Origin: Planctomycetota bacterium
Lineage (GTDB): Bacteria; Planctomycetota; UBA11346
Reading direction: 5' to 3'
Assembly (NCBI GenBank): GCA_028280785.1
Contig: JANQLF010000045.1
Span: forward strand, 1 to 53,931
DNA: 53,931 bases
Notes under the pieces: model-generated
What the model saw: only the letters and a program-made list of their open reading frames with translations
What the model was told of the DNA's origin: nothing
The model's database searches: none
Position numbers and translations under genes: made by a program
Shown here: positions 1 through 53,931 of the stretch, piece after piece
Numbering within the stretch: the first letter of the stretch is position 1
Layout: every line of letters starts with the position of its first letter

Positions 1-1
1 G

Positions 2-277
2 TACTCAGAAGGCACATCCTTTTTACCACTGACTAGTGATGATGAATTTACCGCACCGCCAGTTTTCATGGAATTAGGTAATTGGATTGCCGTTCGCGAT
101 GGTGATTGGAAATTAACTGTCGAACGCGAAAGCTTGGAGCCAACGCATTGTTTCAATCTCAAGGATGACCCCTTTGAAATGAATAACTGTGTTAATCAAG
201 GCGGAACAGAGCAAGCCAAGTTGCATGCTTTAATCAAGGATTGGTGGACCCATGTGAACAAAGTGAAGCATTATTAG
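2..277 (+). CDS. Sulfatase family protein, C-terminal end (truncated by window edge)
   Basis: The reading frame is open to the left edge, so this is the 3' end of a longer gene. The visible 91 residues contain the terminal signature of family S1 arylsulfatases: a basic strand (AVRDGDWKL) followed by a 'FNLKDDPFEMNN' segment, which in complete sulfatases closes the C-terminal subdomain. The formylglycine active site would lie upstream, outside the window. Sulfatases of this type remove sulfate esters from polysaccharides such as carrageenan, fucoidan or mucin glycans, and are usually exported. Its substrate cannot be read from this fragment. The next gene in the same direction starts about 37 nt downstream. 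Confidence 0.8.
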   Translation, partial: YSEGTSFLPLTSDDEFTAPPVFMELGNWIAVRDGDWKLTVERESLEPTHCFNLKDDPFEMNNCVNQGGTEQAKLHALIKDWWTHVNKVKHY

Positions 278-314
278 ACATTGTCTTGGTGTCTAGGTGC
301 AGCATAACCTAGGT

Positions 315-971
315 ATGATTCGTCTTATTCTTTTATCAATTTTCATTTGCGCCTTTAGTGGTTGTGCGCAGTCACGCGTGGTCGATTGCCCATTCGAACA
401 GGTGGTCACGCATTTAGAAGCGCGCTATGGTACGACGCTGCGTGAACTCAAAGAACAAAAGATTGTGCAGTATATCAAGGACAATCCATTGGAATTTTCT
501 CGTGAAGAGAAGCGCGAAATGTTTGATGAACACATGGCTGACCCTGTGTCCAAATCTCAGGCAGACAAGCATTTTAAGCAATTTGGAATCAAAGAGGATC
601 AGTACTTTGATTATATCATGGCGCTAACGCAGATGCTTGAAGAAAAAGCGGCAACGACACTGCGTACGATTTCTTATGTTAAAGGAGAGAGCCTTGAATT
701 GTCATTGCAAATGAGTTTTATTGCAAACGTAAATCAGAAAGTGAAAGTCCAGGCGGTGGACTCACAGCGAACACGAATTTCAATAGATCAATATAGTTCT
801 GTGTCGATTATATTTTCGACGATGCGAGATTCTGAACGTAAATATTTGGATGGAATTCAGAAGGAAATCAAAACTGGTAAAATTACCCAACATTACCGTA
901 AAAAGAAACCGCTCATGACATTGCCGGACTGGTTCTCGAAGAAAACAAAAAACGCGCAGCCACACAAGTGA
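315..971 (+). CDS. Putative lipoprotein of unknown function
   Basis: The product is 218 residues. The N-terminus (MIRLILLSIFICAFSGC) is a lipoprotein signal peptide with a lipobox ending in Cys17, so it should be anchored in a membrane after signal peptidase II processing. I chose the ATG at 315 because it places the charged residue and hydrophobic stretch correctly; a GTG at 297 in the same frame is an alternative. The mature part is rich in Lys, Glu and Gln, with a helical first half and a strand-rich middle (about residues 115-170). I recognise no family. Its stop codon lies inside a hairpin that probably terminates the converging GH116 gene. Confidence 0.7.
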   Translation: MIRLILLSIFICAFSGCAQSRVVDCPFEQVVTHLEARYGTTLRELKEQKIVQYIKDNPLEFSREEKREMFDEHMADPVSKSQADKHFKQFGIKEDQYFDYIMALTQMLEEKAATTLRTISYVKGESLELSLQMSFIANVNQKVKVQAVDSQRTRISIDQYSSVSIIFSTMRDSERKYLDGIQKEIKTGKITQHYRKKKPLMTLPDWFSKKTKNAQPHK

Positions 972-977
972 CTGCGC
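938..977 (-). terminator. Rho-independent terminator for the minus-strand GH116 gene
   Basis: GCGCAG (954-959) pairs with CTGCGC (972-977). Inside it, CAC (961-963) pairs with GTG (968-970) around a 4-nt loop, with one mismatch between the two stems. Read on the minus strand the hairpin is followed directly by a T-rich tract (complement of the A-rich 938-953). It lies about 25 nt beyond the stop codon of the GH116 gene. It also spans the stop codon of the converging lipoprotein gene. Confidence 0.7.
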
Positions 978-1001
978 GCTGTTTCTCGCACTTATTTACT
1001 G

Positions 1002-3506
1002 CTAAACAAGCGCACCCTGTTTTTCATATTTCCATTCTTTGATTGGTAATTCGCCTTCGATCAGATCGAGGAATGGCTCGCCATTGCGAACACCGATGTG
1101 ACCCCAAGCACTACCGATAGCAAAGAACGAAGTGAAATCACCATCAACCGATGGTTTGAATTCCATAACTTGTGTAGCGGCATTATAAAATGCACCGCTG
1201 TAAGCAGGAACTAAGCCATAGCTGGCAAGTGCACGTATATAAAAGTGACCACATTCAATTTCATTAAATGGATTACGCACTTTACCGTTATAGCGACCGT
1301 TCACTGCTTCTTCGACTTTTAATGCGTCATCAGTGCGACCAAGCATCACTAAATGCGCGGCGTATTGATGTTCACAACCAGTCCAAACCTCATCGCTGTA
1401 GGGGAATGGCATGGTTAAGCGACCACCGTCTGGCCATGAACACATAATGGTTCCGCCTTCTTCAGCGATGGCATAACCAGGTCGCTGGAAGCATGCATGT
1501 TCATGCAATGTTTCTTTATAATTATGTTCCATGATCGCATCGACATGTGCGCGTTCGACGTCTTCATCGATAATATCGGTGAGGCCAGCAATGCGTGCAG
1601 TTTGACAACCAAGGACTGCGTCAATTAAAACACCGTCGCCGTATTGATAGCGTGGACCTTCTTTTTCAATAACTGCTGAGGCTTCTGGGGTATCCTTGCG
1701 TTCTCCACCAATGCTCACTGCTGTTGGATCATCGGCTTGTAAATCTTTCCAATGAACCTTTTGGCGAATCCACCCATCGAATAATTCATCTTTAATCACA
1801 GCGCGAACACCAGTTAAGATATTCGCCCAGTCTTCGGTGCTCTCGCCAAGATACTCAGCCATTTCAATAGCAGCAACTAAAGCAGCAGCGTAAATAACTG
1901 AGCACAAACCGTCTTCGCCCCAGAATTCAATATCGTAGGTGTTATGGTGTGGTTCAGCTAAGCGACCGTTGCGTTCGAGGTCCCAAGCGCCAATGCAGTA
2001 TTCAAGTGAGCGCTTAATGTTCGGCCATTGCTGACGCAACCATTCATTTTCGCCTGATAAGCGCCAGTCGCGATACACACGAACGATGCCACCGAGTTGA
2101 CCATCGGCAGCGGCATGGCCAAAGCTTCTATTCTCATCTGGGTTTGTTTTGCAATCGGTAAATGGCAAATCACAGCGGAAATGTTGAAAGCCATTTTGCT
2201 CAAGTGATTCGTTCAATTCAACTTCACGTAATCCACGTTCTAAGTCAGGGAATAAAAAGGCTAGAGCTTGTGCATAATTATATACGTGTGTGCACGATCC
2301 TTGGCAGCAGCCAGCGTCATCGTGACAACCTTCCCAACCCCAAACGCGACCATCGTCGGCGCGCCACAGGCTTGGTGATTTTAAAATTGACAAATTACGC
2401 GTCACAGCACTACGGAATGCCTCAGGCATATCATTCTTATGAATCGCATTAGCGAAATTTAAGGTGCGTGTGCGAAGATTGTCGAGTTCATCGCTAGCAT
2501 AATTATTAACAGCAGCAACTGAACGGAATTCGGTCGCATACCAAGTGGTAATTAATTCCTCATGAGAATGCTTCATGCGGAATTGCGGTGAGTACCAACT
2601 GAGAATGACTGAAATCTTTTTGCTGGCACCTGGAGCTAATGTAAATTCAGTGCCAACGCTACCACCAGCATCTTCACGGTCACCATGCGAATCACGGTCT
2701 TGTAATTCACCGGTTTTAATGAGGTCCCATAAGGCGACGCGTTTGTCAAACCAACCACTGCGGAACCAGCCGCAATCAATTTTACTGTTGTCTACGCCTT
2801 GTAGCGAAACGCCAAACGATGCGTGCAATGCTTTTTTACGCGCTACGTCTTCATCTGTTGCAGGGCCGCAGCAGCCGCTGCTTGGATCACAGCCACCTTT
2901 ATCATCGATGTTGTAAGGAACAGCTTCGAGCGTAAATCCGTTTTTAATCCGGCTGGCAATGCCATAGCTGCGTGTGTCGTGACCGGCTAAAAAGTGCTCA
3001 GCATGATAAGCGAATACTAAATCAATTTCTGCATCAGTCGTATTAGTTAATTCATATTCTAAGACACCCATCGGTAACGATGAGTTGTAGGTGTCGCCAG
3101 GAATAAACGGACTCCACGCAGTAATGCGTGCAGTAACTGGCGCGTTGCCATCTTTTAAATCTAATTCAGCAAACGGAAAACCGGCTTTATATTCTTTTTC
3201 AGAAAAACATGGTAAGCCAAAATGATTACCGCGGCCACTACCTGCACCGCTAAACATAGCACCATGGCTTTGTAAAACTTTGTGGTAAGGGACCTGTCCT
3301 TGAATAACGCGGGTGTAGTCGTGTTGTTTGCAATGTACGCTCGCGAATAAAACGGGATCATTAAACATGTCAGGGTGATGTTTTACGGCGACGCTTTCGA
3401 GCGAACCGTTGTGGGCGAAGGCGACCATGCCGGCACCGAGACCACCAAGAGGAAGGGCGGTATTTACAGCTTCTGGACCATAGCTGCTGACGAAATCTAG
3501 GCTCAT
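1002..3506 (-). CDS. GH116-family glycoside hydrolase (GBA2/DUF608-type beta-glycosidase)
   Basis: The product is 834 residues and has the two-domain layout of non-lysosomal glucosylceramidase relatives: an N-terminal beta domain beginning with a glycine-rich PLGGLGAG motif (residues 19-26), then an (alpha/alpha)6 catalytic domain from about residue 360. By family analogy the nucleophile should be Glu392 (in WGWEGCHDDAGCC) and the acid/base Asp629 (in DGVLIDAVLG); these assignments are from memory of the family, not an alignment. GH116 enzymes cleave beta-glucosides, beta-xylosides or N-acetylglucosaminides. There is no signal peptide, so it probably works in the cytoplasm on imported oligosaccharides. 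AAGGAG sits 8 nt before the ATG. A divergent AraC-type gene upstream is its likely regulator. Confidence 0.88.
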   Translation of the reverse strand: MSLDFVSSYGPEAVNTALPLGGLGAGMVAFAHNGSLESVAVKHHPDMFNDPVLFASVHCKQHDYTRVIQGQVPYHKVLQSHGAMFSGAGSGRGNHFGLPCFSEKEYKAGFPFAELDLKDGNAPVTARITAWSPFIPGDTYNSSLPMGVLEYELTNTTDAEIDLVFAYHAEHFLAGHDTRSYGIASRIKNGFTLEAVPYNIDDKGGCDPSSGCCGPATDEDVARKKALHASFGVSLQGVDNSKIDCGWFRSGWFDKRVALWDLIKTGELQDRDSHGDREDAGGSVGTEFTLAPGASKKISVILSWYSPQFRMKHSHEELITTWYATEFRSVAAVNNYASDELDNLRTRTLNFANAIHKNDMPEAFRSAVTRNLSILKSPSLWRADDGRVWGWEGCHDDAGCCQGSCTHVYNYAQALAFLFPDLERGLREVELNESLEQNGFQHFRCDLPFTDCKTNPDENRSFGHAAADGQLGGIVRVYRDWRLSGENEWLRQQWPNIKRSLEYCIGAWDLERNGRLAEPHHNTYDIEFWGEDGLCSVIYAAALVAAIEMAEYLGESTEDWANILTGVRAVIKDELFDGWIRQKVHWKDLQADDPTAVSIGGERKDTPEASAVIEKEGPRYQYGDGVLIDAVLGCQTARIAGLTDIIDEDVERAHVDAIMEHNYKETLHEHACFQRPGYAIAEEGGTIMCSWPDGGRLTMPFPYSDEVWTGCEHQYAAHLVMLGRTDDALKVEEAVNGRYNGKVRNPFNEIECGHFYIRALASYGLVPAYSGAFYNAATQVMEFKPSVDGDFTSFFAIGSAWGHIGVRNGEPFLDLIEGELPIKEWKYEKQGALV

Positions 3507-3660
3507 AAGTGAGGCTCCTTAACATGGCATTATAGGTAGCAACAATCTGAATAACCATGAATCTATTCGAATAAACATAGCAATTTAAGCCTGTTATATT
3601 TAGTCCAATTGCCCGCTAATTTTTCGTAAGGTATTTCACTACAAGAACTTAAGAAATTCT

Positions 3661-4530
3661 ATGCTTCTTATCTCAATTGTTAACATTATAAGCATGGATC
3701 CTTTTGCTGAGCGGCATCAGACCGCACCCGCCATTGAAGAGTTGTCGCATCACTTGCATGTCGATGCGGATCACGCGATAGCGGGTTTGTGGCAGCACAA
3801 ATGGAATGGAAAGAATCGGATTCCACATAATCGTTTGTTTTTAATTTATGGTCCTGGTCAGGCTGGTCATATTGCATGGGGTGAAGACCAACGCATGCAG
3901 ATGCGTCCAGGGCACTGTTATCATATGCCACCTAATATTGAGTTGGATTTTGAATTTGCAGCAGGACTACGCATGGTCGCCTTTCACTATGATTGTCATT
4001 TAAATAATCCACTCGATTTATGTGCTGGGATTAATCATGTTTCTGAAGCAGCATGTTCATTAGCATTAATTGACGATTTAGCAGTGAAAGTTCGTAATAT
4101 TCACATGCGTTCCGAGTTGGTATGGATCCAAGGCATTTTAATGCAGTTAGCTTCACAATTTATTCCAGGCGATATTCAATCACTCAGCGAACAACATCGC
4201 ATTCAGCAGCGCTACGAAGCAGTAAATGAAGAAATTGAGTTGGCAGGGGCAGCAGCACGCATAAATACGATCGCTGAAATTATGCAGCTCAGTATTGATC
4301 AGCTGTCTAAGCGTTTTCGTCGCGATATTGGTATTTCATTAAAACATTATATCGATCAGGTGATTACGCGCCGAGCATCAAATTTACTGCGACACAGTGA
4401 TAAGCAGATAAAAGAAATTGCTGAAGAATTGAATTTTCGTGATGAGTTTACGTTTTCTCGGTTTATTAAAAAGCATTTGCACCTAAGCCCTCGTCAATAT
4501 CGCCAGCTCGGTGATATTGAGAGGGTTTAG
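3661..4530 (+). CDS. AraC-family transcriptional regulator
   Basis: The product is 289 residues. The first two thirds look like a cupin-type ligand-binding domain (PGHCYHMPPNIELDF around residue 80-95). The C-terminal about 85 residues carry the double helix-turn-helix of the AraC/XylS family: the first helix pair in INTIAEIMQLSIDQLSKRF, the second in IKEIAEELNFRDEFTFSRF, ending in LSPRQYR. It is transcribed away from the GH116 gene across a 154-nt spacer, the usual arrangement for a sugar-responsive activator of that gene. The start is uncertain: an in-frame ATG at 3694 (MDPFAERH) gives a more ordinary N-terminus, and neither has a good ribosome binding site. Its end lies 4 nt from the end of the convergent GH2 gene. 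Confidence 0.87.
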   Translation: MLLISIVNIISMDPFAERHQTAPAIEELSHHLHVDADHAIAGLWQHKWNGKNRIPHNRLFLIYGPGQAGHIAWGEDQRMQMRPGHCYHMPPNIELDFEFAAGLRMVAFHYDCHLNNPLDLCAGINHVSEAACSLALIDDLAVKVRNIHMRSELVWIQGILMQLASQFIPGDIQSLSEQHRIQQRYEAVNEEIELAGAAARINTIAEIMQLSIDQLSKRFRRDIGISLKHYIDQVITRRASNLLRHSDKQIKEIAEELNFRDEFTFSRFIKKHLHLSPRQYRQLGDIERV

Positions 4531-4534
4531 GAAT

Positions 4535-7500
4535 TTATTTTACTTTAGTACCAGTACTGATTGCAAACACAGCCGCCGATCCGTTTTGACGACGGCCAGC
4601 ATTGATATCAATATGTTTAATATCTTTGCTTGGATGTGGGTTCACCCACTTCATAACCCAGACGGCGGCTGATTTGCCATTGCTTTGCTTACCAACCCAG
4701 CCGAGATCAGCTTGCGGATAGGGTAGTGGGCTCTTGCTATCCCAGGCACCAATGTGCTCTTCATATAACACATCTATTTTTTCCTTGCTGCCATCGTTGT
4801 AATGAACGATGTAGCTTAAGCAGTGTGGATTCGCAGGTGGATTTTGTTTGCGTCGCGCAGCTTGATTAACGCGCTTGCGCCAGCGGTCAATTTCAGTCAC
4901 AGCTGGATGATAGGTGTGAAGGAAAAACAACGCATCTGCTTTTTTGCCAACGGCGATATTTTTTATAACTTTCTTACTTTGATCCGTCGCACCAGTTCCA
5001 GAGAGCATATAGACTGATGGAACCGGTGAGGTACTGAAATCACTTAAAAAGAAATCGACGCCAGCATAGGTTTTATTGCCTACTGGAATGCCTTCGATGT
5101 CGCCACCATTATACCATGCCGGTTTACCACGTTGATGAACGTAGGCGTTAAATGAGCCATCGGCCATTTTCAGTGCTTGTGTTGTATATTGTGCGTCATC
5201 GACTTCGGTTTTGCTGCCTGAAAAGATCGCGCCTAAATTACTTAAGGTGGTACGAACAATAGCGGCTTTTTTATTTACGTTATCAGGATTCACTTCCTGG
5301 CCGAGAATATTTAGCTGATTAAGGAAAATACCGCCCTTGCCTTTTTGATAGGCCATTAAGGCACCGATATTTAAAAGCGAGGTGACATTTTTCATATATT
5401 GTTCATCACGTTTCACTTGCAGCCACAAGTTGTCGATCACAACGATATTTTTAGTGCCGCGTTCCGCCCATTCGGTTACCTCTAAAGTAATGGTCTTGGC
5501 TTTACGGCCTGGAATCGGTATGTCTTCAACAATTGGATTTTCACGTACGGGAATGTTGGCAACAACCGGCGTTGGATCATCGTCGAAATAAATATTCATT
5601 TTGGTGATAGGATGATAAATCGCAGAGGGACGAATTTTAAGTGCGACAAGTTCTTCTTCTTTTGGTAATTTCAAAGTGAACTTACGCGAATCACCGCGGT
5701 CCATAATAATGGTGTAGGTAAAGGCCCAGTTGTCAGCTGAGGTAAAGCCATTGACCATATTGCGTGGAAAGTGGTCGATACCGGGGTTATCATCGCTTGG
5801 TTTGCCGAGTGACGTTGGTGATGGGAAGGTGGAGAACGGCGCAATGTCAGTATGGTCAACGACCCATTTAATCGCTTCTTGGTCAGGCGTTTTTAATGCC
5901 ATCCATGGATACATTTTCTTACCCGTATCCATAACCACATCTCGGAGTGTCAAGCCGGCGGCAAATTTACTGGTTGGATAATTTAGGAGTACACGCTCTT
6001 TTTCGAATTTACGAATCGCATGCTGATGATCGACAAGGGTATTAAATGAAGCAAGGCCTTCTGGTGTTAATCCCCATAAGACCAACCAACCACCTTTTTC
6101 GCAAAATGCATCAACAGCAGCTTTATTATCAGCGAGCGATTTGAGATTTGCAGGTGTAGCATCAACAATGGCGACACCGTCTTGTTTTATCGCATCAAGC
6201 GCTGATCCAGTTTTGTGTTCGAGTTGTAATTTACTCAACAATTTAACGCGTTCATCATTCGCACTCATAACCACGGTACTGGCTTTGCGTAGCGGTGTAT
6301 AGTTAGCTGCATAATTCAGAAGATTATTGAATACTTGCTGGGCAACAGCTTCGCTCGCAAGTTTTTTATCCAATGCCAATTGTGAAAGAATAAATAAGCC
6401 GTCATTTGGTTGGCTTTCGAATAACGCCGTATAGGCAAGGTTATTGTCACATTGTAATAAGCTGCGACCGCCTTTAGTGCCTTTTCGGTAAGCATTGCGA
6501 TACATCACATGATCATTACCCCAGGTAAAGAAATCAGCCTGAGATAAGCCACTGAAGATTGGATGCGATAAATCTTCGCTAAAGCCAAAGCGTCCGGTGT
6601 AGCTGGTCACTTTTAAATCACCAGCAATACCCTTGTAAGAAAGCGGATATTGTTGATCAAGAACAATGACCTTTTTGCCTTTCGCGGCCATGCCAAGTAA
6701 CATCGGATCGGTGCTGCGATCGGCTGCAATGGCATTTGAACCAATTAAAATGACATCAGCGTCTTGGGGTATTTTATTATAAGCAGGTACATCGGTGAAC
6801 GTGATGCCGCGCCTTTTTAGATATGCTTTGGTGCTGCCCTGTGGATCAAATACGGTGAGTTTTTTGATTGTCGGTTTGGCTTGCGCATGAGGAGCAAGGA
6901 TGCGAACCGGTTTAGCTTCACGATAAACCATATTGCCTTTGCGCGTTGCAGTTAAAACAAATTCACCATTGGTTAATGCATTTACCTTTGGGCAGGTGAA
7001 TGAAACCATAAAAGATTCAGCTTCGCCAGGGGCAACGCTATAATCTTTGCTTTCACCAGCTTGTTCTTTGCCATTCACGACGAAGGACCATTTAACGGTA
7101 ATTGGATCACGGTGTTGTGTTGAATTAAATACGCGGCATTCGCGCGTTACTGTTGCTTCCGAACCCCAGGTCCAGTTCCACTGCTTGCAGAAAACCGCGG
7201 TCGGACTCCAAGAGTTCCAATACTGACGTTCGGCGCTACCTAGCCAAAAGTGAAAGCTAGAAACTTCGGCCCAGCGATAGCCTTCGCTGAGCATTTTTGA
7301 CCACAGGCCACGTGCTTCCATGGTTTCGCCAGTACCGATAAAACATTTATCACCACCGATGGTAGCAAAACGTTCAGTGCTATAGCCATTGGCAAAATAA
7401 ACTTCACCTTTCATGATTGGGCGATCTGGAACCATGCGCCAAGCGCCACGTTGTGGTCGATTTTTATCGTAAAAATGATCGCGCACATAAGCAGCGTCAG

Positions 7501-9727
7501 GGAAATCACGGAAATCATTATTCATAAACTCCGTATAATGTGCGCCGTTTACCGGAAGGCTTTCGTCGCGTAAACAGTTGCCGCCATCAACCATACCTGG
7601 GCGAGTGGGGTCGACGTTCATGACATGCTCAACACCTTTGGTTAATTCCGGCTCAACTTCACGGTATTGACCGAGATTATTCACATTGATGTAGGCAATT
7701 TCATTTTCGACTGACCATATATAGATGCAGGGGTGGTTGCGCTCTTCTTCAATCCATGCGGTCATTTGCTTACGCCAATTGTCAAAGAAATGCGTCTTTG
7801 CTTTTAAAGGACGACGACCGCGTTTATCGGGCTCTTTACTCATGTCCGGCTCACGCAGGCCACCACCATAGTTAGCAAGTTGACCATCAAAGGTGCCAGA
7901 ACTGCGTACCAACATGCCAGTTTCATCAAAATAATTCATCGTTTGGCGACGCGTCATGTAGCCCCAGCCACCGGCACGCCAATAGCGAGTTTGATTAACG
8001 TTATTACGCTTACTTAATTCAATGTGCTGTTTTGGGTCCGCGGCATAGTGCACATCTGCCCACATTGGCCATTTAATACCATTGAGTTTAAACATATGCG
8101 TTGACCAATCCCATTCGCGAAAACCAAAGCGCGTGCGTTTGGTATCAACAACCTTCCCGTTCAGGCTAATCGTTGTTTCAACCCAATAGAGGAAGGGATC
8201 ATCTGGGAACCATAGATGCGGATTCTCCCATTGTGCTGATGCATTGACTAATTTGGTCTCACCCGCTGCAACATCGACTTGTTGTTCAGGGAGGTTGAGT
8301 GCACTTTCGCCGCCATTTCCCTTATTCCATGGAATAATTGAATTATTAATAGTTAATTTTGCAGCTTGTTTACTCGGATTTTTAACACGAATATCAAGTT
8401 CAATATTTTTATTTTTAACAGATGTTTTAACAAATACATCGTCAGTGTAGATTGGTCCGCAGATGACAAAGCTTGCAGGTTCGAGAATACCACTGCGTGC
8501 ATCAGCACAGAGGGGGTAATCATGTCGAGAGGCAGTGCCTTGGTTGCGTTTTAGAAAATCACGCGGGATGTTCCAGTATTTACGATTGCCGAGTCCTTCA
8601 GCGCTCTTATCACCTTTTGGATTTAATGAATAATACGGATCTTTTATAGCGAGAATCAATTCGTTTTGTTCGCCAGCCTTGACATGTGCTGTTAAGTCCA
8701 TTTGCCAAGCAGTATGGAAGGTCTCGGTGCTGCCTGCCAATTGTCCGTTGACAAATACAGAAACGAAGAGCGAAGAGCGTTGTACATCTAAAAAGAAGCC
8801 TTTGCCTTTTGCACTTGCAGGTACATCTAATTTTGCTTTGAGTAAATAGCGGTGCGTAAAATCCTCATGAGACAGTTGCTCTTCGCGGCCTTTTGGTTGG
8901 TATAACGCAAACCAGCGTAGCTTTTCTAAGTCAGGTAATGTCTGCGGTGCTTGGCAGCGAGTCTCTTCGTTAATTGGGAAGCTGCGTTCGTCCCACGCAG
9001 CGTATTGCCAAGGTCCATTTAATTCGGTCCATGAACGCGCATCAGGACCTGCTTTGTCAAATATAGGGAAAACATACGCCTCTGCCTTTTTGTCTTCTTC
9101 GCTGCGATGATCATCGCTTGGTTTCCACTTTCCTTGTGGGTTAAATGCTGGCGCAATACAGATAGCATCTAAAATGTGCAATATACGCGATGTTTTTTCT
9201 TTACCTTTATGGGTAATTGTGTGGGCGCTGTGTTTGAATTCGATGCTGTGTTTACCATTTTTAAGGTTTTGTTTCGTTAACTGGAGCCAGGCTAATTCAT
9301 TCCAAGTTTGAATCGGTTGGACGTTGACCGTTGCTGTTGATGGTTCAACAACTTGCCAATCGCCGCCATCCAAACGCCAATGAAATTGTGAACGAGCAAA
9401 TTCATAACCAATGCGTGCCCAGACTTCTTGCTCACCAGACTTTTTGATTTCAAAATCATAGCCAAAGATCAATCCACCTTTGGGCATATAGGTATCAACT
9501 TGTTTGGGGTTTATATTGACGTGCAGCACTTGGCCGTTCGACATCATGCTATCATTGCCCCAGGCTTCAGCAGCGTAGCCAACGCCGCCTTTAACGCTTT
9601 CAACGCCATCGGCTTTGTTTAATGCTGCTGGTTTGCTGGTGAATGCTTCGCCTTCGATCCAAATAAAGTCTTGGGCATTAAGTGAGATAAAACAAAGGCT
9701 TAGGAGGAATAAAGTCGTGATACGCAA
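4535..9727 (-). CDS. Large secreted GH2-family glycoside hydrolase with accessory domains
   Basis: The product is 1730 residues, about twice a typical GH2 beta-galactosidase. A signal peptide (residues 1-18, ending LNA) indicates export. Residues about 22-195 form a carbohydrate-binding-like beta domain, 230-430 a GH2 sugar-binding jelly roll, 430-540 an immunoglobulin-like domain, and 540-800 the TIM barrel. The barrel holds the expected acid/base in SVENE (Asn675-Glu676) and a plausible nucleophile Glu775 in MKGEVYF. Beyond it there is another beta domain, then a glutamine-amidotransferase-like segment (VILIGSNAIAAD, about 1000-1220), as in other long GH2 proteins, and C-terminal discoidin/NPCBM-like regions to 1730. 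The catalytic pair looks intact, so it is probably an active beta-glycosidase of undefined substrate. It lies downstream of the PhyH gene on the same strand, separated by 201 nt containing two hairpins. Confidence 0.82.
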   Translation of the reverse strand: MRITTLFLLSLCFISLNAQDFIWIEGEAFTSKPAALNKADGVESVKGGVGYAAEAWGNDSMMSNGQVLHVNINPKQVDTYMPKGGLIFGYDFEIKKSGEQEVWARIGYEFARSQFHWRLDGGDWQVVEPSTATVNVQPIQTWNELAWLQLTKQNLKNGKHSIEFKHSAHTITHKGKEKTSRILHILDAICIAPAFNPQGKWKPSDDHRSEEDKKAEAYVFPIFDKAGPDARSWTELNGPWQYAAWDERSFPINEETRCQAPQTLPDLEKLRWFALYQPKGREEQLSHEDFTHRYLLKAKLDVPASAKGKGFFLDVQRSSLFVSVFVNGQLAGSTETFHTAWQMDLTAHVKAGEQNELILAIKDPYYSLNPKGDKSAEGLGNRKYWNIPRDFLKRNQGTASRHDYPLCADARSGILEPASFVICGPIYTDDVFVKTSVKNKNIELDIRVKNPSKQAAKLTINNSIIPWNKGNGGESALNLPEQQVDVAAGETKLVNASAQWENPHLWFPDDPFLYWVETTISLNGKVVDTKRTRFGFREWDWSTHMFKLNGIKWPMWADVHYAADPKQHIELSKRNNVNQTRYWRAGGWGYMTRRQTMNYFDETGMLVRSSGTFDGQLANYGGGLREPDMSKEPDKRGRRPLKAKTHFFDNWRKQMTAWIEEERNHPCIYIWSVENEIAYINVNNLGQYREVEPELTKGVEHVMNVDPTRPGMVDGGNCLRDESLPVNGAHYTEFMNNDFRDFPDAAYVRDHFYDKNRPQRGAWRMVPDRPIMKGEVYFANGYSTERFATIGGDKCFIGTGETMEARGLWSKMLSEGYRWAEVSSFHFWLGSAERQYWNSWSPTAVFCKQWNWTWGSEATVTRECRVFNSTQHRDPITVKWSFVVNGKEQAGESKDYSVAPGEAESFMVSFTCPKVNALTNGEFVLTATRKGNMVYREAKPVRILAPHAQAKPTIKKLTVFDPQGSTKAYLKRRGITFTDVPAYNKIPQDADVILIGSNAIAADRSTDPMLLGMAAKGKKVIVLDQQYPLSYKGIAGDLKVTSYTGRFGFSEDLSHPIFSGLSQADFFTWGNDHVMYRNAYRKGTKGGRSLLQCDNNLAYTALFESQPNDGLFILSQLALDKKLASEAVAQQVFNNLLNYAANYTPLRKASTVVMSANDERVKLLSKLQLEHKTGSALDAIKQDGVAIVDATPANLKSLADNKAAVDAFCEKGGWLVLWGLTPEGLASFNTLVDHQHAIRKFEKERVLLNYPTSKFAAGLTLRDVVMDTGKKMYPWMALKTPDQEAIKWVVDHTDIAPFSTFPSPTSLGKPSDDNPGIDHFPRNMVNGFTSADNWAFTYTIIMDRGDSRKFTLKLPKEEELVALKIRPSAIYHPITKMNIYFDDDPTPVVANIPVRENPIVEDIPIPGRKAKTITLEVTEWAERGTKNIVVIDNLWLQVKRDEQYMKNVTSLLNIGALMAYQKGKGGIFLNQLNILGQEVNPDNVNKKAAIVRTTLSNLGAIFSGSKTEVDDAQYTTQALKMADGSFNAYVHQRGKPAWYNGGDIEGIPVGNKTYAGVDFFLSDFSTSPVPSVYMLSGTGATDQSKKVIKNIAVGKKADALFFLHTYHPAVTEIDRWRKRVNQAARRKQNPPANPHCLSYIVHYNDGSKEKIDVLYEEHIGAWDSKSPLPYPQADLGWVGKQSNGKSAAVWVMKWVNPHPSKDIKHIDINAGRRQNGSAAVFAISTGTKVK

Positions 9728-9751
9728 GATCTGAGCTCCATGGTAATGTGA

Positions 9752-9780
9752 AGGGGAATGCAGTCTGTGTGCATTCCCCT
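9752..9780 (-). promoter_or_regulatory. Perfect 11-bp hairpin in the leader of the large GH2 gene
   Basis: AGGGGAATGCA (9752-9762) is exactly complementary to TGCATTCCCCT (9770-9780), with a 7-nt loop. It ends 25 nt upstream of the GH2 start codon. On the minus strand it is not followed by a T run, so it is not a standard terminator. It may affect translation or stability of the GH2 transcript. Confidence 0.5.
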
Positions 9781-9857
9781 AAGCTCAACTCTTTGTTGCT
9801 ACATTTGGTGACCTAACTCCCTATTATTACATGAAATACATGTATGTTATAATTAAT

Positions 9858-9917
9858 CTCACGGAGGCACAGAGGCACGGAGTTAATAAAAACTCTGTGT
9901 TTCTGTGTCTCCGTGAG
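9858..9917 (+). repeat. 27-bp inverted repeat built from CACAGAG/CACGGAG-like units
   Basis: Left arm 9858-9884 and right arm 9891-9917 flank a 6-nt loop (AATAAA). As plus-strand RNA all 27 positions pair: 23 Watson-Crick and 4 G-U. As minus-strand RNA the four wobble positions become A-C mismatches. The arms consist of the CACGGAG / CACAGAG type purine-rich words that I recall as dispersed repeats in many environmental bacterial genomes. The element sits between two minus-strand genes (PhyH and GH2). No ORF or transposase accompanies it. Confidence 0.75.
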
Positions 9918-9928
9918 AGATAATTAAT

Positions 9929-10777
9929 TTAAAGGTGGCTATGCTCTTCCGTAACAATTTTCCGGCCCGGCGTTAATCGGACCGGCTCTGGATCAACAAT
10001 TCGACGTTGCTTTTCTGTAAGCGATTCAAGTAATTCAGGCGTCGGTAAATACGGATAACGCTGACGAATCCAATGTGGTGTGTAGCGATAAACCATAAAG
10101 CGGCGTTCGCCGGGATTAGTGCGTGCAGCGGAACCATGACTCAATGCATCGGTAAAGAAAATAGCTTGGCCAGCTTTCAAGTGGACTTCTGTTGATGCGA
10201 GTACCCCACTTGCTGAGACATCGTTGCGATAGGAATTTACTTCGGCTTTTTCTAAATGTGGATGAACGACTGTCGACTTGTGACTGCTAGGAATAACGAC
10301 CGTTGCGCCATCGCCTGGTCCGCAGTCATTGAGGGCCATTAACACATTAATTTGTCCAACATCCCAGGTGTTGGTGTTGCTGTGTTTAAATTTCATAACC
10401 GGACCGCAGGTATGACCGCCAGAATGCAATCCGATGTAATCAGAAGGACCGCGACGATTTAACCAAGCTTCCTGTAAACACACTGCATTAAAATTATTCA
10501 CCATAAAACGTTCAACGAGTGGAAACCATTTTTCGCAATCAATTAAATCACGAAAAATTTTTCCGCCTTCGATGATATTTTGATAAAGGATGCCTTCAGA
10601 GCCGCTGTAGGATTGGGTTTGGATATTACCAATCCACTCACCGTCTTCGACATCAGGTTGGGCATCAATCCAGGTGTTAATTTCCTCAAGTTGGTCGCTG
10701 CTGAGCGCATCGTCTAAGATGACGAAACCTTGCAGATCGAACATGTACTCAAACTCTTCAGGACTTAATGTGCTCAT
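9929..10777 (-). CDS. Phytanoyl-CoA dioxygenase (PhyH) family protein with H-x-G motif
   Basis: The product is 282 residues. The ATG at 10777 has AAAGGA 5 nt upstream and is preferred over an in-frame TTG at 10792. The family fold is visible: N-terminal FDLQGFVILDDALSSDQL, a central cupin core with GDGATVVIPSSHKS (residues 156-168), a distal metal-binding His214 in LSHGSAARTNPGERRF and a downstream Arg for 2-oxoglutarate. The first metal motif reads His118-Ser-Gly120, where most Fe(II)/2-oxoglutarate oxygenases have H-x-D/E. Such enzymes hydroxylate, or in H-x-G/H-x-A cases halogenate, small molecules. Its substrate is unknown. It is transcribed towards the GH2 gene and divergently from the SGNH esterase. 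Confidence 0.82.
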   Translation of the reverse strand: MSTLSPEEFEYMFDLQGFVILDDALSSDQLEEINTWIDAQPDVEDGEWIGNIQTQSYSGSEGILYQNIIEGGKIFRDLIDCEKWFPLVERFMVNNFNAVCLQEAWLNRRGPSDYIGLHSGGHTCGPVMKFKHSNTNTWDVGQINVLMALNDCGPGDGATVVIPSSHKSTVVHPHLEKAEVNSYRNDVSASGVLASTEVHLKAGQAIFFTDALSHGSAARTNPGERRFMVYRYTPHWIRQRYPYLPTPELLESLTEKQRRIVDPEPVRLTPGRKIVTEEHSHL

Positions 10778-10902
10778 AGCATTCCTTTGCAATTTCGAGT
10801 ATTATATGAAGTCATAATCATAGATCTTCAGCTTATTTGCATAAAACTTATCATATTTTGTCGTATTCTTGCATATGAGGAGCTGACTGAAAGATCTCAT
10901 GC

Positions 10903-11568
10903 ATGATTGACCCGACAGCTCCAAGACAGCGTGCCGATAAGCCGGAGTGGTTGGTGCCAGATTGGCATACTCAGCATCAAGAGCATGTTGATGCTTGTGC
11001 GGCGTGGATTCAAAGTGGTAGAGCTTTAGAGAATCTGTTCATTGGTGATTCGATAACCTTTTTATGGCAACATGCTGGTGAACGTGAATGGAATCGACTA
11101 TTTAAAGATAATAGTTTAAATGTAGCGATAGGTGGAGATAGCACTGGTCATTTAATATGGCGTTTGCAAAACAATCCACATTTATGCGATTTGAATCCCA
11201 CGCGTGTTATTTGTCTTATTGGGACTAATAACATCGGTAATGATGGTCAGCAGGCGGACGAAGTCGTGGCAGGTGTAAGTGCAGTTGTGGACATTGTAAA
11301 AACATTATTCCCGAATTCAGAGAAACATTTTTTGCATATTTTCCCACGAGGTCGAAAACCTGATGATAATCTGCGTAAGGTGGTTAATCAAAGCAATGAA
11401 TTACTTGCACCGATGTATGAAGCTGCAGGTGTACGCAGTCATAATTGCAATGAGATATTTTTAGATGACGACCTTGTCATCCCTGAAAAAATAATGCCGG
11501 ACGAATTGCATTTAAGTCCATCAGCTTATGCGCTGCTAGCACCAGTTCTATTAAACGCATTGCGGTAA
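10903..11568 (+). CDS. SGNH/GDSL-type hydrolase (PAF-acetylhydrolase-like esterase)
   Basis: The product is 221 residues and shows all four SGNH blocks: nucleophile Ser50 in FIGDSIT, Gly78 in IGGDS, Asn110 in GTNN, and the Asp200/His203 pair in PDELHLS. The pattern and length match the platelet-activating-factor acetylhydrolase beta/gamma-like subfamily, which in carbohydrate-degrading bacteria often deacetylates sugars or oligosaccharides. There is no signal peptide, so it is probably cytoplasmic. A GAGGAG lies too far (24 nt) upstream to be a clear ribosome binding site. The next gene starts 3 nt after its stop, suggesting a common transcript. Confidence 0.88.
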   Translation: MIDPTAPRQRADKPEWLVPDWHTQHQEHVDACAAWIQSGRALENLFIGDSITFLWQHAGEREWNRLFKDNSLNVAIGGDSTGHLIWRLQNNPHLCDLNPTRVICLIGTNNIGNDGQQADEVVAGVSAVVDIVKTLFPNSEKHFLHIFPRGRKPDDNLRKVVNQSNELLAPMYEAAGVRSHNCNEIFLDDDLVIPEKIMPDELHLSPSAYALLAPVLLNALR

Positions 11569-11571
11569 CAC

Positions 11572-13296
11572 ATGACTGAAGCAGCAACGGAGCAGAAACG
11601 TAGTGCATTCGCTAAATTGGTAACAGGCGTTTATTTTGCATGCATAGCATTGGTTGCGACGATAGTTATTTATTATGCGTTGATTTTCTTTGCTTCTGAA
11701 TTGGTGATCGAGCATAGTCCGTGGATACGACCGGCCACTGATGCGGCTGTGCTAGGCTTAGATAGTGAAGAGCATTTTTATGAGGTTTTGAGTGTTAATC
11801 GTGATTCAGTAGATGCGCATAATGTACTGCCGTATATTGGACATAAAGATTTCCGAATTCGTGAAATAGTCTATGAATGGTTAGAATATAAATTTCATGC
11901 TGATCCACTAACATTAGATACAGCACTCAGTACCTTAGGCAAACATAAAGACGAGCGTCTCTACCAACTATTGCTCCAGGCTTGGCCACATACGGGTCAG
12001 GGTCTCTATGCTTATTTTCAGCAGCTTCCAATGGGCGAACGGAAGGCATTGGTAGATAACTCTGACTTTTGGTATTGGAATAGACCTCCGGCTAAAAACT
12101 TCATAGAAGATGGTGACTGGCATTACGCCAAGGCGTTAGATTACACTTATTATTCTGAACCTGTGATTGATATGTTATTAGATTATTTTGAACTTACAGA
12201 CTACCCGGACGAATACGCTGAATTTTTGAATTCTTATTTGGATTATATCGATGAATCGGGAGTCATACAGAAAGTATTTACCGATCGTCAAGTAGCGAAA
12301 ATTAAAAAACTTACATTGAAGCATAGGGAAGATGAAGAATGCATGGAACTGCTATTTAAAGTAGATCCTAGTGGATTTTATGACCTGCTCTCATCCGTCT
12401 ATGCTAATGCTCATCAGGTTGATGTGGTAGAGGACCATCTCAATGACTTAGAGCAAGGGCAGATGTTATCAGAATCAGATTTACAGAAACAACGAACTTA
12501 TGCATTTGAACGAATACTTATTGGATATTGCCTGTCAGAAAGCCGTTTAAAGAAGGAATTAGATCCGCATTTGTATGCAAAAACCACCAATTTAGTCCGT
12601 TACCACCTACATAATTTGCTCAAAGATATAGAGAAGAATGATGATCGTAGGGGTTTACAAAAAATGATTGATTATGTGGTGAAAACCCATGTTGAAAATG
12701 ATAAGTCGATGAATATGTCACATTTTGTAACTGAAGTGCTCTATCGTTTTGTGCCGGTCCATGATTTGTCTGTGTCATATGATTTATATGAGAAGTTATC
12801 GGGGCATGCCGATGAGGAAATTCGCGCAAAAGCCAATGCACTTTTGTTACATGCCCACTCTCAGAGATTTATGGATAATTTTCAAAAGAACTTAAATGAT
12901 CATGCATTCTATCAAAGCATATATTTACACTTTGATAAATTTAAAGATAAACAAAAACGACTGGATAATTCAGGAAGGATAATGAAGATTATCCTAAATA
13001 ACATCGCATTATTTAAGCCTGGTCATGAAACCGTCGAATTTATGTTCGGAGCAATGAGTTATTTAGCTGAAGAGCAATTATATGAATTTAATAAAGACAG
13101 TCTAAGGTATGTATTGGTGTTCACCAAATTTGAAATAGTCGATGATAACGTCATTCGACATATAGCTAATATAATACATCAATCTCCTGATTATCATGGT
13201 CATATTCGAAAAGAATTAGAGCAGAAGCTTTCGAAGTCAACGAACCCCATTGTTACCGATAATATTAAATATTTGCTTGAATACACAAAAGATTAA
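11572..13296 (+). CDS. Single-pass membrane protein with long helical soluble part, unknown function
   Basis: The product is 574 residues. One strong transmembrane helix is seen near the N-terminus (about residues 18-42), preceded by a short lysine/arginine-containing tail. The remaining ~530 residues are rich in Leu, Asp, Glu, His and Lys with regularly spaced hydrophobics, consistent with alpha-helical, HEAT/TPR-like repeats (for example IGHKDFRIREIVYEWLEYK and LSGHADEEIRAKANALLLH). I recognise no catalytic motif. It follows the SGNH gene by 3 nt and precedes another membrane protein, so it is probably part of a four-gene unit. Confidence 0.72.
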   Translation: MTEAATEQKRSAFAKLVTGVYFACIALVATIVIYYALIFFASELVIEHSPWIRPATDAAVLGLDSEEHFYEVLSVNRDSVDAHNVLPYIGHKDFRIREIVYEWLEYKFHADPLTLDTALSTLGKHKDERLYQLLLQAWPHTGQGLYAYFQQLPMGERKALVDNSDFWYWNRPPAKNFIEDGDWHYAKALDYTYYSEPVIDMLLDYFELTDYPDEYAEFLNSYLDYIDESGVIQKVFTDRQVAKIKKLTLKHREDEECMELLFKVDPSGFYDLLSSVYANAHQVDVVEDHLNDLEQGQMLSESDLQKQRTYAFERILIGYCLSESRLKKELDPHLYAKTTNLVRYHLHNLLKDIEKNDDRRGLQKMIDYVVKTHVENDKSMNMSHFVTEVLYRFVPVHDLSVSYDLYEKLSGHADEEIRAKANALLLHAHSQRFMDNFQKNLNDHAFYQSIYLHFDKFKDKQKRLDNSGRIMKIILNNIALFKPGHETVEFMFGAMSYLAEEQLYEFNKDSLRYVLVFTKFEIVDDNVIRHIANIIHQSPDYHGHIRKELEQKLSKSTNPIVTDNIKYLLEYTKD

Positions 13297-13312
13297 CAAA
13301 GATTTTAACTGT

Positions 13313-13996
13313 ATGGATCAAGAGAACCCTTATTCTGCACCACAGGATCAGCGCGCTGAGCCAAGTCGCGACGACTTTGATATGTGGTTGGAAACTGATA
13401 CGCAAAATGGTCCAATTGGACTTAAATTCAATGAAGATGAGATCCGTATCTATGTAGGTAAAATGAAAAAGTCTTATGCTGTGGTCAAATCCCGGCATTT
13501 TAAGCAGATGGAAATTGCCAGTGGCGGCGATTTTGGTGTCTTGGCTCTGCGCAAGGCTGATTGTCCAGCCCTACGCATTAGTGGGGCAGCGTATCGGCGC
13601 ATCTGTGATTGGCGTGGACCATCTACTGAAGCGTGGATTGCCTATGAATTACGTACTCGTTTGAGCTTGGGTTTAGTATTTGCCGGTCTCTTTGGTTTGA
13701 TTGGTTATATTCAGACTGAGCCATTTTATTCAATTATGTACCTAAGCTTATCAGGTATGTTAGTCTTGTGTTGGGTTATCGCTCGGATTAAACCAGCACC
13801 GTGGGTTTTTGTTGGTGATGCCTTATTCTTTTTCGGCTTGGCGTTTATTAGTGGCTATGAAATCTACATGGAAGGCGCCGATGCCTTCAATATCATTTTC
13901 GGTATATTTTGCTTTTTATTGTCGATGAATTTGGTCAGACGTTATCAGTTCCACATGCAAAACCTGCCACAAGATCGCAGATTGGAAGATGAGTAA
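13313..13996 (+). CDS. Small multi-spanning membrane protein with N-terminal NPY-type tail
   Basis: The product is 227 residues. I start it at the ATG at 13313 (MDQENPYSAPQDQ); the frame is open further upstream but there it overlaps the preceding gene. The 'ENPYSAP' opening is common in PVC-group membrane proteins. Residues about 25-110 are soluble with alternating strands, then three or four hydrophobic helices follow (about 112-130, 135-152, 158-175, 180-205). Function is unknown. The start of the next gene directly abuts the stop codon. Confidence 0.7.
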   Translation: MDQENPYSAPQDQRAEPSRDDFDMWLETDTQNGPIGLKFNEDEIRIYVGKMKKSYAVVKSRHFKQMEIASGGDFGVLALRKADCPALRISGAAYRRICDWRGPSTEAWIAYELRTRLSLGLVFAGLFGLIGYIQTEPFYSIMYLSLSGMLVLCWVIARIKPAPWVFVGDALFFFGLAFISGYEIYMEGADAFNIIFGIFCFLLSMNLVRRYQFHMQNLPQDRRLEDE

Positions 13997-14722
13997 ATGA
14001 AAGACGTAACACTGGTGTTCGAATTTCCACAGCTTGCTCCCAATTTGGATATGAAAATTCATGGTAAGAAGGGAACGGTTACCTGTGCTATATATTTACC
14101 TAAGGATTATGATAAGCGCAAGAAAATGCCGGCCTGCTTTTTTATGAATGGTTTTACGGGTGGTCCGTCTACTGGCGCAGGGAGTGCGCGACAAATAGTT
14201 GGTGATCGTGGGTATATTTCGATAAATCTACCGCTATTTAAGAAAAGTGTTGCTCGTCTAAAAAAAGATAACTCCAATTATTGGATGCGTGCCTTTATAG
14301 AAGATAAGGATTATCCAGCTATATGGGATGCCTATAAAGTAATCTTAAAGCGGATTTATAAAGAGATTCCAAATATAGACGTTTCACGTACCTGCATGGG
14401 TGGTTTTTCCAATGGTGCGCATATTACAGCAGTTTTATTAAACAATCCACGTTGCCAGATATACAAATATGTTTCGCATTTTTTCTTCATAGAAGGTGGG
14501 AGCCGTTTTAAGCGAAGTGCTGCATTAACCAATAGGCATTTGCTTATTTATCAAGGCAAGAAATGGGAGAAGCCATGGTTGGCTGAAGCACATCAGCATG
14601 CACAGGCTAATGACAAGGCCCACGTGCACTTTGAGTTGATGGCCCGTGCAGAGCATGCTTTTCCGGCTGCGTATAAGAAAAAGTTGGGGCGTTGGATTAA
14701 ACGATTGCCAGCCTATCGCTAA
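13997..14722 (+). CDS. Alpha/beta hydrolase (esterase-like)
   Basis: The product is 241 residues. It resembles dienelactone-hydrolase or PHB-depolymerase-type alpha/beta hydrolases: a first strand CAIYLPKDYDKRKKMPACFF, an oxyanion-type NGFTGG, and a nucleophile elbow GGFSNGAH in which the Ser is expected to be catalytic. The catalytic His is probably in ARAEHAFPAAY near the C-terminus; the acid is not obvious. No signal peptide is present. The ATG follows the previous stop with no gap, so it is translationally linked to the membrane protein. Its last 4 nt overlap the end of the convergent macro-SIR2 gene. Confidence 0.75.
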   Translation: MKDVTLVFEFPQLAPNLDMKIHGKKGTVTCAIYLPKDYDKRKKMPACFFMNGFTGGPSTGAGSARQIVGDRGYISINLPLFKKSVARLKKDNSNYWMRAFIEDKDYPAIWDAYKVILKRIYKEIPNIDVSRTCMGGFSNGAHITAVLLNNPRCQIYKYVSHFFFIEGGSRFKRSAALTNRHLLIYQGKKWEKPWLAEAHQHAQANDKAHVHFELMARAEHAFPAAYKKKLGRWIKRLPAYR

Positions 14723-16284
14723 TCGTCGTCGATGAACCCGAGCGATTGCAGGTATTCTTTAAAATCTGCAATGGCATTTGAATCGGTGTTAGTATTTAAT
14801 TTTTCATAGACGCGACGTAATTCATCACGTAACTGGATATCTTCTTCGGCCATTAGGGTTTCAAATTCGCGGCGGAATAAATAGCGATGTGATGTATGGG
14901 TACGGCAGGTGATGTAATCAAGGATGATGTCATGGGTGTTGATGGCAGCACTGAACTCGGCGTTGGGTTCGCCGGCGCTGATAAAGTCAAGTTCACCCGA
15001 CCATAGTTCTTGTTGCAGATCGCATTGTAAAACTGTTAGTACAGTTCCGAATTTATGCCCGGTACTTTTGACCATGCCTTTCACTGCTTTATGCACATCA
15101 AATATTAATTGAATAAAGTGATCATCGGTCAACGAAAATCCGAGGAAGAGCATGTGTTTGGTAACAAGCAATGCCTGAACAATGCCAGACAAGGCCGAGC
15201 GCGTGTAGTCATAGTCAAGATAATCACTGCGTGATAAAACAATATCATCTGGCTGGGTGATGCAGCCATGCATTTTGAGTAACCATTTATCACTATTTTC
15301 ATCAAAGGTGTAGGGGATGACCGAAAGTGGTTGTTTGCTGTCTCGACAGGCATTCTCATACATGGTGTCGTAGTTTTGCGTCACTGCTTCATTAACCGGC
15401 CAATTCGATATCAATGCATGGGTTAAGGAATACAACTGCTTAGCGCCTAACAAGGCGACAATTTCTTGATTCATATCGATATTGTTTTTAGCGAGCTCAC
15501 GTTTAAGAATCTCAGCTTGATCAAGAAAATTAAATCCGGACAGCGATTTATGTTGTTCTTCACTAATGCCAGATTTTTCAGTGAGATGAGTCAGTAATTG
15601 TCCCCAGCTCGGTAATCCAGCACCAGCACTGACACCGGCGCCAAGAAACAAAACTAATTCCCCACGTCGGGCAAAATTAATGATATTATCAGCGTAGGCG
15701 CGTTGTTGCTCGGAAATTTCTGACCAAAAGTTTCGTTGCTCATCGAGATTTTTTCGATGCTTTTGACAAACGGTATAGTGAATGGAGTCGAATACCGATA
15801 ATACGATATCGACATTGCGTTCGTTGGCTGTGTCTTGCGCGAATGATAATAATTCATCAATAATGCCGGCCACGCGATCACCAGCACCACCTTTACCAAC
15901 ACCGATAAGGGGAATGGCAAGCAATGGGCGGTGGCGATAGCTTAAAAAGCATGAGGGCTGTCTGCTATAGGCATCGAGAAATTGTTTTACGCTGTCTATA
16001 TACCATTGAATATCTTGTTTGACCTTGCTGCCGATAACCGTGAGAATCGGCATCGGATATTCTGGATGCTCTGGCCAATGTTTGGGTAGTGCTGTTTTTT
16101 GTTGGTCGCCAAAATCTGGACCGACGTCAAATGCGTCGAGTGAGCCATCACAAGCGCCGAGTTGCTCAAGGCATTGGTTATGCCAGGTTAAATCGATGGT
16201 TTTCTCAGCGTAGGTTGGAAGCAGCCAGGCATCGCAGGCGATTTTGGTAATGTCGCATTTGCAGATGAAGAGGTGTCCGGGCAT
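14719..16284 (-). CDS. Macro-SIR2 fusion protein (putative NAD/ADP-ribose immune effector)
   Basis: The product is 521 residues. The first ~175 residues read as a macro domain: KCDITKIACDAWLLPT at the start, a second phosphate-binding loop IPLIGVGKGGAG (124-135) and a closing VLSVFDSIHY strand. The canonical NAAN asparagine and GGGV loop of ADP-ribose hydrolases are not evident, so it may bind rather than cleave. Residues 205-460 are a SIR2-type domain: LFLGAGVSAGAGLPSW (213-227), Asn304 in TQNYD, catalytic His339 in KMHG, and FLGFSLTDD. SIR2 domains of this class deplete NAD in anti-phage systems such as Thoeris and DSR. A C-terminal helical tail follows. It appears alone: neighbours are ordinary hydrolases and no TIR gene is in the window. 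The defence role is inference. Confidence 0.8.
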   Translation of the reverse strand: MPGHLFICKCDITKIACDAWLLPTYAEKTIDLTWHNQCLEQLGACDGSLDAFDVGPDFGDQQKTALPKHWPEHPEYPMPILTVIGSKVKQDIQWYIDSVKQFLDAYSRQPSCFLSYRHRPLLAIPLIGVGKGGAGDRVAGIIDELLSFAQDTANERNVDIVLSVFDSIHYTVCQKHRKNLDEQRNFWSEISEQQRAYADNIINFARRGELVLFLGAGVSAGAGLPSWGQLLTHLTEKSGISEEQHKSLSGFNFLDQAEILKRELAKNNIDMNQEIVALLGAKQLYSLTHALISNWPVNEAVTQNYDTMYENACRDSKQPLSVIPYTFDENSDKWLLKMHGCITQPDDIVLSRSDYLDYDYTRSALSGIVQALLVTKHMLFLGFSLTDDHFIQLIFDVHKAVKGMVKSTGHKFGTVLTVLQCDLQQELWSGELDFISAGEPNAEFSAAINTHDIILDYITCRTHTSHRYLFRREFETLMAEEDIQLRDELRRVYEKLNTNTDSNAIADFKEYLQSLGFIDDD

Positions 16285-16382
16285 TAACCTAACCTGTTTC
16301 CTGGGCTGGAGTTGTTGCTAGTCTACAAGTAAGTATTCAGATTCAATTGTAACCCATGATAAGGCATTGTGTTAATAAGTAT

Positions 16383-17558
16383 ATGAACCTGACACGTCGA
16401 CAAATGTTACAATGCACCGCGGCAAGTATGGGCGGCTTGTTATTACCAAATCGCTTATTTGCTGAGGAGCCGGTCCTACCGCAATATCGAGGTCCAAATG
16501 TGATCATAGTGCGTTTTGGCGGAGGCGTACGGCGACAGGAGTGCATTGCTAATCCACAAAAAACATACTGTCCCTATTTTTTACATAAATTAGTGCCACA
16601 GGGAGTTTTTTTCCCACGTATGGAGATGTCTAATAGTTCAGACATTGAAACGAGTCATGGTCAAGGGACCTTATTCATTCTCACTGGTAAATATGACAAA
16701 TTTGAGGATATAGAAAATAAACCGTTTTCAGGTCGTTTTGAAGCAGAGGTACCGACATTATTTGAATACTTGCGAAGCAGTTTTAACATTCCGGTTCATC
16801 AATCGTTGATGATTAATCATGAAGATAGACGACAAGAGGAATTCTATTCCTTTTCCAATCATAAAAACTTTGGCTTTAATTACCGTTCTGATGTTTTGAG
16901 TCTTTATCGTTACAAAGTATTTTTATTACGTCAGCAAATTAACTCAGGTAAACTTGATGAGAAGCAGCTGTTAATGAAGAAGCAACAGTTGGCAAAACTA
17001 GAAGGTTTGGATTATCGTGACGTCGGTGGTCTACAGCACAGCAAGAAAATCGATACTTTTTGGCGACAGTGGCAAAATCATTATGGTGCTAGTGGGTTTG
17101 TGAATCCGCGTGGCGACCGTTTGTTGACGGAACTGTCTGTATGGGCAATGGAAAAGCTACAGCCGAAAATAATGATGATTAATTATAACGATCCCGATTA
17201 CGTGCATTGGGGTTTGCCGCATCATTATACAGAGGGCATTAAAGTCATTGATATGGGTATGCGGCGTTTGCACGAGACGGCTCAACGTTTACCGGCATAC
17301 CGCGATAACACCGTCTTCGTCATTGTTCCCGACTGCGGTCGTGATGATAATCGCTTTATGGATGTGCCCTATCAACATCACTTTAACACCAAATCTGCGC
17401 GTGAGATTTTCGCCTTGGTTTATGGTAAAGGTGTGCCGAAGGGCAAAGTTGTCGATAAAACAGTCGATCAGATTAGTGTGGCTGCCACTATTGGCGGCCT
17501 GATGGGGATAAAGACACCGCATACAGAAGGGGACGCGCTTGAGGAGGTCTTTGCATGA
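16383..17558 (+). CDS. Tat-exported alkaline-phosphatase-superfamily protein
   Basis: The product is 391 residues from the ATG at 16383; an in-frame ATG at 16356 would move the twin-arginine motif inward. MNLTRRQMLQ plus the following hydrophobic stretch is a Tat signal. The mature part resembles DUF1501/sulfatase-like members of the alkaline phosphatase superfamily: an early VIIVRFGGG strand, INYNDPDYVHWG with possible metal ligands, and VIVPDCGRDDN followed by HHF, then VDQISVAATIGGLMG near the end. An exact substrate cannot be given. It overlaps the next gene by 4 nt (ATGA), so the two are co-translated. Confidence 0.68.
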   Translation: MNLTRRQMLQCTAASMGGLLLPNRLFAEEPVLPQYRGPNVIIVRFGGGVRRQECIANPQKTYCPYFLHKLVPQGVFFPRMEMSNSSDIETSHGQGTLFILTGKYDKFEDIENKPFSGRFEAEVPTLFEYLRSSFNIPVHQSLMINHEDRRQEEFYSFSNHKNFGFNYRSDVLSLYRYKVFLLRQQINSGKLDEKQLLMKKQQLAKLEGLDYRDVGGLQHSKKIDTFWRQWQNHYGASGFVNPRGDRLLTELSVWAMEKLQPKIMMINYNDPDYVHWGLPHHYTEGIKVIDMGMRRLHETAQRLPAYRDNTVFVIVPDCGRDDNRFMDVPYQHHFNTKSAREIFALVYGKGVPKGKVVDKTVDQISVAATIGGLMGIKTPHTEGDALEEVFA

Positions 17559-18805
17559 ATCAAGCCGCTACTGTCGTGACAGAACGTATGCCAACCGTTG
17601 TCATGCCGACTCAAGAAAAAGTTAATTCATGGTTTTATATAACGGCGCACATTGGTATTTTCATCGCTTTATGGATATTCACTCAAGGGCCATTTTTTGC
17701 GATCATTGTGCTCGGTTGGTTTTATGCGTGGATGCGAGTGCGCGGTTTAAAGAATTGGTGGCGCCAATTAAAGGCCGGTGAAAGAGAAGACGCGGATATA
17801 CAAACAGTAGATGATTTATTAGCAGCTCTTCGCTTAGAAAAACTTCCACGTCTATTTAGTCGATCTCGTGGGCGACAATGTGACCCAAGTGCACTGAGCC
17901 CAATAAGAAGGTTTTTCTATTATCTATGCATGCCTTTTGCGAGTTTGTGGTTTAATTTAAAGCTTGGCCTGCAGGCATTCGCGAATTTATCAGTTCTATT
18001 GATGCCAGCAGCACTATTCTGGACATTTTCATGGTGGGGTGGCTGGAATAATTCATTCTTTAAGGGCTATGAGGCATTTGCAGTAGGGCCAAGCTTAGGC
18101 TTAAGTGGTATTGGATTATTTATTTTAGCGATGATCTATGTGCCAATGGCACAAGCGCGCCATGCTATGAGTGGCGAGTGGCGTCGTTTTTGGGATATTG
18201 CTTTCATAAGAAAGATATTAGCTGAACGACCTATCGCAGTGCTTTTATTAGCATTGTTAATCGCTGTAATGAATATTCCAGTTATCATTATGAAGACGTT
18301 ACCATTTCAGTTTTCTGAAATGATCGATGGCTATGCGAGTATGAGTAATCAGGAAGTGTTTGATTGGAGCCAAGGGTACTTTTTTTGGTGTGGACTTTAT
18401 ATCCTACTTGCTTGGTTTGTTATTAAGAACCTTATCATGCGCATCTATTGCACCGCCGTATTGCGCTTATTGCTCAAGAAACAAATTAGCATGAGTGATT
18501 TGTCGCAGGTAGAGCAAGAAGCTTTAACCGCTATGCATGTTGAGGATCTTGAAAAACATCAAGAAGCGAGTTGGAAGAAGGTGGCGCGTATGCCATTACG
18601 AGCTGTGTGCTGTGTGTTGATCATTATGGTTTGGTTTGGTTTTGCCGCGCAAATATATATTGCTCAATTTCTGAAATATGATGGCGATGGTTACGGGAAA
18701 GGCTGGGTGAACCAATCCTTGTTACAAGTGCCATGGTTTAATTATACGCCAAGTCACTTGCTCAACGATGACACCAGTGTCGAAGACGATTTTCTTGGTC
18801 GTTAA
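17555..18805 (+). CDS. Polytopic inner membrane protein, unknown function
   Basis: The product is 416 residues with about six hydrophobic helices, at roughly residues 28-60 (possibly two), 130-160, 175-195, 225-245, 275-300 and 345-370. A basic cytoplasmic loop (RSRGRQ, 100-108) and an acidic C-terminus are seen. No transporter signature is recognised. The start codon overlaps the stop of the Tat-exported phosphatase-like gene, so the two products may act together at the membrane. Its final 4 nt overlap the convergent esterase gene. Confidence 0.72.
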   Translation: MNQAATVVTERMPTVVMPTQEKVNSWFYITAHIGIFIALWIFTQGPFFAIIVLGWFYAWMRVRGLKNWWRQLKAGEREDADIQTVDDLLAALRLEKLPRLFSRSRGRQCDPSALSPIRRFFYYLCMPFASLWFNLKLGLQAFANLSVLLMPAALFWTFSWWGGWNNSFFKGYEAFAVGPSLGLSGIGLFILAMIYVPMAQARHAMSGEWRRFWDIAFIRKILAERPIAVLLLALLIAVMNIPVIIMKTLPFQFSEMIDGYASMSNQEVFDWSQGYFFWCGLYILLAWFVIKNLIMRIYCTAVLRLLLKKQISMSDLSQVEQEALTAMHVEDLEKHQEASWKKVARMPLRAVCCVLIIMVWFGFAAQIYIAQFLKYDGDGYGKGWVNQSLLQVPWFNYTPSHLLNDDTSVEDDFLGR

Positions 18806-19644
18806 TCGTATTCAGCAAAATTAAACTGATCGACACATTCACCGTCACTGACAAATCCCTGCTTGATTAACCATTGATCAAAATGCTTGGTGGTTTCAAA
18901 AAAGTAGGGATTTCCAGCTTTGGTGTAATTAAAGAAACCATGCCCAGCTTTTGGGTAAATATGCAAGGTCGTATCGTTACCCATAGCCAGCATATTTTGT
19001 TGGAAATATTCCGTATCAGCAAGAGGAGTCACCTCGTCAGCATCACCATGCAATAATAAAACTGGAATTATCCCTTCGCGCACATGTTCACATGGAGAAA
19101 GCGCCATCAGTTGTTCTTCGCTGCCAAATTTTTCAATGCGTGCGTCGATGCGCTCTTGCGGACTAGTGCTTAAATCAAGTGGTGGAAGTACGGCGGGATT
19201 ATAGGCACAAATTAAATTAGGTTTGCTTGAAACAGATTGATCATCTGTTTCATCTTCAAAGCCATCAATAATGTCGGTGCTTAAAGACACATGACCGGCA
19301 GCCGATCCACCAGATGCTACTAGTTTATCCGCAGGGAATGCCCATTCATCAGCGTGTGCCCGAACAAAACGAATTGCTGATTTAGCATCAATAACGCATT
19401 CACGTGGGGTGGTGCCATGTAATTCCATGACACGGACTTCAGCAATAGCGCATAAAATACCGCGACTTTGGAAATATGCGGATTGCATATGATATTTGTC
19501 AAGATCAAAACCATTCCAACCGCCGCATACGAAAAATACGATGGCTGCGCTAGCTTTTTGTTCGGGTTTAAAGACATGCATTTTCAAATGAACTTGTGGA
19601 GTCTCTTTAAAAGGTACTACTTCATAGCTTAATTTAGTAGGCAT
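18802..19644 (-). CDS. Alpha/beta hydrolase, acetyl-esterase/BD-FAE-like
   Basis: The product is 280 residues. The motifs follow the hormone-sensitive-lipase/feruloyl-esterase group: an oxyanion segment VFFVCGGWNGFD, nucleophile Ser in ASGGSAAGH, Asp in LLHGDADEVTP and His in KAGHGFFNY. Such enzymes remove acetyl or aryl ester groups, often from sugars released from decorated polysaccharides. Without a signal peptide it should act in the cytoplasm. It is downstream of, and in the same direction as, the PocR-AraC regulator gene with a 70-nt gap. Confidence 0.85.
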   Translation of the reverse strand: MPTKLSYEVVPFKETPQVHLKMHVFKPEQKASAAIVFFVCGGWNGFDLDKYHMQSAYFQSRGILCAIAEVRVMELHGTTPRECVIDAKSAIRFVRAHADEWAFPADKLVASGGSAAGHVSLSTDIIDGFEDETDDQSVSSKPNLICAYNPAVLPPLDLSTSPQERIDARIEKFGSEEQLMALSPCEHVREGIIPVLLLHGDADEVTPLADTEYFQQNMLAMGNDTTLHIYPKAGHGFFNYTKAGNPYFFETTKHFDQWLIKQGFVSDGECVDQFNFAEYD

Positions 19645-19714
19645 CTGTGTTCCTCAGTCTATTGGACCTTAGACACTAAGGCTCTTTTCTGCGTGTCACC
19701 TATTTTTGCATGGA

Positions 19715-20557
19715 CTATTGGTTCATCTGTTTGCGAAAACGCCCTGGAGGTAGACCAGTTTGCGCCTTAAACGCCTTGTTGAAATAATATTGATCAGAAA
19801 AGCCAACGATTTCGGCTATTTCCTGAGCATTGTAGGTGCTACTGCTCAGTAATTGGCAGGCGCGTCGAATGCGCTCTTTTATAATTAAATCACTTAAAGA
19901 TTTGCCACAACATTCTTTAACGGCATGACTACAGCGTGAAGGAGAAAGGCCAAGGTGATTGGCTAACGCATCGAGGTTTAAATTTTGGGCTGCTTGTTCT
20001 TGAATAAAATGTTCAATGATCTGACGTCTGTCGGGTTGCGCTTGCGGATTTTTTTTCAGTGCTTGAGCATGGTAAAGTATAGACTGTGCAATGAATTGTG
20101 CGATGGGTAGCAGTTCCTTAACAGATTTACTATTTTTTTTCGGTAGTGCATCGTAACTACGTAAATAGGCAGATTTAAATTCTTTGTTATATTGTGGCTG
20201 TAATTCTTTTCTGCGTGATTGCCATTGGCCGACATAACAGGTCCCATGGTGAATACCGTTGAGGTATAGTGGCACGGCAATTTCGCTGATGCCTTTCCAG
20301 CAGCTATGTTCGAAGGCTGTTTTCTTTTTCTCACCCATTTTATTCATGGCATGACGACAATGATCGATGCAGCGCTGATCAAATTGGCGATCGCAAGCTA
20401 TGTTTTTGCGGTGGCTATGCCGTGGTCGGGTGAAAATAGGATTGCCGGCAAAGTCATGAAAGAAGCCTTCACGGTCAATAATCGTAATGCTGACCTGGTA
20501 GCGTTGTTCGAGATCAACGATGATCGCCTCTAAGGCACTCCCATCTAAACTTGTCAT
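19715..20557 (-). CDS. PocR-domain AraC-family transcriptional regulator
   Basis: The product is 280 residues. The N-terminal ~165 residues match the PocR sensory domain: a strand ITIIDREGFF, then a Cys/His cluster (CDRQFDQRCIDHCRHAM) and YVGQWQSRR. The last ~95 residues are an AraC double helix-turn-helix with LDALANHLGLSPSRCSHAV and AQEIAEIVGFSDQYYFNKAF, ending TGLPPGRFR. PocR domains sense small organic compounds; the Cys/His cluster suggests a metal or redox element, which is inference. It is divergent from the 702-residue toroid protein across 96 nt and is its likely regulator. Confidence 0.88.
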   Translation of the reverse strand: MTSLDGSALEAIIVDLEQRYQVSITIIDREGFFHDFAGNPIFTRPRHSHRKNIACDRQFDQRCIDHCRHAMNKMGEKKKTAFEHSCWKGISEIAVPLYLNGIHHGTCYVGQWQSRRKELQPQYNKEFKSAYLRSYDALPKKNSKSVKELLPIAQFIAQSILYHAQALKKNPQAQPDRRQIIEHFIQEQAAQNLNLDALANHLGLSPSRCSHAVKECCGKSLSDLIIKERIRRACQLLSSSTYNAQEIAEIVGFSDQYYFNKAFKAQTGLPPGRFRKQMNQ

Positions 20558-20653
20558 ATAATGACTATATTAGCTTTATATTACAAATAAATAGCATAAT
20601 GGCCCATTCTCAGTTCTGACCGATCTCACTAGGATGATAGGACAGGAGCACGG

Positions 20654-22762
20654 ATGCCTAGTTTACTCATCGAAGACAATCAAACTCAGGTCATGCAGGA
20701 TAAAGCCTTAGCATCGTTACGCGCATGGTGGCAAGGAAGCCAGGAGCAGTTATTCCACCCACAAGATCAAGGCAACGCCTTAATCTATGGCACTGGTTAT
20801 AATACCTGGGGTGTACAGACGCAGCAAAAGGCCATAGCAGCTGCTATGTATTTATGGCATCAAGGCGATGAATTAGCTGCAAGTCAAGCAGTCGATTTAT
20901 TACGCTTTAATCTCAATACCCATTTAAGTTCTGCCTATGCGTGTACCGATGGTGAACAGTGGGGTCACACTTGGATTTCAGTTTTAGGCATCGAGCGCAT
21001 GATGTTTGCCATCGATTTAATCCATGATCGTTTGCCCAAGGATGTCCAAGAACATTTGCGTCAGGTTTTAATTTCCGAAGCAGATTGGTTACTCCAGGAA
21101 TATCCAGTTGTTGCAGGTCTCGTCGATGATAACAAACCAGAGAGTAATATCTGGAACGGTGCGATATTACATCGCGTCGCATTGATGTATCCGGATGCGC
21201 CACATGCGGCAGCTTACCAAACGAAAGGTGATAAATTTCTTTATAATGGTATTTCAATAGAATCAGATTTACAAAACGAGCAATTTAAAGATATTATTGT
21301 TGGCGCTAATTTCTTTGAATCGATGGCGCTCAATCACCATCATTATCTTAATGTTGGTTACATGGTGATTTGTTTGTCAAATATTGCGATGTTGCATTTC
21401 ACTTACAAATTAGCTGGCAAAGAGGCGCCTGAATCTTTATATCATCATGCCTATGATTTATGGTCACTGATTAAAACTTGTACGTTTGAAGACGGACGCT
21501 TGTGGCGCATTGGTGGTGATACGCGTGTGCGTTATTGTTATTGTCAGGATTACGCCTTACCGATGTGGTTATTTATCGAAGATTATTATGGCGAGGATTG
21601 TTCGCATTGGATCGATGGCTGGCTCGATCAGGTAATAACAGAGCAAGATTACAACGGTGATGGTACCTATTTAGCTAAGCGCTTAGAGACCATGACTGAT
21701 ACGGGTCCTTTATACTATACCCGTTTGGAAAGTGATCGTGCCTGTACGGTGGCTATGACTGCTGCGTGGTTGCCGATGATTGAACGCAGTGAATTACAAC
21801 CTGCAGCAATGAGCATTAATGAATGGCATGATGCTTATCATCAATCCTATATGTGCCGAAACGATCAGCGCATGGTTTCCTGGACCTGGGACGCTGGTGA
21901 AGGCCCAACCGGTATGTGCATCCCAAGCGCCGATAGTTCGATGGCTGAGTGGGGTGCCAATTTATTTCCGTTAATTCGCGGTACTGGTGATCGCAATGCT
22001 TATGAGCGCTTGGGTGAGTATGGGTATCAATTTCCAGGTGGCTTTGCGACGCTCGGACAGGTGGATGTCCTTGATCAAGGAATTATTGGTGAAGGCCGAC
22101 CGCAGCGGCCTGTATTGGCGAATGTACAAGTGGCCAGCATCGCGCTACCTGATCAAAAGAGTAATCTCATTGTGCAGTATGTGAGAAGCGGAAACCCAAA
22201 TTATTTAAGCGAGGTGCAGGGCTTGCATGTATTGGTACCGAATGATCTGTGGAATAACTTTGAACGTCATTATCAAGAATCTAATAAGGGGATTATTGTT
22301 GATGAGGCATTAAGTATTCAGCCTATCTATCAACACGGCGCGATTAGTGATGAACAAACGTTGCAGGTAAAGCACAATGAAAAACGCACAATCGGCATGC
22401 GCCACAATGGTGGATTCCAAGTGCAGCGAGTAGGGGGCTTTCTAAAAGTAGATGAGATTGCATTGCCGCAATTGTCGTTTGAAAAAGTGCAGCGCTTTCA
22501 ATCGGGAACCATTCTCATCGATAATGCCTGCCTGTTGTCGTGCACGGACACGTTTGTATATGAAAACAAGCAGTTAGCCCACGAAGAACAAGCCTGTAAA
22601 ATTATCGAGCTCAAAAATCAGGAACAGCATTACATCGTCGTTTGTAATTTTTCAGATAATGAATTGAATTGGGAAGCACCTTCAAATGTAGGATGTATAC
22701 ATGGAAAATTCGATGGTCGATTAAAAGCTCATCAAGTAGCAGTGTTTTCCGCATCAGTATGA
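20654..22762 (+). CDS. Probable alpha/alpha-toroid carbohydrate-active protein (lyase- or hydrolase-like)
   Basis: The product is 702 residues with no signal peptide. AGGAG lies 5 nt before the ATG. The first ~400 residues consist of paired helices with aromatic and His-rich loops (GHTWISVLGIERMMFAIDL, NHHHYLNVGYMVICLSNIAM, RIGGDTRVRYCYCQDYALP), as in heparinase/alginate-lyase-type (alpha/alpha) toroids. The C-terminal ~250 residues are strand-rich (LHVLVPNDLWNNFERHYQES onwards), resembling the beta-sandwich that follows such toroids. I do not recognise a specific family or catalytic residues. The divergent PocR-AraC gene suggests inducible carbohydrate use. The end lies 3 nt from the convergent HTH gene. 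Confidence 0.68.
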   Translation: MPSLLIEDNQTQVMQDKALASLRAWWQGSQEQLFHPQDQGNALIYGTGYNTWGVQTQQKAIAAAMYLWHQGDELAASQAVDLLRFNLNTHLSSAYACTDGEQWGHTWISVLGIERMMFAIDLIHDRLPKDVQEHLRQVLISEADWLLQEYPVVAGLVDDNKPESNIWNGAILHRVALMYPDAPHAAAYQTKGDKFLYNGISIESDLQNEQFKDIIVGANFFESMALNHHHYLNVGYMVICLSNIAMLHFTYKLAGKEAPESLYHHAYDLWSLIKTCTFEDGRLWRIGGDTRVRYCYCQDYALPMWLFIEDYYGEDCSHWIDGWLDQVITEQDYNGDGTYLAKRLETMTDTGPLYYTRLESDRACTVAMTAAWLPMIERSELQPAAMSINEWHDAYHQSYMCRNDQRMVSWTWDAGEGPTGMCIPSADSSMAEWGANLFPLIRGTGDRNAYERLGEYGYQFPGGFATLGQVDVLDQGIIGEGRPQRPVLANVQVASIALPDQKSNLIVQYVRSGNPNYLSEVQGLHVLVPNDLWNNFERHYQESNKGIIVDEALSIQPIYQHGAISDEQTLQVKHNEKRTIGMRHNGGFQVQRVGGFLKVDEIALPQLSFEKVQRFQSGTILIDNACLLSCTDTFVYENKQLAHEEQACKIIELKNQEQHYIVVCNFSDNELNWEAPSNVGCIHGKFDGRLKAHQVAVFSASV

Positions 22763-22765
22763 TGC

Positions 22766-23215
22766 TTATTCATATGTAGATGATTGCAGCATTAAGTCGA
22801 TATCCAATTCAACTAATGCGCGTTGGGTAGTCGCAATTGGTAAATCGACTGCTTTTGCTAAGGACCGTACTGTCCATCTATCAGCATCTTTTGGTCTGGA
22901 ACCAGATACTTTTTTAATCTCATCAAGTTTACTGATTGTCAGCACATCACGTGGCCGACCGCTCGATTCAGTCGGTTTGTCTAATATACTCGGAATTTCT
23001 TCTTCTCCTGTCCACCGACTACGCCATTTAATAACTGTGTTCTCATGAACATTGAGACGCTTCGCAATGTCTTTATTGCTTAGACCTTCTCCAAGCAATA
23101 AAACAATAAGTGCTCTACATTTTTCTTTATCGCTACTATCTGGATTATCGACAACGCGCTTGAGCTCGTTGCGCTGAGCTGGACTTAAGATCACGAGACG
23201 ACTCTCCCTTGGCAT
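22766..23215 (-). CDS. IS630-type helix-turn-helix protein without DDE domain (copy 1)
   Basis: The product is 149 residues. GGAAG sits 7 nt before the ATG. It contains the N-terminal DNA-binding half of IS630-family transposases: NKDIAKRLNVHENTVIKWRSRW (first HTH, about 52-73), the SGRPRDVLT linker, then a second HTH (WTVRSLAKAVDLPIATTQRAL). A normal stop follows; no DDE catalytic domain is encoded next to it, and the adjoining sequence is a convergent gene. A close paralogue lies 171 nt upstream in the same orientation. It may be a solo remnant or a domesticated regulator. An inverted repeat overlaps its probable promoter. Confidence 0.8.
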   Translation of the reverse strand: MPRESRLVILSPAQRNELKRVVDNPDSSDKEKCRALIVLLLGEGLSNKDIAKRLNVHENTVIKWRSRWTGEEEIPSILDKPTESSGRPRDVLTISKLDEIKKVSGSRPKDADRWTVRSLAKAVDLPIATTQRALVELDIDLMLQSSTYE

Positions 23216-23263
23216 TGATTAACTTCCATTTGATTGAGATTAACGACGATAAACCTTTTGTAT

Positions 23264-23283
23264 ATTATACACATGGTGTATAA
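23264..23283 (-). promoter_or_regulatory. Operator-like inverted repeat over a TATAAT box
   Basis: TTATACAC (23265-23272) and GTGTATAA (23276-23283) form a perfect 8-bp inverted repeat with a 3-nt spacer. On the minus strand a consensus TATAAT (complement of 23264-23269) overlaps one arm, about 50 nt upstream of the start of the 149-residue HTH gene. No clear -35 element is seen. The arrangement would suit autorepression by a dimeric DNA-binding protein. Confidence 0.5.
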
Positions 23284-23386
23284 ATACTAGTGTGAAATGC
23301 TAAGTTACCCGAGCAGTGTCATTTAATTGTCTATAAAACACAGACTAATGAAACAATTCCTAAGGTATTTACACAATTATAGTTAT

Positions 23387-23833
23387 TCAATCGTATGTAG
23401 AAGACTGAATGCGTAGGTCTATACCTAGTTCCATTAAGGCTCTTTGTGTTGTAGCAACTGGAATGTGTAAATGAGCTGCGAGGCGTCTTACTGTCCAGCG
23501 TTGTGCGTCGACAGGTTTGACGCTGACGATTTCTTTTATTTCAGCGAGACGTTCGGGTGTAAGGACTTCACGCGGACGACCAGTAAGTTCCCCATAATCA
23601 CTAACCTTGGAATCACTATTATCGCCAGTCCAACGACCACGCCACTTAACCACCGTGTTCTCATGAATAGCAAGCCTTTTTGCTATTTCTTTATTCTTTA
23701 ATCCTTCGCCCATTAATAAAACAATTAATGCTCGACATTTTTCTTTCTCACTAGAGTTAGGGTCACTTGCAATGTCTTTCAATTCATTGCGTTGTTCTGT
23801 GCTGAGTGTGACCGAACGACTTTCCCAAGGCAT
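23387..23833 (-). CDS. IS630-type helix-turn-helix protein without DDE domain (copy 2)
   Basis: The product is 148 residues. The ATG at 23833 has GGAG 6 nt upstream and beats the in-frame TTG at 23845. It is a clear paralogue of the neighbouring 149-residue protein: the same opening (ESRSVTLSTEQRNEL), nearly identical EKCRALIVLLMGEGL, first HTH NKEIAKRLAIHENTVVKWR, the TGRPREVLT linker, second HTH WTVRRLAAHLHIPVATTQRAL, and the same tail (QSSTYD). The variable part is the short acidic linker around residue 75. No DDE domain or flanking terminal repeats are evident. Confidence 0.8.
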   Translation of the reverse strand: MPWESRSVTLSTEQRNELKDIASDPNSSEKEKCRALIVLLMGEGLKNKEIAKRLAIHENTVVKWRGRWTGDNSDSKVSDYGELTGRPREVLTPERLAEIKEIVSVKPVDAQRWTVRRLAAHLHIPVATTQRALMELGIDLRIQSSTYD

Positions 23834-23992
23834 GAGTATCTCCAATTTAAATTAACTCATCATACTATTATTGTAGCAGCTATCTTATGATACAGATCAG
23901 TGGAGGATAATCTAGAACAATTTATGGTTCTTAGGCATTAGTTCGAAGCGCTTGAGATTAAGCGATTACTAATTTAAAAGTCTATTCGAATG

Positions 23993-24982
23993 CTAATCTT
24001 CTAGTAAAATAATACTTTCGGGATTATATAAGGATAATTCATTGTTTCGTAATTCGCGTGTGGGAATGTAATGCCGATCAATTTTACCCTCGACACAATG
24101 CAGAAAATCTTGCAAAAGAACAGCGTTACTCATGTACCAATCGTGGGCGAATTGATTGCTGCTCAGTGGATTGTCCTGCTCAGCGTTTTCCTCTAAGACG
24201 CTATAATGATCACCGCAATTAACATTGATTGATTGACGATGGCGTTCGTGATGCGGTAAGCCGACACGCCCCACACGTTCTGACAGTGGTGCCTGTTTGC
24301 TATGTGCTAAGGAAAGGGCGTCATCAAAGGGGTTTTGATAGTTTGTTAACCCATGGCAGTGACGATAGAGCGATGCTGATTTATTATTATCACTGCGTAA
24401 TGAACGACTGGAAATGTCGGCGCCGATAAAGGCAATTTGATTACAGGTCCAAAATTTATTTTTGAGTGATTGTTTTTCATCAGCTAAGGTCATTGCCTCG
24501 CGCAAAACAAAAGCTCCAGTGCCATGAGCAAGGACATGAACTTCGACATCGCAAGATTTGTGTTGTTGCGAGGCGAGAATGCTGATGACATCATCGCGGA
24601 AACGTCGGGCGGTGTCACGGGCGCTGTCGCGGTCATCCCATTCGTGCACCGAACCGGTTGGTGCTGGCCAATCAAAGCCAATGACTATGCCCCGAAACCC
24701 AAGTTTATGTAACTGCGTGCGCAGTTGTCGTTGCATGGTAAGGGTATTTTTAGCATTACCCTGGTGACCATTGATAAAAAAGATGATGGGGCCACCGTGC
24801 TTTTCGACCGTTTCGACGACGTGCCCTATCCATTCTTTGCGGCTGCACACATGTTCAAACTCGGCGTTAAAACCATCCGGCACACAAAGAAATTGTGTGG
24901 GGCCTGAACCGAATTCATCACTCCACTCTTTGCTAGAGCCTTTCTTTTTCAACTTGCGAACACTGATCATGTAATCGGGCAT
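23993..24982 (-). CDS. Alpha/beta-hydrolase-fold protein lacking the nucleophile serine
   Basis: The product is 329 residues. It resembles the DUF900 family of alpha/beta hydrolases: IIFFINGHQGN (first strand and oxyanion region), FDWPAPTG with a following helix DSARDTARRFRDDVISIL, then the elbow VLAHGTGAFVLREAM (150-164). Where the family usually has A-H-S-M-G, this protein has Ala152-His-Gly-Thr-Gly156, so the serine is replaced by glycine. A late CGDHYSVL could carry the family His. It is therefore probably not a serine hydrolase, or it uses Thr155; binding or scaffold roles are possible. It has no signal peptide. Confidence 0.7.
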   Translation of the reverse strand: MPDYMISVRKLKKKGSSKEWSDEFGSGPTQFLCVPDGFNAEFEHVCSRKEWIGHVVETVEKHGGPIIFFINGHQGNAKNTLTMQRQLRTQLHKLGFRGIVIGFDWPAPTGSVHEWDDRDSARDTARRFRDDVISILASQQHKSCDVEVHVLAHGTGAFVLREAMTLADEKQSLKNKFWTCNQIAFIGADISSRSLRSDNNKSASLYRHCHGLTNYQNPFDDALSLAHSKQAPLSERVGRVGLPHHERHRQSINVNCGDHYSVLEENAEQDNPLSSNQFAHDWYMSNAVLLQDFLHCVEGKIDRHYIPTRELRNNELSLYNPESIILLED

Positions 24983-25147
24983 AGGGCGACTCCGCTATTA
25001 TCCATTTTGGAGCAGAAGACCTTAGTAGCAATACGCATCTAGCAAGATTTCACGATGGCCTATTGCGACACCGTGACCTACAAATTGAAGGTTGACACCT
25101 AAGTGATGCCGACATAGCGGCTAAGGAAATGACTAGGTAGCCCTTTT

Positions 25148-26335
25148 TTAGAGCAGTGCGACTTGGATCATTTCTTTATTAGAGCTGATTTTCTCAATTA
25201 AAGCTGAGTCTGGTTCACCGTCTATTTTGAGTGTGCACAGAGCTGCTTCACTGCCGTCAAAAATAGTATTTTCCATTTCTTCGATATTTAAATTGGCACC
25301 GCGTAATTCATCTAAAACAAAAGCTAGAACACCGACGTGATTATAATGACGGACCACCAAGGTTGATGTTGCTGAACTCTTAGTCCGTAAATTAACGACG
25401 TTAATTGGTTGACCAGTTTCTTTTAATGCACGAACAATATTCACAACTTCATCAGCAATAGCTTCGGATGCTTGATCCGTACTTGCACCAATATGCGGGG
25501 TAGCGGTAACTAATGCTGCAAGATCAGTTTGATCAAAATCAGCTTCACCACCAGACGGCTCTCCAGCAAAGACGTCAGTACCGACACGCAGTCCTTTGTT
25601 GTTAATCGCATCTTGGAGAGCAGCGCTATCAACCACTTCACCACGCGAGGTATTTATGAAAATGGCGTTATCTTTTAATGCGCCAAAAAAATCTGCATTG
25701 AGCATGCCTTTGGTTTGGTCGTTCACAGCGATGTGAACACTGACCGCATCTGCAACGTTGGCGACGGCCATGTGATCCGCGCAGTAAGTAAAGCCAAGTG
25801 CTTCTGCTTTTTCAGGGGTGAGCGAGCGAGACCATGCGCAGACGTCCATGCCTAAGGCTTGAGCGCGTTTGGCGAGTCCAAGACCAATCGAGCCGAGTCC
25901 GATGACACCAAGTTTGCGATCCTTCAAGCCAGCTGCTTTGCCGTATTCTTTTTTGCGCCATTTACCATTACGAAGATCGACGCTGGCATTTACAATGCGA
26001 CGATCAGCTGCAATCAATAATCCAAGTGCTAATTCTGCAACCGCATCTGCATTTTTACCGGGGCAGTTGGCAACGTGAATGCCGCGACTGCTTGCACATG
26101 CTAGGTCAATATTATTTACGCCAGCTCCTGCACGGATGATCAAAGATAAGTTAGAAGCTGCATTAATACAATCTGCATTCACTTTGGTAGAACGCACAAT
26201 TAAAATGCTATTATCACCGATAATACCTGCCAGGTCTTCGGCTTTGGCATCGGCGTTGACAGTTACATTGGCACCAAGTGCTTCGAGTGCGCTAACGCTG
26301 GAAGCGGAAAGTTTATCAGCAATCAAAATATCCAT
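25148..26335 (-). CDS. serA: D-3-phosphoglycerate dehydrogenase with ACT domain
   Basis: The product is 395 residues. It has the D-isomer 2-hydroxyacid dehydrogenase fold: an N-terminal substrate domain, a Rossmann motif LGVIGLGSIGLGLAKRA (about 145-161), the family pattern FINTSRGEVVDSAAL with a catalytic Arg, and the catalytic His in TPHIGASTDQA. The C-terminal ~75 residues form an ACT domain (VVRHYNHVGVLAFVLDELR), which usually mediates serine feedback. The length and the ACT domain, and the absence of a longer intervening domain, match short bacterial SerA. It oxidises 3-phosphoglycerate to 3-phosphohydroxypyruvate in serine synthesis. It appears to be a single-gene unit. Confidence 0.88.
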   Translation of the reverse strand: MDILIADKLSASSVSALEALGANVTVNADAKAEDLAGIIGDNSILIVRSTKVNADCINAASNLSLIIRAGAGVNNIDLACASSRGIHVANCPGKNADAVAELALGLLIAADRRIVNASVDLRNGKWRKKEYGKAAGLKDRKLGVIGLGSIGLGLAKRAQALGMDVCAWSRSLTPEKAEALGFTYCADHMAVANVADAVSVHIAVNDQTKGMLNADFFGALKDNAIFINTSRGEVVDSAALQDAINNKGLRVGTDVFAGEPSGGEADFDQTDLAALVTATPHIGASTDQASEAIADEVVNIVRALKETGQPINVVNLRTKSSATSTLVVRHYNHVGVLAFVLDELRGANLNIEEMENTIFDGSEAALCTLKIDGEPDSALIEKISSNKEMIQVALL

Positions 26336-26461
26336 GACATCTCCATAAAAGGGGGCGCAAGCCTAGTAAGGCAGATGCACAGGACAAGTTAATGACGAGT
26401 AGAAAGTGTCTCTAATCTCTGAACATTTTGTGTTCGCATGCATGCTGATCATAGAAAAATG

Positions 26462-26534
26462 TATAATGTGAGCTAGAAACATGTTGCAGAAACAAGATGC
26501 AACAGTGTGCACCATGCACAGGGGGCCCGATGCC
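26462..26534 (+). promoter_or_regulatory. Probable -10 box and structured leader of the secreted-protein gene
   Basis: TATAAT at 26462-26467 is a candidate -10 element; no convincing -35 element is seen. Downstream of it are two small hairpins: TGTTGCA (26482-26488) with TGCAACA (26498-26504), and TGTGCA (26506-26511) with TGCACA (26515-26520). A G-rich stretch then leads to the ATG at 26535. Confidence 0.4.
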
Positions 26535-27995
26535 ATGCTTTTACGTATGTGGATATTGATTTTTACGTCAGTGATCAGTTTAGGTGCTGCTACTTCGATT
26601 AGCCAATACGGTATCACTTGGACCTTTGATAAAGACTACGAAATTGGTCAATACTGCAGTGGTGATTACTGGGTGAAAGGTCCGGTGACGATCATTTCTA
26701 TTGAGAATGATTGGCATACACACGGTTTGTTGCCAGAAGAGGGTCACGACGGATCGATGCTGAATCCCAATGCAGCAGGTAGGCAGGGCTATGATAAGCG
26801 ACTGAAAAATTACGATGCCAAACTCAACATATCCTATCGCAACGGCAAAAAAATCTCAGTAGACAATCCATTGCTTGTTGAAAATAATTCAACGCTGCTG
26901 TCGAGTATTAGTTGGTTATGTAAATCTGATAAAGAAAAGGAGCCAGGCTGCCCGCGTGTTAATGGTGGAACGAAAGCGCCGCGACCGGTCCTGCGCGATA
27001 TAGCTGTCTTAACTGTTGTTGCTGAGATACCTGAAGAAGGGAGTTTCCGTCCAGCTTATTGTGCTGAAGATAAATCTGTGAAATTTAATGTGAAGCAACT
27101 TAAGAAAGAATTATTGTTAAAACTTAAGGCACCGGATTCTGCACCAAAGCTCAGCGACTTAGCTAAGCGCGTTCAGCGTCCGTGGATTGACCATGTCCAT
27201 CAATATTTAGGCGCGATGACCCATCCCACTAACAATATGCCAGAGTATGGGCGTGAAGTGAGTACCTTAATTGGGGTTATGGGTTTAGCGTTGCATCTAG
27301 ATGTGCCTATGACTGAAAAAGAAAAATTATTAATTGGTTATGTGCAGCTTGGCATTGATCTCGCCGGTATCGCTGATGCAGGTGGTTCTTGGCCGTCAAA
27401 TGGTGGTCATCTTATGGGGCGCAAGTGGCCCATTCTATTTGCTGGTTTATTGCTCGATGACAAACATATGAAAAATGTCGGACAATGGAAAACCGGCTTC
27501 CAGGAAGATTTAGATACCTTTTATGTGAGCCAAGCAGATATTGATATGACGCATAGTGCCAAATGGAAGCCAGATAAACGTGCACAAAAATTACCTTATG
27601 AAAAAGAACATCTTGGTTTGCCCGAATGGGGTATTCGTCATGTGAAAGATCCGTGGGCAGATAATTTACATTGGTCGGCAACCTATCGCAGTATTAATCA
27701 ACAGTCTTATCCTGGCTTTGTTTTGTGTGCGCATTTGATGGGGCAACGTAAGGCCTGGAACCACGAACCCTTGTTCGATTTTATAGATCGTTCAATACAT
27801 TTTGGTGCACATAACAACGGCCCAGGCACCAAGCGCTATGCTATTTATACATTTGGTGGAAAATTCATTCATGATATGTGGAAGATGTATCGATCGCAGT
27901 ATGGATGCGTGTGGAATCCAGCAAAAGAGGATGTTTACAGCACTGGTGCCTTGCATTGTGATGACTGTAAATTTCACTGTACGAAAAAAGAATAG
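26535..27995 (+). CDS. Secreted protein of unknown function (QYGITW family member 1)
   Basis: The product is 486 residues. I start it at ATG 26535, which follows a G-rich ribosome binding region and gives a signal peptide (MLLRMWILIFTSVISLGAA). The mature protein begins SISQYGITWTF, with a beta domain to about residue 190 (GDYWVKGPVTI, GSMLNPNAAG), then a helical domain with RKWPILFAGLLLDD and WNHEPLFDFIDR. These motifs recur in the gene at 37838-39757, so the two are paralogues. The helical part looks like an (alpha/alpha) toroid, so a polysaccharide-binding or lyase role is plausible, but I recognise no catalytic motif. The next gene starts 3 nt after the stop. Confidence 0.75.
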   Translation: MLLRMWILIFTSVISLGAATSISQYGITWTFDKDYEIGQYCSGDYWVKGPVTIISIENDWHTHGLLPEEGHDGSMLNPNAAGRQGYDKRLKNYDAKLNISYRNGKKISVDNPLLVENNSTLLSSISWLCKSDKEKEPGCPRVNGGTKAPRPVLRDIAVLTVVAEIPEEGSFRPAYCAEDKSVKFNVKQLKKELLLKLKAPDSAPKLSDLAKRVQRPWIDHVHQYLGAMTHPTNNMPEYGREVSTLIGVMGLALHLDVPMTEKEKLLIGYVQLGIDLAGIADAGGSWPSNGGHLMGRKWPILFAGLLLDDKHMKNVGQWKTGFQEDLDTFYVSQADIDMTHSAKWKPDKRAQKLPYEKEHLGLPEWGIRHVKDPWADNLHWSATYRSINQQSYPGFVLCAHLMGQRKAWNHEPLFDFIDRSIHFGAHNNGPGTKRYAIYTFGGKFIHDMWKMYRSQYGCVWNPAKEDVYSTGALHCDDCKFHCTKKE

Positions 27996-27998
27996 TTG

Positions 27999-30335
27999 AT
28001 GGCGCTTTCACGAAAACAGATTTTAGATGTACTTGTCATGCATCCAAAGACCCTGCGTATACGCATGGGTACGAGCTTAGCACATTATAAGTGGAATACA
28101 TTGCATGCATCGCAACGTCTGCCGAAGGGTGAGTGGCCATGGCGTACTCAAGTCAATAAATCGTTGCCTGATTACACGCTGTGTGCTGGTCAGGTGCCAG
28201 ATGATATTGAAAATAAATACAAGCCTGAACGCAGCGAATCCTTTCAAATAGCATTAAGCGACTCTTATGTTTGTATACGTGGTGCAGATGCACGCGGTTT
28301 ACGTTATGGACTTCAATGCCTGAAGACTTTATTCGAATCAACTAAACAGTTGCCATGTCTTTTTATTGAAGATTGGCCTAGTTTAGACACCCGCGGTGTC
28401 ATGGTAGATCTTGGTCGTATAGCTGAAAAACCGAGCGTGATTAAATCGTTGATTGAGTATTTGGCTCAGCAGCGCGCCAATACCTTAATGTTGTATCTTG
28501 AGGATAAGATTGTCATACCTGGGCATAAAACAATTGCCTCGCCCTTTGCCTATTCGCTCAAGCAAATCAAATCATTGGCTCAGTACGCTGCGCAATATGA
28601 CATCGATCTATTGCCAAGTTTCTCATTATTTGGTCATGCAACACATATATTAAATAAAAAGAAATATGCGCACCTTTCTGATGGGCCTCAGGCTTATCAA
28701 CTCAATCCACTCCATAAAGAAACTAAATCATTATGTGTTGATCATATGAGCGCTTGGAATAAGGCGGTTCCTGATACGACGCTTATGCACATGGGCTGCG
28801 ATGAAACACCATATACTGGTTTATGTGTGCAGACAAAACGCTTTATTCAAAAGCACGGAGAGGCCGAATTCTTTGCTCGCCATGTGCGCTTCTTACATAA
28901 AGAATTAAAAAAACGCGGTCAACGCATGGCTATTTGGGGTGATATGCTGCGTCATCATCCCGATATTATCCCACTGATTCCAAACGATATTATTATTTAT
29001 GATTGGAACTATTCACCGATACCGAAATCGTGGGCTAAGGGCATACGTAAATTACGTAAACGAGGTTTCGAAGTGGTTGTGGTCCCAGCAGCATCGCGCA
29101 GTGCCGAAGTATTTATGCCAGATAAGGTGCATCATCTCGAAAACATTCCGCAATTTATTGAAATGGGTATTGACGAGGGCGCCAGTGGCGTCTTGGTTTC
29201 AACGTGGGAAGCATTTAATTTATTGAACACCTTCAGTCGACTGGGTTATGGGTTGGGAATGAACCTAGCTTGGGAAGGTAATTGTAGTGCAAAAAATGTG
29301 AAGCGCCTGAGTACTGTTGCGGCGGAGTCGGTTTTTGCATCCAATGGTCAACTCTATTTAGACGTGCTCGAGCAACATGGCAGTTCCCATATGTATGCGC
29401 ATTTTCGTCAGGTTCATTGGGATAAGAAAGTAAAAGAAAAGACCTACCATTTAATGTCGCATGAGATTATGCCGACTGATCCGATATTATATGGAACTGC
29501 TGCGGAATCGGAATGGACTCAGAGTTTGGAAGCGCATGCCGGTACGGGTATGGCTCACGCATTAAGTCAGATAAACCATCAGGCGAATAATGCCCAACGC
29601 TTACATGATATGTTTGAATGGTACACGATGTGCAATGGTATTCGATCTTTGCCACGACATATGTATCAACACATTCACCAAGCCTATGCAGCTTGGGAAC
29701 AAGCACATAAACATGTGACTAGTCACGCACTGAGTGAAGCATTAAAAGCAGCGTCGCAATGTCGCAAATTAGCAGAACGCTGTTTGCACTCGGTTCGCCG
29801 TTGGTGGCGCAGTGATCGTTATTTAAATGATTATGAATTTGATCGCTGTTTTCATCGTCGTTGGGATTGGGCCGCGCGCTCTTGTAAAAAATGGGAAGAG
29901 GTTTTACAGCGATCGTTAAAGCAGGTGCAGGCAGGTAAACAACCTGGCGTTTTTAAATACTATGATGACCTGCGCATCCACTTTGTTCGTATGCCACATA
30001 CGGCTAGTGAAGTAAATATTTTAGTCATAGAAGTTGATGCCCAGCAAAAATCACAAAATTGGGATACCTTTATTAATTTACATGCATTTCAGTTGCCAAA
30101 CACCGATTATTGTTATGGGTTTATTGCGCCAATGCAGCCAAAGCGTTTGCGCTGTCGTATAACACGAACCCAAACACCATGGCATATCAAGCAACTCCAA
30201 TGGTCTGAATATAAGCTACCGCAATTGGGGAGTACCGATGCCACATTTAGCTGCAGTGAGTATCAGCTCGGTGCCAAACAGCGTGATTTGACGCTCAAGC
30301 TCGACGATGCTGCTCAGGCATTCATAAGTTTATAG
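27999..30335 (+). CDS. GH20-like beta-N-acetylhexosaminidase
   Basis: The product is 778 residues. The ATG at 27999 is preferred to the in-frame TTG just before it. Residues about 55-120 form the GH20 N-terminal beta domain (YVCIRGADARGLRYGLQCL), and the TIM barrel starts at DWPSLDTRGVMVDLG. The catalytic pair Asp268-Glu269 is in HMGCDETPY, matching the substrate-assisted mechanism of GH20. After the barrel come ~350 residues of helical and then strand-rich sequence. There is no signal peptide, so action on imported oligosaccharides is likely. Expected substrates are terminal beta-GlcNAc or GalNAc. It follows the preceding secreted-protein gene by 3 nt. Confidence 0.82.
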   Translation: MALSRKQILDVLVMHPKTLRIRMGTSLAHYKWNTLHASQRLPKGEWPWRTQVNKSLPDYTLCAGQVPDDIENKYKPERSESFQIALSDSYVCIRGADARGLRYGLQCLKTLFESTKQLPCLFIEDWPSLDTRGVMVDLGRIAEKPSVIKSLIEYLAQQRANTLMLYLEDKIVIPGHKTIASPFAYSLKQIKSLAQYAAQYDIDLLPSFSLFGHATHILNKKKYAHLSDGPQAYQLNPLHKETKSLCVDHMSAWNKAVPDTTLMHMGCDETPYTGLCVQTKRFIQKHGEAEFFARHVRFLHKELKKRGQRMAIWGDMLRHHPDIIPLIPNDIIIYDWNYSPIPKSWAKGIRKLRKRGFEVVVVPAASRSAEVFMPDKVHHLENIPQFIEMGIDEGASGVLVSTWEAFNLLNTFSRLGYGLGMNLAWEGNCSAKNVKRLSTVAAESVFASNGQLYLDVLEQHGSSHMYAHFRQVHWDKKVKEKTYHLMSHEIMPTDPILYGTAAESEWTQSLEAHAGTGMAHALSQINHQANNAQRLHDMFEWYTMCNGIRSLPRHMYQHIHQAYAAWEQAHKHVTSHALSEALKAASQCRKLAERCLHSVRRWWRSDRYLNDYEFDRCFHRRWDWAARSCKKWEEVLQRSLKQVQAGKQPGVFKYYDDLRIHFVRMPHTASEVNILVIEVDAQQKSQNWDTFINLHAFQLPNTDYCYGFIAPMQPKRLRCRITRTQTPWHIKQLQWSEYKLPQLGSTDATFSCSEYQLGAKQRDLTLKLDDAAQAFISL

Positions 30336-30446
30336 CGCTAAGTCATGCAAGAGACGGCACTTGAGTTCCAGTCACAAATCCTATCGCGCCCCATTTAACT
30401 AGTGAAGTAACACGGGTTATCAACTTTACACTAGGTGGGCGCATCA

Positions 30447-33407
30447 ATGAGTGACGAGCAGGTAGCGACAAATGAATCTGCCGGCATCAAGCAGCATTTG
30501 GTCAGACATGGCTTGTTGTTTTTCATCATTATTTCCGCCGTCATTCATTTGACCGGTATCTCCCCAGCCATCATCGAACGACTGATCCCCGAAGAAAAAC
30601 CGGTACAAATGAGCGAGGCTGAATTAGCGGCCTTGGCTGCTGAAAAGGCTAAACAAGAACAGCTGCAAATAATGCAGATGAAAAAGCAGACCTTACGTGA
30701 GCAAATGGAAGACAGTTTTAAATCAATTGCCGAAGGTGTTGAGGAAGAAGTTGTTGAAGAGGTTTGGGATAAAGTCGAAGTTAAAATTGATGAACGTTTT
30801 GATCGACTCGAAGACATGATGAATCAAGAAGAGTATGATTTAGAAGCCTTCTCTGATGATTACATGGATGCATCGGCTAGCATGTTTGAAGAAACTGCTG
30901 ATATATTAAAAAGTATTTTACGCGAAGAGTTGGTCGCAACGATGGTTAAGCAGATTAAAAAAGAAACCAATCCCAAAATGGCGAAACAAATGGAGAAGCG
31001 CTTTGAGGAGTATCAAGGCAAGCGCGAATCCGATCGTTTAACCGCTGCGGCGAAACGAGATACTAAGCGTAGGCGTGACGCAGCAAAAAAAGAAGTGGAA
31101 AAGTTAAAGAGCGATACGGCTCGTTTGGCTAAAGAGCAAGAGCAGTTAACGCAATTAGAAAAAAATCCCAATGCGAAAAAAGAACAAGTCGCTAAAAAGC
31201 AGGGAGCACTTAATAAAAAGTCTGAGTCAATTGAAAAACGACTAGAGGCAGTCAAAAAGGAAATAGCCGAGACCACACCGGATGTTGCCGAGCGGAATAA
31301 AGATAAACTTGAAACCGACGCGCTAAAAAAGGCTCAGGATAAGCAGAAGCAATCACTTGATGAACTAACTAAAAAAGAGTCAGCGCAAAAACCAATGCAG
31401 GAAGCAACGCAGGCTTTGAAAGAGCTGGCAAAAGATTTAAGCGATCTCAGTAAAGATATGCATAAGGGCGAAGCTATAGATGAAATCGCTAAGGCAGCGA
31501 TGAAGAAAATCATTGAAGAGCAGTTAAAGAAGAAGACGCAAGACAACTTTGATAAGGAACTCAAGGATTCCCTGGTGCCAGAAAGCACCAAGCGTCTGGT
31601 TGAAGAGTCAAAGCGCTATCTTGATGACTATAAAATGGATAAGGATGCTGAGTTGTTGGCAAAACTACAAGAAGAAGTTGCCAAGGAGTTAGCAGAAGGA
31701 TTGCCAGAAGCGATGAAGGACAGTGCGGCCGATTTAATTGCGAAGCAAGCCGAGCAAAAACATAAACTCGATGATGTCAAAAAATCAGAGTCAGAGGCAG
31801 TTAAAAAATCAGCTCAAGCTATGAGTGGCGAATTAAATCGTCAGGACAAGCAGCGAAAGGGCGAGACGGCGGCGACAGTCAAAGCAGTGGCACGTTCAGC
31901 TAAATTAGGCGACATGACTGAAGCGATGAATGAATTGAAAGCGAAGTTGGACATGATGATGAAAGCAGAATCGATGGCCAGTGCGCTGCGTGAAGGTCGT
32001 GGCGATATGGGTGAGCTGGGTGAAATGATGTCGATGATGGAAATGATGGACGGTGGTAGCGGTAGTGGGTCTTTGCCGCCGGGGATGAGTGTGCCTTTTA
32101 GTTTACCTATTCCTGGTAAAGGCGGCCCATTTAACGCGAAATCATTTCAAGAAATGCTCGAATTATCACGCGCACGTCAAAACCCCGAAGCCGTCTACGA
32201 AGATATTCAGCGACGTGCCAAAGAATTGGTTTCGATGGGTGATGCGTTCCCAGAAAAACGTAGCGTCGTCATAATTGATCCACGCAAGCAAGAAGAAGAG
32301 TCGGAAGTGGCAGAGAAAGAAGAGCGCAAGTTGGCTGAACCGAAGTTCAAGCCAATTAAGTTTGGCTTTGCTACTATGGTTCGTGATGACATTACATTAG
32401 ACGGTGATTTAAGCGATTGGGATTTAGATCGTGGCATGCTTGGGCAAATGACCAAAGGCAAGGGCGCAGCTGATATTACCTTACCTGAAGATAAGGCGGT
32501 TAAATTTTATTTAAAGTGGAGTCATAAAGGATTTTATTTAGCAGCTGAAATGCCTGATCCAATAAAAACGCCACCGCCGAATACACCAAAATTGTGGAAT
32601 GGTGACTGTGTCGAGATCTGGTTGGATACCGCCAATCGACGTGGTTTGGAAATGAATTATTGGGAAGCTATTCACTGTTTTGCTGCTCCGTATGGAAGCA
32701 TCGCAGAACCAAATATTGTCAGTTCCTTTGGTCATGGTTGGGCCATGCGCAATATGCCGAATTCAAATGGGAAATTTGATCGCAATACCAAAACTGGTAT
32801 TCAATTAGGCCATAAGAAAACCGCGACGGGTTATAATATTGAGATATTTATTCCACAGTTACTACTCAAAGGCCCAAAATTTGCTGCCGGTAAATACTTG
32901 AGTTTCCATGTCTCTTTCAATGGTTTTGAGGGTAAAAATATTTCATGGGTTAAACGCGTCAGTGGTGACTTCCACCGACCCGACCAATGGGGTGATATTA
33001 TTTTATTAGGTTCAGATGCAGAAGTGACCTTTTGTAAGGACAGCGAAGGTGAAGAAGCATTGGACATCTTCGTCCCAGGTGAGCCGGTGCATGTGCGTGT
33101 TTCGGATCCTGACATGAATATTGACCCACGTTTTGAAGATCAAATTGCCGTTAATGTCATTGGTGCTGGTGGTCATGCACAAATGTTAGTGCTTGGGGAA
33201 ACTGAAAAAGACAGTGGTACCTTTGTCGGTGGTTTGAATACCCATTCAGCGTACATCGGTTTGAAAAAGGATTCATTGCCGGTTGTGCCGGGTCAGTTTA
33301 TTCGAGCCATTTATATTGATCAGCGTCGTGGTTATGGTGAGTTGAATGAACGCCTTGAGCACGATCTGCATGCCAGTTGGCCTACCTTACGTCTCAGTAA
33401 AAACTAA
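30447..33407 (+). CDS. Membrane-anchored coiled-coil protein with CBM9-type carbohydrate-binding domain
   Basis: The product is 986 residues from ATG 30447 (AGGTGGG 8 nt upstream; an in-frame GTG lies at 30435). One transmembrane helix (about 21-43) is followed by ~480 residues rich in Lys, Glu, Ala and Gln with heptad-like patterns, i.e. a long coiled coil. A Met/Gly-rich linker (about 525-560) leads to a CBM9-like domain (about 637-850; DITLDGDLSDWD, WNGDCVEIWLDT). A final beta domain (about 855-986; VRVSDPDMNIDP, ETEKDSGTFVGG) ends the protein. It is followed 18 nt later by exbB and exbD, which take the place where tonB or tolA would stand. I infer a periplasm-spanning protein driven by ExbBD and contacting glycans. 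Confidence 0.8.
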   Translation: MSDEQVATNESAGIKQHLVRHGLLFFIIISAVIHLTGISPAIIERLIPEEKPVQMSEAELAALAAEKAKQEQLQIMQMKKQTLREQMEDSFKSIAEGVEEEVVEEVWDKVEVKIDERFDRLEDMMNQEEYDLEAFSDDYMDASASMFEETADILKSILREELVATMVKQIKKETNPKMAKQMEKRFEEYQGKRESDRLTAAAKRDTKRRRDAAKKEVEKLKSDTARLAKEQEQLTQLEKNPNAKKEQVAKKQGALNKKSESIEKRLEAVKKEIAETTPDVAERNKDKLETDALKKAQDKQKQSLDELTKKESAQKPMQEATQALKELAKDLSDLSKDMHKGEAIDEIAKAAMKKIIEEQLKKKTQDNFDKELKDSLVPESTKRLVEESKRYLDDYKMDKDAELLAKLQEEVAKELAEGLPEAMKDSAADLIAKQAEQKHKLDDVKKSESEAVKKSAQAMSGELNRQDKQRKGETAATVKAVARSAKLGDMTEAMNELKAKLDMMMKAESMASALREGRGDMGELGEMMSMMEMMDGGSGSGSLPPGMSVPFSLPIPGKGGPFNAKSFQEMLELSRARQNPEAVYEDIQRRAKELVSMGDAFPEKRSVVIIDPRKQEEESEVAEKEERKLAEPKFKPIKFGFATMVRDDITLDGDLSDWDLDRGMLGQMTKGKGAADITLPEDKAVKFYLKWSHKGFYLAAEMPDPIKTPPPNTPKLWNGDCVEIWLDTANRRGLEMNYWEAIHCFAAPYGSIAEPNIVSSFGHGWAMRNMPNSNGKFDRNTKTGIQLGHKKTATGYNIEIFIPQLLLKGPKFAAGKYLSFHVSFNGFEGKNISWVKRVSGDFHRPDQWGDIILLGSDAEVTFCKDSEGEEALDIFVPGEPVHVRVSDPDMNIDPRFEDQIAVNVIGAGGHAQMLVLGETEKDSGTFVGGLNTHSAYIGLKKDSLPVVPGQFIRAIYIDQRRGYGELNERLEHDLHASWPTLRLSKN

Positions 33408-33425
33408 TTAAAGGATACGAACGCA

Positions 33426-34106
33426 ATGTCTATTTTTATTGATAAGATTTTCGAAGCTGGTGGTAGTATGGTGCCCCTGGCAATTTGCTCAGTGGTGAGC
33501 ATTGCCGTAATTATCGAGCGAGCCGTTCATCTTAAAAAGAAAAATGTCATTGAGGATGATCTCATTAAAGCAGTCAGTGAACACGTGAAAAAGGGTGACT
33601 ATGACGCCGCACGTAAGACAGGCGCTGCTTCACCGACGATATTTGGAACTATTGTCGATAAAGGCATTGAAGTTCACGAAATTGAGGGCAGCGATTTAGA
33701 CACTGCCTTGACAGAAACCAGCTCACGTGAATTACCACAGTTAGAAAAGTTTTTGAATGTGTTGGCCTTAATTGGCAGCATCGCACCGTTGCTCGGTCTA
33801 TTCGGTACTGTTTATGGCATGATTTTATCATTTGATGAAATTGCCAAAGAGAGTGTTGATAAGGAATTAATGGCCAAGGGTATTTCGGTGGCATTGATTA
33901 CCACGGGAACGGGTTTGCTCATCGCTATTCCGGCAATTATTGCTAATAATTATTTCCGTGGTCGCGTTGATTATTTTTATCGTGAAGTTGAAGAGGGTAT
34001 TTTGCAAATTATGCGGGCTTTTCATGTCGCTCATAAAAGCGACGACGAAGAGCCTGAAGAGTCCGATGCCGGTGAGGGCGATGTAGAGGCAGGAGCCCCG
34101 GCGTGA
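33426..34106 (+). CDS. exbB: ExbB/TolQ/MotA-family proton channel protein
   Basis: The product is 226 residues. AAAGGA lies 10 nt before the ATG. Three transmembrane helices are visible (about 13-30, 105-130, 150-172). The second and third have the family signature: [19 protein letters not shown] and [22 protein letters not shown]. This is the proton-channel subunit that energises TonB-, TolA- or Agl-type partners together with ExbD. The C-terminus is unusually acidic ([16 protein letters not shown]). It overlaps the exbD start by 4 nt. The symbol denotes the family; TolQ-type function is possible. Confidence 0.9.
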
Positions 34107-34543
34107 GTAAAATTCAACGCAAGTCCGGGCATGCGGTTCAAGGCGCTGATTTAACGCCGATGATCGACGTGGTGTTTTTGCTCTTAGTATTTTTCATGGT
34201 GGCAACGAATTTTGTCGAAGAGACCCAGCAGTTTAATGTTGAATTGCCTAAGGCTGAGGAAGCTGAGACGGTGAAGGAAGAGCAGACGCTGTCCGTTGTT
34301 GTGCACAAGTTCGATCAAGAGGTCCCAGCAGACGAGCGTGTTATATTTCGCGTCAATCAAGAAGAGACCAAACGCGCAGATCTGTTTAATGATATAAAAA
34401 AAGTAGTAGATAGTATAAAAGATTTAAAGTCAGTCGTTATTAAGGCAGACAAAAATGCACGCTACCAAGATATTATTTCCGTGATAAGCTGTCTCAATGC
34501 TTTGGAGGTCGAGAATTTCAACCTCGCTGTCATGGGGAATTAA
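34103..34543 (+). CDS. exbD: ExbD/TolR-family biopolymer transport protein
   Basis: The product is 146 residues, starting at a GTG that overlaps the exbB stop. After a short cytoplasmic tail a single transmembrane helix begins with [19 protein letters not shown], where Asp22 is the conserved proton-carrying residue. The periplasmic part ends with [20 protein letters not shown], the usual ExbD/TolR pattern. It works with ExbB to convert proton flow into force on a partner, here probably the coiled-coil/CBM9 protein. The next gene starts 3 nt later. Confidence 0.9.
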
Positions 34544-34546
34544 AAC

Positions 34547-36319
34547 ATGCGTTATTTTTGTATGCTTACGTTGTTATGTTGGGTTATGAACATGACGGCG
34601 GCCGAAGTCTATTATATTGATTTTGAAAAGGGTTCAGACAGTAATATTGGAACCTCAGCGAAGAAGCCATTTAAACGAGCACCCGGTGATCCCAAGGCCG
34701 AAGCTAATGCGGCAGCCGTAAAATTACAAGCTGGCGATAAGGTATTATTCAAGGGCGGTGTAACGTATAACGGAACCATAGTCATTACCGCTGTTGGTAC
34801 TAAAGAGGCGCCAGTTATTTTTGACGGTAATTCAGATGAGTCCTACGGTAAGGGTCAAGCTATACTCGATGGGTCTCAGCGCGTAGTGAAATGGGAGAAA
34901 TGCAAAAGTGCTGATGACTGTCATGGGAACAGTAATTTTAAAAATATTTGGAAGGCAAGCTTGCCTGCCGGTATTAAAGCCTGGGAAGCGGGTTTATTAC
35001 AGGATGATCAAAATTTAGCCTTATCGCAATACCCAACGCCATCCGATTTTAATTTTAACGATGCGCATCGTGAATTTGTGCAAACAACCGGGACTCAACT
35101 GAAGATTAATGCGGCAACACATCCAATCTTAAAGGAGCTTGGCGGTAAGGATTTAGTCGGTGCGTATATTCAAGCTTTCCGTTCGACTAATCGTGTCGAT
35201 GCGCGTAAAATTAAAGCTTGGGATGAGAAGACGGGCACCGTCTCTTTCGATAAGTTAGGAACTAAGCCGTATAAAAACAAAGGTGCGATTGCCATTACCA
35301 ATAGTATGCACAGCAAAGTCTTCGACCATCCGGGTGAATATGTAGTGATGGAAGACGAAAAAGAGCCGACGGTTTATTTGTGGCCGTTGGATGGCAAGGA
35401 TCCGAACAAAGTGAACGTTATTTGTGCAGTTGAAGATACCTGCCTGCTTATTAAAGCGAAGACCCAGTATATCCACGTGAAAGGTTTTAATATAAAAAAT
35501 TATCGTGTGGCCATGACCAATTATGTAAAAGGTCACTGGAATAATGACGCAGATCGCAGCCATGGATTATATGTGGCGAATAATCTTATCGAACGCATTC
35601 GTCAACGCAGCTATGGTACTGCTTGTTATTTCATTCAACTGCAGGATGCGGTGTTTGAGAATAATGAGCTGATCAATTTCTTTAAACAACGTGGCATTGG
35701 ACTGCACACTGTGTGGAATTGTTCAATTCGTAATAATCGATTGGATACCGTTGGTCGTACACCGATTATTTACTATATGGGTTACGACAGTGAAATTGTT
35801 GGCAATCGCGTTTCAAATTGCACGGGTGTGCATAGTAACGGCATGTCGATTTACGTGAATAGTAGAAACATGTTAGTTGCCGATAATGTGGTCTGGAATA
35901 GTAATGTTCCTTTTACCTGTAATGAGACCGAAGGATTAACGGTACGTAATAATGTTTTCCACACCAAGGGAGCTCAACCCATCGCTTTTTGGCAAGGAGT
36001 TTTTGGTGATGTGTTAGTTGAGAATAATATTCTCATTGGATCAAATAAAAAATCTGGATTTACGATCGGCGGTCTTGGCGATAAGACCGGTAAAACCTTC
36101 GCTAAGATGAAGGTCACGATCAAAAATAATATTATGGATGGCCCACTGATTCAGGTCATGACCGGTAAACCGTGGTCCAAGAACGTAACAGTAGATGGCA
36201 ACATCTATCTGGTAGATCGAGACGACTATGTCTTGGGTGAAAATGAACGCGTTGAGACCGATTTGAAGAAGCTGGTCTCTGGGGTTGAGGACAACACTTA
36301 CAAGCGCCTAGTCCCATAA
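34547..36319 (+). CDS. Secreted right-handed beta-helix protein (polysaccharide-lyase-like)
   Basis: The product is 590 residues. A signal peptide (ending NMTAA) is followed by a DUF1565-like start (YYIDFEKGSDSNIGTSAKKPF), typical of exported parallel beta-helix proteins. From about residue 290 the coils are evident: repeated N-rich rungs such as VENNILIGSN, VFENNELINFF, IRNNRLD and VADNVVWNSNV. Such helices occur in pectate, alginate and chondroitin lyases and in GH28-type hydrolases. I cannot assign catalytic residues. It is packed 3 nt behind exbD and so probably belongs to the same transcript. Confidence 0.82.
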   Translation: MRYFCMLTLLCWVMNMTAAEVYYIDFEKGSDSNIGTSAKKPFKRAPGDPKAEANAAAVKLQAGDKVLFKGGVTYNGTIVITAVGTKEAPVIFDGNSDESYGKGQAILDGSQRVVKWEKCKSADDCHGNSNFKNIWKASLPAGIKAWEAGLLQDDQNLALSQYPTPSDFNFNDAHREFVQTTGTQLKINAATHPILKELGGKDLVGAYIQAFRSTNRVDARKIKAWDEKTGTVSFDKLGTKPYKNKGAIAITNSMHSKVFDHPGEYVVMEDEKEPTVYLWPLDGKDPNKVNVICAVEDTCLLIKAKTQYIHVKGFNIKNYRVAMTNYVKGHWNNDADRSHGLYVANNLIERIRQRSYGTACYFIQLQDAVFENNELINFFKQRGIGLHTVWNCSIRNNRLDTVGRTPIIYYMGYDSEIVGNRVSNCTGVHSNGMSIYVNSRNMLVADNVVWNSNVPFTCNETEGLTVRNNVFHTKGAQPIAFWQGVFGDVLVENNILIGSNKKSGFTIGGLGDKTGKTFAKMKVTIKNNIMDGPLIQVMTGKPWSKNVTVDGNIYLVDRDDYVLGENERVETDLKKLVSGVEDNTYKRLVP

Positions 36320-36486
36320 ATTTCTTATGTAACGAGACTTAGAACGTACCTCCTTGAGGGTCCCGGGAATACCATCAGCGAAATGGATAAGCAATTCGCT
36401 AAAGTGGATATTGTCCATTTTACGCATTTGTGTATCTAATAAACGTTAACGTGTATTCACCTGTCGTGACTGAATGGAGGCCGGCG

Positions 36487-37821
36487 ATGAAATTCTTTTT
36501 AAGCTTATGCATACTCTGCTTTTGCTCTGTTTCTTTGTTTGCAGCAATCGAAGTGAAAGATCCACAAGACAAAATCATTGTTGATGGTTTTCTCAAACAT
36601 GCCAAATCATCATCCAAATATTTAACCCATGCCAAATTGGAAGCACAGTTAAAGAAAAGTGCAGAAGGCCTTTGTTGGGTTCAATTGAATTATTTGTCGA
36701 TGCCGCTAACTGCTTATCGTTTGACCGGTGATCGTGCTCATCTTGAAAGTTTTGTTTCCTCATTTGCCAACTTCGAAAAAGTCTTATCCAAAGGTGAGGA
36801 TGGCTTCCTGGGATGGCATGGCCCGGCCTTATCGATCTTTAAAGATCCTAATAACCCGAATAAGAAAATTGACGTTATTATTACTGCTTTCCGGGCTATT
36901 ACGGTTTTGACAGATTTTGTCGAAATCGTTCAAGCGGATAAATCATTGGCTAAGGACTATAAGGCTGAAGCTAAGCGTTACACCAAGCTCATGGAAGATC
37001 ACCTGTTTAAAAAATGGGATGCACGTGGCTGTTTTGAGGACTTGGGAACCCACGGCGGGATCTATAAAACGCGCAAAGGTTTAAGGGATACCAAGGCCAG
37101 CTTAACCCAACCGCATAATAAGCACGAAATAATTATCGAATCGTGCTTGGGTCTCTATCGTATAACCGATAATGAAAATTACATGAAGCGCGCGATTAAA
37201 CTCGGTACCCGTTTCAAAAAATGTCTGACCTTTAAGGATGGCCATTACGAATGGAATTACTGGGATCCATCTGGGAAGTGGGACATACATCCGAGTGATG
37301 CCAAGAAGTGGAAGCATTGGATTGGTGTAGAACACAAGGGTGGTTATTATTCATCGAGCCTGAGCCAAGCCGTGGCACTCTATCAACACGGTGTGGTATT
37401 TGATAAACAAGACATTGAACGCTTTGTCAAAACCCAGGTCGAGAAATGTTGGAACAAAAATAATGCCAGCCCGCAATGGGCGCGTGTTGACGGATCGCGT
37501 AATGCGAAATATATGAAGGGTGCCTACATGTGTATGGCGTTGAGTCCTTATGATCAATCAATTGCCGAATATTGTTTTGGTGAAATAAAAACTAAAGAAC
37601 GTGTTGGTAAAGTAGGTCATGGCTGGCAGGGTGGAGTCGCCGCTGAATCATGGATCAAAGCGAAATATCTCAATTTACCGGCGGCCAAAAAAGATCCGCA
37701 GATTCACAAGGAATACGGTGGTGATTTTCTGGCTAATAAAGCAAATAAAAAATGGTATAAAACTTTGGTTTTTGATATCACCGACGTGAATTACGTAGCT
37801 CAAAAAACGCCGAACAAATAA
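36487..37821 (+). CDS. Secreted alpha/alpha-barrel protein of unknown specificity
   Basis: The product is 444 residues. GGAGG lies 6 nt before ATG 36487, and the signal peptide MKFFLSLCILCFCSVSLFAA supports this start. The mature part is helical with repeated aromatic motifs (GLCWVQLNYLSMPLTAYRLT, HEIIIESCLGLYRITDNENY, WNYWDPSGKWD, HKGGYYSSSLSQAVALYQH), consistent with an (alpha/alpha) toroid as in polysaccharide lyases and GH88/105 enzymes. The specific family is not recognised. A 167-nt gap with small hairpins separates it from the beta-helix gene, so it may have its own promoter. Confidence 0.72.
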   Translation: MKFFLSLCILCFCSVSLFAAIEVKDPQDKIIVDGFLKHAKSSSKYLTHAKLEAQLKKSAEGLCWVQLNYLSMPLTAYRLTGDRAHLESFVSSFANFEKVLSKGEDGFLGWHGPALSIFKDPNNPNKKIDVIITAFRAITVLTDFVEIVQADKSLAKDYKAEAKRYTKLMEDHLFKKWDARGCFEDLGTHGGIYKTRKGLRDTKASLTQPHNKHEIIIESCLGLYRITDNENYMKRAIKLGTRFKKCLTFKDGHYEWNYWDPSGKWDIHPSDAKKWKHWIGVEHKGGYYSSSLSQAVALYQHGVVFDKQDIERFVKTQVEKCWNKNNASPQWARVDGSRNAKYMKGAYMCMALSPYDQSIAEYCFGEIKTKERVGKVGHGWQGGVAAESWIKAKYLNLPAAKKDPQIHKEYGGDFLANKANKKWYKTLVFDITDVNYVAQKTPNK

Positions 37822-37837
37822 AGTCTAGGTATTAAAG

Positions 37838-39757
37838 ATGAAATATACATTAATTGTAGTTTTGCTGCTCATAGGCCATGCTTTATCTGCGGCTGTGCCA
37901 ATGACTATCTACACTGAGAACAATGCACCAGAAGCACCAGCGTTAAAAGATTTACCACTGCAGGACACCGTTACGCAGTATGGAATTACCTGGTACTTTA
38001 AGCAGCCAGTTCGTGTGGGAACGTTTGTAAATGGTGATTTCTATGTTGTTGGCCCATGTACTGTTGAGAAGCTGGATCCGAAACCGCAAACAGGCTCCCA
38101 AGTGCGCCATGGCTCTATGTTAAATCCAGCGCCTCGGCAGGAAGTCGCTTTTGATAGTGGTGTACGCAATTGGTACCGCAAAAGTGGTCTTGCTCAGTTA
38201 CCGATATCAATGAAGCCGGGTGATGTACTTATCTCGAGCATTAGTTTAAAAGAGGGTGAAAATGCCCAATTTCAATACCATTCCTCAGGTAAACGCGGTG
38301 TGCATGATAATTGTCCTACTAAAGTGGCGGCAGTACTGTGTTGCGTTGCTAAGCCATTGCCGGCAGATGCCTTTCGACCCGCTTATGGCGACAAAACACA
38401 AAGCATTTATTTGGCCCGCCATTTAAAGCGCCATTTATTGCCAAAGATTAAACGTGTTGGCAGCATTCCGGACCCAGTGCATTTTTCCAATGTCTTTCAA
38501 AAGCCGTGGTTAAACTTTGGTTTTTTTGGTTTTGATCAACCAATGGAGAACATGCCACATTATGGACAGTGGGTTGGACAAAGTGTCGGTAATGCAGCAC
38601 TCATGCTGTGTTTGGATTTTACCCCGCAGCAAAAAGAACGTTTATTAGTAAATTTCATTCAAGTTGGTATTGATTACTGGGGTTTAGTAAAAAATGGACA
38701 TCCGGGATGGCAAGGATGGGGCGGTCATGGTAGCGGTCGTAAATTACCAATAGTTTTCGCCGGACATTTACTTGGTGATGCCAAAATGGCTGCGCCAACA
38801 AAAGTATTTCCGCAGGTAGAATTCGGCGAAGATAATCAGACGCGTTATGGTGATTGCTGGACTGGTGCCAAAGTTGTCTTCGCCGGTCATTCTGGTGTTA
38901 GCTCTAAAACCGGCGAAGCGCCACGTTCAAAATGGGGACCTTACGAGCATAAGCATCCAAAAGAGTGGAAGAATGCTAGTGATCAAAAGAATATGCAAAG
39001 TGAAGCGTATCGTCGCGCAAACACGAGTTGTGCTTGGGTAGCTCAGGCTTTAGCGCTGCGTTTTTTACTCCTAGAAGATAATTGGAACCATGAGCCATTT
39101 TTTGATTATGTCGATAGGTGGATGTTTGAAGATGATGAAGAGCATCGCAGGCAAATTAATATGTATTTTCCTGATCCTAATTTAGTTAATCCGAGTAAAA
39201 CCTGGTGTCATCAAGGACATCCGGGAGATCGTTGGGTTGGACCCTTATGGAAAACATATCGAACAGCACCAGGAATGCCTGAAACCAATGGGTGGCAAAT
39301 TGGTGAGCGAAAAATTGAACGGATTAAACCTCAGGAAAAGGCACAAAAAAAGAAGCGGGCTCGAAAATCTTCGAAAAAGAAAGCAAAACAGTCGACGAAA
39401 ATTTACACACAGTGGGACGAAGAATTAATTAAGCAGGTAATTGCAGCTCAAGCAAGCGGCAAGCAATTACATTTTCAATGTTCCTTGCTCAAAGGTGAGA
39501 CCAAAGTTGCAGGAGCAACGGCGAAGACGATTAAAGTACAAACCAAACAAATGGCTTTACCATTGCCATGGAAACGGCTGAGTCTCGGAGACAAGGCCTC
39601 ACTAGCTGAGGCACTCGCCAAGGAATTATCTGATGAGGAGCTCAACCATGCGCTTGCAGGTGTCTACCTCAAAGGCACCGGCGATGTGGTGAAGGCGAGT
39701 AAGTATCTGGCCAAGGCAAGCAGCTACCGGCTTAAAATTCAGCAAACTTTTGACTGA
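37838..39757 (+). CDS. Secreted protein of unknown function (QYGITW family member 2) with Lys-rich C-terminal extension
   Basis: The product is 639 residues with a signal peptide (ending ALSAA). It is a paralogue of the product of 26535-27995: TQYGITWYF, NGDFYVVGPCTV, GSMLNPAPRQ, RKLPIVFAGHLLGD and WNHEPFFDYVDR line up in order. Compared with that copy it has an extra ~150 residues: a strongly basic linker (KKKRARKSSKKKAKQ, about 505-520) and a C-terminal domain with alternating charged helices (KLSDEELNHAL-type pattern). The basic linker may attach to sulfated or acidic polysaccharide or to the cell surface, which is speculation. It starts 16 nt after the preceding gene. Confidence 0.74.
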   Translation: MKYTLIVVLLLIGHALSAAVPMTIYTENNAPEAPALKDLPLQDTVTQYGITWYFKQPVRVGTFVNGDFYVVGPCTVEKLDPKPQTGSQVRHGSMLNPAPRQEVAFDSGVRNWYRKSGLAQLPISMKPGDVLISSISLKEGENAQFQYHSSGKRGVHDNCPTKVAAVLCCVAKPLPADAFRPAYGDKTQSIYLARHLKRHLLPKIKRVGSIPDPVHFSNVFQKPWLNFGFFGFDQPMENMPHYGQWVGQSVGNAALMLCLDFTPQQKERLLVNFIQVGIDYWGLVKNGHPGWQGWGGHGSGRKLPIVFAGHLLGDAKMAAPTKVFPQVEFGEDNQTRYGDCWTGAKVVFAGHSGVSSKTGEAPRSKWGPYEHKHPKEWKNASDQKNMQSEAYRRANTSCAWVAQALALRFLLLEDNWNHEPFFDYVDRWMFEDDEEHRRQINMYFPDPNLVNPSKTWCHQGHPGDRWVGPLWKTYRTAPGMPETNGWQIGERKIERIKPQEKAQKKKRARKSSKKKAKQSTKIYTQWDEELIKQVIAAQASGKQLHFQCSLLKGETKVAGATAKTIKVQTKQMALPLPWKRLSLGDKASLAEALAKELSDEELNHALAGVYLKGTGDVVKASKYLAKASSYRLKIQQTFD

Positions 39758-39881
39758 ACAGTACAGTTTGAAGCCGATTTACATCATTTACGTGCTGGTA
39801 ATCGAAGGAATCGCTGGAATCGCAAATTAATACCTATATAGATGCCCTTCCACAAATGCACCCGTGCACAAGGAATGGGCA

Positions 39882-41891
39882 ATGCCAGGTCAAGCTACCG
39901 CAGCAGTTCAAAGCACTACACGTTCAATTCCGGTCTCCAATCTTGGACCGGCTAATACGTTTCCAAAGTACAGCTTTCAATTTCGTCATTACGATATTAC
40001 CCCAGACGACAGTTTAAGTGAAGGTGAACTTGATGGCTTCTTTTATGACGGCCATGTACCGCTCTTACCGTACACGAGTCAAGATACCTATGACCGTGCC
40101 CAAACAGAAACTGAATTACCAGTCATTACCTTAGAAAATGATTTAATGAAGGCGATTGTTTATCCACAGTACGGTGGACGCGTTGCATCGTTGTATGATA
40201 AAGTCGCTGATCGTGAATTATTATTTGATAATCCCGTTTGGCAGCCAGCAAACTTAGCTATTCGCAATGCCTGGTTCTCTGGTGGCATTGAGTGGAATGC
40301 ACCGCTCTATGGCCATATGCTCTTAACCTGCAGTGATGTTTATGTCGCGCGCGTCGTGCATAATGGCCAAGAGGGCTTACGTATTTATGAATTTGATCGC
40401 GCCTTAGAAACAGCATTTCAGGTAGATTTAATTTTAGATAACGAAAAGCCACGTCTGTGGGTTCACGTTAAAACATTTAATGTATCTAAAACAGTTGTCG
40501 ACTATTATTGGTGGACCAATATCGCAGTTAAAGCGGAAGAGAAAACCCGCGTCTTAGCTAATACTACTGATTATGGCATTCGCCATACACCTGACCAACG
40601 TGTCTTCCGTCGTCCATTTCCACATCTGTACGGAGAGGAAGGCGCCGATTGCTCGTATCCATCTGCCTATCCAGGTGCGGATTCGATCTTTTTCTGTATG
40701 AAGCAGGACGATATGCCATGGTTGGCTTCGGTTGATGAACAAGGTCAAGGTATTTTATATACCTCGACGCGTAAGCTGTGTGGTCGTAAATTCTTCGTCT
40801 GGGGCGAAAATGTAGGCGCGCATAAATGGACCGATTTATTAGCCCAGCCCGGCAAGGGTAAGTATATTGAATTACAAGGCGGTTTACGACCGACGCAGTT
40901 GCAAACATTGCCAATGCAACCAGGTGAAGTTTTTGAGTGGACGGAATGTATCGAAGGTCTCGACATGGATGCTGCTGATGCTCAGCATGAGGATTACCAG
41001 CACCCATTGCAATTAGTGCAGCAAAAAGTGACTGATGAATCCGTCGAAGCATTAATTGAACACCGTCATCAAGAATTTGTTGAACGCGCCAATCAAGCTA
41101 TCGAAGAAAATTTATGGAAAGGTAGTGCGTGGGGTCGTATTTTCGAAACCCAAACGGGATCAACAATTAGTCCAAGTATGACCTTTGATGCAGATCCAAG
41201 CCCTGGTGAACAGGTGTGGCTAGATTTAAGTGAAGGTAAGGGTTTTGGTAGTGATGATGAAGTTGGTGACTGGTGTGTTTCCGATAAATGGATCGATTTA
41301 TTACGCAAAGAAGTAGAAGCTGGCAAGGGAACATGGCGTCATCATTTGCACATTGCCACTGCTTTAATTGAGCGTGAACAAATTGATGAAGGTTTGAAAC
41401 ATTTAGCTGAATCAAATTCAGAAAAAGAAAACGCTTTTGCTTGGCGGGCGATTGGATTAATGCACGTGCATAATGGCAATATGGACAATGCGCGTGAGGC
41501 CTACGCCCGTGCGATTAAAGTAGGTGGCGAACATATTGAAATCGCATTGGAATATAGTCGTTTGTTGTATGACAATGGACATGTAGCCGATGCAAAATCC
41601 TACGTCGAAGCATTATCGCCAGAAATGCAGTCCCATGAGCGTATTATGATCCTGCAAGCAGAAATTGCTCTCGGCGAAGGTGATTATGATACCGTCAATA
41701 AAGTGCTCGAACATGAATTCGGCGGTATTCGTGAAACTGAAGATACGCTCACTGATCTGTGGTTTGCTGTGCAAATTGCTGATGAGGAAAAACGTCGCGG
41801 TAGAGAAATGACCGAGGATGAAAAAGCCAGTTTGATTAAATCCTTGATTCCACCGGCGCACATTGACTTCCGTATGCTGACGGACGAGTAA
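39882..41891 (+). CDS. DUF5107 protein with C-terminal TPR repeats
   Basis: The product is 669 residues. ATG 39882 has AAGGAA 6 nt upstream; an in-frame GTG at 39864 is less likely. The N-terminal ~370 residues match DUF5107, a galactose-mutarotase-like beta-sandwich: VYPQYGGRVASLYDKVADREL, FSGGIEWNAPLYGH and the ELQGGLRPTQLQTLPMQPGE strand. The last ~200 residues are TPR-like helix pairs (AFAWRAIGLMHVHNGNMDNAREAY). DUF5107-TPR proteins usually accompany sugar-degradation genes and lack a signal peptide, as here. The catalytic role is unknown. The stop is 2 nt from that of the convergent AraC gene. Confidence 0.85.
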   Translation: MPGQATAAVQSTTRSIPVSNLGPANTFPKYSFQFRHYDITPDDSLSEGELDGFFYDGHVPLLPYTSQDTYDRAQTETELPVITLENDLMKAIVYPQYGGRVASLYDKVADRELLFDNPVWQPANLAIRNAWFSGGIEWNAPLYGHMLLTCSDVYVARVVHNGQEGLRIYEFDRALETAFQVDLILDNEKPRLWVHVKTFNVSKTVVDYYWWTNIAVKAEEKTRVLANTTDYGIRHTPDQRVFRRPFPHLYGEEGADCSYPSAYPGADSIFFCMKQDDMPWLASVDEQGQGILYTSTRKLCGRKFFVWGENVGAHKWTDLLAQPGKGKYIELQGGLRPTQLQTLPMQPGEVFEWTECIEGLDMDAADAQHEDYQHPLQLVQQKVTDESVEALIEHRHQEFVERANQAIEENLWKGSAWGRIFETQTGSTISPSMTFDADPSPGEQVWLDLSEGKGFGSDDEVGDWCVSDKWIDLLRKEVEAGKGTWRHHLHIATALIEREQIDEGLKHLAESNSEKENAFAWRAIGLMHVHNGNMDNAREAYARAIKVGGEHIEIALEYSRLLYDNGHVADAKSYVEALSPEMQSHERIMILQAEIALGEGDYDTVNKVLEHEFGGIRETEDTLTDLWFAVQIADEEKRRGREMTEDEKASLIKSLIPPAHIDFRMLTDE

Positions 41892-41893
41892 TA

Positions 41894-42724
41894 TTACTGG
41901 GTATTGTGCCGTTCGATTTTGCTCGGTGCAATTCCATGTATCTGCTTAAACATCCGTGAAAAATGTGAAAGTTGCTGAAAACCTAAATTATCAGCAATAT
42001 CTTTAATCGCTAAATCGCTGTGTTGCAGCATATCGAGGGCTTTGTTCATGCGTGCGCGGTTTTGATAAGCAAGCGGGCTAATCGTGTACTCTTCTTTGAA
42101 TAAAGCGCGCATGTGACTGGTCGAATAACCGCATTGCTTGCTCAATTCATCGAGACTGTGCTTGCCTTGTAAATCCTTATCGATGAGTCGCTTCATGCGT
42201 GAAGCTGGCGTATCTTTAATGATATCTAAATCAGCATCCATAATAAAGCGTAGTAATTTAGCAAAGCCAAGACGCATACGTAATTGATGTGAGGGGATCG
42301 GCGTTTGGTAAAGTTGAAACAGACGTTGGTAATCCGCTTCGATTTGTCGGCTTTCAGCCCGGCTGATAAAGGTTACCGCAGGAATGCGAATCCAATGTTC
42401 ATCGCAGCACACCTCGACATAATTATTATCGTCGCATCGTCTGATATCATCAGACTGCATCTGGATGCTCCAACTTAAGCGATCTTCGGAGATGGCGGCG
42501 AATTCAACTTCAACGCCGGGTGGCAAAATAACTAAAAACGGTTTCTTAGGATAGCTAAGCATCCGATCGTCGACGCGATAGAATTTATAGCCATAGACAT
42601 GCAGCGAGATCGATGCGTGATTGATGGGATAGCGAGCGCCACGGTTGCTGCCGCTGCGCGTCATAGAAACGACGGGGCCACTGATCATTGGCGACAGTCT
42701 AATGGGCAACCAATCAGATGCCAA
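41894..42724 (-). CDS. AraC-family transcriptional regulator
   Basis: The product is 276 residues if the TTG at 42724 is the start; an in-frame ATG at 42688 would shorten it by 12, and no ribosome binding site decides. The N-terminal part is a cupin-like sensor (LSYPKKPFLVILPPGVEVEF). The C-terminal ~95 residues contain the two AraC helix-turn-helix units: LDELSKQCGYSTSHMRALF and IKDIADNLGFQQLSHFSRMF, ending GIAPSKIER. It is divergent from the transglutaminase-like gene and convergent with the DUF5107-TPR gene, either of which could be its target. Confidence 0.86.
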   Translation of the reverse strand: MASDWLPIRLSPMISGPVVSMTRSGSNRGARYPINHASISLHVYGYKFYRVDDRMLSYPKKPFLVILPPGVEVEFAAISEDRLSWSIQMQSDDIRRCDDNNYVEVCCDEHWIRIPAVTFISRAESRQIEADYQRLFQLYQTPIPSHQLRMRLGFAKLLRFIMDADLDIIKDTPASRMKRLIDKDLQGKHSLDELSKQCGYSTSHMRALFKEEYTISPLAYQNRARMNKALDMLQHSDLAIKDIADNLGFQQLSHFSRMFKQIHGIAPSKIERHNTQ

Positions 42725-42822
42725 TTTATAATCAGCGATTTAGATAACAAATCCGCTAATTTGGATATGAATATGTGGTTTTCTGCCTTATGCTGTCAGC
42801 AAAATAGATAAAGGATTAGGCC

Positions 42823-43599
42823 ATGCTCGCCCAGCAAACTTCATTTCAGGAACATTTCTTAGCGCAGGATCGTACAGACCCGTTGCTGCAAGCCTACGCT
42901 GAGCGTTATGAATTAGCAAAACTTGTCGTCGATGCCAAGAATGAGCGTGAAGTCTTTTTAATATTAAATGCGTGGGCCCATCATTGGTTTACTAAATTTG
43001 GTCATCCTTCAGTGAAAACTGAAGATGCAGCGGCAATTATTCCCTGCACCGAAGCAGGTCATATTTTTTATTGTGCTCAATATGTTATTGTTTACGTGGT
43101 TGCTGCGACAGCGCTGGGTTATCATGCGCGACCAGTCAGTATTCGTTTAAAAGATTATCCTGATCCCGTTTCTAATCACAATGTTGTCGAAATATGGTCA
43201 GAAGAATATCAAAAATGGATGATGATTTGTCCGACTGAATTATTATTTATGTCCAAAGACAATGTCCCATTAAATTGCTATGAAATTGGTTGTGAGTGGC
43301 ATAAAAATAGAGGGGCAGATATCGATGTGCGTTTTGGCCCTGAGCAAAAAAAATACAGGCCAACGGATGAGATCTTTGTACATCATTACCCTAACTTTGG
43401 TGATATAAAATTCACCACCAAGGCTATGGATAAATATGCTAAAGTAGCGCATATTCCGACCAACCAATTACTCGGTCAGCATGCAGGTAAGAGCATAGAG
43501 TTCTGGGAGCACTGGGAACATGTACATGTAACAGATACCACTGATCCGGCCAGCATGTGCGAAGCAACTGCATTAGCTCCTTATTACAATCCTACCTAA
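42823..43599 (+). CDS. Transglutaminase-like protein with altered triad
   Basis: The product is 258 residues, with AAAGGA 7 nt before the ATG. The transglutaminase-core pattern is visible: Cys84 in GHIFYCAQYVIVYVVAATAL, the GYHARPV strand, His119 in NHNVVEIWSEEY and the W...P strand KWMMICPTELLF. The third catalytic position, normally Asp in a 'W.x.xDP' motif, reads Cys136. It may therefore be inactive or use a different acid. It has no signal peptide. It is divergent from the AraC gene across 98 nt. Function in the cell is unknown. Confidence 0.72.
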   Translation: MLAQQTSFQEHFLAQDRTDPLLQAYAERYELAKLVVDAKNEREVFLILNAWAHHWFTKFGHPSVKTEDAAAIIPCTEAGHIFYCAQYVIVYVVAATALGYHARPVSIRLKDYPDPVSNHNVVEIWSEEYQKWMMICPTELLFMSKDNVPLNCYEIGCEWHKNRGADIDVRFGPEQKKYRPTDEIFVHHYPNFGDIKFTTKAMDKYAKVAHIPTNQLLGQHAGKSIEFWEHWEHVHVTDTTDPASMCEATALAPYYNPT

Positions 43600-43630
43600 A
43601 TCAGCAGCTCTAGAGCTTGTACCGGGCAAA

Positions 43631-43648
43631 GAGGCACAAGAATGCCTC
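43631..43648 (+). promoter_or_regulatory. Hairpin abutting the ion-channel start codon
   Basis: GAGGCA (43631-43636) pairs with TGCCTC (43643-43648) around a 6-nt loop, ending 1 nt before the ATG at 43650. The GAGG of the left arm is the only Shine-Dalgarno-like element, so the hairpin would mask it and could limit translation. Confidence 0.4.
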
Positions 43649-43649
43649 A

Positions 43650-44654
43650 ATGCGCGATTATCTGTATGTCTGCTTTTTACTATTTTTGACGGCGAGCTTA
43701 CACGCCGTTGATTTATCAAGACCCAATAGCGACAAGGGACCGACACAGGTTTTTGTCACGGTAAAAATCTTGGACATCGATTCGATAGATTCACAAGACC
43801 AAAGTTTTCAAGCGAATTTATTTTTACGTGCAACCTGGAAAGATTCACGTTTAGCTCACGACGGTTCAGGACCGATTGGTTTAGGCATGGAAGAAGCGTG
43901 GCATCCCGATTTACAAATACTCAGTCAACAAAAAGCCTGGCGTACGTTTAAAGAACGTTTGCGCGTTATGCCTGACGGTACGGTGATTTGGCGCCAACGT
44001 CTGTGGGGATCGTTTTCACAGCCAATGGATCTACGTGATTTTCCATTCGATAGTCAACGTTTTTCAATTCAGATTTTGCCGACCACCGGTGATGGCAACG
44101 ATGTGTTGGTACTTACCAGCGCTACTGACATTCCTAGTAACATAGCTGATAATTTATCGGTTGCGGATTGGACTATTTCACCGCCGCAGATTGCAGTGAA
44201 TGCCATGGATGTGTCGCCAACTCAGGCCCCAATCAGTATGTATGAGTTTTCGTTTGAGGCCGAGCGCAATAGCGGTTATTTTATTGCCAAAGTCATCGTG
44301 CCCTTGCTCTTAATTGTCGCGATGTCATGGATTGTCTTCTGGATAGATCCGACTGAATTCGGCACGCAGATTAGCGTTGCCATAACCACAATGTTAACCT
44401 TGATTGCTTATCGTTTTGCGATCGATGGTTTACTACCCAAAGTTTCTTATTTGAGTGCATTGGATTATTTTATTTTGGCTTCAACGGTGCTCATTTTTGC
44501 CACACTGATTGAAGTGATTATCACTGGTAATTTAGCCAAAAAAGAATCAGAGCTCGAGCGCGCTCGGTCCATCGATCGACGCTGCCGCATGATATTGCCA
44601 CTGTTGTTTGTAGTAGTGGCGCTTGATTCGCTATGGTTGCGAATATTGCTCTAA
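43650..44654 (+). CDS. Pentameric ligand-gated ion channel (prokaryotic Cys-loop-receptor homologue)
   Basis: The product is 334 residues from ATG 43650, with a signal peptide (1-20). A beta-sandwich extracellular domain (21-208) contains the family landmarks AWHPDLQIL and DLRDFPFDSQ (127-136), and lacks the Cys-loop cysteines, as in other prokaryotic members. Four transmembrane helices follow: M1 (about 209-232) with Pro218, M2 (about 238-260) lining the pore, M3 (268-292) and M4 (314-333). Glu236 just before M2 resembles the acidic ring of cation-selective members such as GLIC and ELIC, which is inference. The ligand is unknown. It ends exactly at the end of the convergent gene. Confidence 0.92.
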   Translation: MRDYLYVCFLLFLTASLHAVDLSRPNSDKGPTQVFVTVKILDIDSIDSQDQSFQANLFLRATWKDSRLAHDGSGPIGLGMEEAWHPDLQILSQQKAWRTFKERLRVMPDGTVIWRQRLWGSFSQPMDLRDFPFDSQRFSIQILPTTGDGNDVLVLTSATDIPSNIADNLSVADWTISPPQIAVNAMDVSPTQAPISMYEFSFEAERNSGYFIAKVIVPLLLIVAMSWIVFWIDPTEFGTQISVAITTMLTLIAYRFAIDGLLPKVSYLSALDYFILASTVLIFATLIEVIITGNLAKKESELERARSIDRRCRMILPLLFVVVALDSLWLRILL

Positions 44655-46061
44655 TTACATCTCTTTGCGATTACGATTTTTAACGATGAATTCATGTTTG
44701 GTGTGAATATCGTCATACATCTGTTTGAGCTTAACTTCAGTATACAGACGTTCGATGCCCAATCGCTCGGTTTTCTTTTCGATATCCTTCATTGATTTAA
44801 TCGATTTCTTTGCTTCTGATAAATATTTAGCTGTGATATCACTGTGCTGACGCCAACGATTTTTTGAATCCTGGGTCATTTGGCGTGTGTCGTAGGTGCC
44901 ATAGACATCATTGTTGCCAACGTAGCGACGGCGCCCGTTATTCAGACGACGATTATACGACCAGCTCGCTTGATAGGTGGAGTAGCTCGCCTTAGAAGGA
45001 TCCCATTGCGAAGCCATGAGAATATTATGTTGTAAGGCTTCATTGATTTGTTCACGGCGGCTTAAGCACTTCTCAATTTTCCGCTCTGTCAGTTTATTAG
45101 TAGAGTTTTTCCGTTTATTCTCTGATTCCGCTATTTGAGCGATAACTTTTTTGGCGTAAACATCGGTGCCAACCCAGCGTGGCAAATTAAGGTGGGTGTT
45201 TATTTCACTGACATCTTTAATGCTTGGTGCGCCTAATGATTGTAACTGGTCTTTATTGAGTTGTAAAAGGGTGCCAGGTTCGCAGCGAAATACCGTTTGT
45301 TCTGCGGCCATGGCTGGCACTTCTTCGCTGCTCATTTCAATCTTCTGTTCGTTATTAAACCAAGCAGTCAGGCGCATCTCTGGATCAACCATAGCGCGAA
45401 TCACTTGTCCGCCTTTGCCATGATCCTGCGCGAATTGCGCGGCCTTCATCCCCAGAGCATGTCGAGCAGTCATATAACTGGGATCCTCTTGTTCCATTGG
45501 TGTCGGAAATAAACCGCCGATGACTGTTTTCTCATAGACATAAATATTATCAGCGAGCACCAGTAGGCCGATGCTATTGCCAAGTGCCTGATGCACTGAT
45601 GCATGAATAGTTAGGCCTTTTTTATATTTAATTACTTGCTGAATACAGGCGATGGCCTCGTCCAGATCGCCATCCTCATCCATGTTGATATCAAAAACAA
45701 TATGCTTGAGGCGATGACGCTTGGCATAAATCATGATTTTCTTAATTGCTGCTGCGTGCACATCTTCACCAAATACGCCGTGTATGGGTACGAGTAAGTA
45801 ATCATGTTTGGCCGTCGACTCATCACGCTCGGGACTGACATCATCAAAGTATCCCTTGGGTACGTGTCCGGGCTTAATGCTCGCAATGTCTTTACGCTCA
45901 CAGCGAATAGAACTGCGCTTGGTGCCAAAGATCCCATCGATGACCACCGCGTTTTCATCTTCAGTGACAATTTCACCATAAAGGGTATTGCCGTCTTTAA
46001 GAGTGATTTCTGCACCGAACGCTGTGTATAAACAGATAAGAGTCAGGAAGAGAATGCGCAT
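44655..46061 (-). CDS. Secreted protein with ClpP/crotonase (NfeD-like protease) domain
   Basis: The product is 468 residues with a signal peptide (1-17). Residues 18-60 form a small SH3-like strand domain (ITLKDGNTLYGEIV). Residues about 85-190 resemble the serine-protease domain of NfeD/SppA-type proteins: LLVPIHGVFGED, then HIVFDIN, and QALGNSIGLLVLADNIYVYEKTVIGG with a possible nucleophile Ser163. The C-terminal ~170 residues are lysine/arginine-rich and helical, with a Tyr/Arg-rich stretch (NNGRRRYVGNNDVYGTYDT). A membrane-anchoring helix is not seen. It follows the GH78 gene on the same strand by 50 nt. Confidence 0.7.
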   Translation of the reverse strand: MRILFLTLICLYTAFGAEITLKDGNTLYGEIVTEDENAVVIDGIFGTKRSSIRCERKDIASIKPGHVPKGYFDDVSPERDESTAKHDYLLVPIHGVFGEDVHAAAIKKIMIYAKRHRLKHIVFDINMDEDGDLDEAIACIQQVIKYKKGLTIHASVHQALGNSIGLLVLADNIYVYEKTVIGGLFPTPMEQEDPSYMTARHALGMKAAQFAQDHGKGGQVIRAMVDPEMRLTAWFNNEQKIEMSSEEVPAMAAEQTVFRCEPGTLLQLNKDQLQSLGAPSIKDVSEINTHLNLPRWVGTDVYAKKVIAQIAESENKRKNSTNKLTERKIEKCLSRREQINEALQHNILMASQWDPSKASYSTYQASWSYNRRLNNGRRRYVGNNDVYGTYDTRQMTQDSKNRWRQHSDITAKYLSEAKKSIKSMKDIEKKTERLGIERLYTEVKLKQMYDDIHTKHEFIVKNRNRKEM

Positions 46062-46111
46062 GGGATCTGCCTCATTGCTAATGGTTGAGGCGAGATACTA
46101 AGGGGCTTTTT

Positions 46112-48196
46112 CTAAGCGCAAAGTTCGAGAAGCGTCGAGGCAATGAACCCAGCAAAGCCATGATTACAGCTGGCACTGGTATCCTTGTGCTCCCAGAGGG
46201 TGCCTGTTTCTTGAGCCATCATGCCGTAGAGTGATTTTATTTCGTCTAAGCATGCTTGATTGTGACCGTAACGTTTTAATAAATCGATGCGCAACACATA
46301 ACCAATAAAAGCATTGGCGGGATGTACGTGGCCGTGTTGACCATTGGCATCATAATGTGAACCGAATTGCGTACGCAGGCGTTCCCATAGATTTTCCCAG
46401 CCGTCTACTTTGAAGTCAAAAAACAGAGCATAATACTGACAAACTTCAGTTTTATCATCTAAGACACGCATGGTTTCATCATCATCGCGTGCGGCGTGGT
46501 CGCGAAACCAGCTACCATCCCAGGATTCTTTGATAATAACTTGGCGTTTTTCTGCGGCTCGCTGCTTGAATGTATCGTCACTATAAAGCGTGGCGTAGGC
46601 TTCGAGGGCTGCGCAATACAGCATGTTAGTTGGGTAATTAATTTCCTGCACAAAGCCGTTGGCCTTTGACCACTCGATGAAATTCCATGCTGGAAGCATA
46701 TCAAGAAGGCCATTGTCTTCGTTTTCATATTGTTTGAAAAAATCAAATAAGGCTTGCATGCGCGGTTTAGCTGCAGCCACAATGTTATTATCGGGATTGG
46801 CTTCTTGGTATTCTAATAATTCAAGCACATACCACAGTGACCACTGTGGAATAAAATTTCCATCAGCAAAGTCAGCTGGATAGCACATTGGCAGCATCCC
46901 CTGTGGTAAATTGGCAAAAGAATCAGGCAGGATAAAGTTTTCTAAAAAATCAGTTTCAATGAACGATGAATCACAAAGTTTGCGTTCGGCGCGCCCCATA
47001 AAGAAACTATCACAAAGCCAACCAGCGCGCTCGCGTGAGGGGCAGTCGGTAAAAATATCAACGCTATTTTGACTGAGCGTATGCAGCGCTGCTTCATAAA
47101 TGTCTTGCAGTTCCTGATCGTCGCTGCTCAGTTGTTTATCAAAGACACTGGGATTTTCATACGTGCGTAGACCGCAACTATCAATGCGACATGAGCCAGC
47201 GTAGCTATGTATTTTAATAAAGCGTGCGGTGTAGGGTTCAAAGCTTTGGAGGTCGTAAGTGCCCGGTTTTAATTCATAGGAAATTGTATTGATACAACCA
47301 AGACGCGTGAAATCGACATCGTTTTGTTCATTTAAGCGTTCATCAAAAGATATAAGTACATGGCATACTTCTTCGCATTGTACCTGCGCGCGGATAAAGC
47401 CACTACGGTTTCGGCCCACGTCATAAATTACGGCCTGATGTTCAGATAATTTTGCGCCAAAAGATTCACTCTGCTGCGTGCTCGTGCATCCTGCCATGAT
47501 TTGTCGTACGTTTAATTCCAAGTCAGTCGTTAAACAGCCTTTGAGCTTATTGCCTGTGGTTTTTTGTGCGCGGTCTTGGGGATAATCATCGTCTAATTGA
47601 TAGGTGCACGACCAGGAACTGTTAGTATTGCCTTCTATAATCGTATAGTTGGGATAGGGGGCGAGGCGTTCTTTGAAAGTGTATTGATTTACCTGAATTA
47701 AATCGAGGGAGTCATTGATGCCCTGGGTGCGCCAGGTATTCGTTGCTGAATCAAGATGGTAAGCTTCAGAAGTAGCGCGTTGAAAACTGTATCGTTGCAC
47801 ATCGCGTAAGCGCTGCGTTAAAACATGTGCTTTAAAATCATTAGGCGTGTTCAAAACACATGTATCATCAATTATTAATTCAGCAGCTATAAAACCAGCT
47901 TGATCGGTTTGGTCATAAGAATTCATGTGGTAAGCCGCAACTTCAATCGCAATGTGATTCTCACCGGTATTGAGTTGCACAGGAATGCAATCAATACGAG
48001 CAAAGCCGTGGGCACAACGTGCTGGTCCATGAGCCACAAACTGACCATTTATGTATAGCTGATAATTATTGATTGCTGCGATTTGAATATGAGCGCTCTG
48101 TGCTTTTTCACTAGTGTAAGCGGCGTAGAAACCAAGAAATTGACTAATGCTTTGATGGTCGTTTTGCCAGACGGCTTGGGCTTGTTTGAAAGGCAT
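46112..48196 (-). CDS. GH78-family alpha-L-rhamnosidase
   Basis: The product is 694 residues. The N-terminal part has GH78 beta domains (YQLYINGQFVAHGPAR; EPYTARFIKIH leading into the barrel). The catalytic signature is TDCPSRERAGWLCD, with Asp384 and the expected general acid Glu389, and Trp393 in the (alpha/alpha)6 barrel; WNFIEW further on is also typical. It removes terminal alpha-L-rhamnose from plant or algal polysaccharides and glycosides. No signal peptide, so a cytoplasmic site is likely. It starts 11 nt after the AraC gene upstream, indicating one transcript and probable control by that regulator. Confidence 0.87.
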   Translation of the reverse strand: MPFKQAQAVWQNDHQSISQFLGFYAAYTSEKAQSAHIQIAAINNYQLYINGQFVAHGPARCAHGFARIDCIPVQLNTGENHIAIEVAAYHMNSYDQTDQAGFIAAELIIDDTCVLNTPNDFKAHVLTQRLRDVQRYSFQRATSEAYHLDSATNTWRTQGINDSLDLIQVNQYTFKERLAPYPNYTIIEGNTNSSWSCTYQLDDDYPQDRAQKTTGNKLKGCLTTDLELNVRQIMAGCTSTQQSESFGAKLSEHQAVIYDVGRNRSGFIRAQVQCEEVCHVLISFDERLNEQNDVDFTRLGCINTISYELKPGTYDLQSFEPYTARFIKIHSYAGSCRIDSCGLRTYENPSVFDKQLSSDDQELQDIYEAALHTLSQNSVDIFTDCPSRERAGWLCDSFFMGRAERKLCDSSFIETDFLENFILPDSFANLPQGMLPMCYPADFADGNFIPQWSLWYVLELLEYQEANPDNNIVAAAKPRMQALFDFFKQYENEDNGLLDMLPAWNFIEWSKANGFVQEINYPTNMLYCAALEAYATLYSDDTFKQRAAEKRQVIIKESWDGSWFRDHAARDDDETMRVLDDKTEVCQYYALFFDFKVDGWENLWERLRTQFGSHYDANGQHGHVHPANAFIGYVLRIDLLKRYGHNQACLDEIKSLYGMMAQETGTLWEHKDTSASCNHGFAGFIASTLLELCA

Positions 48197-48207
48197 GTGG
48201 ATCCTAT

Positions 48208-49008
48208 TTAAATATCGTGGGCTTGGCCATGGCGATAGGCATTGGGTGTGCAGTGATAAACGTCTTTAAAAACACGATAGAGATAATTGGCGTTTTCAAA
48301 ACCGCATTGTAGGGATATATCAGCAATGCTTAAGTCGCTTTCACGTAATAATTGGGCGGCTTTACTGACACGTAAATTGGTGATGTATTTTCCTGGTGTC
48401 ATGGCGCAGGCGAGTTTAAAGCGTTGGCGGAAACGTGTTATACCGAGTTTCATCCTGCTCGCGCATTGTTCTGTGCTAAAGTGCGGATTTTTATCAAGTA
48501 GCAGCAGCGCTTCTTGAATGACTGGGTCGTTCACTGCGATTTTTTTGCAATGTAATTGACCGGCTAGTAGGCGTCTGTTGAAGAAATGCATGAAATACGT
48601 CGCAGCATGTGAGGGGTGTGCGGCGATAGCATGTAGTTCACCCCAATCATTAAAGTTTTTAATCAGGGGATCAGTACAATGAATGTGGCATTGATGATCA
48701 GGCAAGTAATCAATGTGCGCAGCGATGAAATCTGCATCCTTAAGCGCCTCTAAGCGGCGACGACTATGCTTGGCAATCCAAATGCCTTGGTTTTTATGCG
48801 CGGTGTAGCTGTGCTGATTAATGTGTGCCTGTAAGGTTCCGCTTTTAATAAAGACTAATAAATGGTCGCTGGCCTGTCGTTGTGGTATCGACATGCCACG
48901 CTGCCATTCCCAGCCCAAGATGGAAATAATTGAACAGCGCAGCTTGCTGCTGTCTTCGAGTGGTTGGGTTTGTGTTTGCTTACCATGGACAGGATAACTG
49001 CGATGCAT
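48208..49008 (-). CDS. AraC-family transcriptional regulator upstream of GH78
   Basis: The product is 266 residues from ATG 49008; a GTG at 49014 is an in-frame alternative. The N-terminal sensor is cupin-like and histidine-rich (HLLVFIKSGTLQAHINQHSY, HIDYLPDHQCHIHC). The C-terminus has the AraC helices: STEQCASRMKLGITRFRQRF and IADISLQCGFENANYLYRVF, ending YHCTPNAYR. It is the first gene of a unit with the GH78 rhamnosidase (11-nt gap), so rhamnose or a rhamnose-containing product is the likely inducer. Confidence 0.87.
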   Translation of the reverse strand: MHRSYPVHGKQTQTQPLEDSSKLRCSIISILGWEWQRGMSIPQRQASDHLLVFIKSGTLQAHINQHSYTAHKNQGIWIAKHSRRRLEALKDADFIAAHIDYLPDHQCHIHCTDPLIKNFNDWGELHAIAAHPSHAATYFMHFFNRRLLAGQLHCKKIAVNDPVIQEALLLLDKNPHFSTEQCASRMKLGITRFRQRFKLACAMTPGKYITNLRVSKAAQLLRESDLSIADISLQCGFENANYLYRVFKDVYHCTPNAYRHGQAHDI

Positions 49009-49096
49009 GCGCACAGTGTCGTAAAAGTAAGTACATTGTCAAAGATAATAGTGTTCAGTGTAGATGCATGTTGCTAGTATCATGCTTGGAGATGCA

Positions 49097-49873
49097 ATGA
49101 AATCATTATTAGAACAAGAAACTATCCAACGCTATCGCAACCAGGGCTTTATCCGCATTCCTCATGTATTATCGGAAAAGGAAGTGTCAGAATTCAAGGC
49201 CTTGGTTATCGCCAACCGCGATCAAGCTCAATCAAAACAAGCTGATTATCGTGGTGAAGGTTTACACCGCGTGGTGAATGCTTGGCGTCAGGACCCAGCA
49301 TTCATGGCCATTACTTTTCATCCACGTATAAATCAGTTGGCCTTGGAATTAGCCGGCGCCGATTTGCGTTTATGGCATGATCAAGTCATGATTAAGCCAT
49401 GTGGTGATGTATGGACTTTTATTCATCAAGGCCAGCCAAATTGGAGTCATGTGCCGCGACCAGATTCCTCAGCCATTACAGCATGGGTTGCCTTGGTCGA
49501 TGTACCTTTGGAAGCTGGCTGCATGGGCTATATGCCAGGTTCACATCGCTATTGGAATTTAGGCCAGCAAATGGGTCATGTTGATTCATTTTTTGATTTA
49601 GCGCCCGAATTAATTGACCACCCCATTGAATTTGTTCCATTAAAAGCCGGTGATGTAGCATTTCATCATGCGAACACCGTTCACTGTGCGGCAGCGAATC
49701 AAAGTAATTACGATCGTATTGCCGCGACGATTAATTTTATGGATGTGGATACGCAGTATCGTGAAACACCGCATGCAGTAACCGATGGCTTGGGTTATCA
49801 GCAGGGGGATGTTTTAGACGATGAAGATCTATTTCCGTTTATCACCAAGGAACAGATGCTGGTTCAATCATAG
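49097..49873 (+). CDS. Phytanoyl-CoA dioxygenase (PhyH) family protein with H-Q-G motif
   Basis: The product is 258 residues. ATG 49097 has GGAG 5 nt upstream and fits the usual N-terminus (RYRNQGFIRIPHVLSEKEV); an upstream frame extension to 49064 is unlikely. It contains LWHDQVMIKPCG, the first metal motif region FIHQGQPNWSHV, then AITAWVALVDVPLEAGCMGYMPGSHR, distal His196 in NTVHCAAAN and Arg207 for 2-oxoglutarate. In relatives I recall the first motif as H-Q-D; here it reads His110-Gln-Gly112, removing the carboxylate iron ligand. It is divergent from the AraC-GH78 unit and followed by a deacetylase 44 nt later. Confidence 0.86.
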   Translation: MKSLLEQETIQRYRNQGFIRIPHVLSEKEVSEFKALVIANRDQAQSKQADYRGEGLHRVVNAWRQDPAFMAITFHPRINQLALELAGADLRLWHDQVMIKPCGDVWTFIHQGQPNWSHVPRPDSSAITAWVALVDVPLEAGCMGYMPGSHRYWNLGQQMGHVDSFFDLAPELIDHPIEFVPLKAGDVAFHHANTVHCAAANQSNYDRIAATINFMDVDTQYRETPHAVTDGLGYQQGDVLDDEDLFPFITKEQMLVQS

Positions 49874-49917
49874 CGTTAGAGCGTTGCGTCCTAATCGTAG
49901 AGACCTAAAAATAGTTT

Positions 49918-50490
49918 ATGATTATTACGCAGAATAAAGACAATGCTGGTATCGTGCTCACCTTTGATGACGGTCCAAATCCTGAACACACGCCAGAATT
50001 ATTAGCTGTCTTGGACGACTTAGGGGTTACGGCGTATTTTTTTGTAGTTGGCAAGGCAGTTAAAGAACGCCCTGAATTAGCCAAAGCCATGCATGATGCC
50101 GGACATGTCTTGTGTAATCATAGTTTTACCCATCCCAAATTAACCACGCTCAGTCCAGATGAACGCCGTGCTGAATTAGAGCAATGCAGCGAAGCGATTG
50201 CAGGTATTACTGGCGAAGCACCACAGTGGTTTCGGCCACCCTATTTTGATACCAACGACGAAGTGCAGGCCTTGGTTGATGAGCTTGGTATGCATTGCGT
50301 CAATTGCAGCATTCGCTCCAAAGATACCACGGCAGACATTGATACCCATGGGGTTGAAGCGAATTTGCGCGAAACCAAAAATCGGGATGGCATTATTTTA
50401 TGCCACGAGTGGAGCAAGCCGTCACGAGATGCCTTAGCCCGTGTTATTCCCGAATGGAAAGCAGAAATGGGCAGATTATCGCTGCCTTAA
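49918..50490 (+). CDS. Polysaccharide deacetylase (NodB/CE4 family)
   Basis: The product is 190 residues and is close to a minimal NodB domain. Motif 1 TFDDGP (Asp17 base, Asp18 metal ligand), motif 2 NHSFTHP (His68 and His72, metal ligands) and motif 3 RPPYFDTN are intact, and LCHEWS near the end can supply the last His. Such enzymes deacetylate peptidoglycan, chitin oligomers or O-acetylated sugars. There is no signal peptide, suggesting a cytoplasmic substrate, or a non-classical start. No ribosome binding site is visible. Confidence 0.88.
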   Translation: MIITQNKDNAGIVLTFDDGPNPEHTPELLAVLDDLGVTAYFFVVGKAVKERPELAKAMHDAGHVLCNHSFTHPKLTTLSPDERRAELEQCSEAIAGITGEAPQWFRPPYFDTNDEVQALVDELGMHCVNCSIRSKDTTADIDTHGVEANLRETKNRDGIILCHEWSKPSRDALARVIPEWKAEMGRLSLP

Positions 50491-50605
50491 GAGTGTTTGT
50501 TTCTTAGTCCTGAACATCTGTGTAATTGAAATAAACTGCTGCGTGTCAGTATAGAAGGCTGTTACATCGCCTCATGTACGCGGTGTACACAGAGAGGATT
50601 GATCG

Positions 50606-52306
50606 ATGAAATTTGTAGCCCTTTTCATGACATGTACGTTTGTTATTGCAGGATGGTGCGCTGAAGAAAAAAAAGATGAGCCCATAGATGCCCCAACCAT
50701 TCAACGACAGGGGGATGAACTCACAGCCTCAGTGATCAAGAAGGTGAATGCCTTATTACCTCATTCGCCACATCAATTGTTTACTGCACACCTTAAAAGT
50801 CTGCGCACCATGGTTCAGGTCGAATGGGCAACGATCACCTTAAACTTAGAAAAAGATTTACGTGCTGGAATCGTCTTTGTAAAAAACACCAAAATAATCG
50901 ATGATGGCCTTAATGGCGACGCCGCTAAATGGGAAACCTATGCACAGGGTCGTCGACCACTCATACGTGGCTTTATGGCTCATCACGACCGCGTCTTTTC
51001 ATTTTATCAATTACGCTTACCTGCTAATTGGGATCCGAGTAAAGAATATCCAACCGTATTTTATTTACACGGCTACACACCAAATCCGTATATGACGTGG
51101 CTTGCCCACTATGGTTTTCGTGGTGCTGAAGCACCAGCTTCTTCAAATCAATATTTTAACATTGGTATTTGGGGCCGTGGAAATACTTCCTACCGCTATG
51201 CTGGTGAGGTTGACCTCGATAACGCTGTTTATGACTTTCAGCAAAACTTTAAACATGACAAAGACCGCGTCTATTTAACTGGCCACTCGATGGGTAGTTT
51301 CGGATCGTGGGCTTACGCCATTGATCGTCCTGACATATGGGCAGCAATGAGTATTTGGTCAGGTGCAGATGGTCTGGCACCACTCGGTACGGGACTGGCA
51401 CAAAACATCGCACATATCCCCGTACGTATTTGGCACGGCGCAAAAGACATGTCAGTCACCGTAGAAATGGCCGATCGCTTCGCTACAGCGTTACAGAATT
51501 TCGGTAATAAACCAACCTTAGTGATCGATCCAAACGGCGGCCACATGGTCAGCAAAGACGCCAGAGGCCCAAATAAAGAGTGGTTATTCCAACATAAACG
51601 CCAAAAGCCAAACCCACTCCGATTTAAAGTAGCCAATGCCCGTTACCCAGGTGCTTGGGGCATTACACTGCGCGTTGATCCATCAATAGATTCACATCCG
51701 TCCTATATCTGTCATGTGGACGGCAATAACGTGCATATCACCACCAAAGGCACCAACGGACTGAAAATTAACTTAGGTGCAAAAACTGCTGAAGAAATTG
51801 AAGCAGAGAAAAAGAAGAAATACCGTGGCCCACAATTATATGAACGGCAGGATCTTGGCCTCAGCGGTGATGTTAAAGTCTACTGGAATGGCCTACTCTC
51901 TTATGAAGGCCCAGTCAAAGAATTGAGTCTCGGCGAGGGGATCAAGAAAACCTGGCATAAAGCACGCGAGGAGAAACAGGCAAAGCTAGCAGCGGCAGAG
52001 GCAAAACGAATTAAGAAAACTTACCGAAAAATTGAAGCCCCAGAAAAAATGCAGCCCCAGAAAGGCGGTAATTTAAGAATGCGCTTTGACGACGCAGAAC
52101 GCGAAATGTTATTCCAATCGCTATCACGCAACAGCGGCTACTATCTGTATTTTAATAAACATGCACAACTTAAAGGTCGCATTACCATGAGTTTCAACGC
52201 CAAGACCTGGGAAGAGGTCTTGAAGCAACTAGCTGAGCATCTGAACTTGAAAGCGAAGTTTACTAAGGATTCGGTGTTTTTCGATCAAAAAGTTCAGGGT
52301 AACTAA
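50606..52306 (+). CDS. Secreted alpha/beta-hydrolase esterase with STN-like C-terminal domain
   Basis: The product is 566 residues with a signal peptide (1-18). The central hydrolase domain has VFYLHGYTPN, nucleophile Ser228 in GHSMG, Asp281 in WHGAKDMS and His313 in NGGHM, as in prolyl-oligopeptidase-like or phospholipase/carboxylesterase proteins. A lysine-rich helical linker (about 450-500) leads to the last ~65 residues, which resemble the STN short domain of secretins and TonB receptors (TMSFNAKTWEEVLKQLAEH). That combination is unusual for an esterase. Role is probably deacylation of extracellular or periplasmic glycans. It is transcribed towards small membrane-protein genes. Confidence 0.75.
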   Translation: MKFVALFMTCTFVIAGWCAEEKKDEPIDAPTIQRQGDELTASVIKKVNALLPHSPHQLFTAHLKSLRTMVQVEWATITLNLEKDLRAGIVFVKNTKIIDDGLNGDAAKWETYAQGRRPLIRGFMAHHDRVFSFYQLRLPANWDPSKEYPTVFYLHGYTPNPYMTWLAHYGFRGAEAPASSNQYFNIGIWGRGNTSYRYAGEVDLDNAVYDFQQNFKHDKDRVYLTGHSMGSFGSWAYAIDRPDIWAAMSIWSGADGLAPLGTGLAQNIAHIPVRIWHGAKDMSVTVEMADRFATALQNFGNKPTLVIDPNGGHMVSKDARGPNKEWLFQHKRQKPNPLRFKVANARYPGAWGITLRVDPSIDSHPSYICHVDGNNVHITTKGTNGLKINLGAKTAEEIEAEKKKKYRGPQLYERQDLGLSGDVKVYWNGLLSYEGPVKELSLGEGIKKTWHKAREEKQAKLAAAEAKRIKKTYRKIEAPEKMQPQKGGNLRMRFDDAEREMLFQSLSRNSGYYLYFNKHAQLKGRITMSFNAKTWEEVLKQLAEHLNLKAKFTKDSVFFDQKVQGN

Positions 52307-52349
52307 AGCAATGCAGTTGAAAAGAGTCTGTCTCTCACAGTGCTGCTAA

Positions 52350-52742
52350 TTATTTAAATATAATATCTATGAATCCCTGATTTGTTACTTCATCAACTTT
52401 ATTGAATAGGGCTTGTTGTTGATTCGTGAGATCATTAATAGCGGCCTGGTGTTCTGCGACCATTTTCCCCAGTTCAGCTTGAGATAAATTATCTAAGTGC
52501 TTAATTTTATCAGATAACTCTGTTTTATTTTCTTTAGCGCGAACTGCTGCCGATGACATTAATAGCATCTTGTTGTGATATTTAAGCTGTTTATCAACTT
52601 GGAGAAATTCAGTTTCAAGTTGTTGATGTAGTTCGATGTGTTCCTGATATTTGATATAACAATAACCTATAGTTAGCCAGATTATTAAGATTAGTATGCA
52701 TGCCATCCCTATAATCAAAATACCGATGTTTTTGTTAGTCAT
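52350..52742 (-). CDS. Small membrane protein with coiled coil
   Basis: The product is 130 residues. An N-terminal transmembrane helix (about 8-30) is followed by ~95 residues of charged helix with a heptad pattern (HQQLETEFLQVDKQLKYH, SQAELGKMVAEHQAAI). No family is recognised. Its start overlaps the end of the upstream gene by 8 nt, so the two are probably co-translated. Confidence 0.7.
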   Translation of the reverse strand: MTNKNIGILIIGMACILILIIWLTIGYCYIKYQEHIELHQQLETEFLQVDKQLKYHNKMLLMSSAAVRAKENKTELSDKIKHLDNLSQAELGKMVAEHQAAINDLTNQQQALFNKVDEVTNQGFIDIIFK

Positions 52743-53130
52743 TCGTCCACTCCAGCCACTTAATGTACCAGAGGATGAAAGGGTTGGTCATTTTTATGAA
52801 TTTGACATCTGTGTTTATATCAGGTTCAAATTTTATCCATCCACTTCTAACCTCCATTTTTACATTATCCATGTGATAGAGACCACCCTTTTCTGAAAAC
52901 TCTCGAATATCGTTAAGTGGAATCCATTCATTTTCATGAATTGTAATAAATTCCATTTGATTTCCCGAAATAATTCGGACCTCGGTGTGATCATTGTCGA
53001 TAGTCCAAGTATATATCCCCGGTAGTCCCCATGGAGGCGACCAAATCAAAACCGGGAGGTAAAGGATGAGGATGAGTCCGGCAATGATGCCGAGTGATAT
53101 GAGACCGATTCTAACTTTTGATCTGTCCAT
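52735..53130 (-). CDS. Small membrane-anchored protein with IKWLEWT C-terminus (copy 1)
   Basis: The product is 131 residues. One transmembrane helix (about 9-33) is followed by a strand-rich exported domain (YTWTIDNDHTEVRIISG, GWIKFEPDINTDVKFI). The C-terminus NPFILWYIKWLEWTND is almost identical to that of the partial gene at the right edge, including at the DNA level. The family is unknown. It overlaps the next minus-strand gene by 8 nt. Confidence 0.7.
   Translation of the reverse strand: MDRSKVRIGLISLGIIAGLILILYLPVLIWSPPWGLPGIYTWTIDNDHTEVRIISGNQMEFITIHENEWIPLNDIREFSEKGGLYHMDNVKMEVRSGWIKFEPDINTDVKFIKMTNPFILWYIKWLEWTND
52744..52785 (+). repeat. Direct repeat copy A encoding the shared C-terminus
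   Basis: This 42-nt segment matches 53638-53679 at 37 of 42 positions, all differences being A/G transitions. It encodes, on the minus strand, the C-terminal IKWLEWT end of the 131-residue protein. Confidence 0.75.
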
Positions 53131-53211
53131 GCCTTAAGCTTACTGTTTCGGATACATTACGGAAGCATCAAATAGATTGAGTTAGTCATAATGAATCTAG
53201 AATCTAAATAA

Positions 53212-53625
53212 ATGAAAGTAATTTTTTACATTATGGTCGGCCTTATGATGATTTCCTGTGACCGGGGAGGTAAAGATCGAGGTCATAATTTGACACATAT
53301 CAAAACAACGAAATATAGACCATATACTGGAGTATTGCCAGCTGGGATAGAGGCTTTATCCAAAAAAATAAATGAACTAAATTCAAGAATGAGCCATGAT
53401 GAGATGCTGGCCTATCTTGACATTGAAGAGCCTAGATTTTCAGGAAGGCTTGATGCGACTCTTGCTCCAATTGACGCGAAGGGAGCAAGAGGGATTTCAA
53501 TAACGACGTACATTATCAATCGTCCTTTTCACCTTGCTATAAAAGAGATTCAATTTGCAGATGGAAAACTAAAGTGTGAGGCATTCATATCCAAAGAAAT
53601 GCAAAAACCTAATGTATCGGATTAG
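53212..53625 (+). CDS. Small putative lipoprotein
   Basis: The product is 137 residues. MKVIFYIMVGLMMISC is a lipoprotein signal with lipidation at Cys16. The mature part has a short helix (GIEALSKKINELNSRM) and a strand-rich C-terminal half. Family is unknown. No clear ribosome binding site. It lies between the two related minus-strand membrane-protein genes. Confidence 0.65.
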   Translation: MKVIFYIMVGLMMISCDRGGKDRGHNLTHIKTTKYRPYTGVLPAGIEALSKKINELNSRMSHDEMLAYLDIEEPRFSGRLDATLAPIDAKGARGISITTYIINRPFHLAIKEIQFADGKLKCEAFISKEMQKPNVSD

Positions 53626-53628
53626 CCA

Positions 53629-53931
53629 TTAATCCGCCGTCCACTCCAGCCACTTGATGTGCCAGAGGGTGAGGGGGTTAAAACATTTGTTGAACTTATT
53701 AATTTCTCCTGTTGAACCTCGACTTTTCATTGTGTTATTTGAAAAGTTAAAATAGCTTGATCCAGGTTTGTGTTCTAAGGCCCAGCTATCTGGTTCAGAT
53801 GGATGTGGAATAATTTTAACGGGAATATGCAGTATTTCTTTCTTCCAGTTGGCATGAACTGTTAATATATCACCAGAAAGTATATAATAACGAGCAACAG
53901 ACTCATCCATAGGATAATACCCATCCTCTCC
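53629..53931 (-). CDS. Protein with IKWLEWT C-terminus (copy 2, truncated by window edge)
   Basis: The frame is open to the right edge, so the N-terminus is missing; an internal ATG at 53910 could be mistaken for a start. The visible ~100 residues are strand-rich (YYILSGDILTVHANW, LHIPVKIIPHP) and end NPLTLWHIKWLEWTAD, matching the 131-residue neighbour. The end is 3 nt from the convergent lipoprotein gene. Function is unknown. Confidence 0.65.
   Translation of the reverse strand, partial: GEDGYYPMDESVARYYILSGDILTVHANWKKEILHIPVKIIPHPSEPDSWALEHKPGSSYFNFSNNTMKSRGSTGEINKFNKCFNPLTLWHIKWLEWTAD
53638..53679 (+). repeat. Direct repeat copy B encoding the shared C-terminus
   Basis: Partner of 52744-52785 (37 of 42 identical). 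It lies at the corresponding 3' end of the truncated gene at the right edge, in the same orientation. Confidence 0.75.

Follow-up and report, generated by a model that had tools for sequence, protein, structure and literature searches.

We estimate at roughly one half the probability that a 986-residue protein encoded in the window (the whole 53,931-nucleotide stretch of DNA that was analysed) is a partner of an ExbB/ExbD motor, which docks through a Ser-x3-His signature in its membrane helix and transmits motor force through a tip composed of a CBM9-type and an Ig-like domain, likely onto a sugar-chain end. Open reading frames and Pfam searches confirmed the layout proposed in a sequence-only reading of this DNA, in which the 986-residue protein (hereafter the giant) is followed by exbB, exbD and, 3 nt further on, a gene for a beta-helix protein (Table 1). 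The beta-helix gene is predicted to share a transcript with exbD, which appears likely; promoter-like and terminator-like sites showed no excess over shuffled sequences. The possibility that the beta-helix gene is a fixed part of the cassette was rejected, since it is absent behind exbD in two relatives (L061 and L062) and this neighbour is thus not conserved. The cassette is flanked by a GH20 gene, a DUF5107-TPR gene and two proteins without a Pfam match (26481-27995 and 37838-39757) that have an N-terminal stretch in common (QYGITW.F ... GD.....GP), by appearance a carbohydrate cluster.

Table 1. Features of the cassette at 30447-36319 (positions in the window)
Feature	Position	Strand	Details
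Giant CDS	30447 (ATG)-33407	+	986 aa; 990 aa from an alternative GTG start at 30435
N-terminal membrane helix, giant	30510..30572	+	Ser30-x3-His34; codons 30534-30536 and 30546-30548
Predicted helical stalk, giant	30615..32048	+	residues 57-534; from AlphaFold model and composition
CBM9-type domain, giant	32358..33011	+	
Trp717, giant	32595..32597	+	aligns with Trp71, a clamp residue in T. maritima CBM9-2
Phe842, giant	32970..32972	+	aligns with Trp175, a clamp residue in T. maritima CBM9-2
C-terminal Ig-like domain, S-layer type, giant	33009..33395	+	DPDMN ... GETxxDSGxFxG motif
exbB	33426-34106	+	226 aa; starts 18 nt after the end of the giant gene; PF01618, 1.1e-30
exbD	34103-34543	+	146 aa; PF02472, 2.2e-24; GTG start overlaps exbB stop
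ExbD Asp22 codon	34166-34168	+	aligns with TolR Asp23
Beta-helix protein gene	34547-36319	+	PF13229, 8e-9; 3 nt behind exbD

CBM9_1 (PF06452; 1.4e-7, above the family cut-off) was the sole Pfam family in the giant at E values up to 0.01. In a full-length AlphaFold model, an N-terminal helix covers residues 13-36 and helices extend over most of residues 57-534, and 42% of the residues in 50-534 are charged. The mean pLDDT of this model was 58.3; ten-residue means were mostly 65-92 in the stalk, and outside it the model was weak, with values below 50 across the membrane helix and through most of the C-terminal half. Modelled separately, the C-terminal end consists of a CBM9 domain, a fold recovered by Pfam, profile and model, and of an Ig-like last domain of the Nitrosopumilus S-layer type, as judged by profile and fold. 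The models and composition thus bear out the earlier description of an N-terminal membrane helix, a helical stalk of ~480 residues and a CBM9 domain; the Ig-like second domain of the tip had been missed. A search of a viral fold library produced no useful match. Pfam found neither a TonB C-terminal domain (a search with PF03544 matched contig C143 of the same genome, not the window's contig C202) nor a TolA-type end nor a von Willebrand A (vWA) domain in the giant. That it is a plain TonB or TolA was ruled out, as no C-terminal domain of either kind was found.

TonB and TolA dock on ExbB and TolQ through the SHLS motif, Ser-x3-His-x6-Leu-x3-Ser (PMC12215075, available sections). The membrane helix of the giant carries the Ser-His half of this motif, and neither Ser30 nor His34 varies between the window and its five orthologues (37-55% identity). 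The full SHLS spacing was absent, residues His+7 and His+11 being Ala41 and Arg45, and this misplacement of the Leu and Ser counts against the motor-partner role. The family as assembled here has 29 members: 22 detected with a profile of the C-terminal end, two found via ExbB (L061, L062) and five from whole-protein searches (P0002-P0004, P0125, P0126). In five of these (L034, L045, L046, L049, L050) the N-terminus lies off the contig; it is readable in the remaining 24, and 22 of these carry Ser-x3-His in the helix. The signature was present at 15 of the 17 readable places detected with the C-terminal profile (the window, L033, L041, L044, L047, L048, L052 and L158-L165, the giants of L158 and L165 each being split over two frames) and in 7/7 relatives from the whole-protein or ExbB searches. 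It was absent in L035 and L051, whose cassettes contain a second exbD and one more gene; these two likewise speak against the motor-partner role, and their giants perhaps couple in a different way. At these two loci the CBM9 giants without the signature (L035, 12399-15764; L051, 5175-8849) stand beside a protein of 865-867 aa, with a weak Laminin_G_3 match in L035.

Against the 22/24 in the family, Ser-x3-His was present in 4 of 99 proteins in a comparison set from the fetched loci, each with an N-terminal hydrophobic helix and none within 300 nt of exbB/exbD; of the proteins with such a helix that do stand next to exbB/exbD, 15 of 28 had it (Fisher p = 7.8e-9). Two of these four carriers were the vWA transducer of C53 and the giant of L160, itself a member of the CBM9 family. 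An earlier, cruder motif count had given 9/87, with seven of the nine being exbB-cassette proteins other than ExbB.

The motor proteins retain key motor residues. Ser22, Thr128, Thr160 and Pro169 of ExbB were invariant in 23/23 close ExbB rows and align with TolQ Ser28, the pore threonines and the TM3 proline, the roles of which are described in the available sections of PMC12215075. The pore Thr and TM3 Pro are thus present in the MotA_ExbB domain, ExbD has its membrane Asp (Asp22), and among solved structures the best match of the ExbB profile was TolQ. The position of TolQ Trp32 is Ile in the window's ExbB and Ile, Leu or Val across the ExbB group; in E. coli, this TM1 Trp of ExbB/TolQ, like the TM1 Ser that is kept here, touches the Ser-His pair of TonB/TolA, and its replacement is a further point against the motor-partner role. 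In an ExbB tree of 33 rows, several deep branches of which are weak and some rows long, the 18 signature-bearing CBM9-cassette rows needed 2 changes, compared to a mean of 11.2 after shuffling (0/500 as low). By their sequences, the ExbBs of CBM9 cassettes cluster. At L044 (2-1100, minus strand), a single open frame runs through exbB and exbD with no intervening stop, perhaps an ExbB-ExbD fusion.

We determined how widespread the giant is by applying the C-terminal (CBM9 + Ig) profile to 392 phylum genomes. The family counts are lower bounds, because scoring was limited to five candidates in each genome. At least 43 of the 392 genomes matched at E values up to 1e-12, and the two-domain end was found at at least 22 places in at least 15 genomes at 295 bits or more, the next match being at 118 bits. 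These places and the relative in Cerasicoccus maritimus ruled out that the giant is an oddity of the window. At 18 of the 22 places exbB and exbD stood beside the giant. Three more (G018:C33, G002:C228, G011:C248) had an empty downstream side, and as their contigs begin inside the giant the upstream side is not visible. The remaining place, L160 on G145:C97, had no exbBD within the 15 kb fetched and kept Ser-x3-His. An occurrence of the coiled-coil protein without exbBD, named beforehand as evidence against the pairing, was therefore seen at one of 19 testable places and exbBD at the other 18; we count L160 against the proposed role.

Conservation of gene order, a check named in the sequence-only reading, was found in part. 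The order giant-exbB-exbD occurred at 7 of the 18 places (the window, C182, C246, G008, G012, G020 and G145:C30) and in C. maritimus NBRC 105382 (L061) and an uncultured Verrucomicrobia MAG (L062), two loci that were found via ExbB and so are no independent proof that giant and exbBD are co-located; elsewhere the order was exbB-exbD-giant (9/18) or exbB-exbD-exbD-X-giant (2/18). The expectation of a length-conserved coiled coil failed, as complete ORFs range from 934 to 1503 aa. Among the weaker profile matches (single domains, at most 118 bits), 12 stretches were examined. None of four CBM9-only proteins (L043, L174, L175, L176; frames of 1133-1191 aa) was near exbB and none had the motif. 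Longer proteins with only the Ig domain lay beside exbB in five of eight loci (L167, L168, L169, L171, L177), all five without the motif, and hence the Ig domain is not special to the CBM9 arm. These five proteins, of ~2500-2890 aa with a signal-like N-terminus, are followed at 0-0.6 kb by exbB and two exbD genes and possibly belong to another motor-linked system without a Ser-x3-His helix; that of L169 has TPRs and F5/8 domains, and the loci lacking this exbB setting are L170, L172 and L173. A contig scan with the giant itself as query returned no relative, and one with an ExbB alignment, for which the best 80 of 574 confirmed stretches were considered, included two close orthologues. Whole-protein searches, in which only the top word-sharing candidates were scored, yielded four matches for the giant (one the window's own) and six for a six-row alignment; P0126, a MAG protein named sugar-binding protein at its source, was the only Planctomycetota relative among the candidates scored.

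The window's genome has its own TonB. The statement that neither a TonB C-terminal domain nor a TonB-dependent receptor accompanies the cassette holds for contig C202, on which no TonB_C and no Plug match was found; the one TonB_C protein of the genome is encoded on C143, where two exbB-type genes and an exbD immediately precede it. In C. maritimus, two TonB_C proteins (C6, C23) are next to exbB genes and the CBM9 cassette is on C3. We regard it as very improbable that giant and motor are loose neighbours, the giant being a passive envelope tether and its exbBD serving the genome's TonB: the TonB_C protein, four Plug matches (C208, C252, C281, C285) and the interchangeability of Ton and Tol motors in E. 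coli (PMC12215075, available sections) would allow it, but exbBD stands beside the giant at 18/19 testable places, 22/24 members have Ser-x3-His, CBM9-cassette ExbBs group together, and TonB, which has its own exbBD, is not the missing partner. The signature, the recurrent exbBD neighbourhood and the separate exbBD of TonB thus support the earlier suggestion that the giant, instead of TonB, is the partner of this ExbBD.

The same genome contains 12 MotA_ExbB matches, at least five CBM9-family members and a vWA protein with Ser-x3-His (L037, the cassette on C53). Two further proteins without a Pfam family stand beside exbB/exbD in it, both with an N-terminal membrane helix, which has Ser-x3-His in one (L042, 2656-4998; 780 aa) and lacks it in the other (L039, 5236-7140; 634 aa). 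Its only TonB_C protein (L038, 9526-10158) has Ala-x3-Asn at the usual Ser-x3-His site; in E. coli TonB, Asn is reportedly a replacement of His20.

We also analyzed whether the tip has the residues for sugar binding. The clamp of CBM9 consists of two aromatics (Trp71 and Trp175 in T. maritima) and prefers reducing ends (PMC8280721, available sections). The first clamp position was aromatic in 27/27 aligned members. The second was aromatic in 14/27, including Phe842 in the window and Trp in the five orthologues, so that both positions are aromatic in these six; in the other 13, mainly exbB-first cassettes, it was Ser, Gln or Ala, which weighs against the proposed role, as does the lack of conservation of the beta-helix gene. 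Thus, judged from the aligned residues, sugar binding by the tip is plausible in the window's lineage and doubtful in about half of the wider family. In the Ig-like domain, the key Asp and Glu residues were shared by 27/27, and through this domain the tip may bind protein. Carbohydrate-active neighbours lend weak support to a sugar role: GH20 and beta-helix genes in the window, 4 of 10 neighbours scanned in other cassettes (SASA, pectate-lyase-like, GH95 and AXE1, with GH95 belonging to L160, the cassette without exbBD), and an alginate-lyase/heparinase-like gene 1.3 kb downstream of the CBM9 cassette in C. maritimus. The CBM9 fold, the clamp kept in the window's lineage and some of these neighbours together suggest an action on glycans. 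No outer-membrane partner of the giant was found, a further point against the proposed role.

The arm could instead be part of a Tol-like envelope machine, still motor-driven but gripping protein or peptidoglycan at its tip, by means of either an altered CBM9 surface or the S-layer-type Ig domain, so as to fasten or constrict the outer membrane rather than to act on sugar. We consider this unlikely, if a serious contender. Consistent with it, E. coli TolA likewise has a helical stalk, 13/27 members have a non-aromatic residue at the second clamp position while the key Ig residues are the same throughout, and TolB_N was not found in the window's genome (89.7% complete). However, one genome has at least five paralogues, four of them in single-exbD cassettes, which fits specialised substrates better than one housekeeping task, and strong matches in only 15/392 phylum genomes (at most five candidates per genome scored) do not indicate a core function; the sugar-active neighbours also disagree with it. 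Among the ten window proteins searched with Pfam, no tolB or pal was seen in a tolQ-tolR-tolA-tolB-pal setting, and the three OmpA matches of the genome are not on C202. The S-layer-type domain at the tip would also suit a motor for surface movement, an arm driving an S-layer or slime layer as is thought for GldLM and AglRQS in gliding, and related 5:2 motors do power gliding in other bacteria (PMC9389320, available sections); by its expected topology the tip would be periplasmic, not on the surface, and we hold this to be quite improbable.

Returning to the ExbBD partner with a sugar-directed tip, the gene layout, the domains, the signature and its conservation, the exbBD neighbourhood, the kept motor residues and the separate TonB-exbBD are observed, and the following steps are proposed on them. 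The TonB/TolA-type Ser-x3-His of the membrane helix would be the giant's docking site for ExbB; the helical stalk of ~480 residues may span the periplasm; and motor force would reach, likely, the end of a sugar chain through the CBM9 tip and the S-layer-type Ig domain. Such a force route across the envelope would need no TonB. It may serve to capture or take up polysaccharide, a task that would also require a partner in the outer membrane. A stronger version, which we find rather doubtful, is a third ExbBD machine beside Ton and Tol, a proton-driven puller whose CBM9 domain grips chain ends and draws polysaccharide into the periplasm. If true, this puller would explain the uptake of whole polysaccharides by PVC bacteria that stops when the proton gradient collapses. 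In Gemmata obscuriglobus, dextran was taken up in 23% of 1,065 cells and gathered in the periplasm, and with CCCP in 0/816 cells (PMC5394234, available sections); this behaviour would be compatible with an arm that is driven by protons and grips sugar at its tip, the genes having been read from non-Gemmata genomes. The cassettes give named genes for testing whole-polysaccharide entry into the PVC periplasm, and a CBM9-tipped transducer, if true, would mean that the ExbBD motor has tasks beyond those already known.

The textbook roles of ExbBD and TolQR are those in the Ton and Tol systems. With TonB-ExbBD the cassette shares an ExbB/ExbD-family motor and an N-terminal membrane helix with Ser-x3-His; in contrast to TonB, the giant lacks a TonB_C end and has a predicted ~480-residue stalk and a CBM9 + Ig end, with no Plug on the contig. 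The long helical middle, the Ser-x3-His helix and an ExbB profile closest to TolQ resemble TolA-TolQR (Tol-Pal), whereas Pfam detects no TolA-type end in the giant, the neighbours scanned include neither tolB nor pal, and there are several paralogues per genome. CBM9 domains of T. maritima Xyn10A and C. kristjanssonii CkXyn10C-GE15A are parts of xylanases, but here the domain sits on a membrane-anchored motor partner. The C-terminal domain is like the Ig-like domains of the Nitrosopumilus maritimus S-layer in profile and fold; unlike that archaeal surface lattice, it follows a CBM9 domain in a bacterial protein. Also close are the vWA-ended transducers with SHLS helices that Williams-Jones et al. 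(2025; PMC12204202, available sections) describe from bacteria including PVC members, which share an SHLS-type helix, an end that is neither TonB nor TolA, tolQ/tolR-like neighbours and PVC hosts, and differ from the giant in their vWA fold, their disordered linker of ~100 residues and, in PVC, often paired tolR-like genes and a TPR gene. The available sections of that paper state that more such transducer systems are still to be discovered, and a CBM9 type with a long helical stalk is absent from its section 8; our literature search, outside which most subscription journals lay, found no paper on a CBM9-type transducer. Thus, non-TonB transducers with vWA ends are already in print, and a CBM9-tipped one would add a further type of end to this known kind.
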